A DNA stretch of 64,000 nucleotides, taken from the NCBI GenBank assembly GCA_021775915.1, contig JAJFGW010000035.1, positions 17,911-81,910 on the forward strand. Direction: 5' to 3'. The position numbers and the translations under genes were made by a program. Source of the DNA: Alphaproteobacteria bacterium (lineage in GTDB: Bacteria > Pseudomonadota > Alphaproteobacteria > Micavibrionales > Micavibrionaceae). The stretch's first letter is position 1; every line of letters begins with the position of its first letter. Below are positions 1 to 64,000 of this stretch, one piece after another. The notes beneath the pieces were generated by a model, which was not told the DNA's origin, did not search any database, and worked only from the letters and a program-made list of their open reading frames with translations.

Positions 1-310
1 TGCCGTATATGTTGGTTTCGCGCCTGTCTTTCATCCGAAAGACGCGCAGCTCGTCAATACCGCTAATATGATCGCTATGAGCATGGGTATATAAAACAGC
101 GTCTATCCGGTTAATATCCGTTCTGTTAATCTGCTCTCGCAAATCAGGCCCGGTATCAATGAGGAGGTTGGTGTTTTCGCTCTGCACTATAATACTGGAG
201 CGCGTTCTTCTGTTTTTAGGTTCCTCAGGATCGCAAGCGCCCCAATAATTACCGATCATAGGAGTGCCTGCAGAATGGCCGCAGCCTAGTATAGTTACTT
301 TTGGTGTCAT
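1..310 (-). CDS. MBL-fold metallo-hydrolase (PhnP-like), partial at window edge
   Basis: Reverse-strand translation MTPKVTILGCGHSAGTPMIGNYWGACDP...LLIDTGPDLREQ...LYTHAHSDHISGIDELR; HxHxDH motif. Confidence 0.85.
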   Translation of the reverse strand, partial: MTPKVTILGCGHSAGTPMIGNYWGACDPEEPKNRRTRSSIIVQSENTNLLIDTGPDLREQINRTDINRIDAVLYTHAHSDHISGIDELRVFRMKDRRETNIYG

Positions 311-1107
311 GGCGTTAGCACCGCACTATCAAAAAGCTGAAAAAAGTTGTTCTTTGTGTGGGTTGCAAGATCTTCTTCAGAAATATTATGAAGACTGGCG
401 AGTGACTTTCCTGTGTGAATCATAAGTGCCGGTTCGTTAATATGACCCCGGTGTGGTTCCGGTGCCAAAAACGGCGCATCTGTTTCAACCAGCATTTTGC
501 CCAAGGGCACGTCCTTAGCAAAATCCCGTAAATCTTCAGACTTCTTAAAAGTGATGATACCGGAAAACGAGATATAAAACCCTAGATCAAGCGCCTCTTC
601 ACCGAGTTTTCGGCTAGAGCTAAAACAATGCATCACGCCTTTTAGCTTCGTACCAGCGCTCTCTTCCCGCATAATACGTATAGTGTCTTCATCAGCATCG
701 CGAGAATGAACGATTAAAGGAAGACCCGTTTCGATGCAGGCCCGAATATGCTTCCGAAAGCTCTCCTGTTGATCCTCGACAGGCGAGTTTTTATAAAAGT
801 AATCAAGACCGCTTTCACCAATGCCAACGATGTTAGGGTCGGACTGCGCTAGCGCCACCAGTTTTTCCTGTGTGTACGCCTGCTCCTCTTCAACCCCCGC
901 ATCATGAGGGTGAGTGCCTACCGTACACCAAACATTGCTAAATTGCTGTGCTACCGCAAGTACTTGCGGAAATTCATGCTCTATATCACAGCAAACCGTC
1001 AACATAGCTTCTATGCCTGCATCTTCTGCATTTTTAATGATTTGCGCCGGCTCGCCGATATTTAAAAGGCGCTTATGGATAAGATGACAATGTGAATCTA
1101 TATACAT
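307..1107 (-). CDS. tatD: TatD family DNase/hydrolase
   Basis: Start at MYIDSHCHL; GIGESGLDYFYK, PLIVHSRDA, VETDAPFLAP motifs. Confidence 0.93.
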   Translation of the reverse strand: MYIDSHCHLIHKRLLNIGEPAQIIKNAEDAGIEAMLTVCCDIEHEFPQVLAVAQQFSNVWCTVGTHPHDAGVEEEQAYTQEKLVALAQSDPNIVGIGESGLDYFYKNSPVEDQQESFRKHIRACIETGLPLIVHSRDADEDTIRIMREESAGTKLKGVMHCFSSSRKLGEEALDLGFYISFSGIITFKKSEDLRDFAKDVPLGKMLVETDAPFLAPEPHRGHINEPALMIHTGKSLASLHNISEEDLATHTKNNFFQLFDSAVLTP

Positions 1108-1108
1108 A

Positions 1109-2671
1109 TCAAGCCGTCGCCTGTTGCGGCTCTTCCTCAACAATACGCGGGAACACCCCTTCCGGTTTAGAAATAGCTGTTCCAGGCTTAAGTGCGTGGT
1201 CTTTGCTAATAAAAGAAAAATCGCGCTCTTCTTTAGAAATAGCAAGCTGATCCAGCATTTTAGCCGCACTTTCCGGCGTGACAGGCTGCATAATAAGGGC
1301 CAGACAACGAATTGTTTCAGCCAACACGTACAAGACTGTACGCATGCGGTCAGGGTCTTCTTTCTTCAATTTCCACGGGGCTTGCGCGTCAACATAACCA
1401 TCGGCCGCGCTGACAAGTTTCATGATGCTTTCCAGAGCGCTATGGAATTTTTGCTCGTCCAGTGCCAGCCTTACAGAGGCCAGCATCTTGCTTTGCGCTA
1501 ACTCAAGTAATACATTATCTTCTTCCTGTAAGTCACTGAATTTAGGTGTTTTTTCCTCACAGTTCTTGTAGATCATCGACAGGCTGCGCTGCGATAAATT
1601 ACCAATTCCATTGGCAAGATCGCTGTTAATTCGGTTTACGGCCGCTTCATGACTAAAATTTCCATCATTACCAAACGGCACTTCACGCAGCATAAAATAA
1701 CGAGCCGGATCAACGCCATAACGCTCAACTAGATCCTGCGGCGCGATAACATTACCCAGAGATTTAGACATTTTCTGGCCTTCAATCGTCCACCAACCAT
1801 GAGCAAAAACGCGCTTTGGTGGCTCTATACCCGCAGACATCAGAAAAGCCGGCCAATAAACAGCGTGAAAGCGCAGAATGTCTTTGCCCACCATATGCAA
1901 ATCAGCAGGCCAGAATTTTTTAAAATCAGCGCTTTCCGTATCGGGAAATCCCGCAGCCGTCATATAATTGGTCAAAGCGTCAATCCAGACATACATCACG
2001 TGTTTGTCATTACCCGGCACCGGCACGCCCCAGTCAAAGGCCGTACGACTCACGGATAGATCACGCAAACCGCCCTTAACAAAGCTAATGACCTCATTCC
2101 GGCGGCTTTCGGGAAGGATAAAGTCCGGGTGCGTATCATAAAATTCCAGCAACTTGTCCTGCCATGCAGACAGCCTGAAGAAGTAGCTTTCTTCTTCCAT
2201 CCATTCACATTCCGCACCAGAGGGAGCAATTTTCTTGCCATCGACTTCGGTTAGCTCATCTTCACCGTAGAAAGCTTCATCGCGCACGGCATACCAGCCG
2301 CCATAATTATCAAGATAAATATCACCCGCCTCTTCTATCTTTTGCCAGAGGGCTTGCGCGGCCTTGATATGGCGCGGCTCAGTTGTACGAATAAAATCAT
2401 CATTGGAGTAATTCATCATCGGAGTTAGATCGCGGAAGTTCTGTGACACGCCATCCGTAAAGCTTTGCGTGTCTACGCCAGCTTTTTCAGCAGCTTGATG
2501 GACTTTCAGGCCATGTTCATCCGTACCGGTCAGGAATTTTACGTCAAAACCATCCAGTCTCTTGAACCGCGCCAGAACATCGCAAGCCACCGTCGTATAG
2601 ACATGCCCCAGATGCGGCTTGTCATTCACGTAATAGATCGGCGTTGTTATGTAGTAAGTTTTGTCCGCCAT
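1109..2671 (-). CDS. metG: Methionyl-tRNA synthetase
   Basis: TTPIYYVNDKPHLGHVYT and KMSKSLGN class I signatures. Confidence 0.97.
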   Translation of the reverse strand: MADKTYYITTPIYYVNDKPHLGHVYTTVACDVLARFKRLDGFDVKFLTGTDEHGLKVHQAAEKAGVDTQSFTDGVSQNFRDLTPMMNYSNDDFIRTTEPRHIKAAQALWQKIEEAGDIYLDNYGGWYAVRDEAFYGEDELTEVDGKKIAPSGAECEWMEEESYFFRLSAWQDKLLEFYDTHPDFILPESRRNEVISFVKGGLRDLSVSRTAFDWGVPVPGNDKHVMYVWIDALTNYMTAAGFPDTESADFKKFWPADLHMVGKDILRFHAVYWPAFLMSAGIEPPKRVFAHGWWTIEGQKMSKSLGNVIAPQDLVERYGVDPARYFMLREVPFGNDGNFSHEAAVNRINSDLANGIGNLSQRSLSMIYKNCEEKTPKFSDLQEEDNVLLELAQSKMLASVRLALDEQKFHSALESIMKLVSAADGYVDAQAPWKLKKEDPDRMRTVLYVLAETIRCLALIMQPVTPESAAKMLDQLAISKEERDFSFISKDHALKPGTAISKPEGVFPRIVEEEPQQATA

Positions 2672-3822
2672 TATGCGGCCTCCTTAAATAATGAAAATGC
2701 GCCAAGCACGGCGTGACGTTTGTCCAAACTAGCGGCGGTCACTGTATCAAAATGTTCCTGAAGTTGACCAGATATTTCTATCCAGTCCTGAAGACTGTAA
2801 TGTGCCAGAATTTTTTGCGTGGCTTCGTTATTCAAAGGGCTGCGCGGTGTTTCGCCGCGTGCTTTAGCGCGCAGAAGGCTATTTACGACCCACATAAGCA
2901 CGTCCTGAAAGGCTTTCAAGCTATTTTCCTGTCCGGGTTTACTCATACTGTCGGCCAGTGCATGAATTTCTGACCACTGCCATTGCGGCCAGCTATGGAG
3001 CAACATCATAATTTTTTCGATCGCGCCTAGCCCGTCCTCTTCCAGAATACGAAGCCCCTGCCCTATGCTACCGCTGGATATATTGTAAAGAATATCCATA
3101 TCACTTTGCGGCAGAGTTCCATGGTCCCTGCTAATTAATTGACTAAAATTGTCATGGTCCAGAGCAGCAAAAGGGACCGTTCGGCAACGGGAACGAATTG
3201 TCGGAATCATCGCCCCCAGCCTATGACACACAAGAATGAGCAGTGCGTGCTCCGGCGGCTCTTCTAAAATTTTCAAAATAGCGTTCTGGGCGTTACGGTT
3301 CATGGTATCGGCATCATCAACAATCGCGATACGCCAGCCGCCCTGCGAAGCTGTCATGCGCATAAAAGGAGTGATTTTTCTTATTTCACCGACTTCAACC
3401 GCGCCTTTGTAACGGTTCTTCTTTTCATCAAACAGACGCCCGATTGTCATCAAATCAGCATGACCGCCAGACACGACCTGCCGGAACACAGGGTCATCAG
3501 GGGCGACAAACATATCTTTGAAGGTTTCTTTGGGAAGGTCATCGCCGAACAATCCTCCATCCGCGCTACCGCCACCCCTACCGTTTTTGAACAAATAACG
3601 CGCTAGCCGAAAAGCCATCGTCGACTTACCAATACCTTGCGGCCCAGAAAAGATAAGCGCATGCGGCAGGCTATCACTCTCAATTTGTTCCAGCAGCGCG
3701 GCTTCTACAGCATTGTGTCCGAGGCAATCTTTCATCTCGCGCGGCGGCTGCAGACCTGCGCTTTCATGAGCCATCGCAGCTTCATCGGCGGCCACTAAAT
3801 CATCATCAAAATCGTCAAACAT
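2671..3822 (-). CDS. holB: DNA polymerase III subunit delta'
   Basis: AAA+ protein with GPQGIGKST Walker A, ILKILEEPPEHALLILV, between metG and tmk. Confidence 0.92.
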   Translation of the reverse strand: MFDDFDDDLVAADEAAMAHESAGLQPPREMKDCLGHNAVEAALLEQIESDSLPHALIFSGPQGIGKSTMAFRLARYLFKNGRGGGSADGGLFGDDLPKETFKDMFVAPDDPVFRQVVSGGHADLMTIGRLFDEKKNRYKGAVEVGEIRKITPFMRMTASQGGWRIAIVDDADTMNRNAQNAILKILEEPPEHALLILVCHRLGAMIPTIRSRCRTVPFAALDHDNFSQLISRDHGTLPQSDMDILYNISSGSIGQGLRILEEDGLGAIEKIMMLLHSWPQWQWSEIHALADSMSKPGQENSLKAFQDVLMWVVNSLLRAKARGETPRSPLNNEATQKILAHYSLQDWIEISGQLQEHFDTVTAASLDKRHAVLGAFSLFKEAA

Positions 3823-4456
3823 TACTCATGCGCTCCTGTACGGCGCGTTCTATTTCTTCGGCTATTTCTTCAATTGTCTGGCTCGCCTCAACAATAACAC
3901 AGCGTTCCGGGTTACGCTGCGCTATTTCAAGAAACCCTTGCCGCAGCCTTTCATGAAACCCTGTATCAAGCTGCTCAAAGCGGTCTTCATTTGAGCCGTT
4001 ATCAGAAAGCCTTTTCCCGGCCCGCTCCAGCCCGATCTCAACATCCAGGTCGAGCATAAAAGTCAGATCCGGCTCAAACCCTCCAAGAGAAAGCTGCACA
4101 AGACTTTCAATAATATCAAGTTCCATGCCATGGCCATAGCTTTGATAGGCACGAGTTGAATCTGTGAAGCGGTCACAAATAACAATTTTTCCCTCTGCCA
4201 GTGCCGGTTTAATCAATGTTTCGATATGCATATTGCGCGCCGCAAAAAACAAAAGAATTTCAGCCATCGGCGTCCAGTCACCACCATCACGGCGCACCAG
4301 AAGCTCTCTAATTTTTTCGGCTTCATCTGTGCCACCCGGCTCACGAGTTATCACAGTTTCATGACCACTATCTTGCAATTTTTCAGCGAGAAGTTTTATT
4401 TGCGTGGTTTTGCCGGTGCCCTCACCGCCCTCAAGAGTAATAAAAAGGCCTGTCAT
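3815..4456 (-). CDS. tmk: Thymidylate kinase
   Basis: FITLEGGEGTGKTTQ, DRFTDSTRAYQ motifs. Confidence 0.96.
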   Translation of the reverse strand: MTGLFITLEGGEGTGKTTQIKLLAEKLQDSGHETVITREPGGTDEAEKIRELLVRRDGGDWTPMAEILLFFAARNMHIETLIKPALAEGKIVICDRFTDSTRAYQSYGHGMELDIIESLVQLSLGGFEPDLTFMLDLDVEIGLERAGKRLSDNGSNEDRFEQLDTGFHERLRQGFLEIAQRNPERCVIVEASQTIEEIAEEIERAVQERMSNV

Positions 4457-5607
4457 TCAGAAATACTCTTACTACCCAACATCAATTTAGCCTTGGCAAA
4501 GGTCGTAGCAAAAAAGCCCAAATGCATAACATCCGCATTGGCAATAAGTGGTATTTCAAATGTTTTAAGTTGCGGAACAGTTACTTTCAGCACGCCCACT
4601 TTCTGGCCCTTTTTAATAGGAGCCTGCAATGGTCCGTCATAAAGAACCTCAACCTTAAGGTCATTTTTAACGGAGACAGGAACAGTAACAGTCAAATCCT
4701 GCTCAATAATCAGGGGAACCTGCTCTGTCTTTCCCATTATAACAAAAGCATGTTCAACCGTTTCACCAGCAGAAAAAAGCTTAACGTTTTCAAACCCCTT
4801 TAAACCCCACTCCAGCAACCGCGCACCTTCCTGCGCTCTGGCTTTGTCATCTTTAAGACCGTTGACAACCAGAACAACGCGTCGTCCATTTCGAATGCCT
4901 GAAGCCATAAGACCGTAACCACCCGCCTCTGTGTGACCCGTTTTAATGCCGTCAGCACCTATGTCGCGGTAGATTAACGGGTTTCTATTACTCTGTTTGA
5001 TATTGTTATAGCTATATTCAGTTTCAGAGTAGTAACGGTAATGATCCGGAAAATCGCGGATCATGTTCATGGCTAGAGTAGCGAGATCTTCCGCCGTAGA
5101 ATAATGGTCCGGGTCAGGCCAGCCGCTAGCATTCCTGAACTGGCTGTTCTTCATACCAAGCGCTGCAGCCTTGCTATTTAACGCCTCTGCAAAAGCATCC
5201 TCAGAACCCGCAAGTCCTTCTGCCAGAACGATTGTTGCATCATTACCGGACTGTATAATCACGCCCCGGATCAAATCCTCAACTTTCACCTGACTGCCCA
5301 CTTCAACAAACATCTTGGATCCGCCCTTGCGCCAGGCCTTTTCACTGACAGGGAGCATAGTATCCAGACTTAACTGCCCTTCTTTTAACGCTTCAAAAAC
5401 CAGATATATAGACATGACCTTGCTCATGGAAGAGGTCGGCATTTTCGTGTCCGCGTTTTTCTCAAACAGGATCATTCCCGTATCATAATCAATCAAAATA
5501 GCCTGTTTTGCCGATGTATGATTAAACCCGGCACCGTAAGATGCGCCGGACAAAACAAACGTAATAGTGATAATAATCGCCGTGAACTGGATCAAATGTC
5601 TCAGCAT
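4453..5607 (-). CDS. D-alanyl-D-alanine carboxypeptidase (peptidase S11)
   Basis: MPTSSMSKVMS (SxxK), SGND, KTGHTEAGG motifs; signal peptide; start chosen at MLRHLIQF. Confidence 0.92.
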   Translation of the reverse strand: MLRHLIQFTAIIITITFVLSGASYGAGFNHTSAKQAILIDYDTGMILFEKNADTKMPTSSMSKVMSIYLVFEALKEGQLSLDTMLPVSEKAWRKGGSKMFVEVGSQVKVEDLIRGVIIQSGNDATIVLAEGLAGSEDAFAEALNSKAAALGMKNSQFRNASGWPDPDHYSTAEDLATLAMNMIRDFPDHYRYYSETEYSYNNIKQSNRNPLIYRDIGADGIKTGHTEAGGYGLMASGIRNGRRVVLVVNGLKDDKARAQEGARLLEWGLKGFENVKLFSAGETVEHAFVIMGKTEQVPLIIEQDLTVTVPVSVKNDLKVEVLYDGPLQAPIKKGQKVGVLKVTVPQLKTFEIPLIANADVMHLGFFATTFAKAKLMLGSKSISE

Positions 5608-5674
5608 GGTTTCCCCCATAGCTATAAATTTCAAGGTCAGTTTAAGACTCTTGGGGCCAGACGCAATTAATTTA

Positions 5675-6676
5675 TTATTCCACGATAATAATAGCGCTTT
5701 CATTGCCCGAAGAAATCAGACGCGCCAAAAGCTCATCCGCTTGCTGCACACTGGCAACAGGGCCAAGGCGTACGCGGTAGAATTGCCGCCCGTTCACAAT
5801 CGCCGGATAGACATTGGCTTGCGCGAATTGTTGTAATTTACCGCTCAATTTATAGGCATTTTCCTGCACCGTAAAGGCTCCGGCCTGCACAAAAATATCC
5901 GTTTTTATCACAGGCATTTCGGTCACAATAGGATCGGGATAAAAAGCCCCGCTGCGGGTGTGGCCTGGTATGGCCTGCCTAACACCTGTGTTGACTGAAG
6001 TCGGGCTTATCAAAGCTTCACGCATGACAGGCGGCGGCTGCGCTCCTGCTGCCGGTTCCACCTGATAGGCTTGTGATGAAGTTGCAGAAGCCACCTTCAC
6101 AGGCTGCGGGCGCAACGACGGCATTTTACCACCTCTGTTTAGAGCAACCTCATAGCCATTCGTATCCTTACCGCTTTTCGCTGCACGGGCGATCTCCATG
6201 CTTTCCTGTTTCAGCACTTCAAGGCGGACTTTTGCTGTTCCTTGATCTTTGAATCCCAGCAGCTCAGCGCTCCGTTTTGATAAATCAATGATACGGCCTC
6301 TCTTATAAGGCCCCCGGTCATTCACCCGGACAATCAAAGAGCGGCCGTTATCCAGATTTGTAACCCGCACAAGCGAGGGCATTTGCAACGTCTTATGGGC
6401 TGCCGTTAGCTCATACATATCAAATGTTTCACCATTGGCTGTTTTTTTACCGTGGAATTGCGGGCCATACCATGAGGCTATCCCTGTTTCCACAAGATCG
6501 TAGCTTTCCTGCGGATGATAGCGCTTACCGTTGATTTTATAGGCGTTACCAACCTTAAATGTGCCTTGGCTTTTAGAAGATGGTAGGGCCTGCTTTGTCA
6601 CATGGGAAGCAAGCTGCAGCTCGGTACAGGCGGTCAGGCACAACAAAAGCGCTAAGGTATAAAAGATACGGTTCAT
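5675..6676 (-). CDS. rlpA: Septal ring lytic transglycosylase RlpA (lipoprotein, SPOR domain)
   Basis: GIASWYGPQFHGKKTANGE double-psi barrel motif, lipobox LTAC, C-terminal SPOR-like region. Confidence 0.92.
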   Translation of the reverse strand: MNRIFYTLALLLCLTACTELQLASHVTKQALPSSKSQGTFKVGNAYKINGKRYHPQESYDLVETGIASWYGPQFHGKKTANGETFDMYELTAAHKTLQMPSLVRVTNLDNGRSLIVRVNDRGPYKRGRIIDLSKRSAELLGFKDQGTAKVRLEVLKQESMEIARAAKSGKDTNGYEVALNRGGKMPSLRPQPVKVASATSSQAYQVEPAAGAQPPPVMREALISPTSVNTGVRQAIPGHTRSGAFYPDPIVTEMPVIKTDIFVQAGAFTVQENAYKLSGKLQQFAQANVYPAIVNGRQFYRVRLGPVASVQQADELLARLISSGNESAIIIVE

Positions 6677-6696
6677 TTGTTTTGTCTTTATTTTGT

Positions 6697-7719
6697 TTAT
6701 GATCCACTGAGGGTCGGATTAGCAGCGGCGATAGCATCGGCCAACCGGCCAACAGAGAGAGCGAACTTATCAGAATTGTTCCATCGTTTAATGGTATGAA
6801 AATTATTGTAAACTAGAAATGCAGAACCAGACATACCATCAGGCGCAATGACTTTCCCCATCATCCCCGGTACAACCGGTATAGGCGCGCCGTTCGGGAG
6901 CTTAATGCCCATACTCTTCCATGTAGAAAGCTGTTTTTTACTGCCTACCAGATTACTGTCAAACCCGGCGGGAAGTACAACTTCCCTGCCCCATCTTTGA
7001 CCATCGTTCCAACCATTTTTTGCCAAATAGTTTGCAGCCGAGGCAAAGGCGTCTGACAGATTATTCCATATATCTTTACGGCCATCGCCATCGCCGTCCT
7101 GCGCTAAATTCATAAAACTGGACGGCATGAACTGTACCTGCCCCAAGGCACCTGCCCATGAGCCTTTCATTTGATCCAGTGTAATATGGCCCTGGTCTAC
7201 TATTTTAAGCGCAGTGATAAGCTCTTTCCTGAAATAGGCGGCGCGTTTAGGCGAAGTGCCACCGCGCCCGTGCCATGCCAGAGTCGCCAATGATTTGACG
7301 GTGTCCTTGCCGCCGGTATAACCGCCATAATTAGTTTCCATACCCCACAACGCGGCGATATATTGCGGCGCTACACCATATTTATCTGAGGCCTTTTTAA
7401 GCTCATCATAATGCTTAACCAGCATTTTTTGCCCGCGCTCTATACGCGTTTTGTTCACGCGTTTGGAAGAATAAGCAGCATAGGTCTGAGTGAATTCCGG
7501 TTGTTTTGTATCAAGCCTGATGATTTCAGGATCAGGCTGAAAGCCGGTTAAAGCCTTGTTCACAAGCATAGGGTTAATATTCTGCGCTATCGCTTCTTGT
7601 CTCACTTCACCTAGCCATTGCTCAAAAGGCACGGCCGGATTGGCAAAGGCGCTTACTGCCGAAAACCCAGTGACAAGCGCAAATATAAGAGCCAGAGATG
7701 TTTTTTTGAAATTATTCAT
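6697..7719 (-). CDS. mltB: Lytic murein transglycosylase (MltB family)
   Basis: AALWGMETNYGGYTGG, GSWAGALGQVQFMPSSF motifs. Confidence 0.9.
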   Translation of the reverse strand: MNNFKKTSLALIFALVTGFSAVSAFANPAVPFEQWLGEVRQEAIAQNINPMLVNKALTGFQPDPEIIRLDTKQPEFTQTYAAYSSKRVNKTRIERGQKMLVKHYDELKKASDKYGVAPQYIAALWGMETNYGGYTGGKDTVKSLATLAWHGRGGTSPKRAAYFRKELITALKIVDQGHITLDQMKGSWAGALGQVQFMPSSFMNLAQDGDGDGRKDIWNNLSDAFASAANYLAKNGWNDGQRWGREVVLPAGFDSNLVGSKKQLSTWKSMGIKLPNGAPIPVVPGMMGKVIAPDGMSGSAFLVYNNFHTIKRWNNSDKFALSVGRLADAIAAANPTLSGS

Positions 7720-7741
7720 GGTTATTACTGTAAACAAAAGA

Positions 7742-8623
7742 TCACCGTAATGGCAAAGTTATTTTTCCAGTGAAATGATAAGCTGCAATTCCTATATATT
7801 CATGCAACGCCACATGAAGATTATAAAAGTTTTCAAGAAAGTCAAACTCAGAAGGAATCCAACTCACATCACCTGATGTTCTGTAATCTGTCGGGTAAGG
7901 AATAATTCCCCCCCATTTTTGTTTTCTTGCCACCGCATAGGCACGCGGCAGGTGGTAAGACGAACTTATCAAGACCCACGTTTCCCCCGGCTGCGGCAAG
8001 ATGAGTTCTTTAGTTAATTTGATGTTTTCATAGGTATTACGTGATTCATCTTCATAAATCACATTATCTTCAGAAAACCCCACACGTTCTAAAAACAGGG
8101 CTATATCGTCCGCTTCTGTCCGGCCATTATTTACTAGCTTCCCATTGCCACCACTAAAAACGACAAGAGCATTAGGATGTTTTTGCGCCAGGGCAAGTGC
8201 ATCAACCACACGCTCTGCGGCCTCATTCATAGCAGGAAGCCCCCTGCCCTCTGATACAGAAGAATTAAAAGTACCGCCAAGAACTAAAATCCCATCAACC
8301 CTATCGGGAAGCGCTGCCGGGCGCTCATGGTGCTTTTCCAGCAAAATTAGCATGTATTGCCCTACAGGAAACAGACCAAACCCCGCAAACATTACAAAGC
8401 CCAGCATTAAAACTGAGCGACCCTGCACCTTTGAGAATAGAGAAACCACCATCCCTAATACAAAAATCAGGAAAATCAGGTTCAGGGGAGATAACAGCGC
8501 CCAGATAATTTTTGATAATGAAAAAAACATAACCGGTTCACTATAAAAGTTTACTGATGATAAGGTAAGAGAAAATATAAGATTGATATAATTGAAAAAA
8601 CTTTTTATAAGAACAAACAGCAA
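7742..8623 (-). CDS. YdcF/ElyC family membrane protein (DUF218)
   Basis: DGILVLGGTFN, VVFSGGNGKLVNNGRTEADDIALFLERVG, SSSYHLPRA; true start uncertain, probably internal at MFFSLSK. Confidence 0.85.
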   Translation of the reverse strand: MLFVLIKSFFNYINLIFSLTLSSVNFYSEPVMFFSLSKIIWALLSPLNLIFLIFVLGMVVSLFSKVQGRSVLMLGFVMFAGFGLFPVGQYMLILLEKHHERPAALPDRVDGILVLGGTFNSSVSEGRGLPAMNEAAERVVDALALAQKHPNALVVFSGGNGKLVNNGRTEADDIALFLERVGFSEDNVIYEDESRNTYENIKLTKELILPQPGETWVLISSSYHLPRAYAVARKQKWGGIIPYPTDYRTSGDVSWIPSEFDFLENFYNLHVALHEYIGIAAYHFTGKITLPLR

Positions 8624-8626
8624 TGC

Positions 8627-8716
8627 GGAGGGGTGGCAGAGCGGTTGAATGCACCGGTCTTGAAAACCGGCAAGGGAGCAATCTCTTCGAGAGTTCGAAT
8701 CTCTCCTCCTCCGCCA
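8627..8716 (+). tRNA. tRNA-Ser (anticodon UGA), CCA encoded
   Basis: GGAGGGGTGGCAGAGCGGTTGAATGCACCGGTCTTGAAAACCGG...GAGAGTTCGAATCTCTCCTCCTCCGCCA; acceptor, anticodon and T stems pair, long variable arm. Confidence 0.95.
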
Positions 8717-8789
8717 TTTGCTGAGACAGTTTCAGAGCCTTCTTAATTAAGTGATGTAATCTATCCTACGTAAATGTCAGATACTTGCT

Positions 8790-8830
8790 CTTACCTAAAC
8801 CTTCTGCGTAAAGGGCACTCTTTAGGTGAG
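8790..8830 (-). terminator. Putative hairpin just downstream of the MCP gene
   Basis: CTTACCTAAA / TTTAGGTGAG 10-bp stem (one G-U) with nested CCTT/AAGG; no strong U-run. Confidence 0.45.
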
Positions 8831-8837
8831 TTAATAA

Positions 8838-11036
8838 TTATTCTGCAGCTTCCAGAATTTCATTATCGGGTTCCTCGTCAACAATATCTTCATCCATATC
8901 AATTTGAACATTCTCATTGGCATTTTCAATAACGTTGTCCGATCTGATCTGATTGAGTAGTTGACCAACGGAGCCTTTAAGATCATCCGATAGCTTTGCA
9001 ACCTCTCCTGCAGCGTCCAGAACAGAATCGGCGGAAGAGCCTGTCTCGCCCGCCCCTTTTTGAACCTCCTGAATAATTTCGGACACACTTTGAGCCCCTT
9101 GCGACGCTTCGGTTATACTACGGTTAATCTCACCAGCCGTTGCATTTTGCTCTTCCACAGCGGCTGAAACACCTGTAACAGAGTCATCAATCTCCGCAAT
9201 ATTGGCAATGATACGTTCCATAGCCGTAACGGACTCAGCCGTTGCATCCTGGATTTCAGTAATTCTGGTATTGATTTCGTTCGTTTTCTGGGCTGTTTCT
9301 GTGGCCAGCTTTTTCACTTCATCAGCCACAACAGCGAACCCTTTACCAGACTCACCAGCACGTGCTGCCTCAATTGTCGCATTCAGCGCCAGTAGATTAG
9401 TTTGCTCGGCAATGCCCTGAATAGCCACAACAACCTCACCTATATTTTGAACACGTTCATTCAGATTAGCGACAGTCTCATTGGCGCTTTGTGCATTACT
9501 GGCGGTATCATTTGATTTTGTTTTGGCCGTGGTTATTTGCGAAGCAATCTCACCGCTACTGGCTGTCATTTCCTCCATAGCCGAGGCTACAGTACTAACA
9601 TTAACGCTAGATTCTTCAGATGAAGAGGCAACAGTTGCGCTGGCCTGACTTGTTTCTTCGGCAGTTTTCTTCATGGATTCAGCAGCGGATTGCAACTCCG
9701 TCGAAGCTGAAGCCAAAGAGTTAATAAGACTGCCCACCTGTAAATCGAAATTGTCGGCCATCTCACACATGGTTTTACGTTTTTCTAATTCCGCGCGTGC
9801 TTCTTGCTCCTGCTGTTCCTGCGTCATTTTTTGGACTTTCTCGGTATTTTTGCGGGAGTTTTCAACAGCCTGCGCAATTTCACCAACCTCATCCTGGCGA
9901 TCACGGTGTGCCACTTCAAAATCAGTTTCACCCTCATCAACGCGCCGCATAAAACTGATCAGCTCCAGAATCGGCGCCGTCAGCGCCTTACCAATTAGAA
10001 TAACAGCGGCAATAGAAATCAGAACACCGATGATCAAAAGAATAATATCTTTCGTAATCAGAGCATCAACATTGTTCTTGGCCAATTCCACATCTTTGCT
10101 TAACAACTTTTTCTGGTTAATGACCATGCCACCCTGGCGAATGCCTTTGTCGTTCTTTGCCCCTGCCAAGGTATTCATAAGTTTTCCGGCACGTGGAGCG
10201 GCCTCACTAACCAGATAGTAATTGGCCATATTCCACTTGTTACTACCGCGAATTTCAAACATTCTCGCCGGCATAGGATCAAACATAGCCCGCGCAGCTG
10301 AAAATTCTTTGAAGGCTTTCTTCTGTTGATCATCCATCAAATAAGATGCTCCCTGAAGGTCGGCAAAGCGCCTTGTATTTTTTGTCCAGGACTTGTTAAA
10401 GGCTTCTGTAAATTTTATATCACCGGACAGAAGGTACGCCCGGATACTGGCCAATGACCCTGCAAGAGTGCCACGCACGTCAGCCATCATACCGAGCAGC
10501 TGTTTACGCTCCGGCGTTGCCTCCATCTGCAGCTCACGGTCAATAATCTGCGTGATAAGTTTCATCTGCTTTCCAGCTACGGGAGCAGCGTCTTCAAACA
10601 GGATTTTATTCGCAGGCTGTTCATCCGGGCTATGTGCCGTGTCTTCCACTAGTTGCTGGGCAACTCTGAATTCTTCCAGCACCACCATGAAGTCTTTTAG
10701 CTTCTGGACATTAGTCGGATTAGTCCAGCGTTTGGAAAGCTCCAGCATCTCCGCCTTGGTCTTGTCAATATCAGTCCAGACAACTTGGCGCTGGTTCTTG
10801 AAGTCGTCCTTGCCGGTAATCATATAGCCGCGCAAATCCGCAAGCGAAGCGTTAATGTTATTTACCATTTGTGAACTGGCGGCTGCTGTTGGCACACGCA
10901 GCGTATCAATGCGATCAATCTGAGATTTAACATCGGTGACGCTCCAGATTGTAATGGAAATAGCGAGCACCAGCGTTGCTGCTACGGCCCCGAATGTGAT
11001 AAGCAATTTTGTACGGATTTTTCTGTTTTTCAACAT
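8838..11036 (-). CDS. Methyl-accepting chemotaxis protein (HAMP + signalling domain)
   Basis: [37 protein letters not shown] hairpin tip; two TM segments; HAMP-like region. Confidence 0.96.
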
Positions 11037-11478
11037 AACTCTCTCCTAGATCGCAGTGCATTAACTTTCAAATATAAGCTCAATGAGTAGAGTACCCATG
11101 ATACATGTAACATCTTAAAAAATTAGAAAAAATTAGAAAAATCACAGGCCACAACTTTAAATTTAGTACGCATCTAAAATCAGAATTTCTGCATATTGAC
11201 CAAAGGTGGGGCACAAGTATATTTGTCTGTGAAGCCTGCGCTTAAAAGGATACACTGCATCAAACCTAAATAAATTTTAACCCCGGAATAAGTGCTGCAG
11301 CCCTCATCAAAGCTAAGATAAAAAACTGTAAGTTTTCTTTCTTCTACATATTGCCGTATGCCAAAAAGCACCTGAACAGAATAATAAACCCTGACCTGCT
11401 AAATAAGGCAAATCCTTGCCAGAGCTCATATTTTATGGAATAGTGCCCCTGTTTTCAAAGATCAGGGAGGATTTCGTT

Positions 11479-12435
11479 ATGGCCAAAGCCAAAAAAGTTA
11501 TTATCACCTGCGCGCCGACCGGTGCCATCCACACGCCGTCAATGTCGCCTTATCTTCCGGTAACGCCGGATGAAATTGCCGATGCTGCCATTGCTGCGGC
11601 AGATGCAGGCGCTGCTATCTTGCACCTTCATGCGCGTGACCCGGATGATGGCCGCCCGACACAAGACCCGGCGGTATTTATGGAGTTCCTGCCCCGCATC
11701 CAGCAATCAACAGATGCCGTCATCAACATCACCACAGGCGGCGCGCCGCAAATGACAGTGGAAGAACGGATGCAGCCCGCCATGACTTTCAAACCGGAAG
11801 TGGCCTCTTTAAATATGGGCACGATCAATTTCGGCCTGTTTCCGATGCTTGACCGCTATGAAAAAGACATCAAGCATGACTGGGAACGTGTTCACTTAAG
11901 CAACAAGGAAATTGTCTTCCGCAATACCTTTAAAGATATAGAAGCCCTGATGACGATGGGACAGAAAAACGGTACGCGTTTTGAGTTCGAGTGCTATGAC
12001 ATTGGTCATCTTTATAACCTCAAATATTTTGTCGATAAGGGCATCGTCAAACCGCCTTTCTTTATTCAATCTGTTTTTGGAATCTTTGGCGGCATCGGTG
12101 GGCACCCGGAAGACCTCGCCCACATGAAACGCACAGCTGACCGTCTGTTTGGTGACGACTATCAATGGTCAATTCTTGGCTGCGGCACAAATCAGGTCAA
12201 GCTGGCCTCTATCGGCGCGGCGCAAGGCGCCCATGTCCGTGTCGGTCTGGAAGACTCGCTCTGGATCGGCCCCGGAAAATTGGCTGAATCAAGCGCGCAA
12301 CAAGTTAAAAAAGTGCGCGAAATTCTTGAAGGTCTGTCGCTGGAAATTGCAACGCCTGATGAAGCGCGTGAAATTCTTCAGCTCAAAGGCGGCGATAAAA
12401 TCGACCTCCGCCATAAAACAAAAAAGGCAGCTTAA
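11479..12435 (+). CDS. BKACE family beta-keto acid cleavage enzyme (DUF849, 3-keto-5-aminohexanoate cleavage-like)
   Basis: KVIITCAPTGAIHTPSMSPYLPVTPDEIA, AAILHLHARDPDDGRPTQDP, INITTGG motifs. Confidence 0.92.
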   Translation: MAKAKKVIITCAPTGAIHTPSMSPYLPVTPDEIADAAIAAADAGAAILHLHARDPDDGRPTQDPAVFMEFLPRIQQSTDAVINITTGGAPQMTVEERMQPAMTFKPEVASLNMGTINFGLFPMLDRYEKDIKHDWERVHLSNKEIVFRNTFKDIEALMTMGQKNGTRFEFECYDIGHLYNLKYFVDKGIVKPPFFIQSVFGIFGGIGGHPEDLAHMKRTADRLFGDDYQWSILGCGTNQVKLASIGAAQGAHVRVGLEDSLWIGPGKLAESSAQQVKKVREILEGLSLEIATPDEAREILQLKGGDKIDLRHKTKKAA

Positions 12436-13218
12436 ATGTCTGAAACCTTTGGTATAAAGCCCGGCTTAAGAGTCGTTGTTACAGCAGGTGCAGCAGGAAT
12501 TGGACGCGCTATTGCCGACGCATTTGAAGGCGCAGGCGCTAAAATCCATGTCTGTGATATTGCACAAGAGGCTCTTGATTCTTGTAAAGAAGACCACCCT
12601 GACTGGGGCTATACGCTCTGTGATGTATCCGATGAAACGCAGGTGAAAAATCTTTTTAAAGAGGGGAACGAGTTCCTCGGCGGCCTTGATGTGCTGGTTA
12701 ATAACGCAGGCATTGCCGGGCCGACAGCGGGCGTTGAAGATATAGACCCTAAAGACTGGGACATGACCGTGCGTATCAACCTGAACGGCCAGTTCTATTG
12801 CACTCATCATGCTGTGCCGCTTCTCAAGCAATCCGACAACGCCTCGATTATCTGCATTTCCTCGATCGCCGGCCGGCTGGCCTATGCCAACCGCACGCCC
12901 TACGCCGCCACCAAATGGGCCATTCGCGGTTTTGCTGAAAGCCTTGCCTTTGAGCTGGGCCCTGCGGGCATCCGGGTCAATACCATTCTCCCCGGCATTG
13001 TTGAGGGGCCGCGCATTGAAAATGTCATCCGCGCCCGCGCTGAAAAAGAGAATGTGCCTTACGAGCAAATGGAACAAACATACAAAGATATGGCCTCTTT
13101 ACAACGCATGATATCAGCAGATGATGTCGCGCAGCAGGCGCTATTTCTTTGTTCACCGCTTGGACAAAATATTTCGGGCCAGTCAATTAGTGTTGATGGT
13201 CATGTAAGGGCTTTATGA
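12436..13218 (+). CDS. SDR family oxidoreductase
   Basis: TAGAAGIG cofactor motif, NNAG, YAATK catalytic motif, DGHV near C-terminus. Confidence 0.93.
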   Translation: MSETFGIKPGLRVVVTAGAAGIGRAIADAFEGAGAKIHVCDIAQEALDSCKEDHPDWGYTLCDVSDETQVKNLFKEGNEFLGGLDVLVNNAGIAGPTAGVEDIDPKDWDMTVRINLNGQFYCTHHAVPLLKQSDNASIICISSIAGRLAYANRTPYAATKWAIRGFAESLAFELGPAGIRVNTILPGIVEGPRIENVIRARAEKENVPYEQMEQTYKDMASLQRMISADDVAQQALFLCSPLGQNISGQSISVDGHVRAL

Positions 13219-13224
13219 TTAGTC

Positions 13225-14460
13225 ATGATTACTGATCCGGTTATATTTCTGAACGATCTTTTTAAGGCAGGGCTAGAAGCCGCTGATCCGCTCAAAGTTG
13301 TCCCCCCTCACCTTCCTCCTTTACCAAAAGGCAGGATCATTGTCATTGGCGCGGGCAAAGCTTCAGCAGCCATGGCCAAAGCGGTTGAAGAGAGCTGGCC
13401 CGATGCGGAGATAGAGGGGCTTGTTGTTACGCAACATAGATATGCCGTACCTACGGAGAAAATAGAAATTATTGAAGCGGCGCACCCCGTCCCTGACGAT
13501 GCTGGAGAACAAGCCTGCACCCGCATTCTGCAAATGGTTGAGAGTTTAAGCGAAGATGATCTTGTGCTGTGTTTGATTTCCGGCGGGGGGTCTGCGCTTC
13601 TAAGTATGCCTGCACCCTGTCTTTCCAGTGAAGAAAAGCGTGAAATCAATAAAGCTCTTTTGAAGTCCGGGGCGACGATCCACGAGATGAATTCCGTACG
13701 CAAGCATCTTTCTGCCGTTAAAGGCGGGCGATTGGCGCTGGCAGCACAACCGGCCAAAATCGTAACGCTGATTATTTCCGATGTGCCGGGTGACGATCCG
13801 TCTACTGTGGCCTCCGGCCCCACCCTTCCCGATGCAACAACGCAAGACGAAGCGCTGGCCGTTATTGATAAATACAACGTCGCTGTTTCAGATGACGTGC
13901 GCGCATGGCTCTCTGATCCAGAAAACGAAACGCCGGATTTTGAACCGGGTGAAACAAAAATCGTGGCACGGGCACAAGACGCTTTGTTTGCCGCCGCCTC
14001 TTTCGCCTCATCGCAAGGTGTTGAGCCGATTATTCTTGGCGATGATATAGAAGGCGAAGCTCGTAAAGTCGGCGATGACCATGTTCAGGAAGCCTTTCAT
14101 TGTCTCAATAAAAGCCCTGTCATTTTAATCTCAGGCGGCGAAACGACCGTAACGATAAAAGGAAACGGCAAAGGTGGCCGCAATACAGAATATTTACTGG
14201 CGGCGACAATTGCAGGACTAGGACACAAACAAATTTACGGGATAGCCTGTGACACGGACGGCATTGACGGCAGCGAAGATAATGCCGGAGCGCTCTTTAC
14301 GCCTAACACCTTGGCGCAGGCAAAAAAGAAGGACATAGACCCTGCCGTCTATCTTAATAACAACGATGCTTATAGCTTTTTTGAAGCTACCGGCGACCTG
14401 ATTATAACCGGGCCAACCTTTACCAACGTCAATGATTTCAGAGCAATTTTGGTGTTGTAG
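13225..14460 (+). CDS. Glycerate 2-kinase (GckA/MOFRL family)
   Basis: VIGAGKASAAMAKAVE, LISGGGSALLS, ISGGETTVTIKGNGKGGRNTEYLLA, CDTDGIDG. Confidence 0.93.
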   Translation: MITDPVIFLNDLFKAGLEAADPLKVVPPHLPPLPKGRIIVIGAGKASAAMAKAVEESWPDAEIEGLVVTQHRYAVPTEKIEIIEAAHPVPDDAGEQACTRILQMVESLSEDDLVLCLISGGGSALLSMPAPCLSSEEKREINKALLKSGATIHEMNSVRKHLSAVKGGRLALAAQPAKIVTLIISDVPGDDPSTVASGPTLPDATTQDEALAVIDKYNVAVSDDVRAWLSDPENETPDFEPGETKIVARAQDALFAAASFASSQGVEPIILGDDIEGEARKVGDDHVQEAFHCLNKSPVILISGGETTVTIKGNGKGGRNTEYLLAATIAGLGHKQIYGIACDTDGIDGSEDNAGALFTPNTLAQAKKKDIDPAVYLNNNDAYSFFEATGDLIITGPTFTNVNDFRAILVL

Positions 14461-15259
14461 GGGTTACTGCCGGTTTAAGAGACACGTTAACGACACTTTT
14501 GATTGCCGCCCGGTACTCTGCCGGATCTCTTAGATGAAAATCAGCAATGGACGTAACGCGTTCATCATCCCCGACAGAAATAAATTTACCGCCCGCAGCC
14601 TGTGCCGCCTGCGCGCCCGGCAAATCGCCAGGGCTATCTCCAAAGTAAACAGGAACCAGCTTTTTACCGCTTAACCACTCGGCCTGTTGCAGAATATCAT
14701 TCAGCGCGTCGCCCTTGTCTGAATCAGAAGGCCCCATATCAAAAACCTTGCCGCCATCAACCATGCCAACAGATTGACCAGTTTCCGCGTTATGCTTATC
14801 CAAAAGAACTTGTAGCTTGCTTTTAACGGTCTCTCTTTCATCTTCTGAAATAGCTACATAATGCAGCGAGCGCATAAAATCTTTTTTCCGCAGCAGCAAA
14901 CCTTCATGCTGCGCCACCAACGCTTCCAGCTCCGTATCAATCAAGTTCCATTTTGGCATAGGATTCAGCACCTCTGGCTCCGCACCTGCTTCTTTGCGAA
15001 AAACACAGTGATACTCGCATGATGCTCTAACATTTTTAGCCGGAAACACCTGATCAAGCCACGCAAAATCACGGCCTGTAATCACATAAAAGCCGCCGTC
15101 AACAGCCTTATCAAGGTTTTCACAAAGGGATTCCAGACCAGAAACCTGAGTCACCAAATTTGGATTGGTAGATTTTTCCAGAAGCGTTTCGTCAACGTCT
15201 GTAATCCAGACAATATTTTTCGACCCGGTCTTTCGTACCCAATCGAGAAAATCCTGCAT
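14438..15259 (-). CDS. HAD-superfamily phosphatase, trehalose-phosphatase (OtsB)-like
   Basis: WITDVDETLL, YVITGRD, YFGDSPGDLPGAQAA. Confidence 0.75.
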   Translation of the reverse strand: MQDFLDWVRKTGSKNIVWITDVDETLLEKSTNPNLVTQVSGLESLCENLDKAVDGGFYVITGRDFAWLDQVFPAKNVRASCEYHCVFRKEAGAEPEVLNPMPKWNLIDTELEALVAQHEGLLLRKKDFMRSLHYVAISEDERETVKSKLQVLLDKHNAETGQSVGMVDGGKVFDMGPSDSDKGDALNDILQQAEWLSGKKLVPVYFGDSPGDLPGAQAAQAAGGKFISVGDDERVTSIADFHLRDPAEYRAAIKSVVNVSLKPAVTPTTPKLL

Positions 15260-15275
15260 GTCTATTCCTTATACT

Positions 15276-16352
15276 TTAAAGTTTTATTGAGGTGTATGTT
15301 GGACTATCAGCCGATGGCTTGTTCACTGTTTCGGACTTAATTATCTCTATATTTTTGTCCTGAACGATCTCATCAAATGTGGGATAACCAATAGCTGTTG
15401 GCATTGCCGATTTAACATTGAACTCGTCTTTGATAGGAACAATCACCGCAACACCAAGCATCTCGTGATTATCAACATTCTGCCATCGAGAGTTTATAAG
15501 TGCTACAGACGTTCCACCCTCTCCCAGACCAAATGCGGCATGCGTTAATGTTAAACCATCTGGCGCATCGACCGTCATCACAGCTTCAGCGGTATTAACG
15601 TCATAGCCTATGATTTTATTTGTATCCAATGAGGCTATAGCAACCAGCCTTTGTCCATTCACTTCAATGATACTTGCACCATCAGGACGTCCGCCTTGCA
15701 AGTCTGCACGCACAAGAAAAGTCTCTATATTCTCTATCTCATCGGTTTCTGCATTATAATTTGCTTTCCAGACCGTAGGGTTGTGATTTTTGTCTGTTTC
15801 TGCCAGAAAAATAATATTCTCACCATTCTCAGTATAACCACACAGAGCATTACTTGTTACGTGATTATCAAAGACAGGTTTTAACTCTAATGTGTCAGGG
15901 TTCACAGTATAAATCACGCCTGCTTTTTCTTCACCGGGCTTAAGAATTGTCCTGTCAATCGGAATGCAGCCAATCGCAATACGGGTCGTGCCATCAGCCA
16001 GTTCAAAGATATTCATATCATTGGGTCTGTTATTGGGCTTATCGGGTTCGATAGGATGAGACATGACAAGCGAACCATCTTCCGGTTTAAAGGCAAACAG
16101 ACCGTCCTGTGCGTTACCGATTAATGTACCGTCATTATTAACGACAACGCCGCCAACCATTCCTTTATCTAAATGCCATTTTTTCGTAAGGCTGCTTTGC
16201 GGATTATATTGATGAACATCACCGGCTTCGATGTCCACGTAGTAGAAGCAGTTATCATACGGATTAAACATAGGAGTCTCACCCGTTTTAAGATTTTTAG
16301 CAAGGAATGTTGCCTGATCTGTTTTGCCGATATTGCCTAACACAGTGTTCAT
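15276..16352 (-). CDS. SMP-30/gluconolactonase/LRE-like beta-propeller protein
   Basis: GETPMFNPYDNCFYYVDIEAGDVHQYNP resembles SMP-30 GEGPxWDP..LYWVDI; NRPNDMN and GGRPDGASI resemble NRPNDG and GGxPDG motifs. Confidence 0.65.
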   Translation of the reverse strand: MNTVLGNIGKTDQATFLAKNLKTGETPMFNPYDNCFYYVDIEAGDVHQYNPQSSLTKKWHLDKGMVGGVVVNNDGTLIGNAQDGLFAFKPEDGSLVMSHPIEPDKPNNRPNDMNIFELADGTTRIAIGCIPIDRTILKPGEEKAGVIYTVNPDTLELKPVFDNHVTSNALCGYTENGENIIFLAETDKNHNPTVWKANYNAETDEIENIETFLVRADLQGGRPDGASIIEVNGQRLVAIASLDTNKIIGYDVNTAEAVMTVDAPDGLTLTHAAFGLGEGGTSVALINSRWQNVDNHEMLGVAVIVPIKDEFNVKSAMPTAIGYPTFDEIVQDKNIEIIKSETVNKPSADSPTYTSIKL

Positions 16353-17416
16353 AAATTCGGTCCACCGCGGTGTTTAGAAACATGCTCCGGCGTTTCATAA
16401 ACACCATCCAGAGACTTATCTGTTTCCATGTCCGGTGTTAGACCAAGCCCCTGAATTTGGCGACTTGAATCAGTGTCCCACCGCTTGAGCTCATCGCCAC
16501 CATCACCGCCACCGGATGCAAAAGGCCGGGTACGCAGATCGTACAAAAAGCCATTTGTTTTAGGATCGCGAGGCATATAATCAAATGCTTTACCATCCGG
16601 CGTTTTACCGTCTTTATGGCGCAGATGGTCGTAGCCCATGGCAATAACTTTGCCATTAAACTCATCTTTCACCCCTCTTGAAGCTAATCTGAGCGGTAGT
16701 TCAACAATATCTTCGCCATGAGGATGGGCGTGCAACGGTTCATTAGGTTTTAAGTCCGTGCGTAGAAAATTTTGTACGGGCGGCGGCACATAACCAACCA
16801 CCTTTTTCTCCGTATCTTTAAGCTCACCGGCAATATTATTAGCAAAGGCTTCAAGCGCGCCCTTACTAATGGCATAACCCGGCGTATTAACATCAGAGCG
16901 ACTGACAATGGGTGAGCTAGTAACAAGAATCCGAGCATCATCGGTTAAATAATCAGCGATTTTCCTGAAAATATCAGCATGTGATTGCGCGTTAATCTGC
17001 ATAAGAGTTCTGAATTCCTCAGCAGAAACGCCCGACACACCTTTACCATTTGAAAGCTTAACGACCCCGGCATTCATAATATAGGCATCAATCTTGCCGC
17101 TTGGCGAAGCAGCCACTATTTCGCGGCCAAGCACCTCATAAGCCTTGTCATCGGTCTGGCTCAGATCAAACGTAATTGTTGTTATGCGGTCATTGCCCAA
17201 TTCAGCCGCGACAGATCGTAGCTTTTCTTCCTGTATATCGAGCGCGATGACATGGGCACCGAGATGATGCAAAGCCCTGACTTTTGCAGCACCTATACCA
17301 TCAGCCCCTCCTGTGACAAGGACGGTTTGGCCTCTAAAATCCATATCGGGGGCAATGTCTGTCAGGCCCGTGCTTTTACTCAAAGCAATAGAATCAGAAG
17401 GCTTCATGAATCCCAC
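16349..17416 (-). CDS. SDR family oxidoreductase with C-terminal extension
   Basis: VLVTGGADGIGAAKVRAL, NAGVV, YAISK motif; about 100-aa extra C-terminal tail. Confidence 0.85.
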   Translation of the reverse strand: MGFMKPSDSIALSKSTGLTDIAPDMDFRGQTVLVTGGADGIGAAKVRALHHLGAHVIALDIQEEKLRSVAAELGNDRITTITFDLSQTDDKAYEVLGREIVAASPSGKIDAYIMNAGVVKLSNGKGVSGVSAEEFRTLMQINAQSHADIFRKIADYLTDDARILVTSSPIVSRSDVNTPGYAISKGALEAFANNIAGELKDTEKKVVGYVPPPVQNFLRTDLKPNEPLHAHPHGEDIVELPLRLASRGVKDEFNGKVIAMGYDHLRHKDGKTPDGKAFDYMPRDPKTNGFLYDLRTRPFASGGGDGGDELKRWDTDSSRQIQGLGLTPDMETDKSLDGVYETPEHVSKHRGGPNL

Positions 17417-17476
17417 TCTTTTTAAAATATGACAATCCTGTCTTTTCTAAAGAGATTTCCATAGGAAGTCAAATTT

Positions 17477-18769
17477 TCAAGCTGCCTTTTTCTTTTCCGG
17501 TTCTTCTGTTTTTTCTACCGGCTCAGAAGCAGGCTGGCTCTTATCTTCCACATAATCCACATTATGCCCGAAGAACCACTCATACCCCTTGAGCATATAG
17601 TGCCAATACATAAGCGGCAGGCCTGTCACTTTCACCCACCAATAGACAGCAAGCTCCCTGTTTGGTGTAAGCGGCAATGTCGGCGTTACTTTACCGCCAT
17701 AAATAAACTCAGCCAGCAATACCTTGCCGTAGGACGTAGTAAGCGGGCAGGACGCGTAACCGTCATAACCTTCCTCCAGAGCTTTCCCTGCGATCATATT
17801 GAGGATATTGCGCACAACAACCGGGCTTTGTTTTCTAATGGCCGCCGCGGTCTTTGAGTTAGGCGTAGAACAAACATCACCGAGGCTGAATATATTGGCG
17901 TATTTTGTATGTTGCAGGCTGTTCTTATCAACACTAATCCAGCCGCCTTCACCGGCAAGCGGGCTATCCTTGATAAAGTCCGGCGCGCCTTGCGGCGGCG
18001 TAACGTGTAGCATGTCATAGTCAAGAACTTGTCTTTTGCCTTCTGAATCCTCAAATGTCGCTTTTTTCGCAGCGCCATTAATGGACACCAGATTTGTCTG
18101 GTAATGCGTATTGATACCATAGCGGCTCATAACTTTTTCGAGCGCCCTTGCAAAGTAAGGTACGCCGAAAATAGCCGGAGCCTGTGTCAAAAAGTGTAGA
18201 TCACAATCCCCTGCTCGGCCTTTCTTGCGCAAATAGTCAGCAGCAAGATAAGCAATTTTCTGCGGCGCGCCGGGACATTTAATAGGCATAGGCGGCTGGG
18301 TAAACAGCGCCTGCGACCCTTTTTTAAGGTTTTGAATGCAATCCCACGTGTATTCTACATAGTCCGGTGAATAATTGCTGCAAACACCGTCCTTACCCAA
18401 AGCGTCTTTTAGACCCTCAACCCCGTCCCATTCGAGTGCCAATCCGGGACAAACGACAAGGTAATCATAAGTCACTGTATCACCAGAAGAGAGAACAACG
18501 CTGTTACCTTCGGGGTCAAAAGACTTTGCCGCGTCTTTAATCCAGCTCACACCAGGCGGAATTAATGATTTTTCAGAGCGTTTGGTTTTTTCCAGATTAT
18601 AAGCCCCCGCTCCAACGAGCGTAAAAGCAGGCTGGTAATAGTGATTATCCGCAGGCTCAATAATGGCAACATTCAGATATTTAGCATGCCGCCGTATGGA
18701 TGAAGCCACAGTGATTCCGGCTGTGCCGCCGCCGATGATAACAACTTGATGATGCTTATTCTGTTCCAT
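17477..18769 (-). CDS. Sulfide:quinone oxidoreductase-like FAD-dependent oxidoreductase
   Basis: VVIIGGGTAGITVASSIRR, YLVVCPGL, CPGAPQKIAYLAADYLRKKG, FSLGDVCSTPNSKTAAAIRKQSPVV. Confidence 0.87.
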   Translation of the reverse strand: MEQNKHHQVVIIGGGTAGITVASSIRRHAKYLNVAIIEPADNHYYQPAFTLVGAGAYNLEKTKRSEKSLIPPGVSWIKDAAKSFDPEGNSVVLSSGDTVTYDYLVVCPGLALEWDGVEGLKDALGKDGVCSNYSPDYVEYTWDCIQNLKKGSQALFTQPPMPIKCPGAPQKIAYLAADYLRKKGRAGDCDLHFLTQAPAIFGVPYFARALEKVMSRYGINTHYQTNLVSINGAAKKATFEDSEGKRQVLDYDMLHVTPPQGAPDFIKDSPLAGEGGWISVDKNSLQHTKYANIFSLGDVCSTPNSKTAAAIRKQSPVVVRNILNMIAGKALEEGYDGYASCPLTTSYGKVLLAEFIYGGKVTPTLPLTPNRELAVYWWVKVTGLPLMYWHYMLKGYEWFFGHNVDYVEDKSQPASEPVEKTEEPEKKKAA

Positions 18770-18934
18770 AATTTAATACCTTTGAAAAAATAAAATTAAT
18801 AATCCCAAGTATTTATGAGGCCTAAAATTTAAACAGGCAATAAAAAGGAATTTTTTCCCTGTGGATAAACCTTAAAATTTGATGTAAGTTAAGAAATATA
18901 AAATAAAAATTTTGATCAACAGAAGATGATCTAG

Positions 18935-19540
18935 ATGATCCTGCAAGGAAGTAAAAAAGCTGCGGCAACGCTTGTTGCCCTGAGCGCGTTTGTACCTAAT
19001 CTATTTCTCATCGATGAAGTGGATGCCCAAGCGACTGCTCAAGCCCCCATTAGTGTTTCAGCGAGCATTGTAAATCCCTTGGCTGTTACGCCAAGCCTCG
19101 CCTTTTCAATGAACTTTAAAACCTTTGCCATCAGTGGAACAGGGTCCTATGCGATCCAACCGGGCGGCACAGGAACGATTAGCAGCGGCCTTACCCTTAA
19201 CGGTCAATCAGCAGGAACAGCAAAATTTAATGTTCCTCAGAGCGCGGCCTTTACCTTGAGTATCCCCACTTTTAAAGCTGGCAGCTCTATTGTGTTAACC
19301 ATCGCCGGAGGTGGTGTTTCCAGCAAAAAGATGACCGCAAAATCAATTTTATTTGCCGGAAAAACAGGGATGTCAAATGCGACCGGAACATTAAAGGTTG
19401 GTAAGCACTCCTTGCCCAACATGAAAGTTACCAATCCGGGAGATACAGGAAGAGTTGCCGTTGGCGCACGTATATTCTTTGATGCTAATCAGGTCACTGG
19501 AGTCTATACGGGAACATACATAGTACGTATAACCCTCTAG
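18935..19540 (+). CDS. DUF4402 domain-containing secreted protein
   Basis: Signal peptide; repeated Gly/Ser/Thr-rich beta pattern ending GRVAVGARIFFDANQVTGVYTGTYIVRITL typical of DUF4402. Confidence 0.7.
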   Translation: MILQGSKKAAATLVALSAFVPNLFLIDEVDAQATAQAPISVSASIVNPLAVTPSLAFSMNFKTFAISGTGSYAIQPGGTGTISSGLTLNGQSAGTAKFNVPQSAAFTLSIPTFKAGSSIVLTIAGGGVSSKKMTAKSILFAGKTGMSNATGTLKVGKHSLPNMKVTNPGDTGRVAVGARIFFDANQVTGVYTGTYIVRITL

Positions 19541-19733
19541 AAGCTTTACTGAGACATTACCAAAATTTTGCCCCCGGTCCGTAATGGATCGCGCTATAAC
19601 ACTTTATTCTCGAAGTAACCCCAAGTTACACTTCTGTACATTACATATTAACACACAAGGGTAAGTAAATCATTGTTATTTTAGGAGGCATATTAGAAAT
19701 TCCAGTTTTTTGACCTCCATTGCAGTTCATTTC

Positions 19734-19763
19734 TTGACAGAACGGCTTATCTATGTGTATATC
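19734..19763 (+). promoter_or_regulatory. Candidate sigma70-type promoter for rplU-rpmA
   Basis: TTGACA (19734-19739), 18-bp spacer, TATATC (19758-19763). Confidence 0.45.
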
Positions 19764-19801
19764 TCTCCTTCTTAAATCCGTGTAACATATGGTAGATAAA
19801 G

Positions 19802-20083
19802 ATGTTTGCAGTAATACGTACCGGCGGGAAACAATATAAAGTCGCCAAAGATGATAAAATAAAAGTGGAAAAACTGGACGCCAAAGAAGGCGATTCCGTT
19901 GATATTGATGTTTTGTATGCTGAAGGCGGTAAAAACGCCAAAGTAACAGCGACGATACTTGAGCATAAAAGAGATCCAAAGATCATCGTGTTCAAGAAAA
20001 AACGTCGCCAGAACTATCGCCGGAAAAAAGGTCATAAACAGCACCAGACAGTTCTGCAAATCACTGATATTAAAGCAGCATAA
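19802..20083 (+). CDS. rplU: 50S ribosomal protein L21
   Basis: [36 protein letters not shown]. Confidence 0.98.
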
Positions 20084-20097
20084 GAGGAAATTTAGAG

Positions 20098-20379
20098 ATG
20101 GCACATAAAAAAGCAGGTGGTAGCTCCCGTAATGGTCGTGATTCAGCCGGTCGTCGTCTTGGCGTCAAGGTTTATGGTGGTTCGTATGCCTCAGCCGGAA
20201 ACATCATTGTCCGTCAACGCGGCACAAAATTTCACCCTGGTGTGAATGTAGGTCTTGGTAAAGATCATACGATCTTTGCTCTTATCAATGGTGAAGTGCG
20301 CTTTAGCACAGGCCGTAACGGTCGCCAGGTGGTTAACGTTGACCCAGCCAATGATACTGCTGCACAAGCAGCCGAGTAA
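20098..20379 (+). CDS. rpmA: 50S ribosomal protein L27
   Basis: [24 protein letters not shown]. Confidence 0.98.
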
Positions 20380-20400
20380 CAAAAAAGCTTAATAATTTTA

Positions 20401-20434
20401 AAAAGGGGGAAGCTTGTCTTTCCCCTTTTGTTTT
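20401..20434 (+). terminator. Rho-independent terminator between rpmA and obgE
   Basis: AAAAGGGG...CCCCTTTT stem followed by GTTTTGG. Confidence 0.75.
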
Positions 20435-20446
20435 GGATAACTGAAA

Positions 20447-21451
20447 ATGAAATTCCTCGATCAGGCAAAAATATATCTTAAAAGCGGTGATGGCGGCCCC
20501 GGCTGCGTTAGTTTTCGGCGTGAAAAATCCATTGAGTTTGGTGGCCCGAACGGTGGCAATGGTGGCAGAGGCGGCGACGTTATATTCATAGCGGTCGAGG
20601 CGCTAAACACCCTTATTGATTTCCGTTACCAGCAACATTTCAAAGCCCAAAGTGGTACGCACGGCATGGGCAAAGATAGAAGCGGCCCCGGCGGCGATGA
20701 TTGCATTATAAAGGTTCCTACCGGCACAGAGATTATTGATGAAGACAAGAAAACGGTGCTCGCCGACCTGACCTCAGAAGGCCAGAAACTAGTTTTTCTA
20801 AAAGGCGGCGACGGTGGTTTTGGTAACGCTCATTACAAAAGCTCAACCAATCAGGCACCGCGTAAGTGCACCCCCGGCTGGCCCGGTGAAGAACGCGCTG
20901 TCTGGTTGCGTTTGAAACTTATCGCCGATGCCGGACTTATCGGGTTGCCTAATGCCGGTAAATCGACCTTTATTTCCGCTGTATCGCGCGCAAAACCTAA
21001 AATTGCCGATTACCCCTTCACCACCCTGCACCCTAATTTGGGCATCGTTAAGATTGGTGATTATGATTTCGTTATGGCCGACATTCCCGGTCTAATTGCC
21101 GGAGCGCATCAAGGCAAAGGACTTGGTGACCGCTTTCTCGGCCATGTTGAGCGCACTTCTGTCCTGCTCCACATCATAGACATCACTCAGGATGACCCTG
21201 CCGAAGCCTATAAAACTATCCGCAAGGAACTGGAAGAATACGGCCACGGCCTCGCTAACAAGCCGGAGATCATCGCCCTGAACAAATGCGATGCGCTGGG
21301 CGCTGAGCTAGCCGAAGACCAAGCCCAAACCCTGCAAAAAGCCATTGGCAAAGAAGTCATTCAAATATCAGCCGTTTCGGGCGAAGGCACTGAAACAGCG
21401 CTATACGCCATGGCTGAAGCTATTAAAACGGCCAAAAGCGGTATTTCTTGA
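20447..21451 (+). CDS. obgE: GTPase ObgE/CgtA
   Basis: [13 protein letters not shown] Obg fold, [10 protein letters not shown]1 motif, [16 protein letters not shown]. Confidence 0.97.
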
Positions 21452-21517
21452 CATATAATTAGTTCCTGTCTAACGTACCCAAAGTTCACATAAAATAAAA
21501 TAAACAGGGTTATTAAA

Positions 21518-23011
21518 ATGAAAAAGATTTCCTTCAATTTCAGCAATACAGATACAAAATCTGATGTGCTTGTTTTACCGGTATCAGATAAAGGCAAGCT
21601 GCTTTTCGATGCTGAGCAAAGCTTAACCGACATGGCGCGGCACAACATTGGTTGCGACAGTAAATTTAAAGGCAAAAACGGCCAGACCTTAAGTTTCGCC
21701 GCCCCGGCAGACAGCGGTTACAAAAAAATAGTACTGCTCGGGCTAGGTAAAAAAAATCCGGATCAAGCGGCATTTAAAAAAGCCGGACGACCTTTGTTTA
21801 ATGCCTTGAAAGCCACCGGGTACAAAAGCGCAAATATTGTTGTTGAGCGCGGACAATATGCCGCTGTTTTGGCAGATGCCGTTAATGCCGCCAGCTACAA
21901 GTTTGACAAATACATCACTGATGAGCGTACAAAAGAAACAACGCCAGAGAAGCTTAGTTTTGTTACCGAAGGTGTAAAAGAGGCAAAAGCTACTTTTTCA
22001 AAACTCAACGGAGTCACGCAAGGCGAATTTCTGGCGGCTGATATGGGTAACGAACCCGGCAGTGTCATTTTCCCGGAAAGCGCAGCAGAGCTGATTAAAA
22101 AAGAACTTGGCTCCCTGCCCGGCGTTAAAATTCATGTTATTGATGCCGAAGAAATGAAGGAAGAAAGAATGAATGCCGCTCTGGCTGTTGGTCAGGGAAG
22201 TGTTAACCCGCCCTGCATGGTTGTCATTGAATATGACGGCACGGACGGCAAAACCAAAGACTGGCCACTGGCCTTTGTTGGCAAAGGCGTAACATTTGAT
22301 AGTGGCGGTATTTCTCTCAAACCAGGCGCCGGTATGGAAGAAATGAAAATGGATATGGGCGGCGCGGCTGCTGTCGTTGGTGCTATGCGCGCGCTTGCCG
22401 GACGCAAAGCCAAAACCAAAGTCGTCGCCATTGTTGGTTTTGCCGAAAACATGCCGGACGGTAAAGCGTACCGCCCCGGTGACATCATCGAAACCCGTTC
22501 CGGTAAAACGGTGAATGTAGGCAACACTGACGCAGAAGGCAGGTTGGTTCTGTGCGATGCGCTTGATTACATGCAGGACATATATAAGCCGGGAACTATG
22601 CTGGATTTAGCGACATTAACCGGCGCAGTTCTTGTTAGCCTTTCACACACATTTTCAGGCGTCTTTACCCCAAATAATCAACTTTGGAAAAAGCTGGATA
22701 AATCCGGTCAAAAAAGCGGACAACCCGGCTGGCGCTTACCGTTGCACGCTGACTTTGCCAAAGCTGTTAAAGGTAAAATTTCTGACCTTGAAAATGCCGC
22801 GAGAATGGCAGGCTCCAGCACTGCAGCAGAATTTCTGAAGGCTTTCGTAAAAGCATCAACAAAATGGGCGCATCTGGATATTGCCGGCACTTTTATTCCT
22901 GCTGATGGCATAGCAAAAGGCCACGGCGTACGCTGGCTTGACCGCTTTGTAGCAGATAATTTTGAGAGCAAAGCTCCTGCACCCAAGGCAACGCTCAAAC
23001 CCACAATGTAG
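21518..23011 (+). CDS. pepA: Leucyl aminopeptidase (M17)
   Basis: VGKGVTFDSGGISLKPGAGMEEMKMDMGGAA, NTDAEGRLVL. Confidence 0.96.
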   Translation: MKKISFNFSNTDTKSDVLVLPVSDKGKLLFDAEQSLTDMARHNIGCDSKFKGKNGQTLSFAAPADSGYKKIVLLGLGKKNPDQAAFKKAGRPLFNALKATGYKSANIVVERGQYAAVLADAVNAASYKFDKYITDERTKETTPEKLSFVTEGVKEAKATFSKLNGVTQGEFLAADMGNEPGSVIFPESAAELIKKELGSLPGVKIHVIDAEEMKEERMNAALAVGQGSVNPPCMVVIEYDGTDGKTKDWPLAFVGKGVTFDSGGISLKPGAGMEEMKMDMGGAAAVVGAMRALAGRKAKTKVVAIVGFAENMPDGKAYRPGDIIETRSGKTVNVGNTDAEGRLVLCDALDYMQDIYKPGTMLDLATLTGAVLVSLSHTFSGVFTPNNQLWKKLDKSGQKSGQPGWRLPLHADFAKAVKGKISDLENAARMAGSSTAAEFLKAFVKASTKWAHLDIAGTFIPADGIAKGHGVRWLDRFVADNFESKAPAPKATLKPTM

Positions 23012-23037
23012 ACAAAAGGCATGTTTTTATATATCTT

Positions 23038-23505
23038 TTGATTATGGAAGAAAATAAAAAGCCAAAAAATGGATTTCTGGGCAAGGTTTTTGCCTCTGTC
23101 GCTAACCGTGTAAGGCATATCAAAGATGAACTTACCGAAGAGGTCAATGAGCTCCGCGAAGATGGCGCGGACTTCCTCGATAAACACGGCAAAGGCCGCA
23201 TAAAAGTTGGTGCGGCCTCGGCATTTAAAGTCAGCATTGTTAAAATATGGGTTAGTGCCGCTGCCCGGTCCGCCGCAGCCAAAGCCGGAACAGCAGCCGG
23301 AACAGCCCTAAAAGTAGGCGCAGCCACAGCTCCGCTTGCCAAGTTTACAATTCCGATAGCCTTTGTCGGCGGCTTTCTTTTCGGTCCCGCCGTTTCCAAA
23401 AAACTGGCGGGCTGGCTGCGTATCAACAAAGCCAACGACAATGAAAAACCGGAAGAACCAAAGGCAATCGACAAGCCCAATGACCAGCCAAAATTGAATC
23501 CCTAG
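23038..23505 (+). CDS. Hypothetical protein, Ala/Gly-rich putative membrane segment
   Basis: Long ORF in otherwise uncovered strand; hydrophobic central segment. Confidence 0.6.
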   Translation: MIMEENKKPKNGFLGKVFASVANRVRHIKDELTEEVNELREDGADFLDKHGKGRIKVGAASAFKVSIVKIWVSAAARSAAAKAGTAAGTALKVGAATAPLAKFTIPIAFVGGFLFGPAVSKKLAGWLRINKANDNEKPEEPKAIDKPNDQPKLNP

Positions 23506-24068
23506 GGCTGAATCCCTTTATTCCTAAACTTCGCCCAGCTTTCTCTGGTGACCTCCCATTTCTCCACTTCGTTCTCACCGCTGCGATGCTCCAAAGTGCC
23601 GTCGCCTATAAAGCGCGCACCTGTCTTTTCTTTAACCCGGCGAGAACGTGCGTTTGTTTTCGCGTTCACAACAATCATGCTTTCAATGCCGAGCTTGAAA
23701 AAGAGAAAATCCTGTACGCCTGTAATAGCTTCACTCATATAGCCATTACCCCAGAACTCTTCTGCAAGCCAAAAACCGCGATTTCCACCGCTTGCTTTTC
23801 CTTCGGTATATTCAACAAGCCCTACAATTTCATCCGGCTCTCCCTTAATCAGGACACCCCACGTATGGGCTTTCCCTGCCGCCATCTCGGGCAAAGAAAC
23901 ATCACGCAAGAAAGCTTCCGCGCCATCATCCGGATACGGCCACGGAACCACCATGGAAAGATGTTTTATAATATTCCAATTGTTAAAATGCTTTTGTATC
24001 GCCGGAGCATCATCTATGCTAACGGGACGCAAAGTGAGACGGTCTGTTTCAAGTGTTGGCGTTTTCAT
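23502..24068 (-). CDS. GNAT family N-acetyltransferase
   Basis: ETDRLTLRPVSIDDAPAIQKH, GFWLAEEFWGNGYMSEAI. Confidence 0.93.
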   Translation of the reverse strand: MKTPTLETDRLTLRPVSIDDAPAIQKHFNNWNIIKHLSMVVPWPYPDDGAEAFLRDVSLPEMAAGKAHTWGVLIKGEPDEIVGLVEYTEGKASGGNRGFWLAEEFWGNGYMSEAITGVQDFLFFKLGIESMIVVNAKTNARSRRVKEKTGARFIGDGTLEHRSGENEVEKWEVTRESWAKFRNKGIQP

Positions 24069-24084
24069 AAGGGGAGTTTACACC

Positions 24085-26655
24085 ATGCGCACAGATACAC
24101 CAAAAACGATTTACCTTAAAGACTACGAAAAGCCCGCTTATCAGGCACATCATGTTGATTTGACCTTCAAGATTTTTGAAGACCGAACAATCGTTCATGC
24201 CACAACGACATTTAAAAAGAACCATGACGGGGCTCTAGTTTTAAATGGTGAGCATCAGGTTTTGAAATCCGTATCCCTTGATGGCAAGCTGCTGGATGAT
24301 GGCAAGGATTATACTGTCGATGACAACTCCCTGACGATCCCTACCTCGGGCTCAGATGAATTTACACTCGATATTGAAACCGAGATTGACCCGGCTGCGA
24401 ACACGCGCCTTGAGGGACTGTATAAATCCGGCGGGAACTGGTGCACACAATGCGAAGCCGAGGGCTTTCGCTCCATTACTTATTATCAAGACCGCCCCGA
24501 TGTCATGGGCACATTCAAGGTACGGCTTGAGGCCGACAAAAAAACCTGCCCCGTGTTGCTGTCCAACGGCAACATGATTGAAGCAGGTGAACTGGATAAT
24601 AATCGCCACTTCACCGTCTGGCACGACCCCTTCCCCAAGCCCTGCTATCTCTTTGCGCTTGTCGCCGGTGATCTTGTGCATATCGAGGATACATTCACCA
24701 CCATGTCCGGACGCGAAGTCATCTTGCGCATTTTCGTCCGCGACGGTGATCAAGACCAGTGCTGGTACGCCATGGAATCCCTCAAACATTCGATGAAATG
24801 GGACGAGGATAAATATGGCCGCGAATATGATCTCGATCTGTTTAATATCGTTGCCGTCAGTGATTTCAATATGGGTGCGATGGAGAATAAATCGCTGAAT
24901 ATCTTTAATACTGCGCTTGTGCTGGCACACTCTGAAACAGCAACAGACGGCGACTTTGAGCGCGTCGAAGGCGTCATCGGCCATGAATATTTCCACAACT
25001 GGACGGGCAACCGTATTACCTGCCGCGACTGGTTCCAGCTTTCCCTGAAAGAAGGGCTAACCGTATTCCGGGACCAAGAGTTCAGCTCCGACATGAACTC
25101 CCGCGAAGTGCAGCGCATTAATGATGTCGCCCTGCTGCGCCGTGTACAATTTGCCGAAGATGATGGCCCTATGGCGCACCCGATCCGGCCTGACAACTAT
25201 ATCGAGATCAATAATTTTTACACTGTCACCGTCTATGAAAAAGGTGCGGAAGTGATCCGGATGCAGCATACCCTGCTCGGCCCTGAAACCTACCGCAAGG
25301 CGACCGACCTTTATTTTGAACGCCATGACGGGCAAGCCGTGACCTGCGAGGATTTTGTCCAGTGCATGAAAGACGGCTCCGGCAAAGATCTGGGACAGTT
25401 CTTCCTATGGTACACGCAAGCCGGAACACCGGAAATTAAAGCCACCGGCAGCTACGATGAAGCGGCGCGCACCTACACGCTGGATTTAACGCAGAATATG
25501 CCGAAACCAATGCATATTCCGGTAAAAGTCGGACTTGTCAGCTCCAATGGTGATGATATGGCCGAAGAACTCCTTGAGCTAAAAGAAGCAAACCAAAGCT
25601 TTACCTTCGAAAATATCCCGTCAAAACCTGTGCCTTCAATCCTGCGCGGGTTTTCTGCGCCGGTAAAACTAACCACAGACCTGACCGAAGACGATTTGCG
25701 CTTCCTGATGGTCAATGACAATGATGGCTTCAACCGCTGGGAAGCAGGACAAACCTACGCCCTGCGTATGATAAACGAGATGCTGGACAAGCAGGAACAA
25801 GGCCAGAACTATGAAATATGGCCTGAGTTTCTCGATAGTTACAGCGCCCTGCTCGATCAAGCTTTTGGTCCTGACACAGATAAAGCACTCCTGTCGCAGT
25901 CACTGTCTTTGCCAGGCATTCCCTTTATCGGGCAATTTAGGAAACATGTTGATCCGCGCGCGATCTATGAAGTCCGCGAAGCCATCCTCGCCGCCATACT
26001 TAAACGCGACCGGGAAAAGCTTACGAGCATCTACAAAGACAACCCCACCGATCTTGAGTTCAAAAGCGACTTCCCTGCCCGCGCGCAGCGCAGCCTGCAA
26101 AACACGATGTTGTACCTTCTTAAAAACCCGGCGCTTGCCAAGACCCAATATGACGGCGCCAACAACATGACTGACCATGTTGCCGCGCTGGTTACTCTAA
26201 CCGACACATCATCTGACGAACGCGAACAGGTTTTTGCCGATTTCTACGAGCGCTTTAAAGATTACCAGCTTGTCATTGATAAATGGTTTTCCCTGCAAGC
26301 CATGGCCGTGCGCCCTGATACTCTGCACGATGTTCGCAGACTTAAAGGCCATGAAGACTTCATCATGAAAAACCCAAACCGCGTGCGGTCACTTTACGGC
26401 GCTTTTGCTATGAGCAACCCGGTCTGCTTCCATGATGAAAGCGGTAGCGGTTATACATTCCTTACCGATGCGGTGATTGAGCTTAATGAGATCAATCCGC
26501 AAATTGCCGCGCGGCTGCTGACCCCCTTGCGGGAATGGAAGCGCTACACCCCGGACAGGCAGGAAAAGATGAAAACTGAGCTACAGCGCATTCTGGATTT
26601 AAAAGACCTGTCACCGAACGTCTTTGAAGTCGTAAGCAAAACACTGGAAAGCTAG
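24085..26655 (+). CDS. pepN: Aminopeptidase N (M1)
   Basis: GAMENKSLNIFN, VIGHEYFHNWTGNRITCRDWFQLSLKEGLTVFRDQEFSSD; start at MRTDTPKTIYLKDYEKP. Confidence 0.97.
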   Translation: MRTDTPKTIYLKDYEKPAYQAHHVDLTFKIFEDRTIVHATTTFKKNHDGALVLNGEHQVLKSVSLDGKLLDDGKDYTVDDNSLTIPTSGSDEFTLDIETEIDPAANTRLEGLYKSGGNWCTQCEAEGFRSITYYQDRPDVMGTFKVRLEADKKTCPVLLSNGNMIEAGELDNNRHFTVWHDPFPKPCYLFALVAGDLVHIEDTFTTMSGREVILRIFVRDGDQDQCWYAMESLKHSMKWDEDKYGREYDLDLFNIVAVSDFNMGAMENKSLNIFNTALVLAHSETATDGDFERVEGVIGHEYFHNWTGNRITCRDWFQLSLKEGLTVFRDQEFSSDMNSREVQRINDVALLRRVQFAEDDGPMAHPIRPDNYIEINNFYTVTVYEKGAEVIRMQHTLLGPETYRKATDLYFERHDGQAVTCEDFVQCMKDGSGKDLGQFFLWYTQAGTPEIKATGSYDEAARTYTLDLTQNMPKPMHIPVKVGLVSSNGDDMAEELLELKEANQSFTFENIPSKPVPSILRGFSAPVKLTTDLTEDDLRFLMVNDNDGFNRWEAGQTYALRMINEMLDKQEQGQNYEIWPEFLDSYSALLDQAFGPDTDKALLSQSLSLPGIPFIGQFRKHVDPRAIYEVREAILAAILKRDREKLTSIYKDNPTDLEFKSDFPARAQRSLQNTMLYLLKNPALAKTQYDGANNMTDHVAALVTLTDTSSDEREQVFADFYERFKDYQLVIDKWFSLQAMAVRPDTLHDVRRLKGHEDFIMKNPNRVRSLYGAFAMSNPVCFHDESGSGYTFLTDAVIELNEINPQIAARLLTPLREWKRYTPDRQEKMKTELQRILDLKDLSPNVFEVVSKTLES

Positions 26656-26658
26656 CCT

Positions 26659-27264
26659 ATGATGATTACGGCTTCCTGCGAACAGGGAACAACGGAATGG
26701 CAACAGGCGCGGTGCGGCGTTGTTACGGCCTCTAATTTCAAACTTGTCCTGACCAAAGGAAAAGGTAAAACCCGCAAAGCCTATATGATGCGACTCATCG
26801 AGGAAAAAAGGACAGGTCGCCCGACAGAAAGCTACTGGAGCGATGCCATGAAACGTGGAACAGATCTGGAACCCCGCGCCCGCAAGGCTTATGAGACAAC
26901 CACAGGCAACGGTGTCAAAGAAGTCGGTATTAACTTTCTTGATGAAAGACGCCGGGTTGGCGCTTCACCGGACGGACTGATCGACCACGATGGCGGGCTG
27001 GAAATCAAATGCCCGCTCGTGAGCACCCACACCAAATATCTACAAAGCGGCCGCATCCCTGCGCAATATGTGCCGCAGGTGCAGGGCAATTTATGGGTTA
27101 GTGGCCGGGAATGGTGGGATTTTGCAAGCTTTGCCCCGGAAATGCCACCCGAAGAACAAATTGTGATCTACCGCGCCTACCGGGATGAAGACTACATCTC
27201 CCGGCTTAAATCCGAAGTTGAACAGTTTGTCGAAGAGCTGGATCAAATTATCGGTGCAATTTAA
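26659..27264 (+). CDS. YqaJ-like viral recombinase/exonuclease domain protein
   Basis: TEWQQARCGVVTASNF, GASPDGLIDHDGGLEIKCPL, QVQGNLWVSGREWWDF (lambda-exo-like PD-(D/E)XK core). Confidence 0.88.
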   Translation: MMITASCEQGTTEWQQARCGVVTASNFKLVLTKGKGKTRKAYMMRLIEEKRTGRPTESYWSDAMKRGTDLEPRARKAYETTTGNGVKEVGINFLDERRRVGASPDGLIDHDGGLEIKCPLVSTHTKYLQSGRIPAQYVPQVQGNLWVSGREWWDFASFAPEMPPEEQIVIYRAYRDEDYISRLKSEVEQFVEELDQIIGAI

Positions 27265-27305
27265 AACGACAATCCTTTCCATTCTTTAACGACTCAGGCA
27301 GACTT

Positions 27306-27962
27306 GTGTATGTAATGTCTGGGAACACCGCACTAAAAATAAAAAAAGAGGCGCCAAGCCTTAAAATAGAAAAACAATATGACGGCGCCGTTTGCGGTGT
27401 TGATGAGGTTGGGCGTGGGCCTTTGGCCGGGCCGGTTTTGGCGTCTTGCGTTTATATCCCTAAAACTATGTATCGCCGCCGTTTCCTGCATGAAATCAAT
27501 GACAGTAAAAAACTTAACGTCAAAAAGCGCGAAGCCTTATTCTTACAAATCAGAAAGCATTGCAGCTTTGGCATTGGCATGGCCTCTCACGAAGAAGTGG
27601 ATACATTAAATATTCACCACGCAACATTACTCGCCATGCGCCGCGCGTATCTAAATTTACAGAATGATTTTGAGGTGCGTCCCGAAATGGCGCTCATAGA
27701 CGGAAAATTCACCCCAGACCTTTCATGCTCCTGCAAAGCCATCATAAAGGGCGACAGTATTTCAACCTCCATCGCCGCTGCGTCCATCATGGCTAAAGTC
27801 ACGCGCGACCGAATTATGGAGCGCCTGCATCAGGAACACCCCTATTATGGTTGGGATCATAACTCCGGCTACGGCACGCCGGAGCATTTGAACGGAATCA
27901 AGGCCCATGGCATCACGCCTTATCACCGCCAAAGCTTCGCGCCTGTAAAAAACGCGCTGTAA
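27306..27962 (+). CDS. rnhB: Ribonuclease HII
   Basis: CGVDEVGRGPLAGPVLASCVY, DSKKL, AAASIMAKVTRDR. Confidence 0.96.
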   Translation: MYVMSGNTALKIKKEAPSLKIEKQYDGAVCGVDEVGRGPLAGPVLASCVYIPKTMYRRRFLHEINDSKKLNVKKREALFLQIRKHCSFGIGMASHEEVDTLNIHHATLLAMRRAYLNLQNDFEVRPEMALIDGKFTPDLSCSCKAIIKGDSISTSIAAASIMAKVTRDRIMERLHQEHPYYGWDHNSGYGTPEHLNGIKAHGITPYHRQSFAPVKNAL

Positions 27963-27971
27963 AATCTTCGG

Positions 27972-28067
27972 ACTCAATATAGACTCCTTTCTTAAGACTC
28001 AAGCACAACATATTGACTCCACACAAAGAATCGCAATTTTTTTCTTGACCGCGAATCACCTTTGACT
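27972..28067 (+). promoter_or_regulatory. Cluster of seven GANTC (CcrM target) sites upstream of ccrM
   Basis: GANTC at 27972, 27983, 27997, 28016, 28027, 28052, 28063 (five GACTC, two GAATC). Confidence 0.85.
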
Positions 28068-28072
28068 CATGA

Positions 28073-29209
<1,137 letters not shown>

Positions 29210-29221
29210 GCTCAAAGCTTT

Positions 29222-29587
29222 ATGGAAGAAAACTACACAAAAATTATTGTTAAAAATCTCAGGATGGATATGTCCATTGGCGTCCATGACCATGAGAAAA
29301 CCAAAGAACAGCAGGTTATTGTCACTGTTGAGGTTAACGTTGAAAGAAACCCTGATTGGGAAGCAGACTCAATTGATAACGTTCTCAACTATGAATCTAT
29401 TGTTTCTGCGATCAAAGATATAGCAAAGCGCGGACACATTGAACTCATTGAGACTTTTGTAGAACATATCGCCGCTTCTTGCCTACAAGACCCCGCTATA
29501 AAAGACGCAAGAGTCCGCGTAGAAAAGCCCGATATATTTCCCTTCATGGATTCTATCGCTGTCGAGATATTCAGAAGCAAAGGTTAA
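29222..29587 (+). CDS. folB: Dihydroneopterin aldolase
   Basis: LRMDMSIGVHDHEK, NVLNYESIV, VEHIAASCL, VRVEKPDIFPFMDSIAVEI. Confidence 0.88.
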   Translation: MEENYTKIIVKNLRMDMSIGVHDHEKTKEQQVIVTVEVNVERNPDWEADSIDNVLNYESIVSAIKDIAKRGHIELIETFVEHIAASCLQDPAIKDARVRVEKPDIFPFMDSIAVEIFRSKG

Positions 29588-30474
29588 GGCGTTTCTCCTA
29601 CAACCTTGCCATCAGATTTTTTTCTCAGTCGGCGAAACCGCTTTTCCCTAAGGTCTTTATAATACAGGGGCTTGAGCTTTTTTTCATCCGCATAAACTTC
29701 ATACCCATCCAATCGGCCAAAAACCACGGCTCGCAACTCACCGCCACGAACGCGTAAAGTGTTTTTATATTGGGTTATACGCACCTTCAGCCTCAAAAAA
29801 GCCATGCGTTCATATTTACGCACCTGAAGTTTTAAAGGTAAATTATCGTAGGCTATTTTTGAATCTTCAAGAAAAAGATGCGCCAACTCCGGCTTCATTG
29901 GGACTTTTTCTACAACCAGAGGCCTGTTTAGAACGATAATCAAATTAGGCGGATACTCATAGATTTCGCCTTTTCTTCCACAGGTCTCCTTATAAGCCTC
30001 ATTATTCATTGCAAAGTCCAGACGTCGTAATCCGGCAATTCTACTATCTGAAGAAAGCTCAAACACTTCATTTTCAATGTCATAACGATCAAGGGAAATA
30101 GGAACAATCAACTCAAGCCTCGTGGGAAACTCGTTCATATTATTGAGAATATGTTCGCGCGTGGCTTTCCTAATTTTCTTCCACTCAAAATCATCATGAT
30201 AATTTTGGAGGTAAAGATTGCACTCATTGATCATAAGGTAAGAATCAAGCAAGTCGTCTTCCTCTATATCCAGCTTGCCTATAGCCCAATATAGTTTAGA
30301 CAGATTCTCTACATCAGGAGGGACATACTCATCCTCTATTCCTTTTATAATATTTTGAATAACGTGATGGTCCTGCTTAAGTAAAGCTTCATCATCGGCG
30401 GCATACACAGCAAAACCTGCAGTCAGCGCCGCAAACAGAAAAAGAGATATGTATAAAAAGTAACGAATATTCAT
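29584..30474 (-). CDS. Hypothetical exported protein
   Basis: 296-aa ORF with N-terminal signal peptide MNIRYFLYISLFLFAALTAGFAVYAADD. Confidence 0.65.
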   Translation of the reverse strand: MNIRYFLYISLFLFAALTAGFAVYAADDEALLKQDHHVIQNIIKGIEDEYVPPDVENLSKLYWAIGKLDIEEDDLLDSYLMINECNLYLQNYHDDFEWKKIRKATREHILNNMNEFPTRLELIVPISLDRYDIENEVFELSSDSRIAGLRRLDFAMNNEAYKETCGRKGEIYEYPPNLIIVLNRPLVVEKVPMKPELAHLFLEDSKIAYDNLPLKLQVRKYERMAFLRLKVRITQYKNTLRVRGGELRAVVFGRLDGYEVYADEKKLKPLYYKDLREKRFRRLRKKSDGKVVGETP

Positions 30475-30489
30475 ATAAGATGCCTAACC

Positions 30490-31569
30490 CTAAGTGTTAT
30501 TCTGAAGCATAAGTCTTACAAATTTTTTAAAAAGAGTGGGTAATCCCAGTTTTTCAAGTTCTTTTGTGTCAATCCATTGCCACTCCACACCACTAAACGA
30601 TTTTTTATCTTTTATATCAGCATGTTGCCCACTTAACTCTAAATCAAAATGCGTAAAACTATGATAAATCTTTAGAGCCTTATTTGCATTAAAGCCAGCT
30701 TTTGTAAAAACACCTTCATGTTTAAGGTCTTTTTTGTCCGCTTCCCATGTACTCGTCGGCAACCCCAACATACCTCCCAGCATACCACTTTCGGGCCTCC
30801 TCTCAAAAAGAACCTGCCCTTTTTCGTTTGAAACCCAATAAATATAGCCATACTTTTGCGGTTTATCCTTTTTGGCCCTTCTTTTTGGCAGCTCACTCTG
30901 AATATCCAGTTCGTAACCCTGACAGCCTTTCTTCAAAGGACATTGCCCGCACCCCGGTGATTTTGGCGTGCATATAGTTGCCCCCAAATCCATCATTCCC
31001 TGTGCAAAGTCACCGGGCCTGTCTATGCGCCCTTCTGACAGAGCCGCGGCGTAACGCCTTATAATAGGCTTGCTGTCCGGCAAAGGCTCTGTAATGGCAA
31101 AGTATCGGGATATGACCCGCTCTACATTACCATCCACAACAGTTGCAGGCTTATCAAAGGCAATCGACATTATCGCTGCGCTGGTATAATCACCTATGCC
31201 GGGCAGCTTTTTTAGCTCTACCTGCTCTGCCGGAAAACACCCCTTTAAATCCTGAGAGACAACTCCTGCGCATTTATACAAATTTCTGGCGCGGGCATAG
31301 TATCCAAGCCCGGCCCAGCTCTCCATAACATCGTTCTGATTAGCGGCAGCAAGCTCATGAATTGTCGGCCATTTTTCCACAAATTTCTGAAAATAGGGGA
31401 TAACTGCGGCAACAACGGTTTGCTGTAACATAATTTCAGAAAGCCACACATGGTAGGGATCGGGCGTAAGCCCCCTGCCCGCGCGCCACGGTAACGCACG
31501 CCGGTGGCCATCATACCACGACAACAAAGCCTGCCGAAAGCCATCGACATTAGCGGCAGAAATCTTCAT
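30490..31569 (-). CDS. mutY: A/G-specific adenine glycosylase
   Basis: LPWRAG, SEIMLQQTVVAAVIPYF, LPGIGDYTSAAIMSIAF, C-x6-C-x2-C-x5-C iron-sulfur motif. Confidence 0.96.
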   Translation of the reverse strand: MKISAANVDGFRQALLSWYDGHRRALPWRAGRGLTPDPYHVWLSEIMLQQTVVAAVIPYFQKFVEKWPTIHELAAANQNDVMESWAGLGYYARARNLYKCAGVVSQDLKGCFPAEQVELKKLPGIGDYTSAAIMSIAFDKPATVVDGNVERVISRYFAITEPLPDSKPIIRRYAAALSEGRIDRPGDFAQGMMDLGATICTPKSPGCGQCPLKKGCQGYELDIQSELPKRRAKKDKPQKYGYIYWVSNEKGQVLFERRPESGMLGGMLGLPTSTWEADKKDLKHEGVFTKAGFNANKALKIYHSFTHFDLELSGQHADIKDKKSFSGVEWQWIDTKELEKLGLPTLFKKFVRLMLQNNT

Positions 31570-31609
31570 AATGCCCTGCGATTTCTTTTTACATTGGGGT
31601 TTAGCTGTC

Positions 31610-32095
31610 ATGTATGGCCTTAAATTGCTTTCTGAAGCGATACCAAAAGTTACCGGTAAAGTGTTCAGCCGGAAATATACCATGCTGGGGCGTCTTGTCA
31701 CGCGCTGGAACGATGTTGTCGGCGAAGAGCTGGCGAACAAGACTCAGCCTGTTAAAATCCGCTACTTCAAAAGTAAAAAGAGCAAAGAAAAACCTACCGC
31801 TTCTCTGGATATAGCCTGTTCAAGCGCAGAAGCCACCGCGCTGCACTATCAGAAAGACCTTATACTGGAACGTATCAACCAGATTTTCGGGGACAGCTGG
31901 ATCACCGCCATTCGCTTTGTACCCATAGCGGCAAACGCCGACACACTTAAAAATAGACGCCCAACACCCTCTAAACCCTTGACCTCGGAAGAAAAAGAGC
32001 ATCTATCTACAGTGCTTGAAAATATAAACGATCCCGACTTACAGGAAAAATTAGAAAGTCTTGGCACAGCAATTTTGCAAGACAAGCAATCTTGA
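31610..32095 (+). CDS. DUF721 (DciA-like) protein
   Basis: RWNDVVGEELANKTQPVKIRYF, ASLDIACSSAEATALHYQKDLILERINQIFG; position next to mutY. Confidence 0.8.
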   Translation: MYGLKLLSEAIPKVTGKVFSRKYTMLGRLVTRWNDVVGEELANKTQPVKIRYFKSKKSKEKPTASLDIACSSAEATALHYQKDLILERINQIFGDSWITAIRFVPIAANADTLKNRRPTPSKPLTSEEKEHLSTVLENINDPDLQEKLESLGTAILQDKQS

Positions 32096-32137
32096 ACTAT
32101 AAGTTTTCTCTAATTTATGACTTAAGGAATAACGCGC

Positions 32138-32704
32138 ATGAAAGTAACGGCAATAACATTACGAAATGGCAATGTCATCGACCGTGACGGCAGGCTTTAC
32201 GTTGTAACGAAATACGAAATCATACAGCCTGGCAAAGGAAACTCCGTTACCCAGGTGGAGATGAAAGATCTGCGCACCGGTTCAAAAGATAATATCCGCT
32301 ACCGTACGCAGGAAACAGTCGAACGCGTACGGCTTGAACAGGACGATTACCAGTTCTTATTTCTCAGCGATGGTCGTTACACTTTCATGCATAACGAAAA
32401 CTATGAACAGGTTGAGGTATCCGAAGAGATTATTGGTGAGCCAAAACAATTTCTTCAGGAAGGCATGACTGTGGTCATTGAAACGTATGAAGGTGAACCA
32501 CTGAGCTTAAAGCTGCCAGATACCGTTATCATGGAAATAACCGAGGCTGAGCCCGTTGTTAAAGGCCAAACAGCAACAACCTCTTATAAACCCGCTATTT
32601 TAGAAAATGGCGCGAAAGTTATGGTTCCTCCTCACATAGAAGCCGGAACCCGCATTGTTGTTAAAACTGAAGATTCCTCTTACGTAGAAAGGGCAAAAAG
32701 CTAA
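32138..32704 (+). CDS. efp: Elongation factor P
   Basis: LRNGNVIDRDGRLYVVTKYEIIQPGKGNSVTQVEMKDLRTG; C-terminal OB domains. Confidence 0.95.
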   Translation: MKVTAITLRNGNVIDRDGRLYVVTKYEIIQPGKGNSVTQVEMKDLRTGSKDNIRYRTQETVERVRLEQDDYQFLFLSDGRYTFMHNENYEQVEVSEEIIGEPKQFLQEGMTVVIETYEGEPLSLKLPDTVIMEITEAEPVVKGQTATTSYKPAILENGAKVMVPPHIEAGTRIVVKTEDSSYVERAKS

Positions 32705-33510
32705 TGGCTTTGTCACCTAACATTAACGTCATGATAAAAGCTGCTGAAAAAGCAGGAAGATCTCTTGTTCGCGACTTCGGAGAAGTCGAGCAACTGCAAG
32801 TTTCTCGCAAGGGGCCGGGAGATTTTGTTTCTGCTGCTGACCTTCGTGCAGAAGAGATAATTTTCTATGAACTTAGCAAAGCACGGTCCGATTTTGGCTT
32901 CCTGATGGAAGAACGCGGACGGGCTGGAAACAAAGACTCAGAAAGTATTTGGATCGTTGATCCACTTGATGGCACAAGTAATTTCTTGCATGGCGTACCG
33001 CATTGGTGTATTTCCATAGGACTGGAAGAAAAAGGTGAGATCGTGGCTGGTATTGTTCATGACCCCATCAAGGATGAGACATTCCGCGCCGAAAAAGGCA
33101 ATGGTGCGTTTTTTCGCAATAAACGACTGCGGGTCTCAGGCAGAAACACAATGGACGGTGCCATGATTGCCTGCGGGCAACCGGCAGGAACAGAAAACGA
33201 TCTGTTCATTCAGGAATATGCAGCTCTTTTAGCGCAGGCTCCTGGAATACGCCGCTTTGGCGCTGCTGCCCTTGATTTGGCTTATGTTGCAGCCGGACGC
33301 CTTGAAGGTTTTTGGGAACGCGGCTTAAAACCGTGGGATATGGCAGCAGGAACCATTATCATCAGGGAAGCTGGTGGTATGATTTCAGATATAGAAGGTA
33401 AAAAGACAAACCCTGTTCATGAAGGTAATGTTCTAGCCGCCAATGCCGAAATGTATGATGAGTTAAAAAAGATTTTGAATGGCGTTAAACAGAAAAAAAA
33501 TGCAGCGTGA
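32704..33510 (+). CDS. suhB: Inositol monophosphatase family protein
   Basis: WIVDPLDGTSNFLHGVPHWCISIGLEEKGEIVAGIVHDP, KPWDMAAGTIIIREAGG. Confidence 0.94.
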   Translation: MALSPNINVMIKAAEKAGRSLVRDFGEVEQLQVSRKGPGDFVSAADLRAEEIIFYELSKARSDFGFLMEERGRAGNKDSESIWIVDPLDGTSNFLHGVPHWCISIGLEEKGEIVAGIVHDPIKDETFRAEKGNGAFFRNKRLRVSGRNTMDGAMIACGQPAGTENDLFIQEYAALLAQAPGIRRFGAAALDLAYVAAGRLEGFWERGLKPWDMAAGTIIIREAGGMISDIEGKKTNPVHEGNVLAANAEMYDELKKILNGVKQKKNAA

Positions 33511-34732
33511 CAAGAGCAGGTTTTATCTTGTCTTATTTGCCTTTCTGACCTTGTTTGTCAGTGCGCAAACCTATGGACAGGACGAACCTCCGGTTCAAAT
33601 TAATATGGACGTTCTAAATGCTATCAACCCTGCTGCCGGCGCGCAAAATTACTACTCCACTCCTGTCCCGGCTCCAGCAACCCCGCGAAAGCCTTCGCTG
33701 ACAAAACGTGATTTTGTTTCTTTTCCTGTCACTATTAAAGACCGCACAGAGCGGCGCGACCCCTCTTTGAAAAAAACACCGGCTTATGTAGATAAACCTG
33801 CAGAAAAGAAGCCTGCAATCAACGTCATTCTTCCTGATTTCAAGCCCGTGAAAATCGTAAAACGGAAACCTAAAGTAAAAGTTCCCGTTCCTCCCAGACG
33901 TCCGGTCGCTCTAATAAAAGAAGCGCCCCCAAGCGATTTGAGCATCGGCGGTATGATTATGCCTGCGGTTCCGCCACAAGTGGTGCAAGCCGAAACACTT
34001 AGCCCGCCAAAAACAGCCAAAGAAACAACAAAAATTGTCAGCAACGACCCTCTGACAAAACAGCTTATTGTCCCGAACAGACAGGCAATGGTCACCAGCA
34101 TAGAAGCCATAGCCGCCCTTGCCGACGCTTTAATGCCCGCGACCTCTGTTACGTCTTCTACCCCTATCCAGCAACAGCGGCGGCCACAGCGGGTTAAAAT
34201 CAGCTACGCCCCCATCCCTGCCCGTAAACCAAAAATGGCAAATAGTGTCATCGCAGAGATCGAGCAAGCAATCAGCCTGGATTCCATTGAACCGACAGCA
34301 GGAACAACCGGCATAAAGGTCGCATCTCTGGTTGATATTACAGAGGCCGCCCCGACACAGCTCTCTAAAAAAAGAATTCCGCGTAACCCGCCGGAAAATG
34401 GCTTTGAACTGGAATATATATCCCTGCCTTTCTCCCCCGGCACCACAGCGCTGGACGAAGATGTGACGGGCTCATTAAACCAGGACATTATTCCTCTCCT
34501 TAAAAACAACCCGCAATGGCGGCTACAAATTCAGGCATTTGCAGGAAAAACAGACGATAGTCTTAAAAATGCCCGCCGAACGTCCTTGTCCCGCGCTCTG
34601 TCCATACGCTCTCACCTTCTGGATCAGGGCATCGAGGCAAGGCGTATGGATGTGCGGGCTCTGGGTATGCAAACAGACCGCAACCCCGTGGATCGCGTAG
34701 ATTTTGTCTTCTTTGATCCCGCACAAAAATAA
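33500..34732 (+). CDS. Secreted Pro-rich protein with C-terminal OmpA-like domain
   Basis: Signal peptide; C-term NPQWRLQIQAFAGKTDDSLKNARRTSLSRALSIRSHLLDQGIEARRMDVRALG; overlaps the end of suhB. Confidence 0.75.
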   Translation: MQRDKSRFYLVLFAFLTLFVSAQTYGQDEPPVQINMDVLNAINPAAGAQNYYSTPVPAPATPRKPSLTKRDFVSFPVTIKDRTERRDPSLKKTPAYVDKPAEKKPAINVILPDFKPVKIVKRKPKVKVPVPPRRPVALIKEAPPSDLSIGGMIMPAVPPQVVQAETLSPPKTAKETTKIVSNDPLTKQLIVPNRQAMVTSIEAIAALADALMPATSVTSSTPIQQQRRPQRVKISYAPIPARKPKMANSVIAEIEQAISLDSIEPTAGTTGIKVASLVDITEAAPTQLSKKRIPRNPPENGFELEYISLPFSPGTTALDEDVTGSLNQDIIPLLKNNPQWRLQIQAFAGKTDDSLKNARRTSLSRALSIRSHLLDQGIEARRMDVRALGMQTDRNPVDRVDFVFFDPAQK

Positions 34733-34781
34733 AAAACAAGACGCGCTTGTGGATAAAGCAAGCCGCTAAGACCCGGTTTTA

Positions 34782-34812
34782 TTGACTTTATTTCGAATAA
34801 AGTTGATTTTTA
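34782..34812 (+). terminator. Putative Rho-independent terminator after the ompA-like gene
   Basis: ACTTTATT-TCG-AATAAAGT perfect 8-bp stem extended by G-U pairs, followed by GATTTTTAG. Confidence 0.5.
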
Positions 34813-34873
34813 GAGCATAGCCCTTTACAGATATGTTCTGTCAAAATCGCAACCGTTATGGCAAGGAAAAGAC

Positions 34874-35569
34874 ATGGCCCGGCAAAAGCTCATTGGAATT
34901 ACCGCTCTCGTAGCTATCGTAGCTGTGGCAGGGGTTTATATTTTACTTTCCAGCCCCGGGCAACCTGTTGCCCAAACAATGGATGAAACAATTGAGGCTC
35001 AGGCGCCTGATACAGGCATAAACTTAGAATCCGCTCTTGCCGAACGCGCTCTGGGAAACCCGGATGCTCCTGTCACCATTGAAGAGTTCGCCTCCCTCAC
35101 CTGCGGTCACTGCGCCCGCTTCTACGAAGAAACCTTTATCCAGCTTAAAGAGGCTTACATTGACACAGGAAAAGTTCGTTTTATCTATACGGATTACCCG
35201 CTTAATGCACCCGCTTTTGACGCGGCTGTCATTGCACGCTGTTTACCGGAAGAGCGTTATTTCAAATTTATCAAATTCCTGTTTGGTTCTCAGGAAGACT
35301 GGGCCTATACAGCCGGTTACCAGAAAGCCCTCAAACAAAACGCCAAATTACTTGGGGCAACGGAAGAAGGCCTAAAATCCTGCCTGAATAATCAGGAGTT
35401 AAGACAGGGACTGGCCGCCCGCATGCAAAAAGCCTCTATAGATCATGAGATTAAAGCAACGCCCAGCTTTGTCGTGAATGGCACAGAGGTTATAAGAGGC
35501 GGGCAGAACTTTGATGCTTTTCAAAAAATAATTGGTAAGTTACTTGAGGAAAGCAAAGCAACTAAATGA
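34874..35569 (+). CDS. DsbA-family thioredoxin-fold protein
   Basis: FASLTCGHCARFYEETF CxxC motif, TPSFVVNG cis-Pro. Confidence 0.9.
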   Translation: MARQKLIGITALVAIVAVAGVYILLSSPGQPVAQTMDETIEAQAPDTGINLESALAERALGNPDAPVTIEEFASLTCGHCARFYEETFIQLKEAYIDTGKVRFIYTDYPLNAPAFDAAVIARCLPEERYFKFIKFLFGSQEDWAYTAGYQKALKQNAKLLGATEEGLKSCLNNQELRQGLAARMQKASIDHEIKATPSFVVNGTEVIRGGQNFDAFQKIIGKLLEESKATK

Positions 35570-38500
35570 TTCAATTTAGTAAATTACGTATGCAGGGATT
35601 TAAGTCCTTCGTTGAGAAGACCGAGGTCGATATTGGCCCCGGCCTAACCGGCATTGTCGGCCCTAACGGTTGTGGCAAATCGAACCTTGTTGAGGCTTTA
35701 CGCTGGTGCATGGGGGAAAGCTCAACCAAACGTATGCGCGGTGGCTCACGCAGCATGGAAGATGTTATCTTCAACGGCACGACAGAGCGCCCCGCACGTA
35801 ATATCGCTGAAGTTTCTCTACTGCTGGACAACAGCAAACGCACCGCCCCCGGGCCGTACAATAACAGCGATGAAATAGAAGTCGTGCGCAAAATTGAGCG
35901 TGACCGCGGCTCAGGCTACCGTATTAACGGCAAGACCGTCCGCGCCCGCGATGTGCAGCTTTTGTTTGCAGACGTGCTCAGCGGCGCCAATTCCCCCTAT
36001 CTTGTTTCACAAGGGCGGGTGACGCAGATTATTCAGGCAAAGCCCGTTGACCGGCGCATGATCCTCGAGGAAGCCGCAGGCATCACCGGCCTGTACGCCC
36101 GTCGCCACGAAGCCGAACTCCGGCTCCGCGCTACGGACAACAACCTCAAACGGCTGGACGACATTCTCGGCAGCATGGAAGAGCGCCTGAACAGTCTAAA
36201 GAAACAAGCGCGCCAAGCTAACCGTTACCGCAATCTCAGCGCTCAGATCAGGCAGCTTGAGATCAGCATCGCCTGCCTTGAATGGCGGACATCCCACGAA
36301 AAACTAACCACCATTGAGCGGACATTTGCTGAAGCGGAAAGTAAGGTGGCCGAGCGCCTGACGGTTGTTACGCAGCTCACCGGAACTCAAAATGTTCAGT
36401 CAAAAGACATCCCTGAGTTACGGCAAAAAGATGCTGAAATGGGCGCTGCGCTGCAAAATTACAATCTAGCGCTACAACGGCTGGAAGATGAGCAAAGCAG
36501 GATTTCACAAGCCCTTGAAGAAACAGAAGGACACCTGACGCAGCTCCACACTGACCGTGGCCATGAACAGCAAACCCTGAAAGAAAACACCCACATACTG
36601 GAACGCCTGGACGATGAAGAGAAAGTCATCCGGGGCAAGGAAGAATCTGGCGATACAGATCTTCAGGAAAAGGAAGCCGTCCGCCAAACGCTCAAAGATA
36701 CCGTCGAAAGGCAGGATTCCAGCTTAACTGTCCTGATGGAAGATACGGCAGAGACCCGCGCCCGCCGTCACAGTCTGGAACGGCAAATTGAAAAAGATGC
36801 GCAGCGCCGCGAAACAATCAAAGAAAGACTGAGCGCCCTTAAAACACAACTGGACGAGAAAAAGTCCGAAAATGGCGAGACTATCGATACCGGAAAATTA
36901 AGAACAGATATCGCCGAACAAGAAGAAGCTGTTGTTCTTGCCAATGCTGAAATTGAAAAGTTAAACAGCAAAATCGAACAGTTAAGGCAAACACAGGAAA
37001 CTGGCAGACAAAAGCACCAAGAAGAAGAAAAAGAAAAATCAAAAATAGATACTGAGATCAATACACTAGAATCTATTCTTAATTCTGATTCTCAATATGA
37101 ATTCAGGCCCGTTTTTGAAGATGTGGAAGCGGAAAAAGGATTTGAAACGGCCCTGTCCCGTGCTCTGGGTGATAGCCTGATGGGATCCACAGATGACAAT
37201 GCGCCGGTCGTTTGGGAAAACCGGGAAATAAACGCAGGAGATCTACCTGCCCTGCCCGCCGGTGTTACCGGGTTGCAGCCTCACGTTAAAGCGCCCGAGC
37301 CTTTGAAACTGGCCTTGAGCCAAATTGGTTTCGTTGAAAATGAAGATGACGGTAAAAAGCTGGCGGAACAGCTAAAACCCGGACAATCTCTGGTCTCACG
37401 CGACGGCGCTTACTGGCGCTGGGATGGGCTTTACGTCAAGACCGTCGCCTCTGACTCTCATGCGAGACAGCTCAAGCAAAAGAACAAACTCACAGAGCTT
37501 AAAAAAGCGCTGCCAGCCCTTGAGAAAACCTGCAATAGCCTGGAAGAAGAACAACAAAAAACCAACAACACTTTGGAAAAAATTCAGGAAGAGCTTCGCT
37601 CCGCGCAAACAAAAATGGCGGAGCTAGAAGCTGCTATCAAGGAAAAACAGACCGCGCTAAACCATGCCATTGAAGAACAGGCCGACCGGCAGGCTGAACT
37701 GGCCAAGCTTGAAGAAGCGCTGTCTTTAGCCGAAATCGATTTAAAAGAGCTTGAGCAAACAATCAAAGACAACGAGACAGCGCTGGAATCTTTTGACGAT
37801 AAGGCGCTTGAAGACAAACAGGAACAAATCGAAAAAACCCGCGCCGAACTTTCTGCCGAGCGTGAAAAACTACAGGACGCCATCCGCGACCTTGAAATTG
37901 CCCGTCAGGATCAAAGCCGCCGCAAAGCCCGCATTCGCGCTATTGGCGATGAGCGCGTTAATCTGCAAAACCGCTGTATCCGCGCCCGTGAGCGCCTCAA
38001 AGAATTGGATGAGCGCGAAGGACAGCTAGGACAGCGCACCGAAGAACTTCAAGGGCGGCCGGAATCTATTAAGAAAGAAAGCGAGACACTCCTTTCCAAA
38101 ATAACAGAACTGCAAAAAGAAAAAGAACAGGTTTCAGACAAACTAGCGGCTTGCGAAAACGAACTGGCCGATACAACCAAAGCCCTCAAGGAAGCGGAAG
38201 GGGCGCTCGCAGAAGTACGAGAGTCTCGCGCTCACTCGCAAGCAACCACGGAAGAACGGCAAAAGCATCTGGAAGCCAGCCGCAACCATATTAAAGAGCA
38301 TTTTGAAATGAGCCCGGAAGAGCTCATGGCTGAAGCCGCCATGGACCCGGAAAACCTGCCCGCTCTTGATGAGTTGAAAGAACAACGCGAAAAATCTGTG
38401 CGCAGCCGGGATATGATAGGCCCGGTCAATCTGCGCGCAGAACAGGAAGCCGAGGAACTGGAAAAAGAACTGGGTGGTATTTTAAACGAAAAATGTGATC

Positions 38501-39045
38501 TGGTCGAAGCGGTTGAAGAATTACGGGGCGGCATTCAAACCCTGAACAAAGAAGCGCGCGAACGACTGCAGATTGCCTTTGAACAGGTAAATGGTCATTT
38601 CCGTGAAATGTTTACCCGCCTGTTTGACGGTGGTAAAGCGCACTTGGCGCTTATTGAATCCGACGATCCACTGGAAGCCGGGCTGGAGATATTCGCGCAG
38701 CCACCAGGCAAAGCGCTGCAGTCCCTGTCTCTTCTTTCTGGTGGTGAGCAAACCCTGACGGCTATCGCCCTGATTTTTGCTATGTTCCTGACAAACCCTG
38801 CGCCAATCTGTGTTATGGACGAGGTTGACGCGCCGCTTGATGATGCCAATGTTGATCGCTTCTGCGACCTTCTTGAAGAATTTGCCGATAAAGGCGAAAC
38901 ACGCTTTATGATCATTAGTCACCACCGCCTGACCATGGCACGGATGGACCGCCTCTACGGTGTTACCATGGCCGAAAAAGGTGTCTCGCAACTTGTATCC
39001 GTTGACCTCCATCAACAAATGGACTTCCTTGATGCCGCCGAATGA
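35566..39045 (+). CDS. smc: Chromosome segregation protein SMC
   Basis: GPNGCGKSNLVEALRW Walker A, long coiled coil, LSLLSGGEQTLTAIALIFAMF, CVMDEVDAPLDDANV. Confidence 0.97.
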   Translation: MIQFSKLRMQGFKSFVEKTEVDIGPGLTGIVGPNGCGKSNLVEALRWCMGESSTKRMRGGSRSMEDVIFNGTTERPARNIAEVSLLLDNSKRTAPGPYNNSDEIEVVRKIERDRGSGYRINGKTVRARDVQLLFADVLSGANSPYLVSQGRVTQIIQAKPVDRRMILEEAAGITGLYARRHEAELRLRATDNNLKRLDDILGSMEERLNSLKKQARQANRYRNLSAQIRQLEISIACLEWRTSHEKLTTIERTFAEAESKVAERLTVVTQLTGTQNVQSKDIPELRQKDAEMGAALQNYNLALQRLEDEQSRISQALEETEGHLTQLHTDRGHEQQTLKENTHILERLDDEEKVIRGKEESGDTDLQEKEAVRQTLKDTVERQDSSLTVLMEDTAETRARRHSLERQIEKDAQRRETIKERLSALKTQLDEKKSENGETIDTGKLRTDIAEQEEAVVLANAEIEKLNSKIEQLRQTQETGRQKHQEEEKEKSKIDTEINTLESILNSDSQYEFRPVFEDVEAEKGFETALSRALGDSLMGSTDDNAPVVWENREINAGDLPALPAGVTGLQPHVKAPEPLKLALSQIGFVENEDDGKKLAEQLKPGQSLVSRDGAYWRWDGLYVKTVASDSHARQLKQKNKLTELKKALPALEKTCNSLEEEQQKTNNTLEKIQEELRSAQTKMAELEAAIKEKQTALNHAIEEQADRQAELAKLEEALSLAEIDLKELEQTIKDNETALESFDDKALEDKQEQIEKTRAELSAEREKLQDAIRDLEIARQDQSRRKARIRAIGDERVNLQNRCIRARERLKELDEREGQLGQRTEELQGRPESIKKESETLLSKITELQKEKEQVSDKLAACENELADTTKALKEAEGALAEVRESRAHSQATTEERQKHLEASRNHIKEHFEMSPEELMAEAAMDPENLPALDELKEQREKSVRSRDMIGPVNLRAEQEAEELEKELGGILNEKCDLVEAVEELRGGIQTLNKEARERLQIAFEQVNGHFREMFTRLFDGGKAHLALIESDDPLEAGLEIFAQPPGKALQSLSLLSGGEQTLTAIALIFAMFLTNPAPICVMDEVDAPLDDANVDRFCDLLEEFADKGETRFMIISHHRLTMARMDRLYGVTMAEKGVSQLVSVDLHQQMDFLDAAE

Positions 39046-39310
39046 TCTCAAAGACCTCGAAGACCGGATAAACAAGCTCAAACCTAATGAGCCATCCTCT
39101 TCTGCCAGTGAAGAAAAAGAATATGCAGACAGATCTACCGGTATGCGCGCCGGGTCTGAATTTATGGCCTATATTATCTCCGGTGGTCTTGTCGGCTGGA
39201 CGATCGGGCACTTCTTCGGAAACATGCCACTATGGTTAATTGTCATGCTATTCACAGGTTTTGGCATGGGCACATACCGAGCCTATATTGCCATGAATAA
39301 AGATAGTTGA
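39032..39310 (+). CDS. atpI: ATP synthase protein I (AtpI-like)
   Basis: MPPNDLKDLEDRINKL...SEFMAYIISGGLVGWTIGHFFGNMPLWLIVMLFTGFGMGTYRAY; upstream of atpB. Confidence 0.85.
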   Translation: MPPNDLKDLEDRINKLKPNEPSSSASEEKEYADRSTGMRAGSEFMAYIISGGLVGWTIGHFFGNMPLWLIVMLFTGFGMGTYRAYIAMNKDS

Positions 39311-39402
39311 TTTTTCTATGAAACAGCCATTGCATTTATTTGTAAAAACCGCTAAAAACGCCACTGAAAACGTGTAAAGCTAAGCTTATTGAGGTATATC
39401 GG

Positions 39403-40149
39403 GTGTCAGATCCACTACACCAGTTTGTTATTGAACGCATTATCCCGCTGGAAATCGGCGGCATAGACCTGTCTTTTACCAATTCATCTCTATGGATGAT
39501 GATTGGCGTCATCGTTTCAACCGGGTTTATTTCCGTTGCTATGAACCGTAAAGCGCTGGTTCCCGGCCGCATGCAGGTTCTCGTCGAAATCTTTTATGAA
39601 ATGGTTGCCGGACTGGTACGCAACAATATTGGCAGCGAAGGCCGTAAATATTTCCCGTTTATCTTTACGCTATTTATTGTCGTGCTCATGGGTAATTTAC
39701 TAGGTTTGATCCCCTACTCCTTTGCCTATACCAGCCATATCATTGTAACGGCGGCGATGTCGTTTATGATTTTTGGTATGATTGTGGTTCTGGCTATAAT
39801 GCGGCACGGTTTACATTTCTTTTCCCATTTCGCACCGCCGGGCGTGCCGTGGTTTGTTTACCCGCTGCTGGTGCCGATTGAAATCGTTTCTTATCTGGCA
39901 CGTCCTGTAACACACGGCCTTCGTCTTTTTGCGAATATGATGGCCGGACACATCATGCTCAAAGTGTTTGCAGGCTTTAGTGTCGCGATGGCTGGTGCCG
40001 GTGCATTTGGTTTTGTTGCTGCTATTCTGCCGATGTTCGTGAATGCCGGTCTGATTGCCTTTGAGCTTTTGATTGCGCTTTTGCAAGCTTATGTATTTGC
40101 TATTCTGGCCTGTATCTACCTTAAAGATACGGTTGAAATGGATCACTAG
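39403..40149 (+). CDS. atpB: F0F1 ATP synthase subunit a
   Basis: HGLRLFANMMAGHIMLKVF, ELLIALLQAYVFAILACIYLKD. Confidence 0.97.
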   Translation: MSDPLHQFVIERIIPLEIGGIDLSFTNSSLWMMIGVIVSTGFISVAMNRKALVPGRMQVLVEIFYEMVAGLVRNNIGSEGRKYFPFIFTLFIVVLMGNLLGLIPYSFAYTSHIIVTAAMSFMIFGMIVVLAIMRHGLHFFSHFAPPGVPWFVYPLLVPIEIVSYLARPVTHGLRLFANMMAGHIMLKVFAGFSVAMAGAGAFGFVAAILPMFVNAGLIAFELLIALLQAYVFAILACIYLKDTVEMDH

Positions 40150-40195
40150 ATTAATTAAAACCTGACCCTAAACCTTAAGAAAGAAGGACTTTAAA

Positions 40196-40423
40196 ATGGA
40201 AGTTGAAGCAATTAAATTATTGGCCGCCGCCATTGCCCTGATGCCACTTATCGGTGTTGGTATTGGCCTTGGTATTATCTTTGGTGCCTATAACATGGCT
40301 GTAGGCCGCAACCCTAATGCTGCGGACGTACTAGAGAAAAAATTCTGGCTAACATTTGCTTTTGTTGAAATGTTTGGTCTTGTGGCTATCGTGGCCTGGG
40401 CGCTTTTATACTTCACAGGCTGA
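40196..40423 (+). CDS. atpE: F0F1 ATP synthase subunit c
   Basis: IGVGIGLGIIFGAYNMAVGRNPNA, FAFVEMFGLVAIVAWALLYF. Confidence 0.97.
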   Translation: MEVEAIKLLAAAIALMPLIGVGIGLGIIFGAYNMAVGRNPNAADVLEKKFWLTFAFVEMFGLVAIVAWALLYFTG

Positions 40424-40429
40424 TGAGCA

Positions 40430-41059
40430 TTGAAAAATAGTCTCTCTTTTATTAGCGCGGGCTTTTTCTGCCAGGCGGTGTTTGCTGTAAATGCAGCCTT
40501 CGGGGCAGATCCAGCTCATGGCGGCGATGCGTCTTCACATGAAGCACCATCAAGCGGCTTACCGCAGCTTGATGCGTCGACCTTTCCGAGCCAGTTATTC
40601 TGGCTGCTTGTGACTTTCGTTATCCTCTACGCCGTTTTCAGTAAAAAGTCCCTGCCTGAAATCTCAAACGTTATTGAGAATCGGCAGGATCACATTCAGA
40701 ATGAACTGGAAACAGCCGATGGGCTCAAATCGGAAGCAGAAGCCGCGCAGCAAGCTTATGAAGAGAGTTTGGACAATGCTCGCACTCTGGCAACAAAAGC
40801 ATTACATGATGCTCAGAACAAGATAAAAACCAAAGCCGAAAAGCAAAGCAACGATTTTCGTGAAAAAACTGACAAGGACATGCAAGCCCTTGAAAAGCGG
40901 CTGGTTAAAGCAAAAACCGATGCTATGGATGACATGAACATGATTGCTGCTGAGATCGCCAGTGAAGCGGCGCAAAAGATTGTCGGAATTAACCCTGACA
41001 TCGAGCAAGCAAAAACCGCAGTCAAAGCCATAAACGGCACAAAAGCAAAAGCGGCATAA
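40430..41059 (+). CDS. F0F1 ATP synthase subunit b'
   Basis: FPSQLFWLLVTFVILYAVFSKKSLPEISNVIENRQDHIQNELE; TTG start per ORF track; signal-like N-terminus. Confidence 0.92.
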   Translation: MKNSLSFISAGFFCQAVFAVNAAFGADPAHGGDASSHEAPSSGLPQLDASTFPSQLFWLLVTFVILYAVFSKKSLPEISNVIENRQDHIQNELETADGLKSEAEAAQQAYEESLDNARTLATKALHDAQNKIKTKAEKQSNDFREKTDKDMQALEKRLVKAKTDAMDDMNMIAAEIASEAAQKIVGINPDIEQAKTAVKAINGTKAKAA

Positions 41060-41064
41060 GGATA

Positions 41065-41559
41065 ATGGCAATGGAAATATTTCAGGATACCGGCACTTGG
41101 GTTCTGTTCTCCTTTTTGATCTTCGCTTTCGTTATGTGGAAGTACGGCAAAGACGGCATTCTTGCCGCGCTGGATAAGCGCATTGAAGCTGTCCGCAAAG
41201 AAATTGAAACGGCTGAAACCCTGCGCGTTGAAGCGCAAGAGTTGCTAGCACAATATCAGCGCAAGCAACGTGACACCGCTAAAGAAGCAGATGAAATTGT
41301 GGCCAATGCGAAAGTCCATGCTGCCGAAATCAAAAAACAAGCCGACAAAGACCTTAAGGAAATTGCCGCACGGCGCGAGCTGCAGCTTACCGAGCGCCTC
41401 GCACGGATGGAGCAAAACGCCGTACAGGAAATTCAAACCTATGCCGCAGAGCTAGCCGTTAAGGCAACGTCCGAGCTCATTGCCAAGCAAATGGATAAAA
41501 AGACGAACGAAAACCTTGTCGACCAGTCTATCAAGGATGTCTCCAAACAACTTGGCTAA
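41065..41559 (+). CDS. atpF: F0F1 ATP synthase subunit b
   Basis: TGTWVLFSFLIFAFVMWKYGKDGILAALDKRIEAVRKEIETAE. Confidence 0.93.
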   Translation: MAMEIFQDTGTWVLFSFLIFAFVMWKYGKDGILAALDKRIEAVRKEIETAETLRVEAQELLAQYQRKQRDTAKEADEIVANAKVHAAEIKKQADKDLKEIAARRELQLTERLARMEQNAVQEIQTYAAELAVKATSELIAKQMDKKTNENLVDQSIKDVSKQLG

Positions 41560-41566
41560 TGCCATT

Positions 41567-42187
41567 ATGATCTTTTCACCCCCCAATCTCGAAGATGGTG
41601 CCCGCTGGGCGGGGATGCGTGTTGGTCTACTCGGAGGCTCATTCAACCCACCACATGAGGGACATGTTCACGCCAGCCTAATTGCTATGCAAAGCATGGT
41701 GCTGGACGCCGTCTGGTGGCTTGTTACCCCCCAAAACCCTCTAAAGAACAAGTCCGAGTTGAGTTTTAAAAACAGGTTTGAATTATCTCAAAAGCTGGTC
41801 AAAGACCCGCGCATCATAGTCAGCCCCATAGAACAAGAGCTGGGCACAAACCTAACCTGGGAAACGATTAAAGGGCTGAAGGAACATTTTCCAAAAACCG
41901 ACTTCGTCTGGGTAACCGGCATGGATAACGCCCTGACCATACATACATGGCATAATTGGACATATATTCTTGATAATGTAGCAACAGCTCATGTTGCCCG
42001 CCCCCCGGCCTGGAGCCTGATTGAGAATTGCCCCCTAAAAATGATGCAGACACAGAATCACTTCTATCTGAATAAAGCGACTAAAGTCCCCCTGAAACCA
42101 CGTCATACATACTGGCTTATGCAGAAAAAAATGATGGGAATTTCATCAACGAAAATCAGAGAAAATGATACAAAAACAAGTGGATAA
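41567..42187 (+). CDS. nadD: Nicotinate-nucleotide adenylyltransferase
   Basis: VGLLGGSFNPPHEGHVHASL, WLVTPQNPLK, GISSTKIRE; start at MIFSPPNLE. Confidence 0.95.
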   Translation: MIFSPPNLEDGARWAGMRVGLLGGSFNPPHEGHVHASLIAMQSMVLDAVWWLVTPQNPLKNKSELSFKNRFELSQKLVKDPRIIVSPIEQELGTNLTWETIKGLKEHFPKTDFVWVTGMDNALTIHTWHNWTYILDNVATAHVARPPAWSLIENCPLKMMQTQNHFYLNKATKVPLKPRHTYWLMQKKMMGISSTKIRENDTKTSG

Positions 42188-42302
42188 CACCTATTTCTTA
42201 TTCTGTCCATTTACTATTTGTTAATAGAGTTAAGTTGCGAGTCCTTAGAAAAGGGCGTAAAATTAAAGTATGAACACAGCTCATCGCTTGATCATAGAAA
42301 AG

Positions 42303-42402
42303 GAAGGTGTACCGCATTGAGGAAATGTAGTCTCACCTTCTGGAAACAGAACCATAAGCCTGAAAGAAGCGCTTCCATGCTTGCATGTTGGAGCGCTTTT
42401 GC
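42303..42402 (+). ncRNA. Unassigned structured intergenic region (leader or sRNA candidate)
   Basis: GAAGGTG/CACCTTC stem (42303-42309 with 42334-42340) then AAGCGCT/AGCGCTT hairpin (42367-42373 with 42392-42398) followed by TTTTGCTT. Confidence 0.35.
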
Positions 42403-42447
42403 TTATGTTAAGCAATCTTTTTAACAACAAAGGAGGCCAAAGCCATT

Positions 42448-42831
42448 TTGGATACTTATAAGACAGGACTGGAAAGTCCGGAACAGTTGAAAGCGGTCAT
42501 CGAACAGTCGCTGGATTCTGATAAGGCAGTGGATATAAAAACCATCGACCTTAAAGACCAGACAGCCATTGCAGACTATATGATAGTCGCCTCTGGTTCA
42601 TCTTCAAGACAAGTAGCAGCCCTCGCAGAAAAGCTTCAGGCCCGCCTGAAAGCTCTTGGTCTGTCCGATATTCGTATCGAAGGAAAAGACCAGTGTAACT
42701 GGGTTATCGTCGATGCCGGTGATATTGTCGTTCACCTGTTCCGCCCGGAAGTCCGCGAGTTTTATAACATAGAGAAAATGTGGCAGGCTCACGCTCAGCT
42801 ACAGGACGTCACGGCCGGGGCTCCCGCATAA
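42448..42831 (+). CDS. rsfS: Ribosome silencing factor RsfS
   Basis: KTIDLKDQTAIADYMIVASGSSSRQVAALAEKL, GDIVVHLFRPEVREFYNIEKMW. Confidence 0.96.
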   Translation: MDTYKTGLESPEQLKAVIEQSLDSDKAVDIKTIDLKDQTAIADYMIVASGSSSRQVAALAEKLQARLKALGLSDIRIEGKDQCNWVIVDAGDIVVHLFRPEVREFYNIEKMWQAHAQLQDVTAGAPA

Positions 42832-42837
42832 TAGCTT

Positions 42838-43278
42838 ATGATTAACGTTGAAGTCATAGCCGTTGGGCGCTTGCGCGACAAAGCATTGCTGGCCTTGTGG
42901 CAAGACTATACAAAGCGCCTGCAATGGCCGCTAACCCTCCATGAAATTGAAATTAAAAAGCCGGGTGACGAAGAAAAAAAGCTCCTCGCCAAACTAAACC
43001 CACGGGCCCACCTGTTTGTTCTGGATGAGCAGGGAAAAAGCCTTCCCAGCACAAAATTTGCAAAAAAGCTGGAAACTCTATCTGGCGACGGCATCACAAA
43101 TATACAATTTATTATTGGCGCGGCGGATGGCCTAAGTGAAAATATTCGCAAAAAGGCGGATTTTTTACTATCATTCGGTGATCAGACATGGCCTCATATG
43201 CTTGCTCGTATTATGCTGGCAGAACAGCTCTACCGCGCACAACAAATACTAGCCGGACACCCCTATCACCGGGAATAA
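42838..43278 (+). CDS. rlmH: 23S rRNA (pseudouridine1915-N3)-methyltransferase RlmH
   Basis: FIIGAADGLSENIRKKADFLLSFGDQTWPHMLARIMLAEQLYRAQQILAGHPYHRE. Confidence 0.97.
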   Translation: MINVEVIAVGRLRDKALLALWQDYTKRLQWPLTLHEIEIKKPGDEEKKLLAKLNPRAHLFVLDEQGKSLPSTKFAKKLETLSGDGITNIQFIIGAADGLSENIRKKADFLLSFGDQTWPHMLARIMLAEQLYRAQQILAGHPYHRE

Positions 43279-43285
43279 AGACATT

Positions 43286-44464
43286 ATGCCCAAAAGTTTA
43301 TTGGCAGCTATTTTTATCGTTCTTTTTCTGCCTTTTACCGTACAGGCAGAGCGCCCGCCCATACCTGAGCGCAAAACACAGGCCCTTGAAACGATTCAGA
43401 AAAACCTGAAAAAAGAAAAAAAGCAGCAAGGCCTGCTGGAAAAAGAGCTCCAAAACACAAAAAAAGAACTGAGTAGCACCCGCTCCTCTCTTGTTAATAT
43501 TGCAAAGGACATGCAAGGGAATGAAAAAAATATCAGCCTGCTGGAAAAAAGAATTTCAAAACTCGGCGCAGAAGAAAAAGAGCTGACAGAAAAACTGGAA
43601 CAAGATTACGGTTCGATTGCAGACCTTATTCTTGCCCTGGAACGTATGCGTCGCATTCCTCCTGAATCCCTCATCATCCGCCCCGGCGCGCCGCTACAAA
43701 CAGCGCAAACTGCGATGTTATTACAAAGCACTCTGCCAACTGTTCACAAAAGAGCAGAACAGCTATCAAAAGATTTAAAGCACCTGGATGAGCTCGCGGT
43801 AACACTGAAGAAAGACAAAGACAGTGTACTGACAACAAAAAAAGAGCTTGAGAGAAAACATGCTGACATACAGTCCCTGACAAAAAAGCGCGAACGGCTC
43901 TATAACAAAACCCAAAGTGATTACGCCCAAAACAAGAAAAGCATTGAGCGGCTTTCAAAAGAGGCAAAAACGCTGACGGATCTACTCGGAAAACTTGAAA
44001 AAGAGCAAAAGAAAAGACAGGCAGAGCGCCAAAGACGAAATACAGCCCATTTATATAGCCCAGCCCTTCCGGCAACAGGACAGGCACAGCTCCCAGTTAC
44101 AGGCTACATTAGCGAAGCTTATGGCACCCCCGATACTATTGGTGCGATTAGTCAGGGCGTGACGATCAAATCCCGTCCCGGCTCTCTTGTTACCGCGCCC
44201 ATGGGCGGTGTTGTTCGCTTTACAGGGACCTTTAAAAACTACGGCAATATGGTTATTATTGAGCATAAAGGCGGCTATCATAGTCTGATTTCTGGCTTTC
44301 ATAAAATTAACACCAGAGAAGAAAATCTGGTAAAGGCTGGGGAACCAATAGGACAACTTCCCTTAACCTCTTCCCGTGGAGGCCGTCCGGCGCTATATTA
44401 TGAATTGCGGTACAAAGGGCAACCTGTAAACCCTGCCAATAAGATTTCTGGTTTAAAGAGCTAA
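43286..44464 (+). CDS. Murein hydrolase activator EnvC-like (coiled coil + M23 domain)
   Basis: Signal peptide, coiled coil, LVTAPMGGVVRFTGTFKNYGNMVIIEHKGGYHSLISG. Confidence 0.9.
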   Translation: MPKSLLAAIFIVLFLPFTVQAERPPIPERKTQALETIQKNLKKEKKQQGLLEKELQNTKKELSSTRSSLVNIAKDMQGNEKNISLLEKRISKLGAEEKELTEKLEQDYGSIADLILALERMRRIPPESLIIRPGAPLQTAQTAMLLQSTLPTVHKRAEQLSKDLKHLDELAVTLKKDKDSVLTTKKELERKHADIQSLTKKRERLYNKTQSDYAQNKKSIERLSKEAKTLTDLLGKLEKEQKKRQAERQRRNTAHLYSPALPATGQAQLPVTGYISEAYGTPDTIGAISQGVTIKSRPGSLVTAPMGGVVRFTGTFKNYGNMVIIEHKGGYHSLISGFHKINTREENLVKAGEPIGQLPLTSSRGGRPALYYELRYKGQPVNPANKISGLKS

Positions 44465-44482
44465 GATATAAGGATAAGCACA

Positions 44483-45868
44483 ATGCACATACGTAATTTC
44501 TTTCTGACCGTTGCAAGCATCGCATTTGCCGGCGCTATCATTTCGGCTCCGGTATCGGCTCAGGAGGATGAACGCATGGCCGGAGCGCCGCCTGAGGTTG
44601 TCATCAATGATACAAGCGAAACATATCGCCAGCTCAACCTGTTCGGTGATGTTTTTGAACGTGTGCGCAGCCAGTATGTTGACGAAAGAGGGGATGAAGA
44701 CCTGGTTGAAACCGCTATTAACGGCATGCTTGTCAGCCTTGACCCTCACTCATCCTATCTCGACGAAGATGATTTTGAAGAAATGCAGGTTCAGACCCGT
44801 GGAGAGTTTGGCGGCCTTGGCATCGAGGTCACCATGGAAAACGGCATCGTCAAAGTTGTTTCCCCGATTGATGATACGCCGGCCTATCGTGCCGGAGTTC
44901 AAGCCGGTGATTACATTACACATCTAAATGACGAATCTATTATGGGTCTGTCCCTGAGCGATGCCGTTGATAAAATGCGCGGCAAAGTCGGAACTGATAT
45001 TAAACTAACAATCAGACGTGAAAATTCGCCCGAGGCCATTGATGTATCTATTACGCGCGATATCATTAAAATTCAGTCCGTTAAACATAAGGTTATTGAT
45101 GACAGCATTGGTTATGTTCGTATCACCACTTTTAACCAAAACGCTGAAAGCGGATTAAAAAAATCAGTTAAAGAAATAAAAGAAGAACTTGGCGACCACC
45201 TTCTCGGCTTTGTTCTTGACTTACGCAACAATCCCGGCGGCTTGCTAAATCAGGCCATTGCCGTTTCCGATGCCTTTCTTGATAAAGGTGAAATTGTTTC
45301 GACAAGAGGCCGTCACGACTATGATACCAAACGTGACAATGCAACAGCAGGCGATATTACAGACGGTCTCCCTGTCATTGTGCTGGTTAATGGCGGTTCC
45401 GCCTCGGCTTCTGAAATTGTTGCCGGCGCGCTGCAAGATCACAGACGTGCTATTGTTTTAGGAACGCAATCTTTTGGTAAGGGTTCCGTACAAACCATCA
45501 TCCCCCTACCCGGCCACGGTGCCATGCGCCTGACAACAGCGCGCTATTATACCCCTTCCGGCCGCTCCATTCAGGCAAAAGGGATCGAACCTGATATTAC
45601 GGTTGAAATGGCCAAGATTGAGCAATATGACGAACGCCGCCTGAAAGAGTCAGATCTACGGGGCGCGCTGGAGAACCCTAATAAAAAAGACGCCTCTGAA
45701 GAAGAGCCTGAAAAAGAAACATCAGAAAAGAAAAAAGATGAAACCGCAGCTGATGACAACAAAATTGCCAAAGAAGATGTTAAGGATTACCAGCTTTCAC
45801 GCGCCGTTGACCTGATAAGAGGCGTATCTCTCTATGAAAGTCGTCTGATGGAAACAAAACAAAACTAG
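44483..45868 (+). CDS. ctpA: Carboxy-terminal processing protease (S41)
   Basis: PDZ region GIVKVVSPIDDTPAYRAGVQAGDYI, LVNGGSASASEIVAGALQDHRRAIVLGTQSFGKGSVQT. Confidence 0.95.
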   Translation: MHIRNFFLTVASIAFAGAIISAPVSAQEDERMAGAPPEVVINDTSETYRQLNLFGDVFERVRSQYVDERGDEDLVETAINGMLVSLDPHSSYLDEDDFEEMQVQTRGEFGGLGIEVTMENGIVKVVSPIDDTPAYRAGVQAGDYITHLNDESIMGLSLSDAVDKMRGKVGTDIKLTIRRENSPEAIDVSITRDIIKIQSVKHKVIDDSIGYVRITTFNQNAESGLKKSVKEIKEELGDHLLGFVLDLRNNPGGLLNQAIAVSDAFLDKGEIVSTRGRHDYDTKRDNATAGDITDGLPVIVLVNGGSASASEIVAGALQDHRRAIVLGTQSFGKGSVQTIIPLPGHGAMRLTTARYYTPSGRSIQAKGIEPDITVEMAKIEQYDERRLKESDLRGALENPNKKDASEEEPEKETSEKKKDETAADDNKIAKEDVKDYQLSRAVDLIRGVSLYESRLMETKQN

Positions 45869-45877
45869 AGAACCTCT

Positions 45878-46999
45878 ATGGCTACAGCGCAAGCTCTTAA
45901 TTGGTTTAAAACCAGTTTCTCTTTTAAGGCTTTCTTACAAGGCCTTGTTGTTGTTGCCGTTCTCTACTTTCTCGTTATTGTCTGGATATTCTTGAATGCC
46001 GGCAACACTCTCAAAAAGCAGCAAGACAGACTGGCATCACAAACAGTCATTATTGAATGGAGCGCCACAGCAGATCCGCAACAGGTTTCCGATAGCTCTC
46101 ATGACGCCCATTCTGATCAAACTGACCAAACAAAACAGCCGACAGATACCGCACCACAACACGTCAAATATACCCCGGCAAATATTTTAGAAAGCGGACT
46201 GGCCGATGCCCCGATAGATGGCCTTTACGAACAAGCGGAATCTGGTCACCGCCCTATCGTCCGCAAACAAGATTCTCTCACGGCCTTTAAAGCTTACAGA
46301 CGCCCCTTTGATGTTTATGCTTCTGACAACTCCCTTATCTCCATAGCAGTCGCAGGTTTGGGGTTATCTGACATTGCCACAGAATCCGCTGTGCGCTCTA
46401 TGCCGCCGGATGTTTCTTTTATTCTTTCCCCTTACGCCGCAACTCCTGATTTCTGGATTAGTGAATCCAGAGAGCGCGGCCATGAAGTCTGGTTAACCTT
46501 GCCGCTTGAAACGGAAAGCTACCCCGTGGACGATCCCGGCCCCCACACCATGCTCATCGGTGCGCCGGAACGAGAAAATCAGGCAAAAATGGATTGGCTT
46601 CTAACGCGCGGCGATGGTTATGTCGGTTTTGTAACCAGCTACCAACCGGATTTCATGAAGTCCCCCAATGATATGCGCCCCATTATCGGCAATATCTATC
46701 ACAGAGGGCTGGGCTTTGTAGATGGCTCCCCTCACCCCACTATGATTCCACAAACCATGGCTGTCGGCATGAAGGCGCCCTACTCGACCATTGATATCTG
46801 GATTGATATGCCGGAAGCTTCACAGGACTCTATCTCAAAATCTTTAGAAAAGCTGGAAGAGCTCTCCCGTAAAAAAGGATTTGCTGTCGGCGTTATTCAT
46901 ACTTTGCCTGTTAGCTATCAGCAGGTTCTAAAATGGATAGAGACCCTGCCGGATAAAAACCTGACATTGGTTCCCCTTTCTGCAACAACCGGATATTAG
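45878..46999 (+). CDS. Divergent polysaccharide deacetylase family protein
   Basis: ISIAVAGLGLSDIATESAVRSMPPDVSFILSPYA, HEVWLTLPLETESYP. Confidence 0.85.
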   Translation: MATAQALNWFKTSFSFKAFLQGLVVVAVLYFLVIVWIFLNAGNTLKKQQDRLASQTVIIEWSATADPQQVSDSSHDAHSDQTDQTKQPTDTAPQHVKYTPANILESGLADAPIDGLYEQAESGHRPIVRKQDSLTAFKAYRRPFDVYASDNSLISIAVAGLGLSDIATESAVRSMPPDVSFILSPYAATPDFWISESRERGHEVWLTLPLETESYPVDDPGPHTMLIGAPERENQAKMDWLLTRGDGYVGFVTSYQPDFMKSPNDMRPIIGNIYHRGLGFVDGSPHPTMIPQTMAVGMKAPYSTIDIWIDMPEASQDSISKSLEKLEELSRKKGFAVGVIHTLPVSYQQVLKWIETLPDKNLTLVPLSATTGY

Positions 47000-47015
47000 T
47001 TAAGAAGAAAAAAGA

Positions 47016-47477
47016 ATGAGCAACGAACTTCCCTATCGGGCCTGTGTCGGCATTACCCTATTTAACCATGAAGGCATGGTTTTGGTAGGAGAGCGTTTGG
47101 ATTCACCCGGTTCATGGCAAATGCCCCAAGGCGGCATAGATGAAGGCGAAACCCTCGAAGAAGCTTTCTACCGTGAAATGCTCGAAGAAATCGGCACCGA
47201 CCTCGCAGAGATTATCAAAGTACATGATGAGAAACTCAGATACGATCTGCCTTCACATCTCCTCCACAAACTCTGGAACGGCAAATATGCCGGGCAGGAA
47301 CAAACATGGATCGCCGCCCGCTTTACCGGAAGTGATGAGGACATCAACATAGCCGCCCACAGATTGCAGGAATTTCGTGCATGGCAATGGGTCGGGCTGG
47401 ATGAAATATTAGACCTGATCGTCCCGTTCAAACGCGACACTTACAAAGAAGTCATTGAAGCTTTTCAGGATTTGTAA
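47016..47477 (+). CDS. rppH: RNA pyrophosphohydrolase (Nudix)
   Basis: YRACVGITLFNHEGMVLVGERLDSPGSWQMPQGGIDEGETLEEAFYREMLEEIG. Confidence 0.94.
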   Translation: MSNELPYRACVGITLFNHEGMVLVGERLDSPGSWQMPQGGIDEGETLEEAFYREMLEEIGTDLAEIIKVHDEKLRYDLPSHLLHKLWNGKYAGQEQTWIAARFTGSDEDINIAAHRLQEFRAWQWVGLDEILDLIVPFKRDTYKEVIEAFQDL

Positions 47478-47487
47478 TAAATAACCC

Positions 47488-47578
47488 CGTCATTGCGAGG
47501 AAGCCATCAGGCTGACGCGGCAATCCAGTTTTTTCTCTTCCGAACTCTCTGGGTTGCTTCACTGCACTCGCAATGACG
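47488..47578. repeat. Palindromic interspersed repeat (GTCATTGCGAG...GCAATCCAG type)
   Basis: CGTCATTGCGAG ... CTCGCAATGACG inverted arms, internal GCAATCCAG / CTGGGTTGC; related half-copy at 63970. Confidence 0.85.
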
Positions 47579-47604
47579 CCAGTGAGTTTATGTTGGTAAG
47601 TCTG

Positions 47605-48924
47605 TTAAGGATTAAGCGGAGACCAGGCAGGGTCGGAACCATCCACCGGGCTTGGCAACATGCGCTCGTTATATCCGGTTAAATCAATCGTATATATCTT
47701 GGCCTTGCGGCCTTCACCCTTTGGCCCTGTCGGGACTTCCTTGAAATAAGCCAGCACCCGGCCATTGGGTGACCATGTTGGCCCTTCAACATGATAAGCC
47801 GAGGTTATAAGTCGCTCCCCCGAACCGTCAGGACGGATCACGCCAATATAAAACTTCCCCTGAAAAATACGGGTAAAAGCAATCAAATCACCGCGCGGCG
47901 ACCAAACCGGGTTACCGTAACGCCCCTTGCCAAAGGTAATACGCTGCGCGCTACCGCCATTTACCGGCATCACATAAAGCTGCTGCGAGCCGCCACGATC
48001 CGATTCAAAGACAACGCGCTTATTGTCCGGTGCAAAGGAAGGGCTGGTATCAATCGCAGGATTTCTTGTCAGACGCACGGCCTTTCGTGTACTCAAATCC
48101 ATAGTGTAAATATCACTATTGCCGTCCTTGGCCATACTCATAACGACCTTCCGGCCATCCGGAGAAAAGCGCGGCGCAAAAGTCATACCCGGGAAATTGC
48201 CCAGCACTTCCTGCTTTCCGGTATCAATGTCATATAAATAAACCCGCGGCTTCCTGTTATAATAAGCCAGATAGGTAATGAGTTGCTGGTTCGGAGAAAA
48301 ACGCGGTGTCAAAACCAGTGTGTTTCCGTCCGTCAGATAATGATGGTTAGCGCCATCCTGATCCATAATAGCCAGCCGTTTTTTACGATTGGCCGGTGAC
48401 CCGCTTTCAGCGATATAAACAATACGGGAATCAAAATACCCCTCTTCACCAGTTATGCGCTTATAAATCTCATCAGAAACAATATGCGCAATCCGGCGCC
48501 AATTCTGCGACGTTGTTGTATAAGCCATACCGCTGAGCTGTTTCTCGCTAAAAACATCCCAAAGGCGAAACTCTACTCTTGTGCGACCATCTGCCGTCCG
48601 TGTAACGGTTCCTGTAATCAAAGCCTGCGCATTAATCGCCCGCCAGTCGCCAAAACGCGGCCCTTGTTCATGAATAGACTTGGCATCCTGAATAAAAGCC
48701 CGAGGACTAATCGGCTCAAACAGCCCTGTCCGTTCCAGATCCTCACTGATAACAATCGGCATGCGCTGCGCCACCTGCGCATCCGCCCCCGGTTCCGCAT
48801 AAAACGTGCTAATGGCAATCGGTAGAGCTTCCACCGTAGCGGCGTCAACCGTGATCTTGACTTCGGCATGCGCCGTCAAAGGCACAAAAACCAATAAAAC
48901 CAGGCTATATAATATATTCTTCAT
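47605..48924 (-). CDS. tolB: Tol-Pal system protein TolB
   Basis: Signal peptide; WD-like propeller repeats PRFSPDGRKVVMSMAKDGNSDIYTMDL, FAPDNKRVVFESDRGGSQQLYVM. Confidence 0.96.
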   Translation of the reverse strand: MKNILYSLVLLVFVPLTAHAEVKITVDAATVEALPIAISTFYAEPGADAQVAQRMPIVISEDLERTGLFEPISPRAFIQDAKSIHEQGPRFGDWRAINAQALITGTVTRTADGRTRVEFRLWDVFSEKQLSGMAYTTTSQNWRRIAHIVSDEIYKRITGEEGYFDSRIVYIAESGSPANRKKRLAIMDQDGANHHYLTDGNTLVLTPRFSPNQQLITYLAYYNRKPRVYLYDIDTGKQEVLGNFPGMTFAPRFSPDGRKVVMSMAKDGNSDIYTMDLSTRKAVRLTRNPAIDTSPSFAPDNKRVVFESDRGGSQQLYVMPVNGGSAQRITFGKGRYGNPVWSPRGDLIAFTRIFQGKFYIGVIRPDGSGERLITSAYHVEGPTWSPNGRVLAYFKEVPTGPKGEGRKAKIYTIDLTGYNERMLPSPVDGSDPAWSPLNP

Positions 48925-48936
48925 TACAAATCTTTC

Positions 48937-49734
48937 CTACAACATGCTCCGGGGATCGAAGGTCACAGTTATGGTCTTCCAGAGATCGTACTTATTGGGC
49001 GGCAAGTCAAGAGGGCTGCAACGGAATATGGCTCTCTGGGCGCTATCGGCTGCCGCCCTGAAATAGCTATCGGTACTATAACGTAATCGGTTCTCTATAC
49101 GTACATCCCGCACAGTCCGATCCGGATTCATAAACAACTTTAAATCAACAACAAGGTCCTCCGCATAGCGCGCCCCGGACATAACGCTCCAGCACTGACT
49201 AAGCTGGCTTTTAAGAGAGGCCAGTTCATTCACGCTCATTTTAGCGGAAAACCGTGTCATCAACGAGGATTGCTCTCCCCTGCGCGGTTTTGCGTCCTGT
49301 ACCGGCGTCTCTTCCGTTGGCATCAGGTTTCTGAGCAGAGATTTGAACTCATCAGGCTGCTCTTCTTCCTCCACAGGTTTGGCAGGTTTCGGCGGTGGTT
49401 TTTTGGGTTTGGCTATTTCCGCAGGCACAGGCGGCTTTGGCGCCACAGGACGCGGCGGTTTCTTGGCAACCATCTGCGGCGCAACCGGTTTGGGCGGCTT
49501 TTTCTTAAGCTGTTGCGGTGGCTGACGTTTTGTTTTCTCCTGCTTTTTCTCTGTTTCAGGGGCCTCTATAAGCTCAACCGTAATAGGTGTGTCAATAACC
49601 GGAAGCTCCGGCTTAATATAAGGCAACCCGACAATAGCAATAACCACAATAATCAGATGAAAAACCACCGATCCTGTCAGAGGCCCCTTCATGTATGGCT
49701 CGAAAAACGTATGATTATGCGTTGCTGCGGCCAT
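48937..49734 (-). CDS. tolA: TolA/TonB C-terminal-domain protein
   Basis: N-terminal TM, Pro/Lys-rich linker, C-term SQCWSVMSGARYAEDLVVDLKLFMNPDRTV. Confidence 0.9.
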   Translation of the reverse strand: MAAATHNHTFFEPYMKGPLTGSVVFHLIIVVIAIVGLPYIKPELPVIDTPITVELIEAPETEKKQEKTKRQPPQQLKKKPPKPVAPQMVAKKPPRPVAPKPPVPAEIAKPKKPPPKPAKPVEEEEQPDEFKSLLRNLMPTEETPVQDAKPRRGEQSSLMTRFSAKMSVNELASLKSQLSQCWSVMSGARYAEDLVVDLKLFMNPDRTVRDVRIENRLRYSTDSYFRAAADSAQRAIFRCSPLDLPPNKYDLWKTITVTFDPRSML

Positions 49735-50166
49735 TCACCTACCCGGCTCCGATAGCAGGGCAACCTTGCGGAAACCAGCCTTGTTCAGTGCCCCTAAAAC
49801 GTCCATAACCTGACCATAACCCAGAGATTGGTCTCCACGAATAAAAATACGCCGGTCCGGGGTGTCCTTCGTCATGGCAGATAAAAGATTGATCAAGCGA
49901 TCGCGCTTTACTTCCGTTTCTCCGATAAAAATTTTCCCCTTGGCCGTAATGCTAATTTCCAGAGGCTTGTTATCCTCCTCGGTTATGGCCTTGGCATCGG
50001 ACTGCGGCAAGTTAATATCCACGCCCGACGTCAATAATGGCGCGGTAATCATAAACACAACCAGCAACACGAGCATCACATCCACAAAAGGCGTAACATT
50101 AATTTCCGACATCGGACGATAAGCCCGGCTCCTGCCTCCTGCTTGTCCTACGCGTCCCACTCCCAT
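49735..50166 (-). CDS. tolR: Tol-Pal biopolymer transporter TolR
   Basis: SEINVTPFVDVMLVLLVVFMITAPLL. Confidence 0.96.
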   Translation of the reverse strand: MGVGRVGQAGGRSRAYRPMSEINVTPFVDVMLVLLVVFMITAPLLTSGVDINLPQSDAKAITEEDNKPLEISITAKGKIFIGETEVKRDRLINLLSAMTKDTPDRRIFIRGDQSLGYGQVMDVLGALNKAGFRKVALLSEPGR

Positions 50167-50919
50167 TTAGGCCACCTTCCTTGCAGTATCATTTTCCTGT
50201 GTATCCAGATGCCGCGACAAAATCGCCGAAAACTCACTCACAAACGCGTCTAACCTGTCCGCGTAACGATCAAGGCTATTGGTGAAAATATTATAGGCAA
50301 GCACCGCCGGAATAGCCGCCACAAGCCCCAGGGCTGTTGCAAACAAAGCCTCGGCGATACCGGGCGCAACAACGGCAAGGCTGGTGTTATTCGTGCTGGC
50401 AATAGCGGTGAAGCTGTTCATAATTCCCCAAACCGTACCAAATAGCCCGATAAAGGTCGCCGTAGAGCCAATGCTGGCCAAAAACGTCATGCCACGCTCA
50501 AGCGTGTTCATTTCTTTATTGATGACCGTTGCCATCGCCCGTTCAACACGCTGCTTAAGGCTCGCCTGCAAACTTTCCTTGGCAGGGACACCGCCTGAAA
50601 CACCATTATTCCATTCTTCCATACCCGCGCAAAATGATTTAATTACAGGGTCTTGCGCACCTTTCTTCACACGCTGGTACAGCTTATCCAAAGGCTCCCC
50701 AGACCAGAATGAATCCTCAAACTTCGCCGCCCGCTTGTTCAGCTTTTTGAGCGTCGCGCGCTTTTCAAAGATAATGCTCCAGCTCCACACAGACGCAAAA
50801 ATCAGGATCATCATCACAAGCTTAACGATCAAGTCGGCTTCCAGAAACAGTCCAACCATCGACATATCACCGCTAAAACTATCTCCTACGGCAGCGGCAT
50901 CTACAGCTCTATCAGTCAT
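50167..50919 (-). CDS. tolQ: Tol-Pal proton channel TolQ
   Basis: GLFGTVWGIMNSFTAIA, PGIAEALFATALGLVAAIPAVLAYN. Confidence 0.96.
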   Translation of the reverse strand: MTDRAVDAAAVGDSFSGDMSMVGLFLEADLIVKLVMMILIFASVWSWSIIFEKRATLKKLNKRAAKFEDSFWSGEPLDKLYQRVKKGAQDPVIKSFCAGMEEWNNGVSGGVPAKESLQASLKQRVERAMATVINKEMNTLERGMTFLASIGSTATFIGLFGTVWGIMNSFTAIASTNNTSLAVVAPGIAEALFATALGLVAAIPAVLAYNIFTNSLDRYADRLDAFVSEFSAILSRHLDTQENDTARKVA

Positions 50920-51310
50920 CTTTTTTCAAAACCTCTTTTAAATTATCCGGCAAACGCACCGGCTTTCCATTCGTTCCAACGCAAACCAAAGTCACGCCCA
51001 TTTCAAATAGCGTGCGATCATGGCAAAAAATTGTCTGTTTCATGAAAAAACTCGCGTTTTTAATAGATTCAACAGATGTTTCCACACGCAACATGTCATC
51101 CAGATAAGCAGAAGCACTATAATCAGCCTCCAGATGCCGAACAACAAAGATAAACCCTTCACGCTCCATTAATGGTTTATTCTCAAAACCCGCGCAGCGC
51201 AAGAGTTCCGTACGTCCTCGCTCACAGAATTTTAAGTAATTCGCATAGTAAACAATCCCGCCCGCATCGGTATCTTCGTAATAAACGCGAATATCCATTG
51301 AATGCGTCAT
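50912..51310 (-). CDS. ybgC: Acyl-CoA thioesterase YbgC (tol-pal associated)
   Basis: [29 protein letters not shown]. Confidence 0.95.
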
Positions 51311-52344
51311 TCGTCCAGCAAATCCATCTGGCTGGAATTGGTTGGTTTCAGCCCCAAATACTTAAAACCCTTCGCCGAAAGCACACGCCCGCGCGGGGTG
51401 CGCTGAACCAGCCCCTGCTGCATCAAATACGGCTCAATGACATCCTCGATCACGTCGCGCTCATCAGACAGCGCTGCGGCCAATGTTTCCACCCCCACCG
51501 GGCCACCGCCGTAATTCTCGGCAATACATTGCAAATAACGCCTGTCCATCATATCAAGGCCACTGGAATCAACGTCCAGCTTTTGCAGCGCCTCATCGGC
51601 GGCTTTCGCATCAATTTCTTTGGTTTTTAGCACATGGGCAAAATCACGAACGCGCCGTGTCAGGCGTCCGGCAATACGCGGTGTCCCGCGCGAGCGTCGC
51701 GCAATTTCAAGTGCGCCTTCTTCGCTTAAGCCTATAGACAGCAATCCGGCCGTGCGTTTAACAATCAGAGCAAGCTCATCCGGTGAATAAAATTCCAACC
51801 TCAAAGGTATCCCGAAACGATCACGCAACGGAGCCGCCAGCAAGCCACTGCGCGTTGTCGCGCCGATCAGCGTAAAAGGCGGCAAATCAATCTGCACCGA
51901 GCGTGCCGCCGGGCCTTCACCAATAATCAAATCAAGCTTACCATCCTCCATCGCCGGATAAAGAATTTCCTCCACAATCGGATTAAGGCGGTGAATTTCA
52001 TCAATGAACAGTACCTCATGCGCCTCAAGATTGGTCAGGATTGCCGCCAGATCGCCTGCTTTAGCCAGAACGGGGCCTGACGTTGCCCTAAACCCGACGC
52101 CTAGCTCCTTGGATATAATCTGCGCCAATGTTGTCTTGCCCAGCCCCGGCGGGCCGAAGAGCAGCACATGATCCATAACATCGCTACGGCTACTGGCAGA
52201 TTCAATAAAGACCCGTAAATTGCTTCGCAAAGAGGGCTGGCCAATAAAATCATCCAGCCTTAAAGGCCGCAGTGACTTTTCAGGATCATCAAGCTCCTGC
52301 TTTTCAGCTTCCAGATCAGGGTTCTTTTCAAGAACTTCACTCAC
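51307..52344 (-). CDS. ruvB: Holliday junction branch migration helicase RuvB
   Basis: [39 protein letters not shown]. Confidence 0.98.
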
Positions 52345-52961
52345 GAAGAAAGCTCCTTAAGTGCTAGCTTAATAATGTCATTTAATTTACTGTTATCATT
52401 TGATTTTTGCTTTGCCTGCAATACGGCAGCATAAGCATCGCTGCGCCCATACCCCAGATTAACAAGCGCAGAAACCGCATCCTGATCCAGAGCACCACCA
52501 CCATCTTTGCCGCCGGATTCAACAGCAGAGGCTTTTAACTTTTTAGGCTCAAGGTCAATCTTTCCGGCCTTGTCCTTCAGCTCGGTCAAAATACGCACCG
52601 CCAGCTTTGGCCCCACGCCTTCCGCTCTTGTTAACGCCGTTTTGTCCCCCGAAGCAATCGCAAAACCAAGCTGGTCCGGCGGGGTTACACCCAAAATAGC
52701 CATCCCCGCTTTGGCACCCACGCCCTGCACGCTTGTCAAAAGTCTGAACCATTGTTGCTCGGAGGCTTCCAGAAAGCCGAAGAGATTAAACGCGTCCTCG
52801 CGGATCTGCGTATCAATCAACAGAGACACCGGCTCACCAACCTGCCCCATGCGTGAGAGCGTGCGCGGGCTAGCGGCAACCTGATACCCCACACCATTCA
52901 CATCAAGTATCAGGAAACTCTGAGAAACGCTGTCTAATATACCTGATAATTTTGCTATCAT
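52341..52961 (-). CDS. ruvA: Holliday junction protein RuvA
   Basis: [57 protein letters not shown]. Confidence 0.97.
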
Positions 52962-53446
52962 AAATTCACTCTCTTCCTTGATTCAGCATGATGCGCGTGA
53001 CAAATCGCAATCGCAAGGGCATCCGCCTCATCCTCTGTAGGTTTTCCACTTTTCGGAAGCAAAACTTTAATCATCATGCCTATTTGGTCTTTTGTCGCAT
53101 GCCCCGTGCCCACGATCGATTTTTTAACAAGGTTGGCGGCATATTCATGGACTTCCAGTCCCTGCCGCGCCGGAGCGACCATACAAACGCCGCGCGCCTG
53201 CCCCAATTTCAAAGCCGACGCCGGATTACGGTTTACAAAAGTTTCCTCAACCGCCGCCATATCCGGCAGCCATTGCCTTACGACTTTCGTTAGCCCGTCA
53301 TCAATTTCAGAAAGCCGCGCATATAAAGGCAACCCAGCCTGCGTCTTCACCAGACCACAGCCTAAAAACTTTAGGCTATTACCTTCACTTTCGATGATAC
53401 CCCATCCGGTTTTTTGCAAACCAGGATCAATCCCTAGAATCCTCAT
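52958..53446 (-). CDS. ruvC: Crossover junction endodeoxyribonuclease RuvC
   Basis: MRILGIDPGLQKTGWGII, AAVEETFVNRNPASALKLGQARG, DEADALAIAICHAH. Confidence 0.97.
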   Translation of the reverse strand: MRILGIDPGLQKTGWGIIESEGNSLKFLGCGLVKTQAGLPLYARLSEIDDGLTKVVRQWLPDMAAVEETFVNRNPASALKLGQARGVCMVAPARQGLEVHEYAANLVKKSIVGTGHATKDQIGMMIKVLLPKSGKPTEDEADALAIAICHAHHAESRKRVNL

Positions 53447-53511
53447 ATGACCATTTAAGCACAGAGAACACAAAGTGAACAGAGGGAATGTTAAATTATA
53501 TCAATCAAGGC

Positions 53512-54267
53512 TTATTGAGACGCCAAAAGCTTTTCCATCACTTCATCACTGACTTCGAAGTTTGTGGTAACGGTTTGCACATCATCGTTATCTTCGAGCA
53601 CATCAATCAGCTTCAAAACGCTGGATGCCTGATCTTCTGTTACTTCAGCCATTACATTAGGCTGCCACACAAGGCCTGCGCGCTCCGGCTCACCCAGCTT
53701 GGCTTCCAAAGCCTCACGCACGGCAGAGAAGTCATCCGGATCGCTCGTAATAACATGCCCATCATCATCGGAAGCACAATCAGCAGCCCCCGCCTCAACC
53801 GCCGTTTCAAACATGCTTTCCGCATCTGCCTTGTCCGCCGGGTAAATAATTTCACCCACACGATCAAACATAAAGTTAACCGAGCCGGTCTCCCCAAGGT
53901 TTCCACCAAGCTTCGTAAAATATGAGCGCACTTCACCCGCCGTACGGTTTTTATTGTCCGTCAAAGCATCAACAATCACCGCAACCCCGCCAGGGCCATA
54001 GCCCTCATAGCGCATCTCAACATAATCGTCACCTTCGCCACCGCCAACGCCCTTTCTAACCGCATTTTCAATATTGTTTTTAGGCATTGACTGCCCCTTG
54101 GCTGTCACGATAGCCAACCGTAAACGGGGATTCATGTCCGGGTCACCACCGCCCATCTTTGCCGCAACGGTTATTTCCCGCCCCAACTTGGAAAAGATTT
54201 TAGCGCGTTTTTTGTCCTGCGCACCTTTACGATACTGAATATTTGCCCATTTGGAATGACCTGCCAT
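53512..54267 (-). CDS. YebC/PmpR family transcriptional regulator
   Basis: [32 protein letters not shown]. Confidence 0.97.
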
Positions 54268-54508
54268 AACATCCTGCCACTTTGTTAATATTAAAATCTT
54301 CTAGAAAATGCCGGATTTCCGGGCTTGAAGCAACCCCTCAGACCTTTTTTAGGTATATCAGCGTTTTACTCCTCAAGAAAAAATGCTATCATATTGAATA
54401 TACAGCGCTTTTTTTGCTGTAATCTTAATATTTTATCAACCGCCTAGCCTTTACAATGGTAAGCGGTACTGAATAACAAAAAATTTATAATTAACGGCAA
54501 GGGAACAT

Positions 54509-55129
54509 ATGACTTACCAGCTACACAGAATCAGTGTCCTGGTTGTGGAAGATAACCAGCCAATGCTAGACATCGTGAAGTCTCTTCTGGTGACTTTTGG
54601 TGTGGGGCATGTTGTTGGTGCCCAAAATGGTGAAATCGGGTTCAAACGCTTTTGTGAGTATAACAACGATATTGTCATCGCCGACTGGATGATGAAGCCC
54701 ATGGATGGCATTTCCTTTACCCGTATGGTCAGAAATGATTCCAAAAGCCCCAACCCTTACGTCCCTGTTGTTCTTATGACCGGCTTTAGTGAAAAACGCC
54801 GCGTGCTACAGGCGCGCGATGCCGGGGTTACTGAGTTCCTGGTCAAACCCTTCAACGCCAGAGATTTGTACCGGCGCATTGTTCAGGTTATTGAACGTCC
54901 CCGGCAATTTGTGCGGGCGCCTGACTTTTTTGGCCCGGACCGGCGCCGCAAAAAACCAAAGGGGAAATATGAGGGGCCCTACAAACGTGAAAGCGATATA
55001 CAAAATCCGGACATTATTAAGGTACTACAAAAACAACAAAAAGATGCTCACGATACTCTTGAGCGCATCCGCGAAAAAGAAGGCCTGGGCAAAGGTGATA
55101 AATTTGATCTGGGCCCGGATTCCTATTAA
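54509..55129 (+). CDS. CheY-like response regulator with FFGPDRRR tail
   Basis: VLVVEDNQPMLDIVKSLL, IADWMMKPMDGI, VLMTGFSE, LVKPF, FVRAPDFFGPDRRRKK. Confidence 0.93.
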   Translation: MTYQLHRISVLVVEDNQPMLDIVKSLLVTFGVGHVVGAQNGEIGFKRFCEYNNDIVIADWMMKPMDGISFTRMVRNDSKSPNPYVPVVLMTGFSEKRRVLQARDAGVTEFLVKPFNARDLYRRIVQVIERPRQFVRAPDFFGPDRRRKKPKGKYEGPYKRESDIQNPDIIKVLQKQQKDAHDTLERIREKEGLGKGDKFDLGPDSY

Positions 55130-55135
55130 CGGTTA

Positions 55136-55726
55136 ATGGAAACAATGATGAGTGAAGATAAAACTAAAGACACCCCTGTTCATTTTAATCAGGAACGAAA
55201 GCGTAAGGCTGAATTCATAAAGCCTCCTAATACGTTAAAGGCCAAAGTAGGGTCTGGTGGTCTTAGTGACAAAATTCTGGAAAAAGCACAGCTCCTGCTT
55301 GAAAATAATGCCGTGGACTTCCAACCACTGGCAGAGATGTATTTAGGCACCATGATTAAGGGCATTGAATACGCAAAAAGCCCTAACCCCAAGGAAGATA
55401 AAGAAAATATCATCTCCGCCATGCTTTACCCTGCGATGCAGCTCAAAGCCAATGGCGGCATGTTTCATTACCAGCTTGTAACAATCATTTCGGACCGGCT
55501 GGTGCAATTCCTTGAAGTTATTGAAAACCCGGACATCGATGCTGTTGAAATTGTTCTCGCTTTTCACACCACTATTCGTGCCGTTATCCTTGGTAAAATT
55601 ACCGGCACTGGTGGTCGCCACGGTGAAGAGCTGGTTGCCGCTCTGGATGAAGCCTGCATGCGCTACTTTGAAAGATACCCGGAAAACAAATCGGGCGCCC
55701 CGCAAGATTACGACACTAAATTCTAA
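55136..55726 (+). CDS. Hypothetical protein paired with the response regulator
   Basis: 196-aa mostly helical ORF beginning 6 bp after the response regulator stop; likely start at 55145 (MMSEDK). Confidence 0.75.
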   Translation: METMMSEDKTKDTPVHFNQERKRKAEFIKPPNTLKAKVGSGGLSDKILEKAQLLLENNAVDFQPLAEMYLGTMIKGIEYAKSPNPKEDKENIISAMLYPAMQLKANGGMFHYQLVTIISDRLVQFLEVIENPDIDAVEIVLAFHTTIRAVILGKITGTGGRHGEELVAALDEACMRYFERYPENKSGAPQDYDTKF

Positions 55727-56541
55727 AAATCCGGCAACGTATTTTTCAAATGAGGTCCGGCAATAACAGGCGCAATATTTTTAGCCAAGCCCGTATTATC
55801 ATCCGTTTCAACTAAAGTCCCGCAAACCGTACCATCGCCTTTGGCGGGTGTCCGTCGATCCATATGCGGCATTTTTCGTGTGAAACGATACAGAGGAACA
55901 TCTTTGTCAGCACCGATGACGCTATTATAATCTCCGCACATCCCGGCATCACACTGCAACGCCGTGCCTCCCGGTAAAACTTGGGCATCTGCCGTTGGCA
56001 CATGCGTATGTGAACCAACAACCGCCGATATTTTTCCATCGAGAAAATGCCCCATCGCCATCTTTTCACTAGTCGCCTCACCGTGGAAATCCAGAAATAT
56101 AGCGTCAATATTGCGCCCCATTTTATATGTTTCAAGAACACCGGCAAGAGCGCTAAACGGATCATCAACCGGGTCAATAAAGACACGTCCCAAAGCATTT
56201 ACGATCAATATTTTCTGCCCACCAAAAACCGTGAATTCATAACAACCATTTCCTGGAGTCCCGGGCGGATAATTCAAAGGCCTTATCAATCGCGGATCCT
56301 GAACAATGTAAGAAACAATTTCGCGCTTGTCCCAGATATGATCACCCGTTGTGATACAATCAACACCGGCATCATAAAACTCTCTACACATTTTTTCAGT
56401 GATACCAAGACCATGCGCGGCGTTTTCACCGTTAACAATAGCCACATCAGCTTTCAGCTTTTCCTTAAGCTCCGGCAAATATTTAACGACCGCGTCCCGT
56501 CCCGAACGCCCCATCACATCACCAAAAAACAAAATACGCAT
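55723..56541 (-). CDS. YmdB/TIGR00282 family metallophosphoesterase
   Basis: MRILFFGDVMGRSGRDAV, VNGENAAHGLGIT, TTGDHIWDKREI, GSHTHVPTADAQ. Confidence 0.94.
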   Translation of the reverse strand: MRILFFGDVMGRSGRDAVVKYLPELKEKLKADVAIVNGENAAHGLGITEKMCREFYDAGVDCITTGDHIWDKREIVSYIVQDPRLIRPLNYPPGTPGNGCYEFTVFGGQKILIVNALGRVFIDPVDDPFSALAGVLETYKMGRNIDAIFLDFHGEATSEKMAMGHFLDGKISAVVGSHTHVPTADAQVLPGGTALQCDAGMCGDYNSVIGADKDVPLYRFTRKMPHMDRRTPAKGDGTVCGTLVETDDNTGLAKNIAPVIAGPHLKNTLPDF

Positions 56542-56556
56542 TTATTAAATTACTTT

Positions 56557-57138
56557 CTAACCACCAAAATAGTGGGCTTGTTGCGGCGTTATAACCCAAT
56601 CGAGTTTTTCATCATGGGGTTCATGCGGCAAATTAAATATTACAGCCTGCTGCGCATAGCCAATTCCAACGGCGAGAATCTCTTTCTTTGCGCGCAAAGC
56701 CGCGAGTGTCGCATCATAATATCCGCCGCCATAACCGAGCCGTCTCCCCCTAAGATCAAAAGCCAGAAAAGGCACCACGACAATGTCCGGCGTAAGCCAT
56801 TCCGTATTATCATCCACGACAGGCTGCTGCACATTATAAGACCCGAATGTCAGCGGATCACCCTCACGCCACCGCGCAAACCCCAAAACCTTCTCACCCT
56901 TTGTAACCACCGGCAAAGCGCAAACATAGTCTTCCTTTAACAGGCGCTCGAGAATACCGCTAGGATCAAACTCCTTATCCAGAGGCCAGTAAAGCGCAAC
57001 AACCTGCCCCTTTTCCGGCTTCACAGACTCAAAAAATAAGGCACAGGCATCATCCGGGGCTTCATTGTTAAAAACATGAATTCGTTCCCGGTGCTTTATC
57101 GCCTCATGGCGCATTGTTTCTTTTGATGTTTCGGTCAT
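56557..57138 (-). CDS. 5-formyltetrahydrofolate cyclo-ligase
   Basis: VALYWPLDKEFDP, IVVPFLAFDLRGRRLGYGGGYYDATLA, IGYAQQ; start chosen at MTETSKE. Confidence 0.92.
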   Translation of the reverse strand: MTETSKETMRHEAIKHRERIHVFNNEAPDDACALFFESVKPEKGQVVALYWPLDKEFDPSGILERLLKEDYVCALPVVTKGEKVLGFARWREGDPLTFGSYNVQQPVVDDNTEWLTPDIVVVPFLAFDLRGRRLGYGGGYYDATLAALRAKKEILAVGIGYAQQAVIFNLPHEPHDEKLDWVITPQQAHYFGG

Positions 57139-57163
57139 GACCGTATTATGAAAGAATAAAAAA

Positions 57164-57329
57164 CGCCGCGCAAGCCGTGTACGCATCACTATCCGCATGT
57201 GGCCCTGTAAACCAGGTGGGTGCCATATATCAAAGAAAAGCGGCAAAACACTAAATCTAAGACAGGGACAGCTCCCTAATGCAAAAAGCATCGGCCAAAG
57301 GAATTATGGCGTAACACAAACTCCGCAGC
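57164..57329 (-). ncRNA. ssrS: Probable 6S RNA
   Basis: Immediately upstream of 5-FCL on the same strand (canonical ssrS-ygfA order); terminal stem GCTGCG..GTTTGTGTTACGC with GCGTACACGGCTTGCGCGGC; internal AGGGAGCTGTCCCT and CCTGGTTTACAGG hairpins; T-run after 57164; -10 TATAAC at 57341-57336. Confidence 0.65.
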
Positions 57330-57438
57330 ACAGACGTTATATACCATTTTCGGGCTTTACGTCCAGAAAATGCGACAAGCCTTGCGTTATGGGTATTTAG
57401 GTTCGATAATACCCACCGAAACAAAAGGGAGGTTTACC

Positions 57439-58665
57439 ATGAACACGAAAGATTATATCGACAGAGAAAATCAATATGTGGCACATAATTACCACCCGTT
57501 GCCGGTTGTTCTGACTAAAGCGGATGGCATATGGGTTTGGGATGCTGATGGTAATAAATATCTGGATTTTCTGAGCGCTTATAGCGCCGTTAGTGCCGGA
57601 CACCTAAACCCGCGCATCAAAAAGGCGCTTATGGATCAAATGGATGAAATGGATGTCCCCTCCCGCGCTTTTTATACTGACAAGCTCGGCGAATTCGCGG
57701 AAATGCTCTGCGGCCTGACCGGGATGGACAAAATGCTGCCGATGAATACCGGCGCCGAGGCCGTTGAAACAGCGATCAAGGCCGCGCGCCGTTGGGGCTA
57801 CGAAACAAAGGGCATCGCCAAAGACAAAGCAAAAATCATTGTTTCAAGCGGTAACTTCCATGGTCGCACCACAACTGTTGTCGGTTTTTCTTCTGACGCC
57901 GAGTATCGCCGCGACTTCGGCCCGTTTGATGGCGGGTTTGAAACCGTTCCCTTCGGTGACATTGATGCGCTGGAAAAAGCCATCACGCCGGAAACCTGCG
58001 CCTTCCTGACCGAACCAATTCAAGGCGAAAGCGGGATTATCATACCGGATCAAGGCTGGCTCAAACAAGTACAAGAGCTTTGTAAAAAGAACAATGTGCT
58101 GTTTATTCTCGATGAGATTCAAAGCGGCATTGGCCGTACCGGTAAAAACTTTGCCTTCCAGCACGAAATAGACAAACCCGACGGACTGTTACTCGGCAAA
58201 GCTCTCGGCGGCGGCATCTATCCCGTTTCAGCGTTTCTTGCGTCCACCGAAGTCATGGATGTCTTTGATCCGGGCTCCCACGGCTCGACCTTTGGCGGCA
58301 ACCCGATTGCGGCGGCGATTGGTCTGGAAGCTCTGCGTATTCTTGAGGATGAAGACCTCGCTGGTAAAAGCGCCGAGCTTGGTGGTTATCTGAAAGACAA
58401 ACTACTAGAAATCAACTCATCGCTTATCACGGAAATTCGCGGTGCCGGGCTCTGGATTGCAATGGATATTAATCCAGCAAAAGCCACGGCGCGCAACGTT
58501 TGCGAAAGCCTGCAACAAAAAGGACTGCTCTGTAAAGAAACGCACGAAACCGTTGTCCGGTTTGCGCCACCTCTGACAATTACAAAAGACGAAATTGACT
58601 GGGCGATTGAGCAAGTGCGGAATGTGCTGTCCGAGATGGATCATGCACAGCAGAAACAGGCTTGA
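57439..58665 (+). CDS. rocD: Ornithine aminotransferase (class III aminotransferase)
   Basis: NYHPLPVVLTKADGIWVWDADGNKYLDFLSAYSAVSAGHLNP, FILDEIQSGIGRTG, LLGKALGGGIYPVSA. Confidence 0.92.
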   Translation: MNTKDYIDRENQYVAHNYHPLPVVLTKADGIWVWDADGNKYLDFLSAYSAVSAGHLNPRIKKALMDQMDEMDVPSRAFYTDKLGEFAEMLCGLTGMDKMLPMNTGAEAVETAIKAARRWGYETKGIAKDKAKIIVSSGNFHGRTTTVVGFSSDAEYRRDFGPFDGGFETVPFGDIDALEKAITPETCAFLTEPIQGESGIIIPDQGWLKQVQELCKKNNVLFILDEIQSGIGRTGKNFAFQHEIDKPDGLLLGKALGGGIYPVSAFLASTEVMDVFDPGSHGSTFGGNPIAAAIGLEALRILEDEDLAGKSAELGGYLKDKLLEINSSLITEIRGAGLWIAMDINPAKATARNVCESLQQKGLLCKETHETVVRFAPPLTITKDEIDWAIEQVRNVLSEMDHAQQKQA

Positions 58666-59032
58666 GCCCAGGCGCGTTATTCTCCGGCTTATCTATCCCT
58701 GAAACGGCATTAAAAACTAATGCTGCAACAACAGGCAACGCAAAAACAGCGGCCTGTACCCGCTGTGCAATCTTACTGCCTCGTATTAAACTAATGCCCT
58801 TGCGCGAAAGATATATATTCATTTCTGAATGGGCAACAGTCGCCAAAAGGCAGCCCAACATTGCGGCAACAGCGACTTCATAACTGTTCTGGAATATATC
58901 AGGCCGTCCGCTAAGAGCATTAAACAACGTATTAAGCCCGTAAGCTCCGCCTACGCCACCGCACCAGGCTATTGCGCTCCCTGCAGGCTGCTTTCCAAGC
59001 TTGTCGCAAATTCCTAAATAACGCTTACTCAT
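58580..59032 (-). CDS. Hypothetical membrane protein
   Basis: 150-aa ORF with hydrophobic segments; start abuts a terminator hairpin and 3' end overlaps rocD. Confidence 0.5.
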   Translation of the reverse strand: MSKRYLGICDKLGKQPAGSAIAWCGGVGGAYGLNTLFNALSGRPDIFQNSYEVAVAAMLGCLLATVAHSEMNIYLSRKGISLIRGSKIAQRVQAAVFALPVVAALVFNAVSGIDKPENNAPGLKPVSAVHDPSRTAHSALAQSPSQFRLL

Positions 59033-59064
59033 AATAAAAACCCTGCTTCTTCAAACAGGGTTTT
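59033..59064 (-). terminator. Rho-independent terminator downstream of zapA
   Basis: AAAACCCTG (loop 10) CAGGGTTTT perfect 9-bp stem followed by TTTATTAT on minus strand. Confidence 0.8.
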
Positions 59065-59095
59065 ACACTATTCTCTTACCTTACGTCAAAAAGCG

Positions 59096-59452
59096 TTACG
59101 AACCGATCATACGCTCGGCCACCGAATTAATACGGGTGGCAAGCTGTTCAATAGATTCTATGATTTTGCGCTCTTCCGCCTCGGGCAAACCTTCATGGAC
59201 AATTTGCTGAGGCGCAGCACTATTATTTGCCTGCCCGTTTTGCAAGCTATCGCGCAATTCTTTAACTTCATCGGCCAAAACAAGCGCCGTTAAAACGAGA
59301 AGATGGTTTTCATTACTGGCCGCTCCGGCTGACGCAATGTCACGGGCGCGGTTATCAACATATTGACCAACCTCCGCCACGCGGTTTTCCTGGCCCTCAT
59401 CACAAGCAATGCCATAGGCTTTACCATGAATGTTCAGATTAACCTCAGCCAT
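59096..59452 (-). CDS. zapA: Cell division protein ZapA
   Basis: AEVNLNIHGKAYGIACDEGQENRVAEVGQYVDNRARDIA, LVLTALVLADEVKELRD. Confidence 0.9.
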   Translation of the reverse strand: MAEVNLNIHGKAYGIACDEGQENRVAEVGQYVDNRARDIASAGAASNENHLLVLTALVLADEVKELRDSLQNGQANNSAAPQQIVHEGLPEAEERKIIESIEQLATRINSVAERMIGS

Positions 59453-59457
59453 TTGAA

Positions 59458-59715
59458 TTACCCTTCTCTTAAAATTTGTTCGACTCTTTCAATCGTAACA
59501 TCCAGCTTTTGCGCAAGAACGGAGGCATCAATCGTCATATGCCCGTTGGCATCATTTCCATTCGCTGTCGCAGAATTACCGTTAAACAAATCCTGCTGCT
59601 TAAGCTTCAGCGCTTTTTCTTCCTGCAAGGAAGACGCGGTTTCCAAATTTTCCAAAGACTGACTCAATGCGCTCAAAGCGCTAACAATAGCTGTCACTTT
59701 TATTTCCCCCCGCAA
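59458..59715 (-). CDS. Small coiled-coil protein upstream of zapA
   Basis: SALSQSLENLETASSL...VLAQKLDVTIERVEQILREG; probable GTG start at VTAIVSAL; typical companion position for zapA in alphaproteobacteria. Confidence 0.7.
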   Translation of the reverse strand: MRGEIKVTAIVSALSALSQSLENLETASSLQEEKALKLKQQDLFNGNSATANGNDANGHMTIDASVLAQKLDVTIERVEQILREG

Positions 59716-59907
59716 AAAAACAATTTAAAATAAACATACGCAGTTAAAAGAATATGGGTCATTAACAATCTTCTGTGGGTAAGGTCAATATCAATGTATG
59801 TATTTTTATGACTTAATCACAAAATTCTAACAACACACCCTATTGACCTTAGCCGCCTGTAAATGCATTGTATGTTCGGGTTTCACCATTAAAACGGGGT
59901 TTAAAAA

Positions 59908-61908
59908 ATGACCGGACAGGCTGCCATCATGAACAACGAGCAAAACAATCCTGATTACAAAAATATGGCCAATGCCATCCGCGCCCTTTCCATGGACGCT
60001 GTGCAAAAAGCAAATTCCGGCCACCCCGGCATGCCGATGGGAATGGCTGATGTTGCGACCGTCCTATTCAGCAAATATATGAAATTCGATCCGCGCAATC
60101 CGCTTTGGCCAGACCGCGACCGTTTTGTTTTATCCGCAGGTCACGGCTCAATGCTGCTTTATTCCCTACTCTATTTGACCGGCTACGAAAAAATGACAAT
60201 GGAGGAAATAAAAAATTTCCGCCAGCTCCACAGCTTAACCCCCGGACACCCGGAAGTTATGCCGCGCGTTGGTATCGAAACAACAACCGGCCCTCTGGGG
60301 CAAGGCATCTCCACAGCAGTCGGCTTTGCGCTAGCCGAACGTATCATGGCCGCCCGCTTTGATGACCTCGTAGACCACAACACCTATGTCATTGCCAGTG
60401 ATGGTGACTTAATGGAAGGGATCAGCCACGAAGCCTGCGCCCTTGCCGGACACCTGAAACTGGACAAGCTGATCGTTCTCTATGATGACAACGGCATCTC
60501 GATTGACGGTCCGACCTCCCTTTCCTATTCCGACGATGTACCAAAACGTTTCGAAGCCTATGGCTGGGATGTCCAGACAGTCGACGGTCACGATACAGCG
60601 CGCATTGACCAGGCGATCGCTCAGGCACGGTCATCCGACACACCAAGCATTATATGCTGCAAAACCCATATTGGTTTTGGCGCACCCACCAAACAAGACT
60701 CCTCCTCCTCCCACGGCGCCCCTCTAGGCATCGAGGAAATCAAAGGAACGCGGGAAAATCTGGATTGGCCACACGAGCCCTTTGATATTCCGCTCGAAAT
60801 TATGGAGCTCTGGCGCATGATTGGCGAGCGCAACCATACTGATTTTGAGGAATGGGAAACAGCGCTGGAACAAAACCGCTACAAAGATGAATTTAAAAAT
60901 GTTCTAGACGGCGACATTGCCGCTCTTATTCAGCCCGTCATAGCAAAATTAAAAACTGACTTCGGCACAGAAAAACCAAAACTGGCCACACGGCAATGTT
61001 CGGGAAAAGTGCTGGAACAACTAATTCCGGCGCTGCCGTTTTTAATTGGCGGCTCTGCCGATTTGACAGGCTCTGTGAACACTAAAATAGATGGCCCGCA
61101 AATTATCAACAAAGACAATTACGGCGGCCAGTATATTTATTACGGTGTCCGCGAACATGGCATGGCCGCAGTCATGAACGGTATGACCTTGCATGGAGGC
61201 CCAATTCCCTACGCCGGAACATTCCTGCAATTCTGCGATTACAGCCGCCCGGCGATCCGCCTTGGGGCTCTGATGAAACAGCGCGTCATTCACGTCATGA
61301 CACACGACTCAATCGGTCTTGGCGAAGACGGCCCGACCCACCAGCCGGTGGAACACCTTGCCGCCCTGCGCGCCATTCCAAATCTGGCCGTTATGCGCCC
61401 GTGCGATGGCATTGAAACGGCGGAGTGCTGGGAAATATCCTTAAACCGCAAACACGGCCCGAGCGTACTGGCTCTCACCAGACAAGGCCTGCCGACCTTG
61501 CGCGAGAACACAGAAGAAAACCTTAGTGCCAAAGGCGCTTATATTCTGGCTGATAGTGACGGTGAACCAAAAGTCACAATCTTTGCGTCCGGCTCAGAAG
61601 TCCACTTGGCTATCGAAGCTAAAATGCAGCTTGATTTGATCGGCGCAAACACCCGCGTTGTTTCCGTTCCCTGCATGGATTTATTCTTTGAACAGGATGG
61701 CGAATACCAACAAAGCCTTCTTTGCAACGACAGTATTAAAATCGCCGTAGAAGCCGCCATCCGTCAGGGGTGGGACCGCTTCATCGGCGGCCACGGCAGC
61801 TTCATCGGCATGAACAGCTTCGGCGAATCCGCCCCCGCCGACGTGCTCTATAAACATTTTGGTATAACAACCGAGGCTGTCGTCGAAGCAGCTAAAGAAA
61901 AACTATAA
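59908..61908 (+). CDS. tkt: Transketolase
   Basis: ANAIRALSMDAVQKANSGHPGMPMGMADVA, TPGHPE, GPLGQGISTAVGFA, DLTGSVNT, YGVREHGMAAVMNG; start may be the internal MNNEQ. Confidence 0.97.
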   Translation: MTGQAAIMNNEQNNPDYKNMANAIRALSMDAVQKANSGHPGMPMGMADVATVLFSKYMKFDPRNPLWPDRDRFVLSAGHGSMLLYSLLYLTGYEKMTMEEIKNFRQLHSLTPGHPEVMPRVGIETTTGPLGQGISTAVGFALAERIMAARFDDLVDHNTYVIASDGDLMEGISHEACALAGHLKLDKLIVLYDDNGISIDGPTSLSYSDDVPKRFEAYGWDVQTVDGHDTARIDQAIAQARSSDTPSIICCKTHIGFGAPTKQDSSSSHGAPLGIEEIKGTRENLDWPHEPFDIPLEIMELWRMIGERNHTDFEEWETALEQNRYKDEFKNVLDGDIAALIQPVIAKLKTDFGTEKPKLATRQCSGKVLEQLIPALPFLIGGSADLTGSVNTKIDGPQIINKDNYGGQYIYYGVREHGMAAVMNGMTLHGGPIPYAGTFLQFCDYSRPAIRLGALMKQRVIHVMTHDSIGLGEDGPTHQPVEHLAALRAIPNLAVMRPCDGIETAECWEISLNRKHGPSVLALTRQGLPTLRENTEENLSAKGAYILADSDGEPKVTIFASGSEVHLAIEAKMQLDLIGANTRVVSVPCMDLFFEQDGEYQQSLLCNDSIKIAVEAAIRQGWDRFIGGHGSFIGMNSFGESAPADVLYKHFGITTEAVVEAAKEKL

Positions 61909-61938
61909 AACGCAAAGGACGCAAAGTAGCGCAAAGTT
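61908..61938 (+). repeat. Left 31-bp terminal inverted repeat of GxxExxY cassette
   Basis: AAACGCAAAGGACGCAAAGTAGCGCAAAGTT; 29/31 identical to reverse complement of 62347..62377. Confidence 0.95.
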
Positions 61939-62358
61939 ATGGCTGAGATAATTGAAATATCGGAGCACACGAACAGACTATCGAAAGAGATTCTGGACAC
62001 CTGTTTTTATATCCACACAAAACTGGGACCGGGCTTGCTTGAAAGCGTTTATGAAGATTGTCTTTTTCATTTTTTGACAGCAAAAAAAATAAAAGTGGAA
62101 CGGCAAAAACTTCTACCTATATCCATTGATGACTTCGTCGTACCAACGGGCTTAAAACTCGACTTACTGGTTGAAGATGAAGTTATAGTAGAATTAAAAG
62201 CTGTGGAGCGTTTTATCCCCGTGCATGAAGCACAGCTACACACTTACCTAAAACTTTCCGGCAGGCCGCTAGGCCTATTAATTAACTTCAATACAAAATC
62301 ACTGAAAGATGGAATTAGACGCATAGCCATGACAAGACCTCTAAAAAACTTTGCGTGA
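61939..62358 (+). CDS. GxxExxY protein (PD-(D/E)XK nuclease-like)
   Basis: [14 protein letters not shown] (GxxExxY), [47 protein letters not shown]. Confidence 0.93.
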
Positions 62359-62377
62359 CTTTGCGTCCTTTGCGTTT
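62347..62377 (-). repeat. Right 31-bp terminal inverted repeat of GxxExxY cassette
   Basis: AACTTTGCGTGACTTTGCGTCCTTTGCGTTT; contains the GxxExxY stop codon at 62356-62358. Confidence 0.95.
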
Positions 62378-62402
62378 AAAAAATATAAAGGAGAACCACA
62401 AT

Positions 62403-63443
62403 ATGACTTTAAAAGTAGCAATTAACGGATTTGGACGCATTGGCCGTCTGGTTTTCAGAGCATGGATTGAATCAGGCCGCGACGATATTGAAATTGTCGC
62501 CATCAACGATTTGGCTGACATCAAGACCAACGCGCATTTGCTCAAATATGACACCGTACATGGCACTTCGCCTTTTGAAGTCACAACCGAAGGCGACGAT
62601 ACAATCATCGCAAACGGCAAAAAAATTAAATGTACGCAGGAACGCAATCCTGCCGCCCTACCATGGGGCGACATGGACATTGATATTGCCTTTGAATGTA
62701 CCGGTATTTTCACCAGCCGCGAAGGCGCTGAAAAACACCTGCAAGCAGGCGCTAAAAAAGTGCTCATCTCCGCTCCCGCAAAAGGCGAAGATTTAACCGT
62801 AGTTTACGGCGTTAACAGCGACCAAATCACACCGGAGCATAAAATTATTTCCAATGCTTCCTGTACCACGAACTGTCTTGCGCCTGTGGCTTATGTCCTG
62901 AACAAAAAAATCGGCATTGAAAGCGGTTTCATGACCACAATCCATAGCTATACCGGCGATCAGCGTATTGTTGATACCATGCATAGCGACTTGCACCGCG
63001 CCCGCTCCGGTGCCTTGAACATGATCCCGACCTCAACCGGAGCCGCAAAAGCCGTTGGTAAAGTACTGCCGGAACTCGACGGCAAGCTTGATGGCGTTTC
63101 CATGCGCGTGCCAACACCAAATGTCTCGGTCGTTGATTTGAATTTCATCGCCAGTCGCGACACAACGGTCGATGAAGTGAACAGCATCATAAAAGAATTT
63201 GCCGGTGGCGATCTTGAAGGCGTGCTCGGTTGCTATGATGAACCTCTTGTTTCAAGCGACTTCAACCACAACCCGCTTTCCTCGATTTTCTCGCTGGAAG
63301 GCACAAAGGTCATTGGTAGCAAGCAAGTCCGTATCATGAGCTGGTATGATAATGAATGGGGCTTTTCCAGCCGCATGCTCGACACCGCCACAAAAATGCA
63401 CGCTGTCGGTTATAATAACGAACAGGCCGAAGCGGCGGAGTAA
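62403..63443 (+). CDS. gap: Glyceraldehyde-3-phosphate dehydrogenase
   Basis: [44 protein letters not shown]. Confidence 0.97.
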
Positions 63444-63451
63444 TTTGCCCA

Positions 63452-63826
63452 CTATTTCAAAACGGGCTTGTTCTCCAAATTAATAGGAACAGGGATATCA
63501 GACCCAATGGATGAAGCTGTAGTGATGCTCACTACAGTACCATCGGACAAAGTTACATTCTGCACGTGCTCATTAAAACTAACAACAGCCTGCTTGCTCG
63601 TTATTTGATCTGATTCACCAGTGTAGCGAAAATTATAATCACCGAACTCGTTTTTGTTAATGTATTGAAAATCCTCTTTGGATGAGAGATCACCAACTGT
63701 AATCCCTACCTCTTTCCAATCTCCCCCTTCGGAATTGGATCCTCTCAGGACTGCAGGCTTCTCTCTTTTGCTATTATCATCTCTTGGATCGCCTGTTTCA
63801 GGCATACTTATTATCAGATTTTGCAC
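63452..63826 (-). CDS. Hypothetical protein
   Basis: 124-aa ORF in region without competing coding signal; no recognised family. Confidence 0.45.
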   Translation of the reverse strand: MQNLIISMPETGDPRDDNSKREKPAVLRGSNSEGGDWKEVGITVGDLSSKEDFQYINKNEFGDYNFRYTGESDQITSKQAVVSFNEHVQNVTLSDGTVVSITTASSIGSDIPVPINLENKPVLK

Positions 63827-63969
63827 TATACCGCCTCCGTTGTTTTGTATATCGAAGTTAGGATCGTACAGTCTTTTTCTTATTATGTCAATAAAATATT
63901 TTAGCTATGGAATATATTCCTAATTTATGCTATTGTAGAACGATCAACAGAAGATTTGCGCTTTTTTGT

Positions 63970-63999
63970 CGTCATTGCGAGCAAAGCGAAGCAATCCAG
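63970..63999. repeat. Partial copy of GTCATTGCGAG...GCAATCCAG interspersed repeat, cut by window end
   Basis: CGTCATTGCGAGCAAAGCGAAGCAATCCAG matches arms of the 47488..47578 element. Confidence 0.75.
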
Positions 64000-64000
64000 A

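Follow-up and report, generated by a model that had tools for sequence, protein, structure and literature searches.

Analysis of the region upstream of ccrM revealed that the predicted core promoter of this gene includes methylation sites of its own product. One GANTC is positioned just behind the -35 hexamer and another is fused to the -10 hexamer, with additional sites further upstream. The sites, their geometry, the promoter-like elements, their conservation and the specificity of the promoter for ccrM were read directly from genome sequences. We consider it probable that the ccrM promoter acts as an autoregulatory switch set by its methylation state, most likely with net negative feedback. 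A methylation-responsive autoregulatory ccrM promoter had been proposed in an earlier sequence-only reading of this DNA, and the conservation described below lends this proposal good support.

The window, i.e., the whole stretch of 64,000 nucleotides that was analyzed, carries rnhB (positions 27306 to 27962, plus strand; Pfam RNase_HII) followed by ccrM (28103 to 29209, plus strand; start codon at 28103), and this synteny is kept in most relatives. The predicted CcrM protein, a DNA adenine methyltransferase for GANTC, contains the Pfam domains N6_N4_Mtase and RAMA and shows 56 to 82% identity to orthologues of the same order, which confirms the gene assignment of the sequence-only reading. A sequence scan of the window detected seven GANTC sites within 98 bp of the gap between the two genes (27971 to 28068), starting at 27971, 27982, 27996, 28015, 28028, 28053, and 28064, with successive spacings of 11, 14, 19, 13, 25, and 11 bp. 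All seven had been recognized before, at coordinates that were 1 bp off. They had been described as three pairs spaced by 11 bp, which holds for two pairs but not for the middle one (28015/28028), whose sites are 13 bp apart.

The window as a whole is poor in GANTC, with 116 sites observed versus 206 expected. In a sample of 399,796 bp of the host genome, composed of the window and 335,796 bp from 20 contigs, the background was 1.86 sites per kb, and no other 96-bp stretch contained more than four sites. According to a Poisson estimate, about 1.5e-4 clusters like that of ccrM would be expected genome-wide. A comparison with other upstream regions, proposed as a check along with the claim of strong enrichment, agreed with that claim: among the 362 ORF upstream regions scanned in the same sample, that of ccrM had the highest count (seven), and the runner-up had three. 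The second-densest cluster of the 400-kb sample (L301; G000:C8, approximately 6232 to 6273) comprises four sites in 96 bp, with TTGACgaggtGATTCgcatatGATTC, and is located upstream of a DivIC/FtsB-like septum gene. It is possibly a second methylation-controlled promoter.

Inspection of the sequence between 28045 and 28073 revealed a putative sigma70-type promoter consisting of TTGAC, a 17-bp spacer, and CATGAT. It was the only sigma70-like site found between 27700 and 28400, where about one is expected by chance. The -35 hexamer TTGACC occupies positions 28045 to 28050 and the -10 hexamer CATGAT positions 28068 to 28073, both on the plus strand, as are the GANTC sites listed below. GANTC site 1 (GAATC; 28053 to 28057) lies in the spacer at -50 from the ATG. 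GANTC site 2 (GACTC; 28064 to 28068) lies at -39, and the -10 hexamer starts with its last C. At the end of the -10 hexamer (28071 to 28075), the window has GATGT where most relatives have GATTC and has lost this third site. Further upstream, two sites with conserved positions (-88, 28015 to 28019; -75, 28028 to 28032) and three additional ones (-132, 27971 to 27975; -121, 27982 to 27986; -107, 27996 to 28000) were located. The ccrM transcription start is predicted about 7 nt downstream of the -10 hexamer. A perfect DnaA box, TGTGGATAA, covers 28081 to 28089 at the predicted start; as a conserved partner it was rejected, being present in only 3 of 54 ccrM upstream regions of the order, that of the window included. 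In several families (L201, L204, L209, L211, L245, L258, and L270), the end of the -10 element and the start codon are only about 7 nt apart, which suggests that the ccrM mRNA is leaderless there.

Conservation within the order Micavibrionales was studied in 54 usable ccrM upstream regions from relatives. The 140 bp preceding ccrM contained on average 5.1 GANTC sites, versus 0.22 per 140 bp elsewhere in the same loci. Sites recurred at -88 (about -86 to -89 in many relatives), -75 (about -73 to -76), -50, -39, and often -32, whereas those of the window at -132, -121, and -107 did not. The conserved spacings, 13 bp between -88 and -75 and 11 bp between -50 and -39, are anchored on the -35/-10 promoter. 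Measured from TTGAC, a GANTC was found at +8 in 40/54 regions (site 1), at +19 in 40/54 (site 2), and at +26 in 31/54 (site 3, usually TGATTCG in the relatives and absent from the window). Beyond the promoter elements, little flanking conservation was observed. Examination of the relatives for 11-bp phasing, another check proposed earlier, showed that the three-pair layout is not kept and that the sites anchored on -35 and -10 are kept instead. The helically phased, cooperatively bound pairs envisaged in the sequence-only reading were consequently abandoned as a functional unit: the middle pair has the wrong spacing, and neither the 27971/27982 pair nor the site at 27996 is conserved in position even within the genus.

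The pattern conserved in the order can be written as TTGAC-N3-GANTC-N6-GANTC, in which the -10 hexamer begins with the C of the final GANTC. Among 147 genomes of the order, 100 carried it, with roughly one occurrence each, and a reversed control pattern gave almost no matches in the same genomes. At 29 of the 30 loci fetched, ccrM was found just downstream. A search of 58 relatives with TTGAC-N14-GANTCANNNT yielded 40 matches at ccrM by coordinate matching, the others being scattered at one to two per genome. The TTGAC/GANTC pattern identifies ccrM promoters from sequence alone. At site 1, GA and TC are fixed, and the N base varies in the order (A in 23, G in 8, C in 7, and T in 2) as well as in the class (A13, G14, C17, and T6). 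Since the N base is free, selection would be for recognition by CcrM and not for the sequence of another factor, pointing to site 1 being under selection for methylation.

Class-wide, TTGAC-N14-GANTC was detected upstream of ccrM in 52 of 126 genomes, a figure that, like all class figures, counts genomes and not independent events. When the gap of 14 was replaced by neighboring gaps of 10 to 13 or 15 to 20, the 126 upstream regions gave 0 to 6 matches, and shuffled upstream regions gave about 0.1 and at most 3. The implied -10 element reads CANNNT in 52/52 of the matching regions. Because the A and the T lie outside the search pattern, this provides independent support for a real promoter. The longer pattern TTGAC-N3-GANTC-N6-GANTC was present in 63 of 395 genomes of the class, and 22 of the 26 loci outside the order were located at ccrM. 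In other parts of the class, the 11 bp between the sites of the last pair (-50/-39) shrink to 10 or 9 bp, whereas the site linked to the -10 element stays in place. With gaps of 13 to 15 allowed, the -10-fused GANTC was found in 39 of 78 families; about half of the families lack it, and it is thus not universal at ccrM. Several lineages with small or AT-rich genomes (e.g., L262, L266, and L288) carry a ccrM gene with no GANTC in the 130 bp upstream. In L268 (G355; 220 to 360), a 15-bp tandem repeat containing GATTC follows the ccrM promoter, apparently inside an N-terminal extension of ccrM.

In the mechanism that we propose, CcrM would place m6A where RNA polymerase contacts the ccrM promoter, whose activity would then differ between the fully methylated, hemimethylated, and unmethylated states of the DNA. 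The hemimethylated promoter would fire after passage of the replication fork, and the rising amount of CcrM would then remethylate the sites and quiet the promoter. Where GcrA is encoded, as in the host genome, the sites are probably read by sigma70-bound GcrA as well. The ccrM gene of four Micavibrionales genomes is located at 63 to 84% of the distance between dnaA and the point opposite to it on the chromosome and is therefore replicated late; this fits fork-timed expression and does not hold across the class. The weakest step of the mechanism is its negative sign, i.e., repression by full methylation, which we regard as the most likely one. It is favored because the feedback loop must stop and because promoters controlled by Dam are a precedent for methylation-sensed transcription. 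The enrichment of YGAKTCK at sites 1 and 3 fits activation by GcrA, possibly with a positive sign, equally well. For Caulobacter, a review links hemimethylation of two sites in the ccrM promoter to increased expression (PMC10073500), which also favors the negative sign, and the methylation state was considered to "most probably" control ccrM (PMC3973325).

The part played by GcrA has to be weighed against this feedback. The main alternative, conceivable if rather unlikely, is that GcrA on sigma70 RNA polymerase recognizes methylated GANTC and stimulates ccrM as a core GcrA target, in a positive or S-phase-timed loop. GcrA is encoded in the host genome (PF07750 at G000:C31:89524-89943) and is present in 56 of 58 relatives. 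Site 1 of the window (CGAATCA; TGATTCG on the other strand) matches YGAKTCK inside the -35/-10 region, and in the order this motif is enriched at site 1 (20/40) and site 3 (26/29) over the background (124/627). According to a comparison across 13 orders, ccrM probably belongs to the core targets of GcrA outside the Caulobacterales (PMC7987155), and mutation of the site cripples GcrA-dependent promoters with GANTC in Caulobacter (PMC3667746). However, site 2, the most conserved of the sites, never matches YGAKTCK in the order (0/40), and the architecture occurs at a similar frequency whether or not GcrA is present. Among CcrM-bearing genomes, the -10-fused GANTC was found in 14 of the 23 that lacked a GcrA match versus 44 of the 103 that had one (Fisher p 0.16), and the presence of GcrA was rejected as a predictor of promoter architecture. 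A profile search at E <= 1, by which GcrA was detected in control genomes, failed to recover a credible GcrA from the majority of these 14 genomes. Those without it include four of family f138, three of f117, and the single-contig genome G211; for another of the 14, G348, GcrA is present in close relatives, and this genome may be incomplete. Since the promoter is kept without detectable GcrA, GcrA is not the sole reason that the sites are kept, and the sites must be sensed directly or read by another factor. A GcrA/CtrA-like reader, as suggested in the sequence-only reading, is thus plausible in the case of GcrA, which is not necessary; CtrA is considered below.

Two further explanations dispense with a switch. 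CcrM or another DNA-binding factor, e.g., a MucR-like shield, might bind the cluster, which would then be a protein-binding array or a set of hypomethylated sites. There are multiple sites upstream of the promoter, and MucR shields some GANTC sites of alphaproteobacteria (PMC5172544); yet it is the sites tied to -35 and -10 that are fixed in position, the upstream ones being poorly fixed, and the scarcity of conserved flanks outside the promoter elements also makes such an array improbable. That the cluster is incidental, a product of intergenic GANTC enrichment and shared ancestry, is hardly credible. The intergenic DNA of alphaproteobacteria with CcrM is indeed enriched in GANTC (PMC3973325), but only one upstream region of the 400-kb sample has more than three sites, and the offsets are fixed across 39 families despite diverged surroundings, with shuffled sequences near zero. 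These conservation data contradict an incidental origin.

A bolder form of the methylation feedback, which we put forward tentatively, is a thermostat independent of GcrA: m6A in the -10-fused site would be sensed by sigma70 RNA polymerase itself, or by CcrM in competition with the polymerase, and the level and timing of CcrM would be set in this way across the Alphaproteobacteria. Such a device would be ancient, and GcrA and CtrA would be later additions in some lineages.

Searching for a CtrA-type box (TTAA-N7-TTAA) upstream of ccrM in the window yielded no match. As a general activator, CtrA was rejected because the box is present in only 3 of 54 ccrM upstream regions of the order. A box at one fixed distance from the -10 GANTC was rejected as well, with 16 scattered matches in 395 genomes, of which only G377:C34 is at a known ccrM locus. 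In the Caulobacter-like family f16, the TTAA-N7-TTAA box takes the place of the TTGAC -35 element and is followed by GACTCatGATTC (L181 and L182) or GACTCATTAT (L215). The GACTCatGATTC element matches the -10 module of the Micavibrionales ccrM promoter. In these three loci of one family, the -10/GANTC module appears to outlast a change of activator.

CcrM timing has a central role in the cell cycle of Alphaproteobacteria and is usually explained by CtrA and GcrA. A promoter that carries the enzyme's own site at -10 and is kept without detectable GcrA puts direct methylation feedback on a concrete and testable footing, and indicates that such a layer may predate the Caulobacter wiring. Methylation control of ccrM was already suspected in Caulobacter, and the Micavibrionales geometry is a variant. 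No description of the TTGAC/GANTC geometry was found in the open-access literature, most subscription papers being outside this search.

Comparison with known systems revealed the closest likeness to the ccrM promoter of Caulobacter crescentus, which also combines GANTC sites with probable methylation control (PMC3973325, PMC10073500). That promoter is activated by CtrA and has two GANTC sites, whereas in the Micavibrionales window a TTGAC -35 element replaces the CtrA box and seven sites are present. The GcrA/CcrM-regulated sigma70 promoters of mipZ, ctrA (P1), ftsN, and podJ likewise have GANTC within or near -10/-35, and at such promoters GcrA reads m6A (PMC3667746, PMC4287350). They have one or two sites, in contrast to the multisite array and -10-fused GANTC of ccrM, and, unlike them, the ccrM promoter persists in lineages without detectable GcrA. 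Judging from titles cited in PMC3874152, the restriction-modification genes of CfrBI and LlaDII are controlled by methylation of their own promoters, and the IS10 transposase promoter is Dam controlled (Roberts 1985, as cited in PMC10073500). Like the predicted ccrM switch, these are methylase or fork-coupled promoters sensed via promoter methylation. CfrBI, LlaDII, and IS10 are mobile or defense elements, whereas ccrM encodes an orphan cell cycle methylase conserved across a bacterial class.
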